From: Polytrichum commune
Taxonomy: Eukaryota > Streptophyta > Polytrichopsida > Polytrichales > Polytrichaceae
DNA length: 64,000 nt
Assembly: GCA_950295325.1 (NCBI GenBank)
Contig: OX485807.1
Location: 12,861,001 to 12,925,000, forward strand
Reading direction: 5' to 3'
Position 1 is the stretch's first letter, and the number at the start of each line of letters is the position of its first letter. Made by a program: the position numbers and the translations under genes. A model generated the notes under the pieces. The model did not search any database. It saw only the letters and a list, made by a program, of their open reading frames with translations, and was not told the origin of the DNA. Positions 1 to 64,000 of the stretch are shown here, one piece after another.

Positions 1-126
1 ACGTTCACAATATTCGCATCCGAAACTATGGGTCCAATTTATTTTGAGACTTTCCAAAGTCTCCGATTAAAGAATATAGTGTTATTAACCACAATCAATT
101 TTTTGTGTGCCAATTATGTCTCATGC

Positions 127-414
127 TCTCGGGGGGTTCACTCCCTCTTATATTTTGCATACACGTGTGTTCGGGACCTATTTATTGGGGGGGTTATTTA
201 CCTTGTAGAAAAGATTATAAGGTGATGGTATTTTACATGTAAAAAGCTTGAAAATATTATATGTGATGGTATTTTACATGTAAACATGTTTCATTATTTT
301 AAAATCCCCTATTTTACATGTACATTTTTTCCAAAATTTATCTACAATGAATATATTGGACCCTATTTTTTATCGCACGTTGTTCTACGATTTTCGCCAG
401 TGAACCCCCCGAGC
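127..414. mobile_element. MITE-like inverted-repeat element
   Basis: The ends are inverted copies of about 15 bp (CTCGGGGGGTTCACT at 128-142 and its complement at about 399-413). The interior is AT-rich and carries several TTTTACATGTA palindromes. Part of the left side (about 120-230) matches, in inverted orientation, 47,640-47,765, so this is a dispersed family. No clean target-site duplication was seen and no coding capacity is present. Confidence 0.5.
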
Positions 415-836
415 TCATGCTTCCATCATATGTTGCAACATATTACTCCAATCAAATGCCACTTTCCATACATGATATCATTTTCCCTACACAAATGTGT
501 TGGCAATTGAGATTATGTCCTTTTTATGAAACACTATAATCTTTATAAAAAATAAAGTCTAGAACACAAATAAAATTGATTGTTATATGTATTGACCATA
601 TACATTATTCATTACCATGTACTTGGTCCACCTATTCATGCAAAATACAATGGTTACAAGTTATACCTCTAAATAGTGTGTGGTCATTGCTTAAATGTCA
701 TAGTTTATTGCTCACTGCTCACTACCCATCGCTCACAACTCACACGCAGCATCTTCCCACCGTGAGGAGATTAACATTGTCAAACCCCAAACTAGCTAGC
801 CATATAAGACAAGTAAGGACATAAGACACACATGCC
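415..836. other. Intergenic, nothing recognised
   Basis: AT-rich sequence without a credible coding region, RNA gene or clear repeat. Confidence 0.5.
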
Positions 837-839
837 TAA

Positions 840-1411
840 AAGGTATATGGTCTTATTGTGGGTGCTTCCAACTCCATACATAGTTTTGGCCATTGGAGCG
901 AACCAAGAATTGTTTCATGCAGTTAGTGATTGCAAAGCACAAAGATTTTCAAAGGCGGAGGTGAGATGCAAAAGTTGCAAGAGTCCAAAAGTGAGGATTC
1001 TCTTTCTCTTGAAACAATTAGATAGATAGAAAGATAGATAGAAACTCCGGTCCCTTTTTAGCAAGGGGCCGGCGTGAATAAAGTGTCCGTTCGTAATGTC
1101 TCTTGAAACAATCACATAGGTAGGTCTTTCTAAATGTGTTAACTATCAAAACCATATTGGTATCTATATTTTGAGAACATAGTCCCACCCCATCGTAACA
1201 CATGTTGTTGTTTTTAGTGTTCTAGGTTAACGAGAAGGAGAATCTTCACTTTGGACTCTTATAACTTTTATATCTTTACTTCAATTCTAAAACTTGAAAT
1301 GATATAATCTTTGTGATTTGCAATTACTAAGCGGATGAAAGAAATCCTGAGCCGATCTAACAACCAATAATGTGTGTGGGGTTGGAAGTGCCCACAATAG
1401 GGGCCCATACC
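840..1411. mobile_element. Inverted-repeat element (TWA-type flanks) holding a LINE insertion
   Basis: The arms at about 842-955 and 1300-1411 are imperfect inverted copies over roughly 110 bp; both contain a GTGGG-type stretch next to CTTCCAAC and a stretch reading AATCTTTGTG or its complement. The flanks are TAA (837-839) and TTA (1412-1414), suggestive of PIF/Harbinger-type 3-bp targets although not identical. An 80-bp LINE 3' end is inserted at 1019-1098. The right arm is repeated again at about 1588-1770. Confidence 0.6.
1019..1098 (-). mobile_element. 80-bp LINE 3'-end insertion with 14-bp target-site duplication
   Basis: A perfect 14-bp direct repeat, TCTCTTGAAACAAT, flanks it at 1005-1018 and 1099-1112. 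Read on the minus strand the insert holds CGAACGGACACTTTATTCAC, then a hairpin (1047-1072, CCGG and CCCTT arms), then a tail of TATC/TTTC repeats. The same order of parts, with related sequence, ends the LINE at 20.6 kb and in looser form the one at 38.9 kb, so this is an extremely 5'-truncated copy of that family. Tail and duplication show target-primed reverse transcription. Confidence 0.8.
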
Positions 1412-1587
1412 TTAATTAAGTTAAGATATGTGGGCCTTATGTGGTCACTCTTCTTGATTTAACACATGTATTTGAATGGTTAGTGGAAAGGCATGTGTGA
1501 CAATGAGAGTGGACTATGTGCTTAGAACATGGACACCAATCTAGGCTCAACAATTAACAAACTTGGGACAATTTATTTGATCACTAG

Positions 1588-1770
1588 AGAAAGGGAATCT
1601 TCACTTCAACCTCTTGTAACTTCTGCATCTCAATTCCAATTATGAAACTGGAAATGAAAATCTTTGTGATTTGCGATTGTTAGCCGGATGAGACAATTCC
1701 TAATATAATCCAATGGGCAAAATTTTATATGGGGTTGGAAGTGTTCACAATGGGGTTAGATGCCTTAACA
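1588..1770. repeat. Second copy of the 1233-1420 repeat end
   Basis: This stretch repeats 1233-1420 in the same orientation, with shared blocks such as GAATCTTCACTT, AATCTTTGTGATTTGC and GGGGTTGGAAGTG. It looks like a decayed partial copy of the neighbouring inverted-repeat element and has no coding capacity. Confidence 0.6.
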
Positions 1771-1786
1771 AGGCCCAAATATCTTA

Positions 1787-2097
1787 GGTTGGGTTTACAC
1801 TAGGATCCAAGACCAGGAAACTCCAATATTGAGTGATCCAATATGTTGAGAGCCATATTTTGAACCCAAAGAGTTTACACTAGGGTCCAAGTATCAAGGT
1901 GTGAAAGTATGAAGTGATGCAAATGTGCTGTCACTTTCCAACCAAATTTTGTTGGTCTCAAGTCAAGGTTACAATCCTCCCTATTTACAAAACCAATTTC
2001 CAAGCTTGGGTCCAATCTTGAATTCGAAAGTAAGGTCCAACAAGGGTTGTTTGGGGCCCCAATATTCTTGAGCCTGGATCCTAATGTAAACACACCC
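1787..2097. mobile_element. PIF/Harbinger-type MITE, 311 bp
   Basis: TTA lies directly outside both ends (1784-1786 and 2098-2100), the usual 3-bp target of PIF/Harbinger elements. The terminal inverted repeats are about 25 bp and read GGTTGGGTTTACACTAGGAT on the left and GGGTGTGTTTACATTAGGAT on the right. An internal partial copy of the left end starts near 1872. No transposase is encoded, so it would have moved by an enzyme supplied elsewhere. Confidence 0.75.
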
Positions 2098-2288
2098 TTA
2101 GTTTGAGTGAAGTGTTACTTACATTGGGCTACATCAACACCCAAGTCCAATAAACTTGGGGTCTAAAACACCCCTTACTTTTGGACTCAAAATTGAGCCC
2201 AAGCTTAAAGAACGGTTTCTCAATCTAGGAGAAGTTGGATCAACAAGATTTGGTGGGAAAGTGATGCCAATGATTTAATGATTGAATA

Positions 2289-2980
2289 TGCATGAAAGAA
2301 AGACTAACCATACTTTGATGTACTTATCATATGAGCATATGGTCTTTGGAGTCATACAACTCCAAAGAAATAATTGGGTCAGACAACCCAAGAAATTTAA
2401 AGAGTGGTGGACAAGGGCTAAACAATCCATGAAGAAATCGTGCATGGGAGTTAGACAACTACCAATGTAAGCTCTTTGTGTGGAATTAGACGCCTCCAAC
2501 TGGGAGTTAGACACCTCCCTATGGAAGATATTTGTCTTGGAGTTAGACAACTTCAACTAGAAGATATGAATTGGAGGTATACAACTCCTAGTGCATGGAT
2601 GTTATTCATTGGAGCTAGCAACTCTTAATGAATAAATGAATCTAATTGGAATTAGACAATTCCAATTAGAGGATTGTGATAAAGCCAAAAGATAGAAGAT
2701 TCATGGTAGAACCAAAGATATAACTATGAATAGAAATTTTTACTATACGAGAAATAAAAAACAAAAGTAGTGCCTTTGGCATAAATGGGAGCTATGGGAA
2801 GGGGAGAGGATCTTGTTGGTCTCTCTCCTATGGTCGAGTGGTTCATGCGCATAGACAATCACAATATTATTGTTAAGTTGTAAAACATCTGTAATGTATA
2901 AAGTTTGAATGTTCACAATATTGATGTCTCGTGTACAATTGTGATTGTATTGTTTTTGTTCAAAAGAAGAATGTGACATT
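2289..2980 (+). repeat. Dispersed repeat built of ~20-bp palindromic units (copy 1)
   Basis: Positions 2340-2690 hold about ten imperfect palindromes of the type TTGGAGTTAGACAACTCCAA, spaced roughly 25-45 bp. The following 300 bp (to about 2980) are unique and contain CGAGTGGTTC and a conserved ATATTGATGTCTC block. The whole unit recurs inverted at 55,855-56,785 with the same order of parts. The open frames on either strand follow from the palindromes and are not gene-like. Element class unknown; TSD not identified. Confidence 0.7.
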
Positions 2981-3035
2981 GGACCCTGACCCGAGTGTAA
3001 ACTCCTTAGATCCAAAATTTTGCTCTTGACCAATA

Positions 3036-3183
3036 AGGGCCGCTTCACACTATGGCCGTCCAAATCGAGAGGCCGTGAGATTGAGTGCCAAACTTTGTTG
3101 AAAGGCTAAAGAAATGGGTTGAAAATAGCGAACAAAATATAGTAGTTGGAGCCTTCGGGCGGCCATAGTGTGAAGCCTCCAAA
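3036..3183. mobile_element. Short MITE (~148 bp) with GGCCATAGTGTGAAGC ends
   Basis: The left end (CTTCACACTATGGCCG, about 3043-3058) is mirrored by GGCCATAGTGTGAAGC at about 3162-3177. TAA precedes the left end and AAA follows the right one, compatible with a degenerate PIF/Harbinger target. A longer open frame to the right (3213-3584) resembles no family I can name. Confidence 0.5.
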
Positions 3184-3569
3184 GGCCAAGCCCAAAGTCC
3201 AAACCATACCATTTGCCCGACTTTTATCCATCTCTCTCTTCATTAATCCATCCAATTTATGAATTTTTCCTCTCACCATCTTTAGTCATGGATTTAAGAA
3301 GGAAACACATTCTTGCTCTACTCTCTATTTTCATGGCCATAAAATATGTAATTGTGGGTATTTTGACATTACAAAAATTTGCAATTTTTGAACAAAATGC
3401 CCAAATGATGACAACAATTTTTATTGCCCAAAGATGGAGGGTGAATTTTTTGCAACATTACAGTTGCAAAAAATATATACAAAATTGTAGTAGTTTAATG
3501 ACTGTAGATAAGGGTGGTCAAAAGAACTACAATGGGAAAACGATTGCGGTTTTTTTTTGCATAGTTTTC

Positions 3570-3896
3570 TACTACACTAAATAAGATATGTAGTTTTTGA
3601 TACACTCAATATGAATGCATACACTAAATATCAATAACCCTATGAAAGTAAGTAACATTAAATGTACAAATAAAACACTAAATATCAACTATAGTAATAT
3701 GTGGAAGTTATATGTTTGAATTTAATGTTAGTAAAGATATAAAAATAAATAGCATTGATAAAAGGAGAATTCCAACACATCTTCTAGCAAATCTTCTAAC
3801 ACTAATCATCAAAGAATTGAAAATTAGTGTTGAGCAAGGTAGGGTGGTAACAACATTAAATATAATCAAACACTGAATATCCTATTTCGTGTAGTG
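3570..3896. mobile_element. CACTA-like MITE, ~327 bp
   Basis: The right end, read inward, is CACTACACGAAATAGGATAT; the left end is the related TACTACACTAAATAAGATAT. CACTA-family transposons begin with CACTA. The interior is AT-rich and contains repeated ACACTAAATATCA blocks. The 3-bp flanks are not identical, so the boundary call is tentative. A related element lies at 43,840-44,207. Confidence 0.5.
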
Positions 3897-4166
3897 ACAA
3901 CACAAGGTACATGTCACATGTAAATTGCATTGAACATGTACGAATTAAATCACTCATTTTTAAAACAATAATTGTTGTGAGGAGATTTGCAAGCCACATT
4001 GTTGACACATTTGACAAGAAGTGAAGACAAGTGAAGCCTAAGAGAAGACAAGAGAATGGTCAAACTTGAATTCTTTTTCAAAAATGCCTTTTTTGGGCAT
4101 ATATTAAAAGAATAATCAACATATTCACTTTTTGGTGCATGGTCATCCTTCTTGGTCCACATTCGG

Positions 4167-4305
4167 TTTACACCTAGTGAGGGGCCCAAGGCTTTCAAAA
4201 ATATTTTTTGTAAGAAGTCAGACCATTTAAGTTAGGCCATTAACAAAGGCCATCTTCCATGGTCCGACTTCATGGTCCATAGTGTAAACCGGTTCAATTT
4301 CAGAG
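4167..4305. mobile_element. TTTACAC-type MITE upstream of GMP synthase
   Basis: The ends are CGGTTTACACC on the left and GGTCCATAGTGTAAACCGG on the right. The interior block GAGGGGCCCAAGGCTTT followed by an A/T run and CCATCTTCCATGGTCC is shared with the element at 39,985-40,368. A further GTGTAAACCCATCC near 4328-4341 suggests an outer or older copy. It ends about 310 bp before the GMP synthase start codon. Confidence 0.6.
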
Positions 4306-4616
4306 TTTCTTCAGTCTTGGACCTTTGTGTAAACCCATCCTCAAGGCTTTAAAAAAAACAATGCACATGACTCATCAGACTGATCAGGGCACAGGCGTAC
4401 AGGAACGCCAACCCAAGCCAAACAGGGACAAAGAGCTTGAAAGGAGATGGCGGCGCCTTCCCCTGTATCGCCATAGCCGCATCTCCACCCTCTCCAAGCC
4501 TGACATTCAACCTCCACATACACCACAACCACGATCAAATCACAATCACAAACAAAAACAGAGAGAAAGCGAGCAACAGAAACAGAGAGGGGAGAGGGCA
4601 GGCCCTTTGGGGCAAG

Positions 4617-7600
4617 ATGGACAACATGGTGGTGACCGCAGCGAAGATGGTGCAGAGCGAGGAGAAGAAATCCGTGGTCTTAGTCCTCGACTTCGGCTCG
4701 CAGTACACACATCTTATAACTCGCCGCATTCGCAGTTTGAACATCTGCTCTTTTTGCTTACCAGCAGGGACACCCATGCCCGCCATCCAGGCTTTACATC
4801 CTGCGGTCATCATTCTCTCTGGCGGCCCACACTCCGTGCACATCGAAGGCTCCCCAACAGTTCCTGAAGGTTTCTTCGAGTACGTAAAGGAAAATGGCAT
4901 CACTGTGCTGGGAATCTGCTACGGGTTGCACCTCATTGTGAAATTGCTAGGTGGGACAGTGACCCAGGCGGAGAGCCAGGAGTATGGGCGCATGGAAATC
5001 ACCGCTGTGAAGGGGAGCAGGCTCTATGGTGATGCGGATAGTTTCCCTAACCAGACTGTGTGGATGAGCCATGGTGACGAAGCTGTTAAGTTGCCCCCGG
5101 GATTCTCAGTTGTGGCTACAAGTTTGCAGGGGAACATTGCTGCCATCGAGAATGCTGAGGCTAACATCTATGCTCTCCAGTACCATCCTGAGGTAACATC
5201 CTTCTGTAAACCCTCTTTGGTTATATTCAATATGTGGTTGAATTTGTAAGGGTTTAAGGCTCTGCTCCAATTTGTGAGGGTCTGGAGGTTCGAATCGTGC
5301 ATTCTGGGGGCGGGGGGGTCCTTAACCTCTTGTGTGTGGTTGCTATGTCTGCTCAAGAGGAGATGGTATCATCATGGCATGCATTTCGTAGAGAGGAATG
5401 CAAATTTTAATTTAAAGAATGTAAAGAGGCATGAATTCCAATTTTTAAGGGTTTAAGGTTTAGGGTCCAATCTGTTAATGGGTTTAAGGTTTGTGGTCCA
5501 ATTTGTAAGAGTTTAAGGTTTAGGGTACAATTTTTAATGGGTTTAAGGTTTGTGGTCCAATTTGCAAGGGTTGGGAGTTTAGATTCATTCATTTTAGGGG
5601 GGCGGAGGTCCTCAACCTCTTGTGGATGGTTACTATGTCTGCTCAAAGAGGAGATGGTACTATCATGGCATGCATTCTGCAAAGAGAAATGCAAATTACT
5701 TTGTCACATAATAAAGGTGATTGAGGAATTAAATAAGTTGTCTCTGTGGGTTGTGCGTCATCAGCAATGAGTGCTCAAAGATATTGAGATGACCATGTCA
5801 CTCTTGTTTGTCATCACTATGCTGCTTCTTTCATGCTTATTTGCTCCCAAAATGCAAGCATCAGGTGAATTGATAATTTATGTTGCATTCGGCAGGTCAC
5901 TCATTCTGAGAAGGGAATGGAGACTCTGAGGCATTTTCTGCTGGATGTGGGTGGTATCTCGGCCGACTGGAAACTGCAGGATGTTTTGACAGAACAGATA
6001 GACCTTGTCAAGAAGACGGTTGGTCCAGATGATCACGTCCTTTGTGCCCTATCAGGGGGTGTGGATTCAACTGTGGCTGCTACTCTGGTGCACCGTGCAA
6101 TTGGTGACAGGCTGCATTGTGTGTTTGTGGACAACGGGCTTTGTAGGTAGTGAATTTGGAGCTTTGTCTACCGCATTTTTGATGGATTGCCGGCATACAC
6201 AATTCCACGTTGCTCGATTTTCGTTTGCATCTTACAGATTTCTGTTATCGAAGATTTTATTGGCAGACTATCTTGGTTGAGTGTATCCAAGAATTGTAGA
6301 AGAGGAACTTTCCATATACCTTCTGAAGAGGGTAAGTACTTGATGATGTTCCTGTACAGATGAACCTGTGGGTGGATAAGAGAATAGGCAACACTTTCAC
6401 TTGTAGGGTTCATCAAAGGCTTGATCTGTGTACTGAGGGGTTTAGGGAACTCTGTTGGTTCAGGTACAAGGAACAAGAAAGGGTGATGGCTACATTTGAG
6501 AAAGATCTGCACCTGCCAGTGACATGTGTGGATGCCACCGAGCAGTTTCTTAGCAAGTTGAAGGGTGTGGTGGACCCAGAAAAAAAGCGCAAGATCATTG
6601 GAGCTGAATTTATTGCTGTATTTGATGAATTTTCTCACAGACTGGAGAGAGAAATTGGGAAGAAACCCGCTTTTTTGGTGCAGGGAACTCTATATCCAGA
6701 CGTAATTGAGTCCTGTCCTCCTCCAGGGAGTGGGAAGTCACATTCACACACCATTAAGAGTCATCATAATGTAGGTGGATTGCCCGCAAATATGCAACTG
6801 AAATTGGTTGAGCCCCTTAAATGGCTTTTCAAAGACGAGGTACCTTCCCCCCTCTGCCTATCTTTATTCAATGTGTTCAATTTCAGTTAGTAATATGACA
6901 TGGTCATTAGAGATTGGAAAATAGTTTATATGCCTTTTCTAGATATAGTGAGTCCTAGGTTTTGTGGTCTTCAAGGCAGTGACAAAGCTCAAATTGTGCA
7001 GGTTCGCAAATTAGGTGCTCTGCTAGATGTTCCACAATCGTTCTTGAAGCGACATCCTTTTCCTGGACCTGGTTTGGCTGTACGTATCATTGGTGATGTG
7101 ACAGAAGGCAATGCACTGGAGACTGTTCGCCTGGTACGCACTTCTTACTTCTCATATTGGATGTGATTTTCATGAAAATAGCTGGTCATGGACTGGGAAA
7201 GTTGTGATAGAATGGATAGTTTTATGTCTTCTATGGTCACATGATTAGTTATTTTCTTGTACACCAGTTTTAAGGATCTTGACCCTTTTCGGTTTGGTTG
7301 ATCAGTGTGTCTTTTGCTTATATTGAGGTTTACCATGGGGATTGGGCAGGTTGATGAGATATTTATAAACAGTATCCGAGAAGCAGGTCTGTATGACGAG
7401 ATCTGGCAAGCATTTGCAGTTCACTTGCCAGTGAAGACTGTGGGTGTCCAAGGAGACAAGCGGACCCATTCTAATGCAGTTGCTCTGCGGGCAATTACCA
7501 GCGAGGATGGCATGACTGCAGATTGGTAAGCTTTTCAACTTGTGCATGGCATCTTGTTCACTTTCATGCGAGGGGTCAGCAATCATTATTTTATGCCTAT

Positions 7601-8278
7601 TAATGCTCCCCTTCATCATGGTCCCCCCATTTAAGCGAGGGGCGAGCATTTGTGCAATGTGCACTTTCTCCTCCTTTTGCACATTCACGCAGTAGGGTCC
7701 ATCACCTTTTCATTTAACCTGTAATGTATACTTCAATCAAATACGTTCATATCATGGGTAAGTTTGACCCACCCCCAGCATGGTCAAAGGACCTCACAAT
7801 ATGGGAGCTTCATATCTAAGGGGATGCAGGGGGGAAAGGTATTTTTAAGGCTTTGAGCCTTTATGAGCACAGCCTCACACATGGGTCCAAAATATTATAT
7901 TGGACTTATGGTTCCCAGTATGCTCCATGGAACTTGACTCCAAATTCTTGCAACATGAATATTTGTGCATCAGTTTCAGAGGAACTGATGGTGCAGCAGT
8001 CAGTTGTCTTAACACTTGAATGATCCTCTTTGACAATGCCGCATTCCCAATGATAGGAAGGGGAGTGCACTGGCTGGATTTATAAGAGGAAGCTCTCTAA
8101 TTTGAACCCAGTATCATTCTCCTCATGATACCTTATTTTATTCCTTTGATGCAGGTATCACTTTGATGGGAAGTTTCTTGCCATGGTGTCTTCCAAAATC
8201 TGCAACAGTGTACGAGGTATTAATAGAGTGGTTTATGACATCACATCCAAACCTCCATCAACAGTGGAGTGGGAATGA
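4617..8278 (+). CDS. GMPS: GMP synthase (glutamine-hydrolysing), 6 coding exons
   Basis: It converts XMP to GMP with ATP and glutamine, the last step of de novo guanine nucleotide synthesis. Exons read by eye with GT/AG borders: 4617-5192, 5896-6146, 6464-6839, 7002-7133, 7350-7525, 8155-8278, giving 544 residues, close to the family's usual 520-550. The N-terminal class I glutaminase has Cys101 in GICYG, with His190 and Glu192 in QYHPE. The ATP pyrophosphatase domain has SGGVDS at 245-250, and the C-terminus ends in the typical DITSKPP...EWE. The start at 4617 was chosen because homology begins shortly after it; an in-frame ATG at 4437 would add an unlikely low-complexity leader. Oddity: the residue after GICYGL, commonly Gln, is His105. 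Intron 1 carries a duplication. Likely cytosolic; no transit peptide is evident. Confidence 0.95.
5250..5700. repeat. Duplicated block and ~30-bp tandem repeat in GMP synthase intron 1
   Basis: A ~130-bp block (about 5278-5408) recurs at about 5567-5697; both hold GTCCT(T/C)AACCTCTTGTG and TATGTCTGCTCAA. Between them, units beginning GTTTAAGG start at 5451, 5482, 5511 and 5541, a ~30-bp period with alternating TTTAGGG and TTTGTGG variants. The TTTAGGG match to the plant telomere unit is probably coincidental. It lies wholly within the intron. Confidence 0.75.
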
Positions 8279-10358
8279 TCACAGCACACTAGAATGGGAG
8301 GATAATTTGCGCAATGAAGATAAATTCAGCATAAAGTAGTGATACATGCACCTGGATTGAGGATGCAAGAGCCAGAGATACACTTTGTGGGGTAACATCC
8401 AATTTGTGGTAGTGTTCTCAGTTTTGATCCAATGGTGGAATCCGTGTATTCCAATCCTTGGTATTGTTAACTGGAATAGGTAGGAGTGTTGCCTTTTCTC
8501 TTTAAAACAGGGTCGTCTCACTCTACTCTTTTGGAATGGCTTGCCAGACTTTTTTCTAAAGTGTACAAAAACTTATCTTGTTATGGCGTTTGTCAACATC
8601 CAACATGTGTGGACTATATTATACAACCAAGTTACACGACTCCTCTGAGGAAATTCAGATGTGGCAGCTTTCAGGCATAAATAATGGCATTGACATGACT
8701 CAGAAGGACTATGGCCTTTTGCAGGAACATGCTTGCTTTTTACAGAAAAATGTTGACAATGTTCACATTGTCCATGCGATTGATTAATGTGGATAATGTG
8801 AATATGTTAATACATTATGTGAACACAGTCAACATATTTACCATATGGAGATATTTAGAGCATTTTGTTAACTAACTTTGAGATTTGCTCTGAGAGAGGC
8901 GTTTTAAAGAAAATAACTGATTACCTTCACCCAAGAACATCCGTAGAGAACTGAAAATTGCTAGAAACCACCAGCCCTGGACTTAGATCAGAACCAAGTG
9001 GTTTTTAGCAAGGAAGCAAAAATCAACAGATTTAGCTCTGATGGAAGGCGTAGCCACAGAAGCACAACAAACTGTCAAGCATTTTGTAGTATTCTGGCCC
9101 TCATTTTATATTTGAGTAGAAACAAGATGGATCGCATTCATCTTTTCCAAGTACTGTATATTCTTGAAAATTGTATGTCATTGACTCAGATACCATCGCA
9201 TGGTACGACTTAGATCCTCACAAATTGATTGTCTCGCATAATAACAAATTCTATGCTAACAGTTTTATAAACACTGCTGGAAGTTGCATAAGATCATGCC
9301 AAGGCACAAAATCATGCCGCTGCAGTTTTGAAATCTCAAGGAAGTTTTTTGAAGGTCTGCTGCCGGTCATGTCCAAAAGTGACCATTTAGGTGAGCTCGC
9401 AAGACTGCATAATATCGTTTCCATCGCAGTTTTGATATTGTAAACTCTCTTGGCAATGTATCTCGAAATTGATAGACCAGACCTTGTACTCGGTTGTAGG
9501 TCATTGTACCAATAAGTTGAAATTTTCTATTCAAGTTTCATGTTAAATGTTTGATTACATGAGTTTTAAACTACTCATGTTAATAAGAGAACTGACACTG
9601 TACCTCCAAAATATTGAGTTCATAACAGTGCAGATCACTCTGACTTACTGTTACTATGTAAGAAATATGCACAATGTGCGTGAAAGAAAAAAATCTGAAT
9701 ATCATCACTTGTTCACTGGCTGGACAATGAACGGAGAGTTAAGAAACGAAAATTCAAGTATCCATACAAGTCTTAAGCTTGACGTCATTGTAAGAAAACT
9801 TGTCTCCATCACTCACTGCTGGTGAGTATCCAAGTAATAAGTGCTGCAGAACAGGATTGAAAGGTGCTGGAAATCTGATACTAAAAGCACAGGAACAGGA
9901 TTTTGAGATGCTGCAGAGGTGATCAAATATGAACCCTAAACCATGTTTTGTCCATGTGAAGGATACACTAGACATGAAAGGATTAGGATGAGCTTTCACC
10001 CAGGAGAACAAAATCCTTATTATATACCAACAGCTACTGATGAAGGTGCATCGAAATTGACAAAGTATTGTCAGAAGATAGGTTGGAACAAAGCCACCTC
10101 AGTCAACTTTTCTGATGAATCTAACATGTATTTATTGCCAAGAATATGACTCGCTCCACTATTATGGAGTACATAGGACTGCGAGAAAATTAGTGATGAT
10201 AACTGCCAATCACCTCCATCAGCTCGTTCTTTACAACTCATCCGATTAGGCCGCTGCCCATCAAGAAAACATATGTGAGGAATCCGGTGCCATGATTGGG
10301 AGAAGCACTAAACTGTGTCACCCAGACTGAAAGTATTCAGAAATGATCACGACAAACT
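8279..10358. other. Shared 3' flank of GMP synthase and ATP synthase g
   Basis: The two genes converge here. The sequence should hold both 3' untranslated regions. No further gene, clear repeat or RNA was recognised; open frames in it are short and without family resemblance. Confidence 0.5.
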
Positions 10359-11526
10359 CTACACCTTGTAACCTGTGAACGTACCACCCCGTCCTGCAAT
10401 CTCTCCAACACAGAACCAGGCATAGCATTCTCCTGTAAATAAAGCTGCAATGGCAACCTCCTCCAACTTCAGGTCATTTCGTGACATTAACTTCTGCTTA
10501 ACAAAGTCCACTTCCTTCCATAGAGCCTCGTATCTCCCTGGCAAACTGCATTCCAATGCATGACACAGTAATCAGACACAGAAATTAACCAACAACCTGC
10601 ATATATGGTTAGCTCGTGAAGTTTGGTTTGATAATGTAACAAAGAAGGAACACATGAAGGCCAAAAACTACTAAGATTACCACCAAAATGTCATTATCGC
10701 ACCCTAAATCATCAGTCCTGCAGCCTCATTGTTCCGATAGAAGGTGCTCTGAGTAATTGTGGTATCGGCTTGCTTTTAATGTAAGCTACTCAAATCACAT
10801 CCCTAGACAGCAATTTGAACCACTAAGTCACATCCTCGTCTCCCTTCCACGATTAGCTTTACAATGGATAAATCCATGCGCTTTCAATAAACCCTAAGGT
10901 CAGACTGGCTGAGAAACAAAGTCACCACTACGCCAAGTCTAGACAACCGCCGGAAATTCTTATGGAATGCAATAAAGAGTTCGCTGCATCATAAATGATT
11001 ACAGCAACCAACAATCGGTGAATCTACGTCACGCATTAAGCCGGCCCACATCTGCCTCGGGAAAGATGCAAAAACTTTTGCTTCTCCAACCAGATGATAA
11101 GAGATCCAGGACATTCAACATGTGATCACATAAACCTGCTAACGACACATCCACATCCCCCCGCTCCTCTTCTCCCGTGACACACAGGCCAGCTACCGAA
11201 CTCCATCAAGAACCAGACCTTAGGGTTTGGCCACCAAGGGCACCGGTGATCGAGAAAACCCTAGAATTAGCATGTCCAATGACGGAGGAGGGAATTCGAT
11301 TCAGTGCGATAGGTAGGGCGGGAATGGAACGGGCTGTAAAAAACCTGGCGAGGCGGGTGTAGAAGAGCTGCTTGGAGAGCTCCTGGCATTTTTGCACCGT
11401 AGGTGGATCCTGGATGTACTTCTTGTTCTCCTCGAGGAGCTGCTTGTAATAAGCAGTGCCACGCTTGGTGGCGATGTCCGTGGCCACCGATGCCTTACTC
11501 TGCAACTGCCGCATCAAGGACGCCAT
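10359..11526 (-). CDS. Mitochondrial ATP synthase subunit g, 2 exons
   Basis: A small membrane subunit of the mitochondrial F1Fo ATP synthase that helps form enzyme dimers at cristae edges. Exons on the minus strand are 11526-11345 and 10545-10359, joined across a 799-nt intron with GT/AG ends, giving 122 residues, as in other plant homologues. The N-terminal stretch AYYKQLLEENKKYIQDPPTV and the join reading RLAS-LPGRYEALWKE are characteristic. The C-terminal hydrophobic segment carries the GxxxG dimerisation motif (Gly108 and Gly112, GEIAG). It starts 1.25 kb from the divergent COX5b gene. Confidence 0.92.
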
Positions 11527-11558
11527 TGCCCCCGCTGCCCTCCCCCGCCGTGTGGCTC

Positions 11559-11567
11559 AAACCCTAA
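11559..11567. promoter_or_regulatory. Telo-box AAACCCTAA
   Basis: AAACCCTAA lies 33 bp upstream of the ATP synthase g start codon. Telo-boxes are known in plant promoters and leaders of translation and other housekeeping genes. Similar AAACCCTA motifs also occur in the intron, so only position supports a role. Confidence 0.5.
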
Positions 11568-11723
11568 ACCCCTTCCTCGCCCACACACCACAGGCGATGA
11601 AGGAAGAAGCGAAGAATGCAAAGGGGACAGGGAAGGCAAGGAAAGGCCGGAATCGAAAGACACTGCCTCCACGAGGAGGGACGCACGTAAAGTTGCTACC
11701 TGCCAGGTCGATGTCTAGCTGCC

Positions 11724-11729
11724 CACGTG
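11724..11729. promoter_or_regulatory. G-box core CACGTG
   Basis: The palindrome CACGTG lies about 200 bp upstream of the ATP synthase g start, next to a TGGGC (GCCCA) element resembling site II motifs of plant respiratory-gene promoters. Sequence match only. Confidence 0.35.
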
Positions 11730-12497
11730 TCATGTAGGTAGGTAGGAAGGCTGGAAAGGCTTGCAGTGTGATGAGATGCGGCAGCCCCATATGCCCCTAA
11801 ACCCTTCCATAAGGACCATTGGGGCATCCAACCATCATGATTCACAGCTTAAGGTAATGTGAGCCTAAAGTGGACACCAATTGTAAAGTGGTCAAATTTT
11901 TCAAAATGTAGTACACCTCTTTATCTTAGAATGTGCATTGAAGACAGCCATTGGTAAATGGTAAAAAAAAACGCGTCCATTCTAGGTTTCACATATCTTA
12001 TATAGTATATGGTTATGGGGTCATTTCACATTGTAAAAGCTGTATTTTAGTACCCAAGTGGCTCACTAGAATTTTATTATTTCTTAAATTGATGAAATTT
12101 GTATGTTTTGTTTTCAAATTGTCTAAATTTGTTATGTGTTTTGGTCAAGCATGCGAGTGTTGTGGTGTGACCCACCTACTTGGGTGTCATTAACTTACTT
12201 GACGCAGACAACTATTGACATGTCAATTGGGGTTCACTTGTAAATGGCCTCTCCTTGCCGATATTCACATGGTCAAATATAAGATTTAATTTTTATTTCA
12301 CCCAATTAAAACATTAGAACCCACATTAGAACCCCCTAATGATATACATAGTTTCTTCTTTGAATGGGACCTTTTACCATAGTGCAATTGATTCCTTGTT
12401 GTATAAAGTGTTGAGTGAGTGTCAAGATGGAAGGTTACTACCAAAACAACAAGAGTACGGGATGGGCGGCATATATTATACAGTATTTTACATATAT

Positions 12498-12532
12498 ATA
12501 CAGTTCGGGCGTATATTGTGCGCCGAACTATA
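12498..12532. repeat. Hairpin with AGTTCGG/CCGAACT arms
   Basis: AGTTCGGGCG and CGCCGAACT face each other across a ~9-nt loop, with TATA on both outer sides. It lies about 245 bp upstream of the COX5b start codon. It could be a cruciform-prone site or a residue of a small transposon. Confidence 0.55.
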
Positions 12533-12776
12533 CATACGTTATACACATGTTGGCTTAATTGTTCCTCGCAAAGGAAGGCGACGGCGTCGTGACGACAAGC
12601 GCCGGAGGTGACCACGCGCCTCGGGGCAATCTTATTCACACACAACCGAGGAGGGCATTTGTTCAGCCATCCGCATGCACTGATTTCGTAGCATCAGGAA
12701 GAGTTGGCGAGAATCTTCGCGACATACAAACCTTCAAGGAAGATTGAAGGCGTCGCAGGAACAGCGGCAGGGCATA

Positions 12777-15700
12777 ATGTGGAGGACAGCGGGGAGAGAG
12801 CTGTCGCGGGCGCTGCAGAGGACTGTCGCCACCTCGGTGCAGAGCCGGGCTGTGGCTTTTGCACCGAAAGCCAGAACGTTTCGAAGCACTCCATCGGCGT
12901 TTGGTAGGTTTTTTTATTCTCTCGTGATCTTGGCTCTGGTTTTTCTTTGGGACATCTTTCGACGAACTGAGAAAGAAAGAAGAAAGAATTTGTTCATTCT
13001 CGCTCCAATTTCATTGAGGCGGGTTTGGTACACTCCGTGGTATGAGAGCAATCGCCATTTCCCTGTTCATTGCGTAGGATGCTTTCGATTTCGTGCTTAT
13101 CGCAGACACAGGAGTTTTCTTTGCATTGCAGAGGAATTTTATGGTGTAAGCTATGTTCGTGCATTTTTTTTAGATTTGTCAAGGTGTCCTTGAGAGAGAG
13201 CGGAATTGGGGAAGTGGAATGTAGGAGGTATATTGAAACCTAATCTTTGACATTTTGTAAGGACCTCTTTGGTGGATCTGAGTGCCGATCTGAGAAGCTG
13301 GTCTGTTAAAAAAAATCAACTTGCGCGTGTTATAAGCTATGTTTGCGCATTTTTAGGTGTGTCGGGGATTGATTGGAATTGATGAAGTAGCAAGGGAGTT
13401 GGGAGGGGATCTGAAACCTGGCCTTCGACATTTTGCAAGCACCTCCTATGAGTGTCGATCTGAGGATTTGGGTTTTGATCGCGTGCCAAGCAAAGATTTT
13501 TCTTTTTGGTGATTAGAATTCCAAAAAATATCAGCAAATGCCAGGAAAAATCCTGTGATACTTTGAAGCATTTTTGGCCTTACTCTGGAGAATTTACACT
13601 TGTTAGAATTTGTTGCAGAGCAAGTTTTCACAATGTAGGGATATCCAGCTTCGATCACCCTCGACTCTGTAAATTTGTTGATCGTTGATCGTAAATTTGT
13701 TGATCTCAATGTAGGCATGACACGTGACACGAAGCTTGTAGAAACAAAGTGCCAATGAATCCCATAGGCACATACAGTAGTATAGTATATTTCAACAATC
13801 ATGAGATGATAGATAAAGTGGGTAATGTTTGATTGACAATACCAGGTTTCCGTCATCACGCTGGAAATTCTTGGAGAATATTCAATGGATTTGATGCAAA
13901 AGAGGTTAACAAAATATTATTCCCCTGCAGGAGGCTTCCTGGAGGCAGAATGACCAAGTCCCTCTATAACAACTTTGGCTTTCTAGGATTATGCTGTGTA
14001 TACATTTAGACATGGTTTCAACTTATGTTTCTATATGGTTGTTATGACACATGATTCAATGTTACCTCAGGTCAATTGGATGAATTTGGAATTGCTACTG
14101 GAGCTGAGCGAGAGGAATTGGAATACCAGCGCCAGGTAATCTATTATCTTCTTATGTCTTGTCCACTTTTTCTGGCATTGCTGTGCTTGATTTACATCAC
14201 TGCACTACTTATTTGAATTAATGTGGACATTTAATTAACACACAGAATGTTTAGAGTGGACTACATAATTTGAAAGTTACTTGCTGTTGAAGTGACGAAT
14301 TAGTCTGGCCACTCGTCACTAGACAAGGTTTTCATAACAACTTACCACCGCCAAGTCAATTGACAAGCCTACCATTGACATTTCAATACCCTCAAGGTCA
14401 CTCTTGAAGTTTAAACCAACTACTCGCCTATTGTTCTAGAAAAATATGGATAGTCAACAAATATGTGACATCATGTTACTTCATGATACACGACATCTTG
14501 GGTATAAGGAAATTAATGTGATAGACGTCCATACACATCAATTATCTTAGGAAAGGAATTGATGTTGACTTCAAAAATGTTGACACGGCAGAATTAGTTT
14601 TGTGATTTTTCATTGAAATGAAAGGTGTAGTTGCGGTTAAGTGCTTAAAGACAAATTCTGGAATGCAGGGAAAGAAGCGGTTTGATCTTGATCCTCCTCG
14701 TGGGCCATTTGGCACCAAGGTTAGACTGGATTTATTTTTATGAATTATTGTGCTGGAAAACCCTGTGTAGAAGTATGAGGTCTTTCTACCTTTTCGAGAT
14801 TGTTGTATAGAATCTATGGTTCTCTGAGAATTCTGGTGCTTAGTATAATTTCCATTAAGAGCTTGTGTTTGACGCCCCATCAGCTTGCTTACTACTCTTA
14901 ACAATAAATCAAAGTGCCTCTTCTCGTTCAAACATTTTTCTTCCTGCTGCCGAAATGTTGATAATTCAAGATATGTAATGTCCCAATTCCTAATTTTAAT
15001 ATTAGATATTACATGTTAATACTGAACTTGATCCTGATTTCACAGGAAGCCCCTGCTATTGTGGAATCACATTACGACGTACGGACAGTAGGGTGTTCAG
15101 GAGGCATTGGTGGTAAGAAACTCAAATCTTTGAAGGCTCCACTGTGCTCAGAGTCATCAGTGTGTTGAGCATCCTACACACTGATTATGGTATATATTAT
15201 GGGCATACTATTAAGCTTATTTCTACACCAGAATTTTTTGGGGATGATAGTGTGGGTGCACGTTGTTTCCAACTCCCATAATGTAGCATTCGAATATAAT
15301 GTGGACCACACTAATTGTTCACTATTGAAAAAATAATGTGCATATATATGTGTATATTTGGTATCATATAAAAACATCTCATTTGAATCTATTAAATCAA
15401 TACAAAAAGTGTATTATATTAGTTAGGGTGTACACTGTATCCCTTGCTGATGTTTGACAGTGTGCACCACAGTAACGAGTTGGAAGTCCTTTATTTGACT
15501 GTTGATATGTGATGTCCAGATCAAAAAATGTACATAATAAGCTAAAACTCGAATTCGTCTTATTTCTACATTACTTGTTAAATATCATTTAATATAGGAT
15601 GTAGCAATATCTTGGATTGTTGCAAAAGGAAAAGAGTATTTCCTACTGCTTGCTTATGGCCCGAGGGTCCAGGGTACCAATTTTGGAGACACTCTGGGCA

Positions 15701-16294
15701 GGTAGATATACATGCCTTTGGCATGAATTTGCAATCAACATCTCTGATAAGAGACAGTACTGATTTCTGGTGAAAGCAGAGGATGAACATGATGTAACAT
15801 GGTTCCACCTGGAGAAAGGCAAAACATGGGAGTGCCCTGTCTGCACACAAGTGTTCCAGGTAATCCAAAAATGCTTTAACCGAGTTCACTATTCTTTGCT
15901 GAATCATCCTCATTAATTTGATGTTGGAGTAAGAACAGCATGCAAGCACTGCACCGTAGAGGATGGTCTTTTCCATCTTTACTAGTGACAGAATGTAGAT
16001 TCCACGTTGGATACAAGTGGGCTTAGCCAATGTGAGTAAGATGCATGGTAAAATATGAAGAAGTTTTTTTTTGTTGTTGTTGGATTTAGTGCAGTTGTTT
16101 GGGGCGTAATCTCTTAAATGGGTAGCCCTTGATAATGTGGTGATCCATTCGTTTTGGATGCATAAATTCCATGTGATTACCTAGTCTGTTTGCAAGTAGT
16201 ACCAAGAAATTTTGAAAATATTGGTTTGGTGGTGATGTGACAGTTGAAGGTTATTGGAGTGGGTGGGCAACCGGGGCATGATGAACATCACTAG
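12777..16294 (+). CDS. COX5B: Cytochrome c oxidase subunit 5b, mitochondrial, 6 exons
   Basis: A nuclear-encoded, zinc-binding peripheral subunit of respiratory complex IV. Exons: 12777-12903, 14071-14135, 14669-14719, 15046-15112, 15780-15859, 16244-16294, all with GT/AG borders and matching phases, giving 146 residues. The Arg/Ser/Ala-rich N-terminus without acidic clusters fits a mitochondrial presequence. The mature part shows IATGAEREELE, PPRGPFGTKEAPAIV, then Cys98 (VGCSGG), DEHDVTWFHLEKGK and Cys122/Cys125 (ECPVC), the plant form of the zinc site. The tail GQPGHDEHH ends the protein. The largest intron (1,167 nt) is the first. Confidence 0.94.
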
Positions 16295-17229
16295 GATGGT
16301 AGAATTTGCTTGATGCATATGAATTAGTGTGGGAAGCTGTTGCATATCCAATAGGAGAAGCTTTGCACATCCATTTATGCACTAGGGTTCTTTTTCCTGT
16401 CATGCTCACACCTTCCATGCTCAATCAAGTTGGCGTGTAATGATCCTAAATACTTCCAGGGTTATTCTGTGCAATGTGTCTACTTTAGACTTTAGGAGTC
16501 TTGACAGAAAAATTGAAGAAGCTATAATCATAGCAGGCACTATACCTTCTGAAAAATATCAACAGTGGAGACTGTCTCAAACTGGACCTCGTTTTGTTTC
16601 AGGCGCTATGATCAAAGTTGAAATTGAACCTACAGGATATTCTTCATGAAATTTTCTTTTGAACTCTTCTTACTTCACTTGCACAAGTATCTATTGCAGA
16701 GCTTTTGCTGCTAAAAAGTTACATACACTATGGAACTAACAAAAATAAGCATTGCTTGTTGTCCACAAACACCTTTCATTATGGTGGCAACTTCCTAAGA
16801 ATCTATGAAGAAGCAAAATCTCACCCAGAAAGTGCAACCCTACACTGCAAAATAACATGTATGTATCTGACACGCATATCTCTTGATCACATGCACTTGC
16901 ACTGTTGAAATTTGTGGTGCAACTTATTGTATTAGATTTGTAGCTAAAAGCAGAATAAACAAATTGTGAGCGACAAAAGCAAGGAAAGGTGCACCTTGTT
17001 TCATATTCAGTTTCATAATTTTTGGTGGTGACGGAAGGGAGATAGTGAATGCAAAGAGATGTCTAGTAATGCATAGTAGGATGTGCAGATTCATATTCAT
17101 GTTTCTAATTCAACACATAGTTCAACATTGTTTAACTGCACTCTCTTGGGAATGCTCATAATTCCATGTTATATTTGTAGTCTAGTGTAAACTTTGCTTT
17201 CTTTCAAGGAAACTGCCCAGATTAAAATC
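16295..17229. other. COX5b 3' flank, nothing else recognised
   Basis: AT-rich sequence expected to contain the COX5b 3' untranslated region. Two short open frames have no family resemblance. Confidence 0.5.
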
Positions 17230-18556
17230 TAGGGCCGGGGCTAGTGCTCATGCCAAACCGCATGGGCCTCGCTCTGCCAACCCATGGCCCCATCATATTT
17301 TATTTTCTTTATTCGGACTGAAAATTATTGTCCGCCTTGCCCGACTTCAAAAACAAATTGCCCTCGCATTCTTGAAGGGTGCTTGTCCACAAAAACCATA
17401 TCGAGTGCACCTTCAAGAAATTGTGCACCTTCAAGGTCCAAATTCCAATAAATTGTAGTACCTTTATGACTTTTGCTATTTATAGGTGAATAGTGATTCA
17501 AATTCTTATTGTTGTGTATGACAACCCCAACTTAAAGGAAAAACCAAAATTTCCCATATTAATGTTTGAGAATTTTATGATGCAATTCTCAAAAGTTGGT
17601 TTTCCTAAAAATAGTTTATTAGTGCCGAAGTGATAAGGTACTACGCTATATGTCTACTTCCCCCTAGTAGATAAGCAGTTGACTTAGATTACATTCCTAA
17701 AGTGAAACCTTCAATAAAGCATTAAATTAACATGGAAGGCAAAATATTACAAAATCCTCATTAGCATTGACGACTTTATAATTTATGTGACTTACCATTT
17801 GAAGTAGTCTTTGTCATTCTAAAATGGAACTTGAATTGTTGTGCTATTTTTAGTTTGTTTATTAGATGACCGTTTAGTTAATTCCTTCTACTTACACAAG
17901 TATTCATAAATGCTCAAACTAATTGAGTGTGCTGAAGTTTAATTGAACATAATGAACCTAGCTAAGTCTAATTAAATTGGAAACTATGCTTCCCAAAGTA
18001 ATTGAGCATGATTAGGTAAGCATGATTTTTTTTAATTAGGCTTATTACACTTAATCAAATTTAATCACACTTGATTATTTGAACATGTATGAATACTTGT
18101 GTAAGTAGAAGGAATTAGCTAAACTATTACATATATAAACAAACTACAAATGGAACACTAATTTAAGTTCCATTTTAGAATAACAAAGACTCTTCAAATG
18201 GTAAATCGCATGAATTATAAGGTCCTCGATGCTATTGAGGATTTTGTAATATTTTAGACTTCCAAGTTAATTGAATGCTTTATCGATTATTTCACTTTTG
18301 GGAATGAAATCTCATTCAATTGCTTAATTTCTAGGGGGAAGTGTACATATATATTGAATTTTGGACCTTGAAGGTGAAAGTGCACTCCATATGGGTTTTG
18401 TGGACAAATGGCCTAAAAGAATGCAAGGGCAATTTTTCATTTTGAAGTCAGGTTGGCAACAATTTTCAGTTGGGATCATAAAATTTTGAATATGGTGGGT
18501 TCATGGCTTGGCAGAGCAAGGCCATGTGATTTGGCATGAGCTCAAGCCCCAAGCCA
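17230..18556. mobile_element. Foldback element with ~0.6-kb inverted arms
   Basis: Almost the entire 1.3 kb is an imperfect inverted repeat. The outer ends match (GCTCATGCCAAACCGCATGG on the left, GCTCATGCCAAATCACATGG on the right read inward), and so do inner blocks such as ATTCCTTCTACTTACACAAG at about 17,881 against its complement near 18,095. No coding capacity was seen. Right-arm sequence recurs at 26.3-26.7 and 27.86-28.0 kb. An 8-bp hAT-like target was looked for; the flanks agree only in part. Transcription would give a long hairpin RNA. Confidence 0.75.
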
Positions 18557-20442
18557 TTCAAAAGGGTCCCAACTTCCCAACTTCCCAAGTCCTAAGTCCC
18601 ATTTCACTTGAGATCTATCCGTGCAATCTTAGCCGTTAAGAGCATGGAAGTTGGGACGACTTAACACTTCACATGGGTCCCAAGCCCTAAGTCCCAAGTA
18701 CGACATGGATACTTACAAGGCAGGTGAGGCTTGGGACTTGTGTCGAGAGATGGGTCAAGCAAAATGTTGGACTCACCTCAAAACACACATCATGAGATTT
18801 CTTTGCATGAAATAATCAATATCCCTTAAAAACCATACTTTCAATGGGCTCTTGAAGCTCAAAAGTTGGGAATTTGCCTCCATATTTGGAGTTGTTGACA
18901 CGAGTGGGACATGAGACCACGTGTGAACCAACAATGTGAACTCAACCTTTTAAACACTTCAAAATCCCACAACTGAAATTGTGTGTTGTATCTTATTATT
19001 CGAAAGGATCACATACAAAAGGTGGTGCTTAAGACGGCACTCATTACCTACTATAATAGTATGACACCACAAGAATCCAATTTTGATATTCCATGCTAAA
19101 CTTTTGGATGAGTTTCAGGGACCTTGCAATTCCATGCTCATGAACCTTCAATTCTTCATGTTTCTTAATTGGAGTGAGCAGACTACAAAGGTTTTGAGAG
19201 TCAAGCTAGAGATTCACATTCTCTGTGATAATCACAAAGGCCCTCCCAATTGTGCTGACTATTGAACCTAGAATAATATATAATTTGAGCATATAATCCA
19301 ATGTCATTGTAAGTGACACATCTTTTTAGGTTTATGTTCTTCATAGCGAACCTTGACATATACCAATCGTATATAGACAAGCGGGCCTTATTTGGTTGCT
19401 CGTCTTAAATGGACATTGAATATATTTGAGTAGTGTGTAGATCTAAGAACAAAAACCATAAATACATGTGGTTAAGTGATATTGGATTGGATGCTTGAAC
19501 TTTGTTGACTTATGCTCAATAGTCACCATAATTGCTCACACCTATATGATCATTTAGTAAGACAACGAATCTTTATCTTGACAAAGATTGTAGCCCGGGG
19601 GCAAGGGACTTGTTCCCGAGACATCCAAAGGTCATGAATAAATGGGCCATGAGAAAGTTCGCACCAGGCCTCTTCAATTGAATCCCATACATTCCATCAA
19701 CTTCAAATGCCCAAATTAACGACCAAACCATTGGCAATCAACTTAGTGAACCTAGGTTCCCCCATCTTGGGAAAATAAAATAAATGTATGGGTAAAGTTT
19801 TTGACTTTCAACCTCCAACTAACCTCCAACTTAATTGTAAGGTTTCTAAGCTCCTCAATATGACGTAGGCCGAGGATTGCTCTAGAGCAGATTATGAGTG
19901 CATGTTGAGCATAATGGCTGCGAACATCAAGTCCTCCATAGAGGCATGTCATAATGAGTTTGGTACCCAATGAAACAATATGGAATGTCCTTCGTTCAAA
20001 CCTCCACATTGACTCCAAGCATGCATCCAAAACTTACCGACACATGGAAAGTTATGCATGCAAAACAACCAACTCCCTGCTAAAACTCCGGTTGAATTAA
20101 TGGATAACTCTATTGTCTAGACCTACTCCGATTTTTGTCATGCATTTTGTAGGCCTCCTATTAAATGCTCTCTGGACTTGCTGATGGATTGTTGAGTCAC
20201 AAAATTATAACACCCCCTCACAATGTTTCACATTCGATAAGGCCTTCTTCCCATGGCTTTTTCTTAATCCAAAGCTTTGCAAAGAATACGGGCCTTTTTA
20301 TTAGGAGGGCCTTCATTCGCGAACGCCCTAGGGGTTGCACCATATCTACCACGTTTTTATGTTTATTTGAAGGACATTGCCCTAGTGATGGGGAGGTTTT
20401 TGGCTAATCATTTGAGATCCTAGTGTTTGCAAGTCCAGCCAG
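18557..20442. other. Intergenic, nothing recognised
   Basis: No gene or clear element. Short recurring TCCCAA(C/G) blocks occur at 18.56-18.75 kb. Confidence 0.45.
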
Positions 20443-20571
20443 GTACATGTTGACATCCTTTGGTTTTCCTTTATTAGATTGGGGTATATACTATGAATTC
20501 CTCTAAAATGGTCGGTAATTTTCATGCAGTCTTGAACTTCAACCGGTTATTCCTCAAACTCAACCGGTTCA
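20443..20571. repeat. Dispersed repeat with AACCGGTT palindromes, left part
   Basis: From TACATGTTGACATC onward this matches 46,391-46,530 and, briefly, 23,095-23,125. Two AACCGGTT palindromes lie 22 bp apart near its end. The repeat continues after the LINE insertion at about 21,763-21,800 (ACTAACTACCGGTTCTCC). Class unknown; a solo-terminal repeat is possible. Confidence 0.5.
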
Positions 20572-21762
20572 GAGAAGAGAGAGAAGAAACTTCGATTCCC
20601 GGGGGGACCGACGTGAATGAAGTGTTTGTTCGTTCCACCCCTAGTCCTATGTCCACGGGACATAGGAATAGAAGTAAAGAACTATTTCCCCCTTTCGAGA
20701 GTAGACACTATAGTCACAAGTAACCAATAACATATAGCAGCCAATACCCAATAGAACGAGTACAAATAAGGTTTAATTAGTATAGGGTTTGTTTTGTGCA
20801 GGGTTTAGACATCAGGTCATGGTCTCATTGTTGTGTGGAGAGGGCGTCTTTCATAATACAACTTTTGAGTCATCTAGGGGGGTCTTGTATTTGTGGTAGA
20901 GGTTGGTGATTTTCTAGCCTTCTTTTGTGGAGGAGGATGGACATGGCGTATTGTATGGCAATGGTATTGATGTTTTTGAAGGTATTTCGGATGGATGGCA
21001 TAGGTAGTTTGAATTTGTCTTCAAGTAGTTTCATTGATGGAATGTGTGCTGCGGCTATGGCGCCTACTGTAATAACAATGAGCGGATCAATTTTCCAGCC
21101 TAGAGCAGCAATGTTTTCTATCAATGGCTTGTATTTGTTAGCTTTAGCTTCTAGTGTTTATGGTGAGAATCTGTCATTACAGTATGTGAATTCAATGAAT
21201 TGTATGGTAAGAGTTTGGTCTATATTTGTGGGGGGTTCATTTTGATATGGTAACCCTATAACGCAAAGAATGTCGGGTCTAAATCGAGAGTTACACTGGC
21301 ATCTTTGGGTTCCACATGTGCAGGGTAAGAGCCAGTTAGGGACGGTGTTTTCTTGGGGGTTGTCATTAAAGGTACCAGCGTTCATGAGAGTGTAGCATTG
21401 GGATTTTTCGGAAGAAATTAGTAATTTTTTGATTTCCCATACTGCTTTGTTATGTCTTTTGATGTGTAGTGAGTGAATATGTTGTTGCCTACATGTGAGT
21501 AGTACATGTAGCCATGTATCAGGTTCACATGAGTTACAAATAGGACAGGTGATGGTGGGGAATCTTTGTCTACCAAAGAAGGTTTGTTTTCTGGCTTGGC
21601 CCATGTAGGTTCCGGTACGGAATTTGATAAGGCATGATTTTTGCTTGTCCGTAATGGTAGGGTTATTCCAAAATTCATTGGAAAGTTCCTTGTCAATGTC
21701 TTCATTGCCTGTCCATTTACAAATATTGGGGGTTTGTGTGGCCATAGTTTCTAAATTGTTTA
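20572..21762 (-). mobile_element. 5'-truncated LINE, RLE type (CCHC finger plus PD-(D/E)xK-like endonuclease)
   Basis: Twelve-base direct repeats TCAACCGGTTCA flank it (20560-20571 and 21763-21774). On the minus strand the coding remnant runs from about 21,760 to 20,870. It holds a finger CPICN...DTWLHVLLTC followed by IKRHNKAV, as in R2-like retrotransposons, then RPDILCVIG, IQFIEFTYC, KYKPLIENIAALGW and LIVITVG, the layout of the restriction-enzyme-like endonuclease of that group. The reverse transcriptase is missing by truncation, and the frame is broken once near 21,155. The 3' region has a hairpin (20593-20610) and a pyrimidine-rich TTCTC tail. Confidence 0.8.
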
Positions 21763-21799
21763 TCAACCGGTTCATTTGTAACTAACTACCGGTTCTCCC

Positions 21800-23170
21800 C
21801 GATCATAGCATTGCCCCTAATTTCATTGGGCATCGTGAAACTATTGCATAGAATGTACCTCTCATTCATCCAACATAAAAGTCATGAAATATTATGCAAA
21901 CTAGACGTACTTTTTTGTTTAGCTCACTTGAAACCATCTTTAGCTTTCAAGACCTTGAATTAAGCTAGTCCAAGTTCAATCTAAGACGAATTGACAACAA
22001 TTCTACAGGGGGTCAAGTTTATCGTTGGGTGGATGCCATTGAGAGGTACTTTCATACGCAGTAATTCATTCTTGCTATTTTATTTCCCTGATAATGATTA
22101 CGCATTAGGTAACGAACTATGATGTAGGGTCCGTTCCTTGCCAAGTGGCATAGCAACAAGGCGGAAACCGACCCCTCCTTTGAGCAGGCAATTGGTTCCG
22201 AAACACCAAGGTTTGTGGAGCCTTGATGCTCTCACAACGACCGGTTCGGCAAGCTAGAAAGGAGATTGAACAAGCAGATAGTTGCAAGAGTGCTCTACCC
22301 TATTATTATCATGTGCACATGACTATTTTTGATTGGTGGTCCAACCAAGGCCAAACTTTGGCTCATTTTAGACATCGCTTGACATTAACAATCACTTGCA
22401 ATTGGGCCTCACTTGAAAAACGAGTTGCTACCACTAACACTTCTGAATCACATCGCATACGTGGTTGTTTATGATTCGTTGCCAAACTCTGGACCCATTT
22501 CAAAGACCACCACTAGATCACTTCTCCAAGGCATGGCCAACAAATATGATTTAGAATCCATGTCGAGATGTGACACGTCAGCAACACGACTCCAATAACC
22601 AACTACGTTGGTGAAAAGGGTGAACCTCCACAAGGTGGATCCCAAAGCTTGTGCTCGTGCTTGACACATGAAGTCAGTGGTGATTTTTCACAAGGTCCCT
22701 AACATGTCTAGGGACATGTTCATAAAAAAGAACATTTCCAGTGGATGGGTTCTTAGAATATGAACCAATTTTTGGACGTGTCAAATTCACTTTGGATGGG
22801 TTATGAAAATAACAATTTTTTTGATAATTTCCCCCCCTAAGAAATGGTACAAATATCAGTTACATTATGTCATATATGACATGTGAATACAAGCATAATG
22901 CAATCAAACCACTAATACCCAATCAAAATATCAACCTTGAAGTGCTTGATTCACCTGCATACATTAATTCATCAACCAAAAAATTTAGAGTGAGGTGGAT
23001 TGGAAAGATGAGAATCGACAGCAAAAGACAGATAACTGACGAACATTGAAGGCATAATTTGTCAAGATCCTATTGTTTCGAAGTGCAACTAGTCACATGT
23101 CGACATCTTTCAGTTTTTTCTAATTTTTATTTATTTATTCCTAAATTTTTACCAGCATTGTAAGAGACTT
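21800..23170. other. Intergenic, mostly unrecognised
   Basis: No credible gene. A short block at 23,093-23,125 matches the repeat at 20.44 kb and 46.39 kb. Confidence 0.4.
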
Positions 23171-24209
23171 ATTTATACCTCTTGTGGGACGGGTATTTTC
23201 ATTTTCAAACCGGTTTTGGGACGGGTTGCAAGGTTTTTGGGCGTGGACGGGCAAAAACTTTGTGAAAAATCAGCCCTGATCGAACCATCGACGCCAGCAG
23301 AAGAGCTTCGGTGGATACCCGGACCCGACGCCTCCTGCCCGGGTCGCGGCACGCGGTACCCGGGGCCCGTCAGAATGCTACCCCTCCCTCCCGTCATTTG
23401 AACCCTACGAGAGGGGCCCTGCCCAGCGCACCACCTTCGCTTACATTCTACGTGCCTGCCATTCCTCCATCGTCCTTCCTTCCTTCGCCTCCGTGCTCCT
23501 CAATCCCCCGCTGTACGCATCCGCCCATCCTTTTTTTCACTCCATTTGTGTGCTGTGTGCTCAATCTGGCAATTAGGTGCCTGTCTCCGCCCTCACTGTC
23601 CTGGAATTTGGAAGTTTCTTCCGTCCTTTGTAGCGTTGGAGGTGATCGGGATATTGCGTGCCCAGCTTGTGGTTGGTCGGTTATTGCATTCGTTTTCACA
23701 TCAACCGTTGCATCGAAGCTTTCGTACTCGTTTCGCGACTTGATACAACACGCTGTCCTGTTTGTAGTTTTTTGTGATCAGATTTAGGTTTCTGTTGTGC
23801 ATTAGGAACGGCTGGGGAAGCACGTGTCTCCTGTAACGTCGGACGAGGTTTGGTGTATTGCAGTTTTGATTTTTTCTGGTGTCTAGGCTTGATGGCATCC
23901 GCGAATCGCCTCATTCAGTTGCGACTGTGGCTGTGGAATATGTTACATTGTACCGTAGCGGGACCTGGGGCTGTGCGCCTTCGGGCGTGCGACGAGTAGG
24001 CTGTCTTCTGTGTGCGAATGATTTTTTGTGGATTTGGAGATCCGTGAAGCTTGAGTAAAAAACCTGAGAGTGTCAGTTTTGGTCCAGGTTTTTGTGGCGG
24101 GGTTTTGATGTGGTTGAATGTGAGATGGTGTTGATGTTTTGATTTGTGTGCAGATTGTTTTGTACCTTCAAATCGAAGAGTAATTCAGTCGTAGCTCAAC
24201 TCGGCAGCT
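23171..24209 (+). promoter_or_regulatory. Profilin upstream region, GC-rich
   Basis: GC and CpG content rise sharply at about 23,210-23,480, unlike the surrounding sequence, and remain moderate up to the profilin start. This suggests promoter and 5' leader, possibly with a leader intron. No TATA box could be assigned with confidence. Confidence 0.4.
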
Positions 24210-25196
24210 ATGTCGTGGCAAGCATACATCGATGACCACTTGATGTACGAGATCTCGCCAGGCCACCATCTGACTTCGGCCGCCATCATCGGGATTGATG
24301 GCAACGTGTGGGCTCAGAGTGCTCAATTTCCACAGGTATAAATCCCTGTCCCGAACCCTAATGGTGAGATATCATTTATCGAAAGAAGAATACGTCGTGC
24401 ATTGTGAAACTTGCCAGCATGTTCCCCGCTCCCGAGTTTACATCTTGTTAGATGATGTTGTGGATAACTTGTGGTGGACACGTGGTCATGTGTTGATTAG
24501 TTCGATATGTTCCGCGCAAGGGCTGATGTAATGTCTACATGCACGTTGTCACCATCACACCTTGGTGGTTTGTCGTTGGGTGTCTGTCCCGCTATGAAAA
24601 AATCTTGTTTTGGCTGCTCATATGGATGATCTGTGATTCTGATTGTGTCCTAGTGTTTACACTTGTAGTCGAATTTTTCGGTAAAAGAATCTCAAGCATC
24701 TCTTGAATCCGCTTTCTGCACATTTCTGGTAAGGTAGGTGATGTATGGAAACGATTTGGTTTGAATGCACTGAAAGAGGATCAAAACTGTGCAGCTGGGC
24801 GCAACAGAAGTTGCCAATATTGTTAATGGATTTGAAGAAAACAGCATGCTCCCACAAAACGGTCTGTTTATCGGGGGCGCAAAATATATGGTTCTCCAGG
24901 GAGATCAAGGCATTGTGATCCGCGGAAAGAAGGTGACAATAACTTCCATTTTTTTAACAATATTTTGAAGCGATTTGAAATAAGCCGATGTATTCTGAAT
25001 CTCTCGTATTCTGTGTATGCTTATCTAGTTGAAGTCTAACCCCGATTTATGGACGTAACAGGGTCAAGGGGGTGCGACTATCAGGAAGACAGTAAGCGCT
25101 CTTGTTATTGGAATTTATGACGATCCATGCACTCCCGGAGAATGCAATATTGCGGTTGAGAAGCTTGGCGAGTACCTACATGAAAATGGTTACTAA
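24210..25196 (+). CDS. PRF: Profilin, 3 exons
   Basis: A small cytosolic protein that binds actin monomers, proline-rich partners and phosphoinositides. Exons 24210-24335, 24795-24932 and 25062-25196, all phase 0 with GT/AG borders, give 132 residues, the usual plant length. It begins [12 protein letters not shown], with Trp3 and Tyr6 of the poly-proline site. The middle has [11 protein letters not shown], then [16 protein letters not shown], the conserved basic loop. It ends in [17 protein letters not shown]. The three-exon arrangement is typical of plant profilins. The final YLHENGY differs from the YL(I/L)EQG(M/L) common in other plants. Confidence 0.95.
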
Positions 25197-26252
25197 TTGT
25201 AGTTCTTTATTGTTTTTTCTCTATACTTGTGCCTCATGTCGGCCGAGGGGGTTTCAGCTGTTTTGTGATTGGACTAGGATCGTCATCTCCGAATTACTTT
25301 TTGATTTGGAAGGAAGAGGTCGCCACCATCAGTACCTATTTGCAAGACAAGGAAATAGGGGAATACTGTGAATGGGGGGTCTTGCTCATATCACTTATGA
25401 CATTTCCTAAGCTGAGGCCCATGTTCCCGTATTGGTGAGACAATTCATTTGTTCTTCTTGTATCATCGGAGCAGAAGAGAATATATTCTTCGAAGGGGTT
25501 TCTCAGTTACGAAACTACTTAGGTGGGGATGGCAGAAGTCAGCGGCTGTTAGACATATTTTACATGTTTTGTGCTTTTGGGTATCAGGATCTTATTGTGA
25601 CGGAGTTGAAAGTGCAACTCTATTGGTGTGAAAGGTTTCTTGACGGAGCAGTAAATATGTGACGAAGTGAAATAGTTATTCTAAAGTGGTTTGCAACTTC
25701 CAGTGGGTTTTGAATGCGTTGTCTTATGTTACTGTACGAGTGGATTGATGGGATAGGATTTCTAGGTTTTCAGTCCACTTGCGAGTATTCGGTCTTGCTT
25801 CCATGTTGAATTGTCAGGTAAATTTGCAGATGTTGTTTTACTGGATTTTGTAATGTATGCGATGAATATCGATGTGCACGAGTGAGATGACTCGGAGTAA
25901 ATTGTTATTTATGTTGTGGATGGTGATGATTGTATTATGTGAGCGAACCTATTTATCTCGACATGTTGTTTATGGCTCTTTATTTCTTCAAAATCTGCAT
26001 CCAACCTGGCCTTGTATTGACCTCATGTGAGGTGGCTTCATTTTTGGTCAAATGAATTCGGAAATTTACCCAGGCTCTGTTTCATCAATGTGTAAATACG
26101 GATTTTGATTTGGTTGGTGCATTTTGGCAAAAGATAACGAGACAGTTGTTGGTTTGACCTCTTTGCTTTGAAACATGTGCACATGATTTTCAGAATCAAG
26201 ACCTAAATCCAGGTTTGTGACTACCAAAAAGATGAGGTGGATAGTTCCACAG
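25197..26252. other. Profilin 3' flank, nothing else recognised
   Basis: Expected to contain the profilin 3' untranslated region. Short open frames here lack family resemblance. Confidence 0.5.
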
Positions 26253-26685
26253 GGCGGACGTTAAACACCCCCAACGAACTTTCAGGAGGTGTCAGAGCCT
26301 ATAAATCAAGCCTGCGAATTAGTTTGAATGAGTATTTATACGCATTCAAACTAATTAAGCGTGATTAAATGTAATCAAGCCCACGAATTAGTTCGAATAT
26401 GTACGAACACTTGTGAAAGTAGAAGGCATTACCTAATCAAATTACTAATCAAGTATGTATATTATCAAATATACATACTAAATCAGGACACTAATTTAGG
26501 GTACATTTTAGAACGACAAAGACAATTCAAATGGTAAGCCACAAAAAATTATAACCTCAATGTCAATGAGGTTTTGTAATGTTTTTGACTTCCGAGTCAA
26601 TAACATGCTTCATTGATGGTTTCACTTCCGGAACGTAATCCCAATCAATTGCTTATTTACTAATTGGAAATGCACATACACCCTA

Positions 26686-27851
26686 ACCTTGATAATGTCA
26701 CACCCTCCGTTTCACCAAAAAGTGTGATATAAACAAGGTGTGACATACTTGATAATGTCACATTTTGTGCATAATGTGATATTATCAAAAATATGTAGAA
26801 AATCAAAAAATAATTACAATTTTTTTTTAAAATAACAAATACGAGACTTCAATGTTTTTGAATGTAAAATCTAATTCAAAATTATGAATAACAACAAGAG
26901 CACATCATAATGTGCCATTGAGATCAAGTAAAGACCTCTCACTAGAGACAAAGAAGCTTCTAATGTCACATTGTTTTGTTGATGTTAAATGTGCAACACC
27001 AATTCTAATGAGTTTGTCATGGATTTTTTCCATTTCTAAGAACTCATGAGTGCTGAAAATCTGAGAACCTTGGCTAGCCATAAAATTCAAAACATCTTTA
27101 GCATATTTTTGTGCATCGCTTAGCTTCACTACTTTAGACTCATCATCACTGCTATCAACAATCAATGGGTCCACTTCCATGGAATCAAGAACCTGTTCGC
27201 CATCTTGCACTAATTGCACAAGCTCCTCAGTAGAACCAGGTAGAACCAGCTGGTAGTTACAGATGAACAAGTGAAGGTCAAGACTTCAGGAAAATTACTG
27301 ATATCAACATATTTACAAGCAAGAGCAAGGACAGAACTTAGAACCAAACATTCAAATTTGTGGAATGCAAGTTATAAGGGGAAGAAACCCACCACCACCA
27401 CCAAGTTGTTGTGAGTCGAACAATCAGCAGGAAAAATTAGCAGGAAGTGTATCTGTGTGTTTGTAAACTTCCACCTTTGGCCTCAACTTACAGACAACTG
27501 CGAGTATGTAGAATTGAGCATTTGGATTCTGAAACACGTACCAAATTTGAAATTACACAAGGCATCCCACTATGCCGAAAGCATTGAATGAGAGCTCATT
27601 CAATGACCCCCAATATGCTTTGCTTTAGCCCATGCTCACCCATGAACAATAATATCGAACCCATGCCCACCCATACAATCCATCCATACTTGATATTATC
27701 ACATTTACACTACGGATTTTGAAAAAAAATAGTGACATTATCAAGGGTGATAGGGATAATAACGAGGGAGTTTTACACTATGAAAATCGGTTTCAAACTT
27801 TTAGGTGACAATATCAAGGGGTTCTATTAACAAGGGTGACATTGTCAAGGT
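26686..27851 (-). mobile_element. Pogo-like (Tc1/mariner) DNA transposon, internally deleted
   Basis: It is flanked by TA on both sides (26684-26685, 27852-27853), the Tc1/mariner/pogo target. The terminal inverted repeats read ACCTTGATAATGTCAC on the left and ACCTTGACAATGTCAC on the right. Further copies of the TTGATAATGTCAC motif near both ends look like transposase-binding sites. It contains a transposase C-terminal remnant but no DDE catalytic core, so it cannot move by itself. At 1.17 kb it is about half the length of an autonomous pogo-type element. Confidence 0.8.
26905..27270 (-). pseudogene. Pogo/Tigger-like transposase C-terminal remnant with PIP-box-like end
   Basis: The 121-residue open frame has an acidic stretch (VDSSDDES), a helical part (LSDAQKYAKDVLNFMASQ, then FLEMEKIHDKLIRIG) and, near its end, KQCDIRSFF. 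This arrangement resembles the C-termini of pogo/Tigger transposases. QCDIRSFF fits the PCNA-interacting pattern Qxx(I/L/M)xx(F/Y)(F/Y), known from Drosophila pogo transposase. The N-terminal DNA-binding and DDE domains are absent; the frame starts at an internal Met. Its place inside a TA-flanked TIR element supports the call. Confidence 0.6.
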
Positions 27852-28079
27852 TAGACTGTACATGTTGGATTTTCTATTTTGAAGGTGAAATGCACTCAAT
27901 ATGGAATTTGTAGTCAAACGGCCCTCAAGAATGCAAGGACAATATTTTATTTTAAAAGTGGGCGGAACGGGCAGCAATTTTCAGTCAGGTTTAGAATTTT
28001 AAAAAAGAACTCTGGAGGGCTGCCCCAACCCGAATCTGACACCCCTGAAAGTTCGTGTGGGGGAATTTTAACGTCCGCC

Positions 28080-28988
28080 GTTTCTGTGTCCTGCCCATCC
28101 ACCGAACTTGGAGAGTGCTGGAAACAATGTGATTCTTATTGGAGGTTGTTCAATTGGACTTTCAATTCGATTGAACGACGAACATGTTGTTCCTTGTTGC
28201 GTCCTCGCTAATCTGATTGCGGCACCTAAATTTTATCCCAAGTGTCAACGAGTGTGTGCACGATTTGTTTTACATATATATAGATAATTAAAAAAAAATA
28301 ATCTCTTTTCAAAGGCATTCTTCCCGACCCTCTTTCCCATACTTCTGGCATGCTTTCACTTCACTGGCATACTCTTATAGAGAGTTGACAAGCCTGAGGT
28401 TGAGGGAGGGAGCCCGACCTTGTTTTATTATCTCGCTCCTCTTGTACTAAACATTACTTATACATATATAGTGAATTTTTGCATTGAAATTCAATTAGTT
28501 CATGTGCTTTTTAATCAATGGTTTACAAGTGTTAGAATAGATTGAGCCTTTTTGGTGGAAGGTTGTCAATGATGATTTGTGGACACTTCAACAATTGCAA
28601 TTGAAAAGCAATAACCCCCTAGTTGAGAACTTTAAACGCTCACACCGGAGTGAGTGTTTAAAGTTGAGATTCCTAATTTTTAATTACGCCTCTTCCTCTT
28701 AGTGAACTAATGCGTGCCCTATTAATGTGATCTTAAATTATGCCATCCCAAGGAAGGTTGAGTAGTCACCTTCGCCGCGCTTCCTCCTTAATTGAAATTG
28801 CATAACTTTGAAATAACTTAAAATGAAAAACTAACCTTTCACGAGCGCTCCTTCCATACTTGTCTCCCACTCCTAGTTCTCCTACCGCTTTCCAAGTTTT
28901 TCTCCTCCGCCACTTGTCTCCCGGCGAATATGAATTACGCATTTTATTTTCACCATAATTCTTCCCCTAAATAAAAAATGAAATTCAA
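28080..28988. other. Intergenic, nothing recognised
   Basis: AT-rich with long A runs. It may be internal sequence of the LTR-type element to its right, but no domain or repeat shows this. Confidence 0.35.
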
Positions 28989-29393
28989 TCAACTACCACG
29001 ATTCAAAGAACAAATAGGAGTTTCACAAACCTTACCTCTGTGAACGACGACGTGCCGCATCAACGCCGCATAAGCTTCTCCGTCCTTTCTAGTCCAATAT
29101 GTTGTATCATCCGAGTTCCCGTAGGCCAAAAGTCGTTGAACGGCGGGATGAGCTCGAAATGCGGCCGCTACTAGAGAGCGGTACCCCCATATGTCGTACC
29201 GATAGTGCTTCGTCCTTCGAAGGTCTTGAGGTTTAAATCGCCTCGCATTCGGGATTGGACATACAAAATATTGGCCGTACATTCGTTCTACATAGTTCAC
29301 CCAATCGACTATTTCTTTTTTTATGTAACTACAATGAACTTCTACTTCTATTACTTCCTCTATAATGAATACATCTCCGTCGTCTATAGACAT
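28989..29393 (-). other. Open frame of unknown function next to a primer-binding-like site
   Basis: The 134-residue frame begins about 40 bp downstream (minus strand) of a retrotransposon-type primer-binding-like site. It is rich in Tyr, Arg and acidic residues (DIWGYRSLVAAAFRAHPAV, then TTYWTRKDGEAYAALMRHVV). I do not recognise the family. Its position would fit the first open frame of a non-autonomous LTR element, treated here as a fossil. Confidence 0.3.
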
Positions 29394-29434
29394 CTATAAA
29401 CTAAACTATTATACTAAACCAAAAGCATTCTAGC

Positions 29435-29452
29435 CTCCCGGCGGACGCACCA
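29435..29452 (-). other. Primer-binding-like site next to an LTR end (fossil)
   Basis: On the minus strand this reads TGGTGCGTCCGCCGGGAG, just after sequence ending GGTGACA. A close relative, TGGTGCGTTTGCCGGGAG, lies at 33941-33958 next to a similar end. Both resemble the tRNA-Asp-type site of plant Ty3/Gypsy elements only loosely. Confidence 0.45.
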
Positions 29453-29453
29453 T

Positions 29454-30930
29454 TTATGTCACCAAAAGTACTCCACCCTTCGATTTTGTCCTAGCCCGAG
29501 TGGAATAGTATTGATGACACTTAGCAAACTCCTTCCTTAGTAATTCAATGTATCATTCCAATATGCCTTTGGAATATACACAACGTTAATGACTTATGAT
29601 TTAACCCCAAGGCTACATCCAGAACAAATTTCAGAATAGTGTAACTTTCCCATTACTTCTCGGAATATCCTGAAATTTTATCTGTAACTAGGGAGACAAA
29701 GCAAAAAACATCTCACCAATTTGTGAGCCTATCCCATTTTCTGTCCGACAGTTATGACCATTTTAGTGTGTAAGTCTACCCAGATTTCAGAATGTCATAA
29801 CTTCCTCCCACGGGCTCCAAAGAACTTCAAATTTTGGGAGCAATCACAAAAACTAATTGTTTATGATTCCCTAAAATTTCAAACTATTTTCATTTTTTGC
29901 CAAAACGTTATGGCCTTTTTAGTCTGCAACTTTTGAAAACACTTCAGAATGATATATCTCCTTCTCATCTATTTGGAGTGACTTGAAATTTGTACCACAA
30001 CTAGGAAACCTAAGAACAAGGCATCCCTCAAAATTTTATGCGTTTCCAAGCCTCTGTCCAGGAGTTATGCCCATTTCAGCTAAAAAATGTAGGCAAAGTT
30101 CAGAATGTCATAACTGTTGCTCCAATACTCCAAACATCCTCAGATTTTGACCATGTTCATATAAACAAGTTTTTTGCTAACCCTCTAAATTTCAATGAAG
30201 TATCTTCTTTTGCTCGGAAGTTATGGCCCTTACCACCTAGACTACTCAAAGGACCCTCTCATTTACCAACTCGTGTTCCGGCAACGTGTCACCAAAAGTA
30301 CTCCAACCTTCGATTTCCTCCTAGCCCGAGTGGAATAGTTATGATGATACTTAGCAAACACATATACCCAAGAAATATGAACTCAAGTACTACAACTTGA
30401 AGCCATAAATTATTTTAAAATCATTCACACCTAAACTAATTCTAACAAGAGGTCAAACCCTCTTCAAGGCCAATTAGCATTGGCTTCTAACTTCAAAACC
30501 ATGCACACACATGTGCTCCCATCTTGCTTCCATACACCCACACTTATAACACGTGGGGTGCCAAGGAGCACGAAAAAAAAAAATGATGAATGAAGGAAGA
30601 ATGAAGGATTATATAGTCAGTTTGAGGGGGTGAGCACCCTCAAGGCTCACGATAAGCCTTCGAAATCTCCTCCTACTTTGTAGACTCTCATATTATCTCC
30701 TAAGCCTTCTTCCCTCAAATGATCAACAAAGATCCTAATTCAAACATTTAACTAACCTTGGCTTTCTACCTACCACACTTTACCAATGTATATCCTCATA
30801 CTACTTAAATCCACTCCACACAAGCCTAATGCTTTAAACTTAGCTTTCTTCAAGCTTCACTCTTTTTATATTTTTGTGAATAATTATAAATCAATAAAAC
30901 ACCACTTGTAATGTTTTACAAGTGTTAACA
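29454..30930 (-). mobile_element. LTR-retrotransposon terminal sequence (fossil)
   Basis: LTR-like sequence on the minus strand. Two copies of an LTR-end block (CCGAGTGGAATAG, then CTTTTGGTGACA) lie at 29,454-29,531 and 30,287-30,358. A TATATAATCC promoter-like box lies at about 30,607-30,616, and a TGT-initial palindrome near 30,903-30,925 may be the outer end. It resembles Ty3/Gypsy LTRs. It is fragmentary and old, with no internal coding domains attached. Confidence 0.45.
29630..30240. repeat. Four tandem units of ~156 bp within the LTR-like region
   Basis: TTCAGAATRNNRTAACT-type starts fall at 29630, 29786, 29943 and 30099, spacings 156, 157 and 156. Each unit also has GTTATGRCC(A/T)TTTTAG-like sequence about 120 bp in (near 29,750, 29,909, 30,066 and 30,222). 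Divergence between units is high, so the array is old. Confidence 0.75.
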
Positions 30931-31249
30931 ACACATGTGGGCATCAATTCGGGCTCACATATGCCTATTTGTGCAGAGTTATTTATGTGTTTGTTTGTGC
31001 AACATGACAATAGGTGGAGACAAATGTCAATTTGTTGAAGCATGCATAAGTTGCAAAATGGGGAAATGTCTTGTTTGAAAATTTGGTTTCATGTGGTAGT
31101 TACCTACTTATATATTGTAGCGGAATTTTAGGTTTGCGTGGTTTGGTTGCCTATGATCCATGGTCCATCCCAAAAGAGGTTAGACCATTTTTACTGTAAG
31201 TCTCTATTTGTTAGCCACTTTATGGCTTTTGTAGTAGTGCTAGAGGCAT

Positions 31250-31637
31250 GCAACATTAGGACACTTTTATATTTTGTTTTATGTGACTTTTGAGGTTATA
31301 GATTGATATGTTGTGTTGGATAGAGGTGGAGGGGTAGGAAGGTCCATATGGTGTTTAGTGGTCTATGTGGTAGAAGGGGTTTCCATGATGTGTGGTTTTT
31401 TCGTCCCTTGTTTGCCTAGTTTGTTGGCTTGATCATTATAATGGATATTTGTATAGGTTGTAACTTTTCTAATGGTGATGTTATGTGTGGAGGTTTTGAT
31501 GACATTTATGATTCTTGCTATTACCATATATGTATGGGTATTTGATGTGGTTGAGTAATTTATATATGCTATTAAGATTCTTTCATTGAAGATGAATTTG
31601 TTTGTGGGGATACTTTTGGTGTGTTCTATAGTATCTA
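31250..31637 (-). repeat. Dispersed repeat, copy without MITE insertion
   Basis: This matches 52,756-53,560, with the left boundary at the same point (AACATTAGGACACTTTTATA). The match ends near 31,637, where LTR-retrotransposon sequence begins. It lacks the ~407-bp insertion found in the other copy and so records the older state. The class is uncertain; an orientation on the minus strand is suggested by the A/C-rich strand. Confidence 0.7.
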
Positions 31638-32290
31638 GTACATATTAGTTCGAACCTCCTAATATAGGCTGAAATCTCCTCCTCTCTACCCTGCTTCAAC
31701 GAAGCTAATGCCCTAAGTGTTGTGCTTTGGCCAACCTCCGGTCTAAACTTATTCAGAATTTCCCTCTGCATTTGAACCCACTCCATGAAGTGACCTTTTG
31801 GATGATCTCGGTACCACTCGTAGGCTTTGCCTTGTAGAATGGTAGGAAACCACACCAGACTGTAACCCGGGTTGGTTATAAGGAAGCTAGCTAGTTGTTC
31901 GATGTAACGTTCTATATGTCTAGAGGGATCTTCATCTTTAATGCCCCAAAATTTTGGAAGGTTTACTGGTATATCCAACATAGCCAAGTTCTGAGGCACT
32001 AAAATGGGAAGGCCCCTTGGCCTGACCAAGGGATCAATGGGTGGGATGGGGGGTGGCTCCTACCTATCTGAGTTAGCCGCCATTGCTATTCTATGTGTGC
32101 CTTCCCTAACTGCTACTGAGTCTAACTCGCTATCTTTTTCCTTACCTTTATCAGTCTCTTGTGACCCCTCGCCCTTCAAACTGGAAGGACTCGAGTTCCT
32201 CTCATATTGAGCTTCTACATGTAGATTTTCTAGTGAGGGGCTCTTATTACTCCTCTCACTTACCTCTCTCGTTGCCCCAGTGTCTAGCAT
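31638..32290 (-). mobile_element. Ty3/Gypsy-type gag fragment (fossil)
   Basis: The frame shows the plant retrotransposon Gag pattern: PKFWGIKDEDPSRHIERYIEQ, then AYEWYRDHP, EILNKFRP and LKQGREEEISAYIRRFELIC. It is broken and joined to an unrelated repeat at about 31,637. No protease, reverse transcriptase or integrase region follows. Likely part of the element with the primer-binding-like site at 33,941-33,958. Confidence 0.8.
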
Positions 32291-32899
32291 CTCGCTACTT
32301 TCTCCCTTTTTGTCTACTCTCTTCTTTCGTACTGCCTATCCTAATTCTGATATTAACTCCGGTTTGTTAGACCTAGTCCTAGTGTGCATGTACTGAGTAG
32401 TTGCGATCGACCCTCACTTGACCAATCATACCCCTCACTACCTTCACTTTTCTTATGTTTTTCATTATCTTAGATTTGTTAAAATTTAGTGGAGGTTAGG
32501 AAGAGAAACTTGCAACCCACTTATAATGAATAAGTCCCACAAGGGACATCATGCTAAGGACCGCCCTTGGTTAGGACAGAGCATCACCTCCGATTTTTTT
32601 TCCGCCGACCCCTCGTCACAAATCGTTGTGACGGATTGACCTCGCTCACTCTTCAAGATGAAAATCGAGGCATCACCCTCAAATTCCCCACGTGAAGTAG
32701 TGGCTTGGGAATTACCGCACTTTCAGCGAAAACAACGTTTTGTACTTTCACAAAAAACATTCCTTAATTACTTAGTTGATTCACTTGGAAGAAAGGGTAC
32801 TCACCTGATTACAACTCCTTGCCATCTGTTGCATCCCCTTATCCCTCACGAATGCGACCACGTCTTGACTCCCAGTTTCCTAATCACTTGCTTAAGGTT

Positions 32900-33165
32900 C
32901 CTACTCAAGTCACTAGCCTAAGTTACCCACCTAAGTCACCTCCTTGGGTCACCAACTTAAGTTATTGACCCATGGTAAAGTTTAAGTTACTTTACCTAGG
33001 GGAGACCTAAGATACTAAACCTAGGATAAAAACCTAAGTTACTTACCCTAAGGTAAAAACTTAGGTACTTAACCTCGGTAAGAACTCAACTTACTCACCC
33101 TAAGCAACCACTGAAATTACCTACCCTAGGTAAGAACTTAAATTGCTTGCCCTAAATTTCAATTA
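32900..33165. repeat. ~26-bp tandem repeat in the leader of the LTR fossil
   Basis: About eight units of the type CCTAAGTTACTTACCCTAAGGTAAAAA follow one another with a 25-27-bp period. It lies between the primer-binding-like site (33.95 kb) and the gag fragment (32.3 kb), where such elements keep their untranslated leader. Confidence 0.7.
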
Positions 33166-33773
33166 TCATGTGAAATTTAATTTCCTACTTTATTCACACT
33201 TTTAGTGTGATATTCTTATGCCATTCAAAGAGGGATCAGTGTACTCACCTTGTGCCGCGCTCCTTCCGCTCGACCCTTTCATTGCATTTCATACCAAAAT
33301 TTGATAACAAAATTGAAAGTGACCCCAATTGCACAAAAACAACGAGCTGCACTTACCTTGGTGGTAAGTCGAGTTCGGGGGGGAAGGAGAGGACGCCCTT
33401 GTCCCATACCCGGGCACTTGCCCTCTCCCCTTCGGCCTAGGAGCTCATTGGTTGCACATGGAGCAACCATGGGAAGGCCTCAACCTTTCACTCCTAGGCG
33501 CCCTTACTTGACAATGACACAAGAGCTAGAAGGGGGGCCTCCTAACACCTTGTGCGAGTGTTAGGAGGTTGGGGTAAACCCACACTCCCCTCTAACTCCC
33601 CGCCTCACTTCCAGCTCGTCTAAACATAATAGAAATTGCGGAAGTTAAAAGTAAAAAACAACATAGTAAAACTTCAAGTGCAGTAAAAATCAATCCAGTA
33701 AAAAGTATCAACTACCCAGTGAAACATACCAAAAGTAATAATGGAAAGTAAAAACGACTTACTAGGTAAAAAA

Positions 33774-33794
33774 TGTGTGTGTGTGTGTGTGTTT
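33774..33794. repeat. (TG)n microsatellite
   Basis: About ten TG dinucleotides in a row. Confidence 0.9.
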
Positions 33795-33940
33795 AAAAAA
33801 AAATTCAACCAAAGGGTTAAACAAGGAATGATTCACGAGGGTGGGAATTCAAAGGTTAGAGTACCTAAAGCAAAAACGCTATTCCCCTCCGCGCATGGCC
33901 TCTCACCACACCGGCTACTAACAACTATAACCCTTTGAAG

Positions 33941-34260
33941 CTCCCGGCAAACGCACCATTTGTGTGAGCAAGTATCTTCCCCACCCTTAATTGCGTCCTA
34001 GTCCGGGTGGGGAATCCTCTTCCCACAACTCAAGTTACCGATTAATTTGGAACAACTAATGTGGTCAAACCAACTTAGATGGTGGGAACATCACACACAC
34101 AAGTTTGATAACCAGTCAAGTATTCACAAATACTTAAGTCTCCTTACAATTCAAGAAGTGGAAATTTCACTCTCCCAATTAATGTTAATGTTTCCCGGCT
34201 ACCTAGCCTTTTAATCGCTTACTAGTTATCATGTGGAATCACTAGTGCCCTCTCCTTGCT
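33941..34260 (-). mobile_element. Primer-binding-like site and adjoining LTR part (fossil)
   Basis: TGGTGCGTTTGCCGGGAG (minus, 33958-33941) follows LTR-like sequence ending in CACA. The adjoining ~75 bp match the LTR-end blocks at 29.46 and 30.29 kb. The outer LTR boundary was not found. With the gag fragment at 32 kb it marks a broken, minus-oriented Ty3/Gypsy element. Confidence 0.5.
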
Positions 34261-36980
34261 GTATGAGTACTAGACCCTACAAAGTCGGTGGCATCATTGC
34301 TAACCATGGGCAAGCGCCATCATAGCTTGCATGCCCGAGATAATAGAAGAATTGGCCACCCAACATGGGGCATGTTGATGGCCTTCCCTGCTCCACAAGA
34401 TGGTTGACTATACCCTTTCCTTGGGCCGGCAACAACATCATTTTGTTTAGATGAATCCATCTGATTGCTCCAACCTGGGCTCACTCTATTTTTTTTCCCT
34501 GCTTCCAGCTGCTACGCCAACTGTGCAAATATGGCGACTATTATAATAAAACATTGATCATCTAACAACTATGGTAGTTGCAAAACATGTTGCAAGAAAT
34601 ACTTTCTCCACACCGGCCATAAATGTGAAGAGCTTCACGACTACACTTAGTTAGCATGGCTTAAGCACCAATCCAATTTGTGAATTCCCATGACTCTATC
34701 CCCTGCCTCCTGTTGGGGAATGCGATACCCTTAGCGGCAGACCAACAACTCACAGGCATCACTGACTCACTGAAAATATCAACCTCACCCCCAATCACGA
34801 GCATTGCAAAGAGCACGAACCCACAAACCGTAGCGATGATCACTCGGTCAGTCACCCCAAAGCGGAGGCCAAAGATGAAGGGGCTGCAACAATTATTTTT
34901 ATTACGTTGGGTGGCGAAATTTGTCCCGCTTACCACTCTTGCATCATTCGCATTTATGATGTTGAATTATTACAGGCCGACGTCCTCCATCCAAATCTTC
35001 ATTTAGCCCTGGCACCATGAGCATCGGCTCTTGTCAAACTTCATTGTTGCCTCATCCTCCACTAGTTGTTGCACCTACGGTCACCACCTATGCAGGTTGC
35101 CTCTTGGTCTCAACCTCATCCCACAATGGCTTCCCCGCATGACCCACCACCACCAACCGATTTCACTGCTCACACCCCTGCCATAGAATTCCTCAATCTA
35201 ACTTACTTCTCCTTGCTGGTTCGAAATGTGATGGCAGTCGCATGAATCCACACTCTCCACCTGTTGAATTCTAATGCACCGTGATAGTGCTGGATGAAGT
35301 CCAAAATTCAGAGGTGGGCGCCCCTGAAGCACCAATTGCGACATGGCATCTGAGGCTGACTCATCCACGGACCAGGTGGTTTGACTTCCTGCAACTTGCA
35401 TCCACCCTCATCAAATCTCCAGCTTTGTAATTTCCAATAGTGGCACTTAAAATGTTACCATCAGCACGCCCGCCGTTGCTACTCTTTTAAGGCTAAGCTA
35501 ATCACACTCGTTCTCACCAGGTCAATTCTTTCGGGTTTTTCTCATTGTAATAAGATTTGTTCTACTCTAAGGATGCGGGATCCACATTCAGCACTCAAGT
35601 GTCTCCAATATTTGCCCTTGATGATTGCATCCGAGAGCAAGAACACCACCAGTAGAGGCTCTTCTCCCTGCTCCGTCTTTCCAGTTTTCCCATGGTTAAT
35701 TCTAAATCACTTACCTTCCACTACAGACACCCCACTCCGACCATCCCCGCAAAATGACTGCTGAACCTCCTATTCCCGTCGTGAATGTGCAAAATAGTTA
35801 ATCCTCTTTAAACATACATAGGAGTCACCGCACTGACAATCACATCCCAAGTGTCGTGCACTTCTCCATGAGGAATGCCCGAACCACCATGGGCACAAGG
35901 GGGACCCCGGAGTGACACCCGGGACTTGTGGCGCCGTTGGTGAGAGGGCCAAAGTGATCTTAGTGTGCGTGAGGGCCCTAGGCGTTGGGAACGCCTCCCA
36001 CCCACGGAGACTAGGAGGCATGAGGGTAAGGCCATGAGCTATGGGTAGCTTATGGCTTGTTGATTCTAGAATGCTCAAGAACACCTCAATCGGAGGTGTG
36101 CGCTAGGAGTTATGCCAATCTGAGTGGGGCGCTGTCCCCCTGGTACAGCAGTGGCCTGGGAGTGGCTCCCGGGACTGCCAAGGTTTGAACAGGCATAACT
36201 TCTTGGATACTTGGATGAATGGGCCAAGTGAGGAGTCCATCGACATCTACATGAAGCGTAGATGAAGATGGAGTGGTTGCTTGTTAGCATCAAACATTAT
36301 ACAAGGAAGTTATGATGGTCTAAAGCTGCTGGGGGCTTCTAGGCCCAGCGGCTAAGGAAAAATGTCTACTTGGCCCCAACTCTTGGTAGAGAGACAAAAG
36401 GTTTCTTGACGGTGGGATAGGGGCCCCGCGTAGAATCCTAGAGGCTTATATGGGTGAGGTGGTGCGGCCTCACCCACCCGAGGCTGAACAACACGGCCTT
36501 CATAGGCTTTGGCTCATTGTGAGACCATAGTTACCTAGTATGGTCGGGTTGTTGTAGTGTTGCTCTAGCAATGCGATGATCAACATAAGATTGGACTTTC
36601 ATGGATGGAAGTCCACATCTAAGGATTGGTTACCGATTAAGGGGTGAGACCCGAAAGCAAAGTAGGAGGGTTGGTTCCCTCTTATGAACTATAAGGTCTG
36701 GGGTAGGAGGAGCTAACCATTAGCATGGCGGAATGCGAAGGGTTAGCGCTCGTAACCTTTGTTAGAAATGAAAATTGGCAATATTGTTAATGGGGCTAGC
36801 AAGGGTTGCGACACCAACGATAAATTGAACTTGTACTTTGTCCTTCATAGGAACCTGATCAGTGTCGGCCCAATAGCCTCCGTGCTACCAACCCCCTTCA
36901 CTGGAAGGTGTGAAGATTTAATTTGATTCTTTTATAAAATTAAACTAGTATTAATGGTAAATAAGAAATAAATAGTAAAT
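34261..36980. other. Unrecognised, moderately GC-rich stretch
   Basis: No domain was recognised. A hydrophobic minus-strand stretch (about 34,930-34,720) could be an exon relic but matches nothing I know. The 35.8-36.6 kb part is G-rich on the plus strand and may be old LTR-element sequence. Confidence 0.3.
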
Positions 36981-37991
36981 ATTATGTCGGTTGGATAAGT
37001 TGGGAGTTAGAAATTAGCTCAGCAAGTGAATTTTAATAGAATAAGCAGCAACGGATTATTTTAAGATTATTTCGGAATTAACTTAGCTAAAGGCAATAAT
37101 CGAGTGGTTGGTAAGACTAAATATTTGTGATATTCCAAATCCAAAATGACTACGCAACAAATCGATTAAAGGTGTGAAGTAAAACGACATTGACCAATAA
37201 GGATATTCCTTTGACTTAGCTGATTCGCCTCAACAAGGGAAAATTTTATTTGACAAGTGTCTTTTGACACTACTAGGTCAAAATGAGATGATTTTTTTAT
37301 ACAAAGAATCAATGGTGGCTAAGAGAATTCAATGCGAAAGTGGACGTGACAATGCAAAATACCACAAAAATGTTCAACTCCACCGCGTGAAGCAACCATA
37401 TTTAAAGGTTGTCAAAACTCCCTTCAACATGACCATTCTTTTATTTTAGAGTTCTTCATCGGTTTCGCGTCTTTAGAGATCCAAAGTCCTCCAATCATAG
37501 TCATTTTCTTCCCTAACCCAAACGTTTCCGAATTTGATGAATCCTTGATAAAAAAACCCATTGTTAGTATTTAGTAGTTTGAGTGTTTGTGCTCTTTGAC
37601 AAGAAGTAGGTTGTTGTTATTATTCAAATAAAATATTTTTTTATAGTTTATTTAGTCTTTGTCTCTTTGTATTCAAGTTACATTTTAATCTTTTTGTTTT
37701 CTTATTAGTGAAGCAAAGTTAGTGATTTTGAACCAAAAAGAAACAACATACTTCAAAAATTTATCATGTCTTTTTTTTAAGTCCGATTCCAATGTATTTT
37801 ATATGCATAGATAGATGTTAAAATCTTATTTCTAGCAAAAGTAATTTCATTGAAATCTAAAATTTTGTCTAAAAATTATGAGCTTTTCTGTGAGACAACT
37901 TCAATGACCAAATAAACCCAAAAAAATCTCCAAATAATTTCGGAAAAATCCTGGAACCACATACATCCAAATCACACAGACAAATTTTTTT
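36981..37991. other. AT-rich intergenic, nothing recognised
   Basis: No gene or clear repeat. Confidence 0.45.
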
Positions 37992-38924
37992 TGACACGCC
38001 CAATAGATGGGTAACCATTATAAACATGTATTATGGCCTTAACTTATATCCAAATCTAAATTGTATATTATGCCCCAACAATATCATAGATACATGGCCG
38101 CATCTATTATCTATATGTTCAAACACACACATAAAGGGATTGCAAATAACACGCCATAATAAAGTAGTCCACCAAATCGTACATGCACTCCAATCAAATA
38201 AACACACAACATACTATACACTTGTAAATGTATGCCACCAAAATTCTAGACCACAAAGACAACACAAGTCCACAATGGCTACTCCAATGGACATGTCCCA
38301 CTATATCATGCACATGCCTAACCAAGCTGAGAGCAGATATATTATGTGTACTAGGTGCTCCCACAGACAACTAGCCCCCTTTAAGGCCTACCCCATCACA
38401 CACCATACAATTGATCGAATTCACCTATTGTCATGGCAAATTTCCAGATCATGCATGCAGTGAAAAAACCGTTAAATACAATCCACTTATACACACACTC
38501 AGAAGAGCCGGCTGGCACGTCAACAATCTCATCATCATCACAGTAGGTGTTAGAGGAGCTATTCACGAACAACCAATTAAAGAACTATAAAAACTAAAAA
38601 TACCCAAAACTGAGGTAAAAACGCTTATGAAACATCTACACCAAATTGCCATCAAATACCTCACATAGTAAATACTAAACAAAAGGAGGTTAGACAACAA
38701 ACAACCCCCAATAGGACCCCCCCCCTGTACCCCATATACCCCACTAGACATTAGGTACTACACCCCTTCAAAAACTTTAGGAGCCCACTTCCCGAGAGGG
38801 AGGAAGTACTCCTATGGTGAAGCTTAGTCGAACATGAACACGGTAAAGAGGAATGGGCTCCCAATCACGTTCGTCGGAGTACAAGCCAACCTCCGATGTT
38901 ACTTTTATTTATTTATTTATTTTA
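37992..38924 (+). mobile_element. 5'-truncated LINE of the RLE type, second copy
   Basis: The plus strand carries NCILCPNNIIDTWPHLLSIC, then ITRHNKVVHQIV, matching the finger of the 21-kb copy. After one frame change come ADILCVLG, IQLIEFTYC, KYNPLIHTLRRAGWHV and LIIITVG, again collinear with that copy. Several stops occur in the last part. The 3' end has a hairpin (CGTCGGAG/CTCCGATG, 38872-38898) and a TTTA-repeat tail. More diverged than the 21-kb copy; no target duplication was found. Confidence 0.8.
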
Positions 38925-39984
38925 GAAATTGTCCTATCAATATTGGGATTCGAGAATTGAGACTTTGTTGCACTCTTGCAATGCCTATTGCGTGTAAGCA
39001 TGGTAAAGTGGATCAAAAAAATGCTCCAGTGTACTGAGCCAGTCTTTTTGGTCAAATGCTTAAAAGTAGTAGCAAGATGTTATTGAAATTGGATTTTTTT
39101 TTCATAATCCCCTCTATTTTTTTCTTTAGTGCTAAATGTAATATATCAAGATGAGATTTTCAAAATTCAAAATTCAAAATAATGCTCAAATGCAAATGGC
39201 TCAATTTGATTTTGGACATAGATTTTATGACCTTAAATATTTTGAATTTGGAATTGAAGATTTTACATGATTCAAAATGGTTGGAGAGGGTTCTTCAACC
39301 GCTTCACCATGTGCTTAAATTTTTTTTCATGTTGATGATATGCTATGTATCTTAACCCCTAATCGCTCAAGTTGTTTATCTTCGATTCATCAATCGATTG
39401 AAAGCTGTGAATTCCCCTGTGGATTCCTGTTCTCAAAACACATTTCACCTTAGTAGAAAGTTGCAAATGATGATGTTCAATTCACATCCATTTATGGTTG
39501 TAATATTCCAAAATCTTTTGGAGCTTCATGAATCAAATTTGAAGGAGCTACACTTCAAAACTTCATAAACCAAGGACATGATATAGTTGAAAGTCCAAAT
39601 TTTGTGAAATTGTCACAAAATTATGTGCTTTCAATCTATGAAAGTTCTACAAACAAAACAAACCACATGTGAGAGTTATAACAAAACTTTTCACTTTTAG
39701 TAAAAAAGTTTACAAAGAAACCCAACTCACCCAAAAAATCATAAAGAAAAACATAATTATTGATTTTTCAAGGCAGTTAAGTTACATTAGATGTAGAAAA
39801 GGTGTTCTCTACGAAAGCATCAATTTATATCTCAATCCATTCAAACTACCCCTCCTATCCATACCCTCAAAGTCAAAAAGTGATCACTTTTGATTCCTTG
39901 GTTATTTAGGAGTTTTGGAGGATTATGTAACAACATGTGTATTGGACATCTCTTTATATTCACATAGGTTTTTTTTTTTCCTCC
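38925..39984. other. AT-rich intergenic, nothing recognised
   Basis: No gene or clear repeat. Confidence 0.45.
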
Positions 39985-40368
39985 AAAGGGGTTGTCTACA
40001 CCATGGACCATGAAGTCGTCCCAAGGCCTTATAAAATTTGTGATTAGCTATTGAACTCATCCTGGGACCACTTTGGGTTACACCAAGGAAAAATGTTCAA
40101 AGTGACCAATGCATGTAGTTTGAGGTTACTATGATACATACTTTAAGGCCTATATTATCCACCTACATGGTCCAATGAGTTTTGCAGTGGGGAAGGCAAA
40201 ATAGATGTTGCCGTAAATAAAGAAATGTTGCCTATTGAGGGGCCCAAAGGCTTTGTAAATTTTTTTTTTAAGAAATTGGACATAGAGTTGGACCATGAAG
40301 TCTAACCATGAAAAAAAACCATCTTCCATGGTCCAACTTCATGGTCCATATTGTAAACGGGTCCTAAG
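39985..40368. mobile_element. TTTACAC-type MITE, ~384 bp
   Basis: The ends read inward GGGTTGTCTACACCATGGAC and GGACCCGTTTACAATATGGA, both followed by CATGAAGT. Its right half matches the element at 4,167-4,305 (GAGGGGCCCAAAGGCTTT, then CCATCTTCCATGGTCCAACT). A TAA follows the right end, as in PIF/Harbinger targets. No coding capacity. Confidence 0.65.
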
Positions 40369-41378
40369 TGTCACTCAGAGTGCTCAATCAGCTAGATGTT
40401 TAAATGAGCTAGTATATTATCTTGGCTACCTCATTCCTTCAAATTGTGTTCAAATTGTCCATTGGTGATTCTAATACAAAGAGCAAGGTGGCATATTATA
40501 AGTTATGCAGTGGCAACTGCTATCCATATTGTTGAACAACATCAGTACACCACCATATCATCTTTACTACACCCAACATCACCTTAACCCTTCACTTCCT
40601 ATAGTGTATTGTGATTTCATTACATCATCTAAAATGTAAGCTTTCTAGAACCCAATTTTTATTTTATCTATAAGAAAAGTTGTTGCTAATGATTTTAAGA
40701 TCACATCAATATAGTGGCAATAGTTAGTAGTTTTCATAAAATGCTTATTGTGATAAATACAATATACAGAATAGAAATTATAGTCCAAACTTTCAAGATT
40801 ATATTATAAGTTGACATACACCATGAGGTAAGAAAAAGAGTCCATAAAATACTGACAATTCTCAATTGAAATAATATTAAATTACTATATGTATAGTCAT
40901 TTATCATCAAAAAGAAAACTTAGTTCATTCTCGACTTTAAAATTTTCTTGTGAGAGACCATCTTCTTGATATTGGAATGGGATCAATGTCCTTTGCCCAG
41001 AAAATTTCATGAGGAACACAATGATGTCTCTTGTAACCTTCCTAGCACCTTTCTTTTGGATGAATTTGCCTTTGAGAGTCATCCATAAGCCGTAAAATGA
41101 TCTCTCAGGAAATTAAGGGTTAATATCATCAGTTTCCACGATTAACTGATGAATGCAATGATTCTACCGAATGTGGCCGGTGGACTTCCAGAGATTCCTC
41201 AGCTCAACCTGCGACCTCAATATCCCAGTAGCCAAATCTCCACAGTCTAGATCCCTTCACTATTATTATCATAAAATTAACACTATACTTTGACAAATCT
41301 AAATTCCTCCCGGCCTGCACTCCCCTGCCAATTAACACACTAGATCACAGGAGATCGTACAAACGGTGTGTCTGAGTC
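40369..41378. other. Germin-like gene 3' flank and intergenic
   Basis: A minus-strand open frame at 41082-40897 (61 residues, Lys/Phe-rich, ending NELSFLFDDK) resembles nothing I can name. The rest is AT-rich. Confidence 0.35.
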
Positions 41379-42610
41379 CTAACCAAAGAAGCGAGGAACC
41401 GAGCCCTTAATGCTCTTCACTGTCTTGGCATTGATGCCGAACGACTTCTCCAGAACGGCGCTCGGAATGCCAGTCTCAAACACTTGGTTTGCAGTCATAA
41501 AGAACCCCGGGCTTTGTGAGGTCAGAGTGTTAAACGTGATGGCAGTTTCATTCCCAACGTTGAGCTGGAAATGCTGGGTTCCCTTTGGGAAAATGGTGAG
41601 GTCCCCAACCTGCAGGGTGGAAGCATACAACACGTCGTCATCGCTGACGAAGCCCGTGTAGATCGATCCCTTCAGCACAAAGAGTGTCTCTGCTGCAAGC
41701 GGGTGGGTGTGGACGGGGATGACGCCACCAATGCCAAAGTCGAGTCTGAGGTGCGAGATGCCTTGAGTGTTCACCCCTGGAAACTCAGTCACAGTTGCCA
41801 ATGTGAAAGTAGCATTCGTGCCAGTGATGGAAGGATCGGAAGCTGGTGGAACATCATGGACAGCACACGATGTCAGGGGCTCATGTTTTGCACCAAAAGT
41901 AATAAGGTGAGTTTTTTTTTCTTCTCTTTTCTTACCTGCCATGGTAATCAATGCCCTCCTTATGATCTAAGTCCATTATTTACAGGATGTCTTCAACTTA
42001 AAATCTAGATAAACCAAACAAGAAGCGATGCGGCATTCCTTCATTGTGACTTGTGCAACCCAGATACTCATAAAAACAAAAAAAACAAAACACTGTAACG
42101 TCCCACTATCGGAGATTGCAGTACAGTTCTTTAGTCAAGAGAAATGTGCAGCTAACTGCTGATACATTGACTGGTGTAATCTCTGAAATTGGAATACTAC
42201 TTAAGTGAGGATCAACTCCACAAATTGATTAACGGGTACGTATGCCATGGTTGTGCACTGGTGCTTATCAAGGCTGGCATTAGAGCAAGCGTCCGCAGCT
42301 TCAAGTAAGATACTTATAAAACACATGGACCTTGAGTTATCCATAATTGCGACAATTAATTACCATAGCCAGCCGGCCCGCTTCGAAGACCCGTGAACAG
42401 GAAGTCCGCCGCTGTCACATTCGATCGCAATTTGCAGGGGTGGCCATTCACACGTGGTGCATTCGCAGAGAAGTCAGCCACACAGAAATCTTGCAAGGGG
42501 TCAGGATCGGAAGCGTGAACCAACACTTCATGATGCACAAGCAGGCAAGAGAATGCCAAGAGGATCATCACCCAAGTGCCGCGTCCATTGAGCTCATGCA
42601 CGCTCTCCAT
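41379..42610 (-). CDS. GLP: Germin-like protein (secreted cupin), 2 exons
   Basis: An apoplastic cupin; family members include superoxide dismutases and, in cereals, oxalate oxidases. The activity of this one is not shown. Exons on the minus strand: 42610-42364 and 41842-41379, 236 residues. A signal peptide (hydrophobic 14-25) likely ends near Ala33, before [12 protein letters not shown]. Cys43 and Cys59 would form the family's disulphide. Metal ligands are His127, His129 and Glu134 (HTHPLAAE) and His173 (GTQHFQLN). NVT, NAT and NET sites could be glycosylated. I chose the acceptor before 41842 because it restores the usual spacing of the family; an upstream acceptor at the CAG before GGTAAG (about 41,936) would add ~30 charged residues. 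Confidence 0.9.
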
Positions 42611-42778
42611 AGCTGAAAGTCAAACAGTCGCAACAACGATCAATGGACCAATGTCGAGTTCTGAGTGAGACTTTAGATCCTCCAATGACTTTCAAATGAG
42701 CTGCCGATATGGCTTGGAGAGGAAGAAATCGAGAACAAGTGAGGAGTACGAGATGAACTGACTGTATATTACCACAGG

Positions 42779-42787
42779 TTTTATATA
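42779..42787 (-). promoter_or_regulatory. TATA box of the germin-like gene
   Basis: TATATAAAA on the minus strand lies 169 nt upstream of the start codon, a normal distance for a plant promoter with a ~130-nt leader. Confidence 0.6.
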
Positions 42788-42799
42788 CATAGCAGGTCT

Positions 42800-43839
42800 T
42801 GTACTGCTGAAACCAGTACAGTACTAGTGTGTGCTAATAGCTTGGTGCATGAATTTCCTAGTTAACAGGAGGAGCTTTCCAGGGAACTGTCCCTCATCAC
42901 ATGCGCACATGAAGTCGTAACCGAAATTTCCAACCAATTGAATGTGGTGGCCAGGTGTGTGTCCCTGCAACTAATCTTATTAGAGTCAAAGATTATGTTT
43001 CGAGTGTGCCCTCCCCCCCATCACAACGGGCCGGGCTAGATGGCCCATCACTTTGAGCTGGGCCCGTACCGTTATAACCAGAGGTGAAAACGCAGGCCAT
43101 TCTATTATAGCGTTTGTATTTCTTTATTATTTGGGAAATCTAACTCCAAAATCAGCATTAGAGGTGCCAAATTAGTGTAGAGTACCCTGCTTGAGATGAA
43201 TAAACTTGTGGAGATCATGTTTTTACTAGACCTCCCTCATCTTGGTAACATGGGTGGGGGCCCAGCTCAAAGGGGTGGTTGTGTAGCCCTGGCCCTCCAC
43301 ATGCTAACTCTGAGCCTTTGATTATGAAGGGAAGCAACTTGAAGTTACATTATGGGTAGTCAACCATATAAAATCCTACAATTGTGAAGAACTGTAGAAA
43401 TTATTTATTAAATTGTGAGTGAATCTTCACAAGTCTCGCTTCCGGGTTAGAGAAAAGTGGATCAAAGGCTTAGAGGGAATTATTATTTTAAACAAGCGTT
43501 CCATTTCTTCTTCCAAAGATAAATTTTTGAAAATGTCTTTAGGTCAATGGCCACTTTTTTAGATACATTGCAAATCAGCTTCAGGTTCAACAATCCCAAA
43601 CTAGTCTACTGGGACACATGTGAAATAAATCAACTACAAATCTAAAAGGTGATTGTGCCTAAGATTGACACTTTCAGGCAAGTAATAGAGCTCAGACACA
43701 TTCAAAAATTTAAAAATTTAAAAAAAAAAACCCCCTCCATGGATCCTCAAAATTGTGAAGACAATAAAAAAAAAATTAAAAGTCTAGATAAGTTCATAAA
43801 GTTTTTAAGGGTTGTTTATTGTCCACCGGGGAGATCCAA
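42800..43839. other. Upstream flank of the germin-like gene, nothing recognised
   Basis: No gene or clear element beyond short A-rich runs at about 43.71-43.78 kb. Confidence 0.4.
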
Positions 43840-44207
43840 TACTACACTGAGTATCCCATTTAGTGCATTTGGTACTAATAACCAAAATATGCACTAACTT
43901 GTTTTGCCAAGTCTCAAAATTATTGTTGTCTGAATTTTTTACTAGGCGATATTAAGTTCATCTATACAAGCTCACTTATTATACATTTCAAGAAAATTAA
44001 TGCGTGCTTGAAGGTGCTTTGAAGCTTGAGGTCGCAACTCTGATTATCATTCTTGATTGTGCATCAGCAACAACAACTTCAGGTCTTGAAAACAGGCATG
44101 GTAACACTGTTACACATAAAAATTTGACAAAAACAATGGCGAAAACACTTTGAGTTCCCAAATGCATTATTATCCAACCCTCACTAAATGGGATGATCAG
44201 TGTAGTG
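43840..44207. mobile_element. CACTA-like MITE, ~368 bp
   Basis: The right end, read inward, is CACTACACTGATCATCCCAT, followed by TTAGTG; the left end is TACTACACTGAGTATCCCAT, followed by TTAGTG. The CACTA start and inverted ends suggest the CACTA group, as in the element at 3.57 kb. The target duplication is unclear. Confidence 0.55.
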
Positions 44208-46385
44208 GATACTTGGGTGAGAATAGTCACAAAATCAATATTATAGTAGGTGAGAATCTTCTATTAAATGACTCTATTTTTCTTGCACCGCCTCATCAAG
44301 GAAACCAATGCTAAATTAGCCATTATAATTAGCCAAATTTAGTGCTCTTCTTAGATCATTCTTAAATCCTTCTTACACATACATTGTGATTCGTCAAAGT
44401 GGTGTTATGTTTTGTACTTACTACAACATATGATTAATCGTTTTAGTTCTAACTTACTTAATGCACCATCGCACTCAATGCTCCTTTTTGAGGGGTCCAC
44501 TTTCATTTCATGTTACATGTTATTTGTGCCTTTCAATGTGATGGACAACATCAAAAACTACCTTTCAAATGATAGGTTGAGAAAATCTTAATAATTCATA
44601 CAAAATTAAAGATCAAATCATATTCTTTCAAAAATAAACGTAAAGAAATTTGAACTTCTTACAAAAAAATTAGTCCAAACTAAGAATTCTCCAATCCCTT
44701 AGATGCTTGCACATGCATGACGAGAAATAAACACCAAAATCACTGTATTCGTTAATTTGGGACTTTTTCAGCATTTTGAGACAGTTACAAATATAAGAAC
44801 ATGGATAAAATCACATGGATATTGGAGAATGTTGTAAGATGCAAATACTTTGAAGCGGGTGTTCATATCAAGAACCCAATTAAGAACTCATATCAAGATG
44901 GTTTAGGTAGGACAACCCAAACATTAGACCATGTTGTTGTGGTCCATATATTAATTTGAGACAAGAGAAAGTCTCAAATTAATGAATATAGTGATCAAAC
45001 TAGTTGGAGGAAAATGAAGAGCCTCCCATCTAGCTGTGACCGTATATTTGTGATCATTGCTTTTCTTGTGATCACATATATACGATTTTTGCACACTTTT
45101 GCAACTTGTTCTCAAAACCCATGGTGAGTTAACATGGAATTCCTCACATGTAGAGCATTTCATATAACCATGTGTAGGCCCACTATGCGGTCTCACATGC
45201 ATGAGCCATTTCTTGCCAATTTTGAAAGATAACCTAAACCTCCTTTCATATGTCTATGCATAACCCTTGTAGGTGAAGTTAATGAACTTCTTCGGAGTCC
45301 AATAAACCATTATCAGAAGGTGATTGTTCATTGCTTGAAAATGGCTTGTTCGCTTGAGTTTGTGATGCACTTTGTACAACCCATCCTTGATTCATACAAT
45401 TAAGATGCACTCATGTATAATAAACTTGGCATCTTTATGTGGACCTGTACTTTTGACATAATATGAACTCATACAGTGATTGGATATCTCTGACATCACG
45501 ATTTCATACTCAAATAGACACATGTGCATTTCCTTATCTATCTTTGCAAAGAATCATTTTTTTTTAAATATCGGAACTCCCACACATGATTTAGACTTGC
45601 AACTATCTTGAAGAATTACTTTGAACCATGACATTATACTTCAACCACAACAAGTGACAAGTTACTAAACACACTAGTTGTTTTTCCATGCGAGAGACAT
45701 GCACACACTCAATACCTAACAGGGCAAAGGGGCAAGTAAATATTTACTAAGTGGATAGTTAATAAATGATGGAACCACCGTATCTAAGAAAGATTAAAAG
45801 TTCCATAAAAGCCAATAGGTTCCACTGCAGTAAACAATTTGCAAACATTTTGTTCTTGGAAAAAATGTTTGCAAACACTTCGCAAGCACATTCGTAGACA
45901 AATGTTTAGTTTCTACCACTCAATGCACAAATTGCTCCAAACTCTATCTGGTCAATACCATTGAGTGTAATGGATGTGAAAACACCATAGATTAGATTTG
46001 ATTGGCAAGGGGCAAGATCGATTCACGACTTTACATGCATTTCGTCTTGCTTGTGACGGGTGCAAGAAGGAGCCTTCATCACACTCACTTGGTAACGCTT
46101 TGAAGGCCAAATGATAGTCGACCACTTTAGGAGATTGCTGCTTTTAGCCACACACGCCACGGGAGGCTGTTTTTTTCAAACGAACAGCCGAGAAGTAAGC
46201 TCCTTCGCACAACACTTCCCTCTCGCCCTAATGCCTGTGTCTGAAGTTCCAGGAGCCTTCACATACAGACAATCCCAAACCCAACCACTCAGAGTACTGT
46301 ACGTGATTTGTGACACACTGCACTGTATGACTAGATACATCAATTTTTGAAGGCCCCAGGCAATTCTTTTCAGTCGGGATCTCAA
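44208..46385. other. AT-rich intergenic with one perfect hairpin
   Basis: No gene recognised. At 44950-44983 the 13-nt arms ATTAATTTGAGAC and its complement face each other across 8 nt. Confidence 0.45.
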
Positions 46386-46545
46386 CCGGTTACATGTTGA
46401 CATCTTTCAGCTTATTTCTTCATTAAACTGAAGAATATTCTGTGCATTCCTCTAACTGGATCGGCGACTTCTCCCAACGTCTTGAATCTGAACCAGTTAC
46501 CTCTCAAATTCAACTGGTTCTTCTGTAACTAGTGGCCGGTGGAGT
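46386..46545. repeat. Dispersed AACCGGTT-containing repeat, uninterrupted copy
   Basis: This matches 20,443-20,571 plus 21,763-21,800 in order (TACATGTTGACATC, then AACCAGTTACC, CAACTGGTTC and TGTAACTA). It shows the target site of the 20.6-kb LINE without the insertion. Confidence 0.6.
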
Positions 46546-47639
46546 TGATGACCATCCATTCATTCATTGCCTTCATGGGCAGCGTTTTGGAAGAAGATTA
46601 GTTCCTTTGAGGAGTTGGTGAATGAACAATCTCATGTGTTCTGTGGGCTGGGTCCTACTAGGTCATTTGTTTTAAGGTGTATAGAATGATAGGATAAGGT
46701 CCATGTGGATTCGTTGGGGACCATTTGATGATGCCCAAGGTGCCGTGGCCGAGAAGCAAGTGTTGAGCAATAGGGGATCGCAATAGGACATGAGTACGGT
46801 ATTGGCACTACACCTCGGGGAGGTCACTTTGCGAAAAATAGTCAACCATGTGAGTTAAACTATAGGGTACATTTTATTCATTGGAGGAAAAAATAATAGA
46901 AGACTTGGATCTACCGTAGCCTTCAAGTAATGCTTGAAACGTCATTATATGGAAAGTAGGGTATTGGAAAAACCCTCCAATTTTTTCAGTAGTAGATATA
47001 GATTTGTATGAATAAAGTCATGGGAGAATTTTTCTTAATATTAGGATGAGTATAATCCCTAGTCCTTCTAGTAGATAGATTCTAGGAGTATGTAGTTATG
47101 TCTTTGCTATATTTTGATTTATGATTTTTTTTTGGATTCATTTGACGTTTCTAGATATTTGTGCAGGTGCCACCTACTCCAGTTCCGTTTGGACACAAGT
47201 CACACCATATTTTGCTCATGTTACTTCAAATGAGCTTTCTTTTCTCCACAAAGAAGTAAACGAAGGGTGGCCAATGATCATCTGATAGTATCTTTAGTGT
47301 TCATGAACACTCACGACATTTGTAATCAATGTTTAGTTTTTTTGAGCACTCATCATAGTTGTAATGCAATTTGAGGCACTGGTTTTTTTGTTCTGCTGTG
47401 ATTTTTTATTTTTGTGATATGAATGGTTACTCATTTGCTATGCTCCTAAGTTTTATGTTACTTTCTAGTTTGGTCCAAATATGCTCATGGACATTGCATA
47501 TTTCCACGCCACACACTTACCCTAAAACCTTTAATGTCCATCAGAGCAAATGCCTAGGTTTTATAAGTATTGTAGCGTGCCAAGGATTAGGCTACATTTG
47601 GACATAGAAATACCTATAGGGTGATGGAAATGGAGACCA
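46546..47639. other. Intergenic, nothing recognised
   Basis: No gene or clear element. Confidence 0.4.
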
Positions 47640-47765
47640 AGTAGTTTTTTTTTACTAAGAGGGTCTCTTAAAATCATATTTACTAGGTAAATAACCCCCA
47701 AACAAATACCCGTGTTAATGCACGTGGTTACAAAATATAAGGGGAAGTGACCTCCCCGAGCACTG
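47640..47765. repeat. Inverted match to 120-230
   Basis: The complement holds CTTATATTTTG, CACGTG and GGGGGTTATTTACC in the order seen at 145-205. One end of a MITE-like family. Confidence 0.55.
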
Positions 47766-47787
47766 CACCGTCCGTTTATGGTATTTA

Positions 47788-48285
47788 GGGCCACTTCATA
47801 CACGAGACGGAGAGCCCATGACCATTGCACTTCAAGCACTCTCATTGGTGGAAAAGGCGGGCCTAGTCCAAGTTTGCTTCACACCACGCTTGAGGGACCA
47901 ACGGAGTAAGTGAATGCAAAATGGATGTAAAGTCTACACAGAGTCCTGTATGGCTTCAAATGGATTGTGTTTCATGGTCACTTGGACTATTTTCAAAATC
48001 CACCTCTTGGGGGTAGGCCTAACATAAATCCGGGAGACCATGGCACTCCGAAGTCTCACAACCGTCGATTATTTCTATTTTATCATGTGTGAGGACCCTA
48101 TATGAATAGAAATTCATTGAAACAACATTTGGTTGAGGGCCTGCTCACATTTGACTTCACACTACACTCGAGGGCCCGTGATCACACTGCATGATTTTGG
48201 AAGTGTCTTGGGACGGCCTTTGAACCCTTATTTTGGGCTCCACGATTTCATGGTCATGGCTCTTGGCTCTTGTGTGAAGTGGCCC
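47788..48285. mobile_element. PIF/Harbinger-type MITE, 498 bp
   Basis: TTA lies directly outside both ends (47785-47787 and 48286-48288). The terminal inverted repeats read GGGCCACTTCATACACGAG on the left and GGGCCACTTCACACAAGAG on the right, followed by CATGACCAT in both. The interior is non-coding. Ends and target agree with PIF/Harbinger elements. Confidence 0.8.
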
Positions 48286-48288
48286 TTA

Positions 48289-49699
48289 GTGTCACGTACT
48301 ACTCGCGAAGGGCCTAAACTAGATGACCTGGCCTAGAGGTCTAAAAGCGTTGCCTTTGCTAATTGCCAACATGATACTATCTATTGACATAAGTTACAGT
48401 TTTAAGTGATAAATTATTTACATTATAGCATTTAGCGTAGCACATTGGGATGCTTGAGATGATAGTCTTGCATTTTTAATACATAATAGGAAGATATTCT
48501 TGAGCATAGTAATGCCAGGTGTCATTTGTGTACACTTTTAATGGACTTGTAAACCATTGTGTAATATAGGCATGCACCTCATAACACATATTGAACATAC
48601 TCATGCCAATATATTAGTAAGTACACTTGAACGCCAAGTCTCATGAGGTGACGCTAATGGTGAAGTTGTTGATCATTAGTATAACCTAGCATATGCCTCG
48701 AAATAGGAAAAGTGGCACTATTACGCATGTGACACTAAATACCATAAACGCTAACTTTATCTTTGCCATCACTCACAATTTAATGGTTCTCAGGCCATAA
48801 TCTTCCTGACCTTTCTCTCAATCATAAACTTGTCAAACTTGCCTTCTTTCACTCGGCGATCCTCTTCTCATCAAGCTATCACCTATAATTTATTTATTCA
48901 TCCTCACCACAATTCTACTTTCTTTCAACCAGTTCGCTCGTTTTACCCTCGCAAATTATTCGTTTGAATGCACACTTTGCTCATTGCCATCTCTCACCTA
49001 CACTTCGTTTATTGATTGACTCCAAACTTCAAACGTCAAATATTGAGCCTCAACAATCATAATTAAATTCGTTCAAAGAATCTAAATCATTCGGTACAGT
49101 CGATTGTCTTTCCGGCTTATGACTACTTGCCAATTTCAATCACTCAACATCGATGATACTAAGTCTATTGCCTTCTACAAGACTATGTTGGATAGTACAG
49201 ATAGCAAATAACCTCCTTCCCCCCTAGCCAACCTTTTCCTTATCCCACCAAGAGGGAAGAGAAGGCATTTATGGGCAATAACCATCCTAAATGGCTATCG
49301 CCTTCCGATCTCACTAAGGATGAGATCCTAACTACTATTTGCTAGATGAAAAGCAATTAAATTGAAAATTTATCCTCTTCAGTTGGGCTATGGCGAGAAA
49401 ATTTATCCTCTTCAGTACATAGTTTGAGCACTGTGTAACTTTGAATAGGAATTGTAGATAGGTTTTTGGATAGGGTTCCAATGAGCCAAACCACACAGGG
49501 TAGACTGAATAAGTGCCATATTGAACTCTAGGTGTCACAATTAGGTTATTTGATAGTTCACAAAGTCTTGGAAATAAAATTGTAATGTAAACCCAAGGAA
49601 AAACAACTTCTTGAATGGGTTTTAGGATTTTATTTAATTAAGATATGGGTTTTTAGGGTCACTCAGTGCAGTGCATGCATATGCACGGTCTCTCCCTTA
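48289..49699. other. Intergenic, nothing recognised
   Basis: Only a 19-bp direct repeat (AAAATTTATCCTCTTCAGT) at about 49,365 and 49,397 was noted. Confidence 0.4.
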
Positions 49700-51590
49700 C
49701 AAACAGCCATAGTCCAGTGTTCACGACTCGCTATACCATTTATTTGTTTTCAATGCAGAGAGTCACGGTTCAACAATAGTCTTTTGAGTATCCAGTAACC
49801 ACATATAATCAAGGCCAAAGGCACCCGGATATGAACCATAGTCTCTCCTTAATTAATTAATAATTTAATGAGTCATGAAATTCCGTAGTAGTGACCCTAC
49901 AGGTCTCAATGCTCATTAATTTATCTTGGATTTAGTGAGGCAGTGGGACCATTGTCCTTACCTGATTTGAGCTTAAGAATGACAACCGTACGTAGGAGGG
50001 CTATAGTCCAACACACATTAGTATCCACTTCCATACCCTAGTTCCTTTATCCTTCATCTTAATGTAGTTATAATTAACTAAAGAAATAAATAAAATCTTC
50101 CACATAGTCCGTTAATCACTACCATAGTCCCTTAATCACCACCGGCAAACTAGGTAAGGAGACCAGACCATCCAGGTCTGTAATTCATTCCCCTTTTCAA
50201 AGTTCAGTTCAGAGATTCCACGACCATCCTGACCTCGCTTCAGTCTTGTATATAGTCTTCGCATCAGCCGAGACCTCTCATCATGGAGTCCCACTTAATC
50301 TTTATACACTCGTAATTACAGACAACAGCTTCTATATATAGAATTTTAAAGGGTTTCACGCCCTGATCTTCAGTGCACGTCAGTGGTCTTTCTCAAGGGT
50401 CCTTATCTCGCACAAACTCCCAGACGATGGCTCACATGACTTTCCATTTGCCTTAACTTAATTCCACTAGACCATTCACTTTCTCGGAATCATCTGTTCA
50501 CTGAAATTGTAACTTGAAAGCTTTGCTTCATTGACCACAGACTTCACGCCTTGGTGCATCAATCGGAATATGGCCCACATGTGAGATTATAAGATAAATT
50601 CAAGTTTTAAATGACAACTCTCAATAACAACAAAGGGCTTCATACCCAAGTCTCCTTATGGGACGATTGACATGCTTCATTTTGTAGATAGATCTGCTCT
50701 CTTCCCGAGAGGAATATCAAACTTTCTAAACATCAACAACTTGGGCCTTCCCATTTGACATGTCAATTTGCTATGGAATTTCTACCGGCTTCCCTTCTGA
50801 CGATCAAGGCTATGGTCCAAGCCTGCAAGTCCAGCACCTAATTATCTACGATCTCACTCTTCCACATGTACCAGGTTTCACACCATCAGATTCGGATATA
50901 TAGACCATGATCGTCGACATTTGATTAGGAATCGTATCAAGAGATGAATAGATTTCCTCACCGAGATTGGATCCCGCCAGGCCATAGTCTTGACATAAAG
51001 TTTCTCACCTTGGTCACATCATCAAGACTATGACACAGAAACAAACGTGATCTACACAAACTCACTTTCTTCTCAAGCAGGCATATATGTAACTTCCTTA
51101 AAACAATTGCCAAAATCACATGAACATTACACACCGTGACTTCAATCAACTAGGGCTTCACACCCCATAACTTTTAATTGTAGGTAATGGTCATTTTCAA
51201 AGATCTGTTCACAAAACAACACCTCTCTCTTTCCGAGAGGGCTCCTATCTCAGTCTAAGCTTCTTCACTTCTCTTCTTCCACATACACCCCTGTCTATGA
51301 CCTCCTCTTGTCTATAGTCACAAGCCTCTTCCCCAGAGAACACGCACCTACCAGGTTTGTAAGTTTATCGTGCATTTTCTCACATGCCTAAAAACTCTTT
51401 CCCTTTCATATATGTCATCAATGGTCCACATAGCCATCTTTAACCACGCTAACCATCTTTTAGTTTATGAATCACAAATGTAAGTACTTTCCTACTAAAG
51501 CATGTTTCTGAATTGGAATCTGATTCCAAATTCCCCAAAATCTCAAAATTAAACTAATTTGACCAAAAAGTTGAACTACATGGCCCCCTC
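49700..51590. repeat. Degenerate repeat block with recurring ATAGTC and TTCACACCC motifs
   Basis: ATAGTC recurs about ten times. GGGCTTCA(C/T)ACCC is followed later by AGATCTG(C/T)TC and CTCTTTCCGAGAGG at 50,637 and again at 51,153; a weaker copy begins near 50,352. These look like old tandem units of a few hundred bp. There is no gene. Confidence 0.45.
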
Positions 51591-51592
51591 CT

Positions 51593-52156
51593 TTACTTGT
51601 TGGCGCCCCTGCCAACTTGCATCCTCTTGACAGAGCCCTCTGCCTCCTCTTCTTCATCCTCGGGATAGTCTTGACTTCGTTGCATTATGCGCCCTTTTGT
51701 TTCCCGGGCATCCATGTTGACAATTGCCCATTGTAAGTCTTCGTCATGGGCTACCGCTTGAGGATTATTTTTCCGTTGCCCCTTCAAAAACTGTTCAAAA
51801 GGACCAGCTCGTATACATAGAAACCCGTTAATGAGATTGGTATGAACACCTTCAATAAAATGTGTGAGGGCCATAGTCTCGACAAGTCTCACCCACCGAG
51901 AAAGGCAGTACTGCAACTTGAGTAGCATGAGGAATTCATGTCTTGATTCACTGTGACAACTAACATTGATGGCGAAATTCCATCTCCGGCACCAATCCGC
52001 TAAGGCCGCACAAAATATTGTTGCTCTGAAGCACATTGGGTCCTTGTGCATACGATGATCCTCGAAAACTTCCCATATGCATCTCAACATTGGGTAGCTA
52101 GGTGTGTTAAAACCATTCGAGACACAGTAGTTGACATAATTGGTGGGTGAGCCCAC
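51593..52156 (-). other. 187-residue open frame, possibly retrotransposon Gag-related (fossil)
   Basis: The frame ends in an acidic stretch (DYPEDEEEEAEGSVKR). ALTHFIEGVHTNLINGF resembles the helical repeat of plant Gag proteins, but the rest is not recognised. A host gene fragment cannot be excluded. Confidence 0.3.
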
Positions 52157-52465
52157 ATGATCATTTAATAACTCTAATAATCTTCACTTCGACAATGAAA
52201 AAAATATTCATTCGAGCTCCGAAAATTATGAGAACACTGGTTGCAGGCACGACTTGGGTTTGCTAATCATCTCGCAGGTAATCGTGTGTTTTCATATTTG
52301 TACGAGAAGTGGGTGCGAGAGAAAAGTATCTTAAGAATTTTTGTGTCGCAATAGTCGACACATTTAGAGGGCCGAGAACAAGTGGAAGGAGAATTATTTT
52401 TTGCTCAAAATTTGCGGCAAATTTTCTCTTCTCTGCTCTTTGCAAGTTTTGCTGACACCGCAGCC

Positions 52466-52767
52466 ATGCCGTCCGAGAAGAGAAGCATGCGATTGCTCAT
52501 GGTGTGCGCTCTGGGAACACTCGCTGGTAAGCATGTTTCTCTTTTCTTCTCATCTAAATCACTACATCCTGTCTCCCAAACATTCTTCATATCTGCTTCA
52601 TGTTCTATGCAGGCTGTTTAAATCCAATAGCTCACGCAATGTCAGGATCTAGGCTCAGAGGTTGTGGACGGAATTATCTGTGTGCTTCTGGAGTGCCTCA
52701 ATCGACGCAATGGGCTGGGTTTGCGATTTACAAACTAGAGGCTCTTCAAGGCATGCGGCAACATTAG
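52466..52767 (+). pseudogene. Truncated gene fragment with signal-peptide-like exon
   Basis: Exon 1 (52466-52526) encodes a signal-peptide-like start, MPSEKRSMRLLMVCALGTLA, and has a good GT donor. An 86-nt intron ends at TATGCAG, and exon 2 (from 52613) continues in phase as GCLNPIAHAMSG, RLRGCGRNYLC and QWAGFAIYKLEAL. The frame runs into the dispersed repeat at about 52,750 and stops at 52,767. It looks like the 5' part of a gene for a secreted cysteine-containing protein cut off by the repeat. I do not recognise the family. The splice model is by eye. Confidence 0.4.
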
Positions 52768-53560
52768 GACACTTTTATATTTTGTTTTATGTGAATTTTT
52801 GAGGTTACAGATTGATTCGTCGTGTTGTATAAGGAAGAAATACCATAACCCGTGAAAATAAGGTGATTGGTCTGACAATCATGAGATAATTTTTCAAGAT
52901 AGACGAGAAGGATTCGTGAAGAATGCAAGTTGTTTCATATTTTTTCTGCCCTATACAAAAAAACGCTACAATTTTTCAAAATGGAATGTTGTCCAACCCC
53001 CTACTCGTTCACTAGATTCTCCCTACACAAAACACGGTAATTCGCATTTCCATACAGAACATCGCCTAAATCGGTTACCTCATGAGTACATTAACACTTG
53101 ACTCCCATTGGCTACACTAAGTGTACACGCATTGAAGTTGCCGCCGAGCCATGATCCGTTTTAGAAATGGCACTTCACCATTATGATGGGGGTCTAGTGC
53201 ATGGCTAGAGGGTGATAAACGGGTTATGGTATTTCTACCTTAAAGGCCCACATGGTGTTTGGTGGCCTACGTGGTAGAAGGGGGTTTCCATGATGTGTGG
53301 TTTTTCCGTCCCTTGTTTGCCTAGTTTGTTGGCTTCATCATTACAATGGATATTTGTGTAGGCTCTAACTTTTCTAATGGTGATGTTATGTGTGGAGGTT
53401 TTGATGACATTTATGATTCTTGCTATTAGCAGTTTGTATGGGTATTTGATGTGGTTGAGTAATATATATATGCTATTAAGACTCTCTCATTGAAGCTAAA
53501 TGTGTTTGTGGGGATATTTTTGGTGTGTTCTATTGCCAGTAGTAGTGCATAGAATCTAGC
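52750..53560 (-). repeat. Dispersed repeat, copy with MITE insertion
   Basis: Both sides of the insertion match 31,250-31,637 (AACATTAGGACACTTTTATA before it; TTTCCATGATGTGTGGTTTT after it). The repeat continues rightwards into G/T-rich sequence that the other copy lacks. Confidence 0.7.
52833..53239. mobile_element. MITE inserted in the dispersed repeat, ~407 bp
   Basis: The terminal inverted repeats are GGAAGAAATACCATAACCCG on the left and GGTAGAAATACCATAACCCG on the right, read inward. The flanks are TAA and TTA, near a PIF/Harbinger target. The copy at 31.25 kb lacks the insertion. No coding capacity. Confidence 0.75.
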
Positions 53561-54830
53561 TATGAGAATATTTGGGTATCCAAATAATTTGGCTAGTATA
53601 TGTACTTTCGATGGGCCATTGTAGACTCATGTGCCTGCAATGCTCCCATTTCCTAGGTGGTCTCAAGTTGGGGGGGGGGGGTGGAAGGAGCCATTTCCAT
53701 AATAGGATTGGGAGGGGGTATCCAATGGGGTGTATAATGGTATGGATTGGTGGTGATGAGGAGTTATGTCACTTTTGGGGGGAGTTGGGGAATTAGGTTA
53801 TGTGTGTATGTATTGTGGGTGTTAGGGTAGCTAATGTTTGTAGTAGTGTCGTTGAGAGTGGTTGTAGGAAGGCAAGTATGTCAGCGTGATTTGGGGTTTG
53901 TGAAATAGCTAATATGGAGGTGAGTGCAAGTTCTTTAGAGTCATAGTAGGTGAGGAGTGTGAGTGAGATAGTGTATTCTATTGCGTTGGGTGGGCCGGGG
54001 GGGGTGGTGTTGTGATCATTGGGATTACATTTGGTTGTTGAAGCGAGTCAAAAATGTTATGGGTTTAATGATCATGGTTAATGATTATTATGGTGGTTGA
54101 GTTGGGGGTGTTTGAGCAGCTAATCATGCCCATTTTATGATTTTTGTTGCCAGGTGGAGGTTTGCAATGTGTATTGGGCCGTGCCCTAACCATTAGAAAA
54201 GGTTGGGCCACTTGACATGAAAATAACAACTCTTTGGTGTGGTGAGTAGTATTGTGTGAAAAATTTGGGGCAGGTGAGGGGCCTAGAGAATTCTGAGTGT
54301 GTGAGGTGGAATTTGTCAATGATGTTGTCTAGTATAGTCGAGGGGAGGGCGTGGTGTTGTGTAGGGGAGGAAATTGTGGGTGGAGGACGATGTGGTAGTG
54401 GTTTTATGGATCTATTTATTAGGATTAGTACTTCCATGGAAAAATCTTAAGTGGCGGTGAAAGGTTGGATGAGTTTGTGGATTGAGTATCGTTCCCATAG
54501 CTATGCCAACCATTCTAGTGGGATGGAAGTTTGGTAGTTGCCATTGTGGTCGTGTATTTGGGCTAGTGGGGGTGTAGTTGTATAGGGGTGTAGTTGTGAT
54601 GGTGTTTTTGTTCAAGTTGCATTCATTTATATGTAGGGCGAGGTGGGGGATGAGTAGGCTTGGGCGTATGTATTGTCTGTCTTTGGATTGTGGGGTGTTT
54701 TGACTGTCCAATTTTGTACTTCTCACATTTTGTACTTTGGTCTTAGGGGGTGCACCCAATGTGGCATGTACAAAACCATGTGGGTGCACAAAAGGGATAT
54801 TAGTTTTGCCCATGATTTATAGAATATACC
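53561..54830 (-). repeat. G/T-rich block, A/C-rich on the minus strand, possible LINE remnant
   Basis: The plus strand is strongly G- and T-biased. Minus-strand frames are rich in Thr, Pro, His, Asn and Gln, like the LINE at 38 kb. No conserved motif could be placed, so relation to that LINE is a guess. A run of 13 G lies near 53,664-53,676. Confidence 0.35.
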
Positions 54831-55690
54831 TAAGGTACGGGCATTCTTTATTCTAGCTTTGTAAATATATTAGTTGTATAATCCTAGTTATATTTCTACC
54901 TTTATGCCCCTAACCATTCTAATATTATGGGTAAACTACAAGACAACCAAATGAATATTTCATCCAATACGTGAACGGCATTCATAACTAAAATTTAGAG
55001 TTTAGGATGAGAGGGGGAAAGAGCTCAACTACCTCTACTTGTTGTGAGCTTGATCATATCATAGTGACTAAGAGCATCATCTAGATCAAGATGACTAACT
55101 GCCTATTCTGCTCATTGATCATTTATCATTCTCCTTCAGGCTTCCATCAATGGGTTTTTTTTCTTCTAATTTTTTGATTTTGAATGTTGTTGGTATATAT
55201 TGTGGTGGCGTTCTTTCATAATTTACTCTAGGTTATGGTTTTAATGATGGAACCTTCGATCACACTAAAAGGGCTCTTGTTGAGGTGGATCATTTCTATA
55301 GTGATTCCAGCCTACCAATGCAAATGCTATTCGTAATCTTTTAACTTGATTGTGTCAAACTTTATTCGTGTGTCAGAGATCTTCATGTGATGTAGTTGTC
55401 TCTTTAGCTCAAAATGGTATTACTTAGTGTTGGTAGTAGTTACGCAACCCCTCCTCGTATGTTGTGACTCTTTATGTGCCGCAATTATCTCTTATTTTCT
55501 TTCCTTAAATTCTTTTGTAGTAATAGAAGTCTATTTTTCTTATTTGCTAAACTTCTCGTCATTTGTGATGGAACCCCTCCTTCTGAATCCAATAGTTTTC
55601 AAAAAAAAATTCCGTTGTGAAGTGCCACCAATAACTTTTAATGTTCTAAGTATCCTTTAGAGTCCCATTTTATCAATTGTCACACTAGGA
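54831..55690. other. Intergenic, nothing recognised
   Basis: AT-rich without a gene or clear repeat. Confidence 0.4.
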
Positions 55691-57085
55691 ATCTAAGTTC
55701 CAAGTTCCAAGTTTCGTTTTCTTCTCCAAGTAATGAGCTATTTCTTATCCTCCAAGTAGCTAGTTATGTTTTCCTCTAAGTTGCTAATGATCTTTTACTC
55801 CAAGGAACTAGTTAATTTTCAAGTAACTCTAGTGCAAGTTTCCAAGTAACCAATGTCAAATTCCTCGTTTACACAAAAACAATACAAACATGAATGCACA
55901 TGAGACACCAATATTGAGAACTTTCAAACTTCGTACATTACAAAAGCTTTACAACTTAATCACAATATTGTAATTACTATGAGCTCGAACCACTCAACCA
56001 TTCGAGAGACAAAAGAGAATCCCCTCTCTTTCCCTAAGTTCTCTCTTATACCCCAAAGGTGCTCCTAGTCTTACCCATCTCAATCCATAGTATCCAAAGG
56101 ATACTTCTAGAAGTCTCAGGTCTTAGTAAATTTAAGCTAAAGCTTCCTCATCTATATACATAGATCATTTCATTGTATGATCCTTTCTTATCTTTTAGCT
56201 CAATCACAGTCCTCTAGTTGGAACTATATAATTCTAAGTTGATGCATTCATCCATTATTTTAATCAGAATTGTCCTATTCCAACTTGATCCAATCATCCA
56301 TTCTTCTAATTGGAATTGTCTAATTCCAACTTGACCCAATCATTCATTCTTCTAATTGGAACTATCTAATTCCAACTTAATTCATTCATCCATTTTTCTA
56401 ATTGGAATTGTCTAATTCCAACAATATTCATTCATCTATTCTTCTAGTTGGAAATGTATGATACCAACTATTTTTTATATTGAGAGTTGCCTAGCTCCAA
56501 TGAATAACATCCATCCATTGGAAGTTGTCTAACTCTGATTCACATCTTCTAGTTGGAGCTCCAACCCCAACACAAAGATTTTGTAGAGGAAGGTGTCTAA
56601 CTCCAACGCAAAGATATTTGATTGGAAGTTGTCTAACCCTCGTGCACAATTCATTCATGGGTTGCCTAGCCCTTGTGTACCATTTCGTGGGTTGTTTAAC
56701 GCATTTCTTTCTTTGGAGTTGTTTGACCCCAAACACCAGTTGCTCACATGCGAAGTACAACAAAGCATGGTTAGTATTTTTCTTTTCTCGTATGATCTAA
56801 TATTAAATCATTTAATCCAAGTATATCACAACCAAGTAGTCAAGAAGTCTTTTGTAGTAAGTCTTTTGTAAGTATCTAAGTAATCATTTTCAGTATCTCT
56901 TTTACAAGTATTGAAGTAGTTTTGTTTTTATAAGTTTTCTCCAAGTATCCAAGTAACTTTTTTAGTATCTCTTTCGCAAGCATCCAAGTAACCCTTTTAA
57001 GTGACTTCTTTCCAAATATTCACGGATCCTTTTTAGTATCTCCTTTACAAGTATTCAAGCAACCAAGTAACCAAGTAGTTCCTAG
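55690..57085. repeat. Degenerate CCAAGTAAC tandem array split by another repeat
   Basis: CCAAGTA(A/G)C-type units with T-rich spacers run from 55,690 to about 55,855 and resume at about 56,817-57,085 with a ~35-37-bp period (AGTATCTCTTTTACAAGTAT, then CCAAGTAAC). Between lies the palindrome-rich repeat 55,855-56,785, apparently inserted into the array. Confidence 0.6.
55855..56785 (-). repeat. Dispersed repeat built of ~20-bp palindromic units (copy 2)
   Basis: An inverted copy of 2,289-2,980. About a dozen units such as TTGGAATTGTCTAATTCCAA lie at 56,210-56,735; the first six start 46-47 bp apart (56,213; 56,259; 56,306; 56,353; 56,399; 56,445). The other part (55,900-56,070) matches 2,760-2,935 on the opposite strand. 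The array is longer here than in copy 1. Confidence 0.75.
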
Positions 57086-58085
57086 TGACCTTCCTTCAAT
57101 AATCAACCTTCACATTTTCCTTCTTGATCTCTCAACTAATATTTTCTTTCTTTGCCCCTTTATCTACCCTCTTATTATTGATTACCACAATTGGGGTCAC
57201 TTACCAGTACAATATAGGTAGCAATCACTTTATCAACTCCAAGTTGTTGTTGGACACTCTCTTACCATGTAGGAAAGACCTCATTTCCACATGTATGTCA
57301 ACACCTCTACTTAATCTCAACGTTCTTATCAATTCTTGAGGAAACATCTTTGCACCATTCCCTCAAAACTTGTGATCTTTATTAATTCCTCAACCTCTTT
57401 TTATAAAGACAACTTACAACATTAAGTGTAAGCATGGAGTTGCATCATTAATAGTTATAAATTACTTTTAGCAGAGCCATAATAGTCATGTGAATGTTTA
57501 TAAGTCACGCAATACTTATTGTGTAGCAATCACCTTATATCATATGATCATATATTTATATAATAAATATTATTCATCATCGATTTTTATGTTCAAGCCA
57601 CTTCTCATTGTCTTTAATTCTTTCAATGTGTATGCAATCAATTATTTTTGTGATTTAGATATAGTAGGATTAATGATCTCTATGGAAAGAGAATCATTGT
57701 AGAATGACTTAGATATACGAGGAATCAATTATATTTGGGTTTATGTAGTGTGAGATGGCTCCAATCATGTGTCTCTCTCCTAGACTTCTAAATATCTAAT
57801 TTCTTGAAAAAAATGAAGAATGCTTTCTAAAAATCTTTAAAAGAGTACATATCCTCTATATAAAAAATGTGGTAGATTATGTTTGAAGAACTACCTATCA
57901 CTATTTGGGTTTGGGGGAATCCCTAAGGATAGCCAAGAAGTCGTTTCTTGGCCTCATTATCTTCCACCTCCAATTTTTCCTCACCTATGTGGCCTAAGTG
58001 GTACTTAATCAAACATGAAGCCCACTAATTCTAAATAGCTTATTAGTATATGGCTTATTTAAATTCCAAATAGCTCACTAATCTC
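57086..58085. other. Intergenic, nothing recognised
   Basis: AT-rich without a gene or clear repeat. Confidence 0.4.
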
Positions 58086-58089
58086 AAGT

Positions 58090-58210
58090 GGCCCATTTAT
58101 TTTGGATGTGGTTTGCTCAACTATAAGTGGGCCATTAATTTTGGATGTGGCTTGCTTAACTTTAAGTAATCCATAAATGTTGGATGCAACATCGCTTAAA
58201 TTTAAGTGGT
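58090..58210. repeat. Three ~39-bp tandem units
   Basis: Units begin AAGTGGCCCATT, AAGTGGGCCATT and AAGTAATCCATA, each followed by a TTGGATG block; period 39-40 bp. Confidence 0.65.
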
Positions 58211-58282
58211 CATCAATTTGTTCAAGGGGGTTTATACTTATCAAGGTCACAATACCCTTGGAGTATCCACCCCTACACCTGC

Positions 58283-58398
58283 TTGATTGGTCGGCAAATA
58301 CCCAATCTTCATGGTTGGCTGATATCCAATCTTCACAGCCCACTGACACCTAATCTTCACGATTGGCTAATACTCAATCTTCACGGTTGGTTGATACC
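58283..58398. repeat. ~24-bp tandem repeat, about five units
   Basis: Units of the type GGTTGGCTGATACCCAATCT plus TCAC repeat with a 23-25-bp period. Their complement (CGTGAAGATTGATACC) reappears in the spacer at 58,558, linking them to the adjoining duplication. Confidence 0.7.
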
Positions 58399-58704
58399 TT
58401 AAACACCCACTTCCAGGGTAACACCCTAAGCATGTAGTGAAATGGCATGTTACCCTTGAAGCAATGAAAGAGGAGCGGCCACCGAGCTAGTTGGGGAACA
58501 TGGCTTAGAAGAAAGGACCCACCAACAAGAATAACATGCCATTTCACTACATGCTAACCGTGAAGATTGATACCTTAAACACCCACTTCCAGGGTAACAC
58601 CCTAAGCATGTAGTGAAATGGCATGTTATTCTTGTTGGTGGGTCCTTTCTTCTAAGCCATGTTCCCCAACTAGCTCAGTGGCCGCTCCTCTTTCATTGCT
58701 TCAA
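58391..58704. repeat. Near-perfect inverted plus direct duplication
   Basis: Arms 58456-58555 and 58605-58704 are 100-nt inverted copies with one mismatch, separated by 49 nt. In addition, 58391-58452 and 58567-58628 are identical 62-bp direct repeats 176 bp apart. High identity implies a recent origin. The shape fits replication template switching. A transcript would fold into a long hairpin. Confidence 0.9.
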
Positions 58705-59899
58705 AATTCTCTCCGTTGCTCCGTCCATTACCTCGACTAGTTCCTTCTTTGTGTGACTTCTGACCTTGCTCAATTTGCTTTGGTTGGTGGCTATTTATCA
58801 TGTATTGATCCCTACTAGTATTGCTTGAGAGCTCTCATTTGGGTTTAACAAAGACCACCCTTCCGAAACCCTAAAGGTTTCTCATTGTGGAGCTCACAAG
58901 TGGAGTGAGGGTGAACCAAGTAGGTGGTTCTTCTTGTGGTTGTTTTTCCTAGCTTTTGGGTTTAGGTTCGGGTTGGAATCTACATTATTTTGCCTTGCGA
59001 GGTGTTTTGGATTTTTAGGAGTTGGTTTTGGGCGGGGGATATTGTGCAATGTTATTGCCAATGAGTTTGTATTTGTAAAGATGCGGTTTTTTGGAGCTTT
59101 GGTTTGTAACGCTCTATTTGGAGTTAGCATTAATGGCTTGCCGTTTTGAGAGTGACTTGTTTGAACATATGTCCCATCACATGAATAAAAGTTTGCTAGA
59201 AAACAAAAAAAAATGTTCTTCCAAGTGTGAGGCATGACCTTATTTGTTGCATACAAGCTTTATAGACTCCTTTTCGCCAACATTTGTCAAAGTCAATAGC
59301 ATATATGTAATGTTTCGAGGCATGTTGTGTTTAGGGTTTTGGGGTTTCTCTAGCTTTGGAGATGAAGGATACATTGTAAAATTGATAATATGTGGATTGA
59401 GTATTGACAACCATTTGACCTCTTTGACTGTTTCCAATATGAAAATAGGGTTATGTTGGTTCCAATATGGAGATAGGGTTATGATATCAAATTAGAGATA
59501 GGTTCCAATATCAAATTAAGAATGGGTTAAATGTGGACCTATGATTTGACAAATCATTTGATGATAGAGTTAGATACCACCATTGCATTGGCTACAATGA
59601 CTTATTGTAGAGATTTCTATGAGATTACATCTAATGGATTAACAAGTGTTCAATGATTTTATCAATGATAATTAAATATGTCTTGCTTAAAGTATTTAGC
59701 CATATTTTCACATGATAATTTTGGCATATGTATATATATGATTGGGTCTATATGTTTTATTTATTTCTCACTTGCATATGTACTTGAGGGGATTTCCTAG
59801 CTACACATTTGTACGTATATCATTCTTAGGGAGTGGAAAATCTTGTATATGAGGGGTATTAATTCCATGGTCATTTACGCATGTGATTCCTTGTTGTAA
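58705..59899. other. Intergenic, short direct repeats only
   Basis: GGTTCCAATATG(A/G)A(G/A)ATAGGGTTATG recurs at about 59,425-59,510. Nothing else recognised. Confidence 0.4.
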
Positions 59900-62650
59900 T
59901 TTTGAGTGCACCCCCCAGACTTTGGTTTGTTGTATGAATTTTGATACAAGTGATAGATTATGGTCGTATAGGATGTTATCAAGGTTTAGTGGTTGGATTT
60001 TGGGGTCCTTTTATGTGGTATGGTGGGAGTTCCACTGGCATTGAAAGCTCATCTTTCGTTTATGAGCTCCTCATTTATCTTTGCTACTTGTGGTTTTAAA
60101 ATTTTGTGATGTGGGTGATGGGGATGCCAAAGGCCTATTATTTGGGTGATGTATGTTTTGTGTGGTGGTGTTGGTATTAAGGGTGGGGGATAGGGGTGTA
60201 TGCAATTGGATGGAGTGTTGGGTGTGTATGGTATGGTGTGTGGGTATAGTAAATGGTGGGTGGGAAGGTGGTTGTGGCCTATAAGCATATGCGCCGTATT
60301 GTTTTGTTTTTAGTGTTATGTTCGTGTTGGAATCTTTGTTGGTCATTATATGGGTGTTGGTGGGGTTATGTATCTAGGATAGCAATGATATTGAGGGTGG
60401 AAATTTCCTTAAGGAATTTGCAAAATTATTGTGAAAATTGTTGGTGAGACTACAACAAGGGTTGTTGTGTTGGCTATAGGTACCTCGGGAGGTAGTGAGA
60501 GGCATTTCTAGTAGTCTACTTTGGACTAACCAGTGAGAAAAGGATGTGCATTTTTTGTTATGGACATGTTGGTATACTTACTAGCGGAGCTTTGAGGGTG
60601 AAGGGTTGTATACCCACAAATGTTTGGTGAATGAGGTTGAGAATTTGTTGTTGGGCATGCTATATGTTTTGTTAGCGTGATTTCTTGTGTTCAGATTGAT
60701 CACCGGTTGATGTTGGCTATCTTGGTGGGTTGCTACATGAAGTGCATGTAGGATGGTGATATGGGTGCCACTCCTCGTATCAATATTGTTGTGGGAAATG
60801 TTGTAACTACAATGGTGCTGCAGAGACTGTGACATGAGTTTCCATGTGGATTGTTGAGTGGGCTTTGGGAGTATTGGAGTTTGTGTCAAGAGGATGTTGT
60901 AGTTAAGGAATTGCTAACATTTAAACCTAACCAAACAAAAACAAACTAGGGTACTAGGTCTCATGTAAGACTAAGCTAGTGTCTATAAAGGTAAATGTCA
61001 CATTGGATTAAGGGGTCTGATAGCAAGCTATGTCTTTTACTCCTTCATTCCTTCTTGGTTAGGCTTAATTCACACTCTTATAGTGCATTGGTGCCCTTTC
61101 TGTTGCATGTGATTCCATCTTAGGTGTGTGGACTTCTATCACCATCTATTCTCATCCTTAATGTTAGTTGTGAAGCCTAAGAACTTGGCAAGTAATCAAT
61201 GGCTCATAGTCCGGACAATGTCCGGGGGTAGTGTCTTTGAGTAACCACATATTATAGTTCTCACAACCTTTAACCTCATATTGCTTGGTTGATTGGCTAA
61301 TTAAACTCGGACCATTGCTCTTTATACTATTTCTCTATATCACCGCATTATGCAATATTTTGTCTTGACAGACATTCCACTCCACTTACTAACTCAATCG
61401 TTCTTCATCTTATGGGCCTATCGCCGGAGTTTGTTCATTTGTACTCAACTTTGATTGCCACCATCATTAATTAACTTGCTTTTAATCCTATGAATCTTCT
61501 TTCTCAAACTCTAGATTATAGCCATTGCTCTCACTCATGTATCTCTCATAAACTTCCAAATATGCACAACAATGATCAGAATGCCACTTCAAACACATTA
61601 AGCTTACCGCCCATGAAAATCATTCATTCACTCTCAATGTCAAAGTTGTCGATAAGTTTTAGAGTCCAAATCACTCAACTTTGTATGCCTAATTCTTAAG
61701 TCCTCAAGCTTCTCACTTGGAACTAGCCTAACATCTACTCATCCAAACTCACTTGAGATTTAGTACTTTCATAAGCCTAATGTTCCTATACTGAGACTAT
61801 GCAAGATTTATACATGAGAATTGCATGTCTCCTCTACTATCGACCTCCTTTTTGTAGAGTCGAGAGGGGAAAAATGTCGTTACATCCATTAACCGACTTG
61901 AAGTGACAGTAGCCTCTTATTCCTACTATGGATGATAATTTAGCTACCATGTGTTGGATGAAAGACATAAACTTGAAAATTGCATGCTTTGGTCAAGTTA
62001 TAGCCAAAAATATGGCTTACCATCAGTGCATGCGATTTCTAATTGATTACTATAGAGTAAATGAGATGGTTATTGCGATGGTTATTGCGATGGTTAATGG
62101 AATTAGGTAGTAGAGGGTGGTTTGCAAGCAAGGGAATACGCGGGGGGTGGGGGGTTGGGAACCGATATTTACTTTCTTTTGCGGGTGTGAATGTGTGGTA
62201 TGTTTTTGGGAATTGGGTTGTGTTTGTTGTAATTGTTTTTTTGGTTGTGGGTGTCTCGTTTTGCAGGAGATGCTTGTAATCCTTGGTAGCAATGGTCGTG
62301 TATGCAATTGTGTGGAGATATGTATGAATATAGCAAGGGCTGAGATGACCTTGGTGGTTGCGGTGTGGTGGTGTGGTGGTGTGGTTTGTGTCGTGAAGCG
62401 TGTTTGATGATGGTGTTGGCGTCAATTTGATTTCGGTGTTGCTCCTTGGTTGTGTGGTTGGGGTCGTCGTTAGCTTGAGCTTATGAGGCTATGGCATAGA
62501 TGCAATGTGGGGGCTGGGGGCTATGGCTCCAAGCATGCTTCCGTTCAGTTTGGTCTTGTGCATTAGGGTAGGACGGTGTAGGACGTGTTTGGTATGCTCT
62601 CACAGAGCGTTGACATATGGGTTGTGTTGGCAGTGTCTTTCGACATTGGA
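59900..62650 (-). repeat. Long G/T-rich block, A/C-rich on the minus strand
   Basis: Minus-strand frames are long and rich in Thr, His, Pro and Asn, as at 53.6-54.8 kb. A plain AT-rich part at about 60.95-62.05 kb interrupts it. No domain could be placed. A strand-biased LINE-like remnant is one reading; low-complexity drift is another. Confidence 0.3.
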
Positions 62651-64000
62651 TCTAATGTAAAAGGAGGATATGAATTAAGAGTGTTGCAAACGTAAGTGTT
62701 TTCTGAACTCCTATTTTTGGTGGATTTCATCCGGTACATGTGTAGTGTGTTGTGTATGTCCTAGGGATCTAGGTGATTCCATCATCATTATGCTAATCTC
62801 GTTACCCCACCCTAAACCCTCACCTACACCCGCCTCCCAACTATCTACAATCTACTACCTTGAATTGATCCACATGGAAAAGGCCTGCCCAAGCCCATGG
62901 AGTGATGGGTTTAGGTGTCATTAGTGGCGCCACCTCATACCGGGCCTCCACTACCTTCATATACGCTAGGACACATGCTCCACTCTATCTCGGGTTGGTT
63001 CAAGGTGGGTTTAGGGTGGTTTCTTAGTGCCTATTCTAGCCATTCTATCCACCAAGGGGAATGGCTACTTGCATAAAGGGGTAAGCTTGCCAAAGAGGTA
63101 GGCCCATGAAGCCAAGGGGGTTGGTTTTGGGCATAAAGTGGGTCGGTACTTGGGGTGCAAGGGGACGATTCTGCAACTGAACCGGGTCGGATCATGGAGG
63201 AAGTAGGTGGCTTTGCATACTGCTACTAGCTTGGGTCTAATACCTAGCTATGTTTAGTTGAGGCTAGACAATGAAGACGGGGGTCCTCGACATCTGCAAG
63301 GCCTTCATACACAAGGCCTAGGTATCGGAAAAAAAGAAGCTAGTGATTTTAACTTTGTATATTCAACAAATATTATATTACAACTAAACTTTATTATTAT
63401 TACAATAAGTTATACCTCTAATGAGCCCAAAGACTACCATGAATACATAAGTTTTTCTTAATCAACCACATATCTTGCACATATGTACATGCAATAGCTT
63501 AAAGTGTCGGTTAAGGCACCCTCTACCTTAGTGCTTGAGTTTTAGGATGTCCAAACACAACCAACATGTGGGACGAGAAATGACAAGAAAAGTGAGCCAC
63601 CCGGGCCCGGCGGCGGATTGGAGGGAGGGAGGGCAGGCCTCGGGTGGGGGAGTGGCATAATGGAGAGTTGTTCAGGTGGATTCAAATAAAGAGATGCCCC
63701 CCACCTCCTGAGGGGAGGCGAGGGTAGGCTTGGCTTGAGTCACCTCCTTGTTACATTATGAGCCTGCCAAGGTTGGACCGGTATATGCGTGAATGCATGG
63801 TACCAATAATCATGGCTAGAGCGAACCAACCCGTACACTGGTTCCTTGGAGGCAAGAGTTTTAGACATCCAACAACAAGGAACGAGTGTATGGGTTAGTT
63901 TGCCCAAAATCCAATAATCATCATCAACAGTGGTATCAAAGAACCTGTTCGTGGGTATCAAAATTGTAGTGATAGTCAAATATTGATATGTGGTGGGTAC
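62651..64000. other. Intergenic, nothing firm
   Basis: A TGGTATCAAAG at 63931-63941 resembles the initiator-Met primer site of LTR elements, but it lies too near the window end to judge. Confidence 0.3.

Follow-up and report, generated by a model that had tools for sequence, protein, structure and literature searches.

The feature at 20572-21762 of the 64,000-nucleotide stretch of DNA analysed here (the window) is a dead, 5′-truncated LINE insertion. Judged together with its relatives in the same genome, it very probably belongs to a LINE of the Dualen/RandI type that is abundant and recently active in a land plant, most likely a moss. Intact copies of this LINE combine an APE endonuclease, reverse transcriptase (RT), RNase H, and a CCHC knuckle with a putative restriction-enzyme-like endonuclease (RLE) in one open frame. 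The initial annotation had singled out, as notable, a plant LINE family with an RLE-type C-terminus, and this part of it is upheld by the motifs, their order, their conservation and selection. Dualen had been named there solely as a profile to search against.

The ends of the window copy are set precisely by a perfect 12-bp repeat (TCAACCGGTTCA) on its two flanks. Over 885 bp the copy aligns to the full-length element L039 (positions 10587-11471) at 77.9% identity. Its remnant of ORF2 is interrupted by a single in-frame TAA (21158-21160), and a 207-aa open frame on the minus strand (21158-21781) holds most of the motifs that had been named before. The CCHC, RHN, RPD, IEFTYC and KY motifs were all found on the minus strand; by hand, RPD was placed at 21280-21272, the E of IEFTYC at 21193-21191 and K-A-N-K-Y at 21145-21131. 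The copy and its parts are listed below.

20572-21762, minus strand: Dualen-like LINE copy, 5′-truncated, 1,191 bp (12-bp target-site duplication and alignment to L039)
20560-20571, no strand: target-site duplication TCAACCGGTTCA, adjoining the 3′ end of the copy (flank comparison)
21763-21774, no strand: target-site duplication TCAACCGGTTCA, adjoining the truncated 5′ end of the copy (flank comparison)
20876-21757, minus strand: C-terminal 294 residues of ORF2, 81% aa identity to L039 ORF2 2332-2625
21491-21547, minus strand: CCHC zinc knuckle, C-x2-C-x9-H-x4-C (translation of the copy)
21449-21457, minus strand: RHN motif (translation of the copy)
21131-21280, minus strand: putative RLE catalytic motifs RPD, E (IEFTYC) and K-x2-K-Y (translation; KX2KY rule, PMC5678591)
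20592-20875, minus strand: 3′ UTR with a short inverted repeat at its end (about 20592-20612, by eye)
20572-20591, minus strand: pyrimidine-rich 3′ tail in place of poly(A), directly abutting the 12-bp duplication

A TCCC...GGGATCGAAGTTTC arrangement similar to the end of this 3′ UTR was seen at the 3′ ends of L012, L021, L023, L029, L034 and L038. Two further remnants of ORF2 were identified in the window.

38026-38704, plus strand: second CCHC-RLE copy, more diverged and frame-shifted (tblastn, 40-44% aa identity to L039 ORF2 2390-2616)
53253-54699, minus strand: third remnant, highly decayed, with PCIF1-like and RNase H parts (tblastn, E 5e-16 and 9e-7)

The initial annotation had described two collinear copies, at 21 and 38 kb. 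Both are real, and the order of CCHC, RHNK, IEFTYC and KY...GW is kept in the 38-kb copy; the latter is broken, being spread over two reading frames with several stops, and has RAD(IL) where the window copy has RPD(IL). Elsewhere in the window, 77 bp (1022-1098, minus strand) are 88% identical to the extreme 3′ end of L039, with no further L039 match alongside. This fragment may be a copy truncated almost completely, or else the tail of a SINE-like passenger. By eye, two host genes were recognised: a glutamine amidotransferase resembling the one in GMP synthase (4371-5249, plus strand) and a germin-like cupin (41379-41966, minus strand).

The genome searched comprises 408 Mb in 64 contigs, the window being positions 12861001-12925000 of contig C5. 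At least 150 places, the window copy included, matched the 207-aa frame at E 7.5e-115 or better; 150 were scored out of 4,309 first-look candidates, and the true copy number is above 150. The 149 scored copies besides the window copy are 82-94% identical to it. They are found on all seven large contigs and on two small ones (C36 and C50), where the places score the same as places on C6 or C4 and are possibly duplicate assembly. Given the number, identity and E-values of these relatives, the motifs of the window copy are not due to chance. The family is abundant in this genome, and it is young and recently active.

Three copies (L039, L040 and L041) have one open frame of 2,625 aa each (stop to stop), and in L061, which has a longer leader, the open frame extends over at least 2,857 aa of the stretch examined. 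L039 and the neighbouring stretch (L050) form a single element, 11,965 bp long and flanked by 12-bp duplications (TCCATTCTTAAC); L040 and L041 showed no flanking duplication of at least 9 bp. Among full copies L039 and L040 are the most alike, with 99.55% identity over 11.9 kb; both are therefore young. L041 starts about 1.2 kb later than these two. Short tandem repeats lie near the 5′ end of L039, and at its 3′ end a small hairpin (by eye) is followed by (TATC)n, the tail of the L039 subfamily.

The autonomous element is about 12 kb long and has two ORFs. ORF1 of L039 is an open frame of 747 aa with an RRM-like stretch, recognised by eye; Pfam scans of the ORF1-like ORFs of L046 gave no family. 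The ORF2 frame overlaps that of ORF1 by 22 bases, an arrangement at which frameshifting or reinitiation is possible. At this junction the first in-frame ATG of ORF2 is at codon 50. The genome also contains a second family (L045, L046 and L047), in which the domain order is the same as far as the copies extend; at the amino acid level it is 38-48% identical to L039 in the parts compared. Copies of this second family have the 5′ part of ORF2, including its 2A-like motif, twice in tandem, 0.4-0.8 kb apart (positions 3290 and 3752 in L046, 2998 and 3799 in L047, and 3678 in L053 with 114 in L045). The domains of ORF2 in L039 are as follows, in residues.

277-285: 2A-like motif GDIEPNPGP (motif)
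about 504-750: APE (Pfam match under the cut-off, and motifs)
1063-1470: RT (Pfam, PDB)
about 1705-1765: chromodomain-like (weak PDB/Pfam match)
about 1856-1985: PCIF1-like (Pfam)
2139-2279: RNase H (Pfam)
2402-2420: CCHC (motif)
about 2450-2625: putative RLE (motifs)

RVT_1 (2e-29), RNase_H (PF00075, 5e-13) and PCIF1_WW (5e-8) were over the Pfam cut-off in L039. Exo_endo_phos was under the cut-off in L039 (9e-4) and likewise in L045 and L047. In L045, Exo_endo_phos_2 was over the cut-off (1e-7; 32.3 vs 27.4 bits), RVT_1 and RNase_H (1e-14) were matched, and PCIF1_WW (3e-6) was under it. QETK, GDFNRD, LIDGFY and SDHYP, which we take to be the APE active-site set, are all present in L039. When searched against PDB, the APE region of L045 gave nothing below E 0.45. 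YADD was found in the RT of L039, and D-E-D-H-D in its RNase H. L039 also contains PGPD, which lies in the RT0 loop of RLE LINEs (PMC5678591).

Five PDB sequences were matched by the RT of L039, all of them R2, with a best score of 107 bits. Three are labelled R2; the other two (8gh6 and 8ibw), with the label reverse transcriptase-like protein, are presumably Bombyx R2. No L1 was among the matches at E <= 0.01. An L1-like LINE of the same genome (L048), used as the control, scored 202 bits against human L1 ORF2p and 56 bits against R2. This is a ranking of PDB matches, not a tree, and it fits an RT position outside L1; membership in L1 was rejected on this comparison. By eye, L048 (4282-9816) has a CCHC ORF1, and its ORF2 frame, unusually long at 1,845 aa, has a long extension past zf-RVT.

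Matches to D[VI]xxNPGP number 12, spread over 10 of the 17 loci of at least 4 kb. The stricter published 2A pattern, D[VI]ExNPGP (PMC4981915), fits 8 of these 12 occurrences. No protease family, and with it no cysteine protease, appeared in Pfam scans of L039, L045, L047, L042 and L061, of which L042 and L047 are incomplete copies.

On balance, the C-terminus is probably an RLE, as judged from its motifs, their order, their conservation and selection. The RLE of LINEs is a unique PD-(D/E)XK variant whose catalytic lysine is supplied by the first K of KX2KY, in the second helix, and it is preceded by a CCHC knuckle with the published spacing CX2-3CX7-8HX4C (PMC5678591). The four knuckle ligands, RHN, the P of PD, the E, both K and the Y are invariant in an alignment of 17 relatives (the window copy not among them; one row just 46% identical), and the D of PD is kept in 16 of the 17. 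The knuckle of the element, CX2CX9HX4C, is one residue longer than the published spacing. The knuckle and RHN are collinear with the R2 chain 8gh6 beside the RT match, at 0.1 bits, which is not significant.

Alternatively, the element could be an L1-like or I-like APE LINE that ends in a knuckle and a non-nuclease domain with just a resemblance to an RLE; we consider this improbable. Such a reading draws on the presence of knuckles at the same place in APE LINEs (PMC5678591) and on the failure of fold prediction: AlphaFold, run on the RLE of the window copy with three window rows, gave a mean pLDDT of 39 and no confident fold. It also draws on the profile searches of this region, which had been proposed in the initial annotation. 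The C-terminal alignment had no Pfam family over the cut-off and no PDB sequence match up to E 10, and searches with the RLE alignment gave single-member matches alone, at E 0.27 or worse. The lack of a profile match at the C-terminus had been named in the initial annotation as a refutation, and this outcome did occur; we know of no Pfam model for LINE RLEs, and the result was therefore given limited weight. Viral contigs scanned with the RLE alignment yielded 20 pattern matches, none of them a relative. Against a mere resemblance stand PD, E and KX2KY in the published order, retained as described above even in the row of 46% identity, together with an RT nearer to R2 than to L1 and a dN/dS of 0.05-0.07 in the RLE region.

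The latter value is from the comparison of L039 with L042 or L057, in which dN/dS from RT to the end was 0.03-0.14 (RT 0.06-0.07, PCIF1-like 0.09-0.11, CCHC 0.03-0.04). Between L045 and L047 it was 0.10 for APE, 0.08 for RT, 0.14 for the PCIF1-like region, 0.19 for the chromodomain-like region and 0.17 for all. These values are rough, pS being 0.49-0.73 and near saturation, and that for APE is from the second family only and that for RLE from the first family only. Nonsynonymous change is clearly suppressed, which indicates strong purifying selection in the regions compared.

At 7 of 12 loci (the window copy, which is L009, and L012, L021, L023, L029, L034 and L038) a clear duplication of 9-16 bp directly adjoins the tail end; no clear one was found at the other five (L018, L028, L035, L037 and L054). 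One of the three intact copies, L039, has a clear duplication. The eight target-site duplications are unrelated, apart from a T that often comes first and may be part of the tail. Since the duplications have no common sequence, the element is not aimed at one site, and site specificity was rejected. The 5′ truncation and the duplications would fit target-primed reverse transcription.

Because APE and RLE stand in the same frame of intact relatives, together with RNase H, the plan is that of Dualen/RandI and not of R2/NeSL. APE is upstream of RT, RNase H is present, and the RLE, recognised by motif only, is downstream in the same protein. The plan lacks a detected cysteine protease, and Dualen was reportedly described by Kojima and Fujiwara in 2005 with a cysteine protease domain. 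We treat the protease as variable and not as defining, since the Dualen group is defined by APE and RLE (PMC3636483, PMC4640811).

The R2/NeSL layout had been the reading of the initial annotation, and a LINE of the R2/NeSL/R4 type with the RLE as its sole endonuclease would account for the CCHC-RLE motifs at the C-terminus and for an RT that is nearest to R2 among solved RTs. Full-length relatives were looked for, and the APE endonuclease found in them, in the same open frame as the RLE, is an outcome that the initial annotation had itself named as refuting and runs counter to this reading; so do the two ORFs, the RNase H and the unrelated insertion sites. We regard such a LINE as very improbable, and membership in R2/NeSL was rejected on the APE and RNase H of the intact copies. 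Contamination, algal or otherwise, or one recent horizontal transfer is hardly credible as the source. Such an origin would suit the other hosts reported for Dualen, which are green algae (PMC4438587, PMC8226300) and cryptophytes (PMC12747079); against it are the spread of at least 150 copies, 82-94% identical to the window copy, over all seven large contigs, a second family at 38-48% aa identity, and decayed remnants within the same window. Contamination was rejected on the presence of copies on all main contigs. The spread of copies, the second family and the decayed remnants point to long residence of the Dualen/RandI-type LINE in the genome; an old horizontal arrival is possible.

LEAFY domains were also identified in this genome, at 4 places for PF01698 and as 6 exon matches at three places for PF17538, with none in 14 control genomes. 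One exon (L058, C1:40571425-40572195) has as its closest PDB sequence 4bhk, which we take to be Physcomitrium LEAFY 1 (197 bits vs 182 for Arabidopsis), and keeps H and R as in Arabidopsis. At those places the copies L059 and L060 have D and C, as in 4bhk; these residues mark moss LEAFY, and by them the host is probably a moss. The seven large contigs might suggest a moss with n = 7, such as a member of the Polytrichaceae.

Between RT and RNase H the element has a chromodomain-like and a PCIF1-like region. PF12237 (PCIF1_WW) exceeded the cut-off in L039, L042, L046 and L061; in L045 and L047 it stayed below. All 12 rows of an alignment of the region matched this family at E <= 10, the best at 1.4e-11, and in the genome at least 150 places were over the cut-off, the best at 55.6 bits (150 scored of 697 candidates). 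A profile of the region, searched against PDB up to E 10, had two matches only, both PCIF1 (E 0.02 and 0.49). PCIF1/CAPAM is a cap-specific adenosine methylase with the catalytic motif NPPF. The element shares with it about 80-100 residues, including F-[AS]-S-P and F-G-S stretches; it differs in that its domain sits in a LINE polyprotein and has A-[HF]-P-x-x, in all 12 rows, at the place of A-N-P-P-F of the second match, in an alignment that is weak (E 0.49). A catalytically normal PCIF1 is not supported, as NPPF is missing, and because of this replacement methylation by the domain appears unlikely unless another residue took over. No element-encoded PCIF1 was found by title or abstract opening among papers on PCIF1 and retrotransposons. 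The chromodomain-like stretch had a weak PDB match to CDYL2 (E 0.019). Pfam Chromo scored 12.8-14.8 bits, under the cut-off, and was found in 4 of the 12 rows at E 0.028 or worse, five rows not extending that far.

A possible course of transposition can be proposed from these parts. It would proceed by target-primed reverse transcription, with the 2A-like motif freeing ORF2p from its leader in translation. The first strand would be nicked by one endonuclease and the second strand by the other, and the RNA would be cleared by RNase H. The PCIF1-like domain, without NPPF, may bind RNA or the cap with no methylation, and the chromodomain-like part could bias insertion towards certain chromatin. 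A wider proposal, which we hold to be rather doubtful, is that a land-plant lineage captured a PCIF1-like cap-recognition domain and a chromodomain, that these would select capped full-length RNA and steer integration, and that two endonucleases of different origin would cut both strands, so that RLE-LINE, APE-LINE and chromovirus-like targeting would be united in one protein.

The element described here shares with Dualen/RandI the combination of APE with RLE, an RT, an RNase H and a 3′ tail of short repeats; it has (TATC)n and pyrimidine tails, and there are (ATT)n and (CTTT)n tails in SINEs with RandI tails (PMC3747384, Table 2). It differs in its land-plant host, in its PCIF1-like and chromodomain-like regions, in its 2A-like motif, and in that no protease was found. 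With RLE-only LINEs (R2, NeSL, R4, CRE, HERO and Utopia) it has in common a CCHC followed by PD...E...KX2KY, an R2-like RT, and PGPD, whereas those LINEs have no APE, one ORF and mostly site-specific insertion. Plant L1 (e.g., L048) likewise has APE on the N-terminal side and two ORFs; L048 differs in having no tblastn match to the RLE region and an RT closest to human L1.

Plant LINEs had been described in the initial annotation as mainly L1 and RTE, and the same superfamilies are listed in a 2022 review of land-plant transposable elements (PMC9033089). In a 2015 survey, Dualen/RandI is given from green algae only, in the part of the text available (PMC4438587). Two LINE families are reported from Physcomitrium patens, their clade being unnamed in the available part of that article (PMC7466625), and one of them could be of the Dualen kind. 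Among the matches listed for literature on RandI, LINE and moss, there was no transposon paper by title. Within the open-access literature searched, a Dualen-like LINE with a PCIF1-like domain and a 2A-like motif in a land plant is new; bryophyte Dualen entries may exist in Repbase.

The presence of a large young family in a land plant, with some copies intact, would bring the embryophytes into the host range of Dualen/RandI. Its many copies allow us to ask why the element keeps two endonucleases, and since purifying selection is seen in the APE as well as the RLE region (in different families), a division of labour between the two strands can now be tested. A cap methylase may have been reused as an RNA-binding part of a retrotransposon, as is suggested by a PCIF1-like domain that lacks the catalytic motif.
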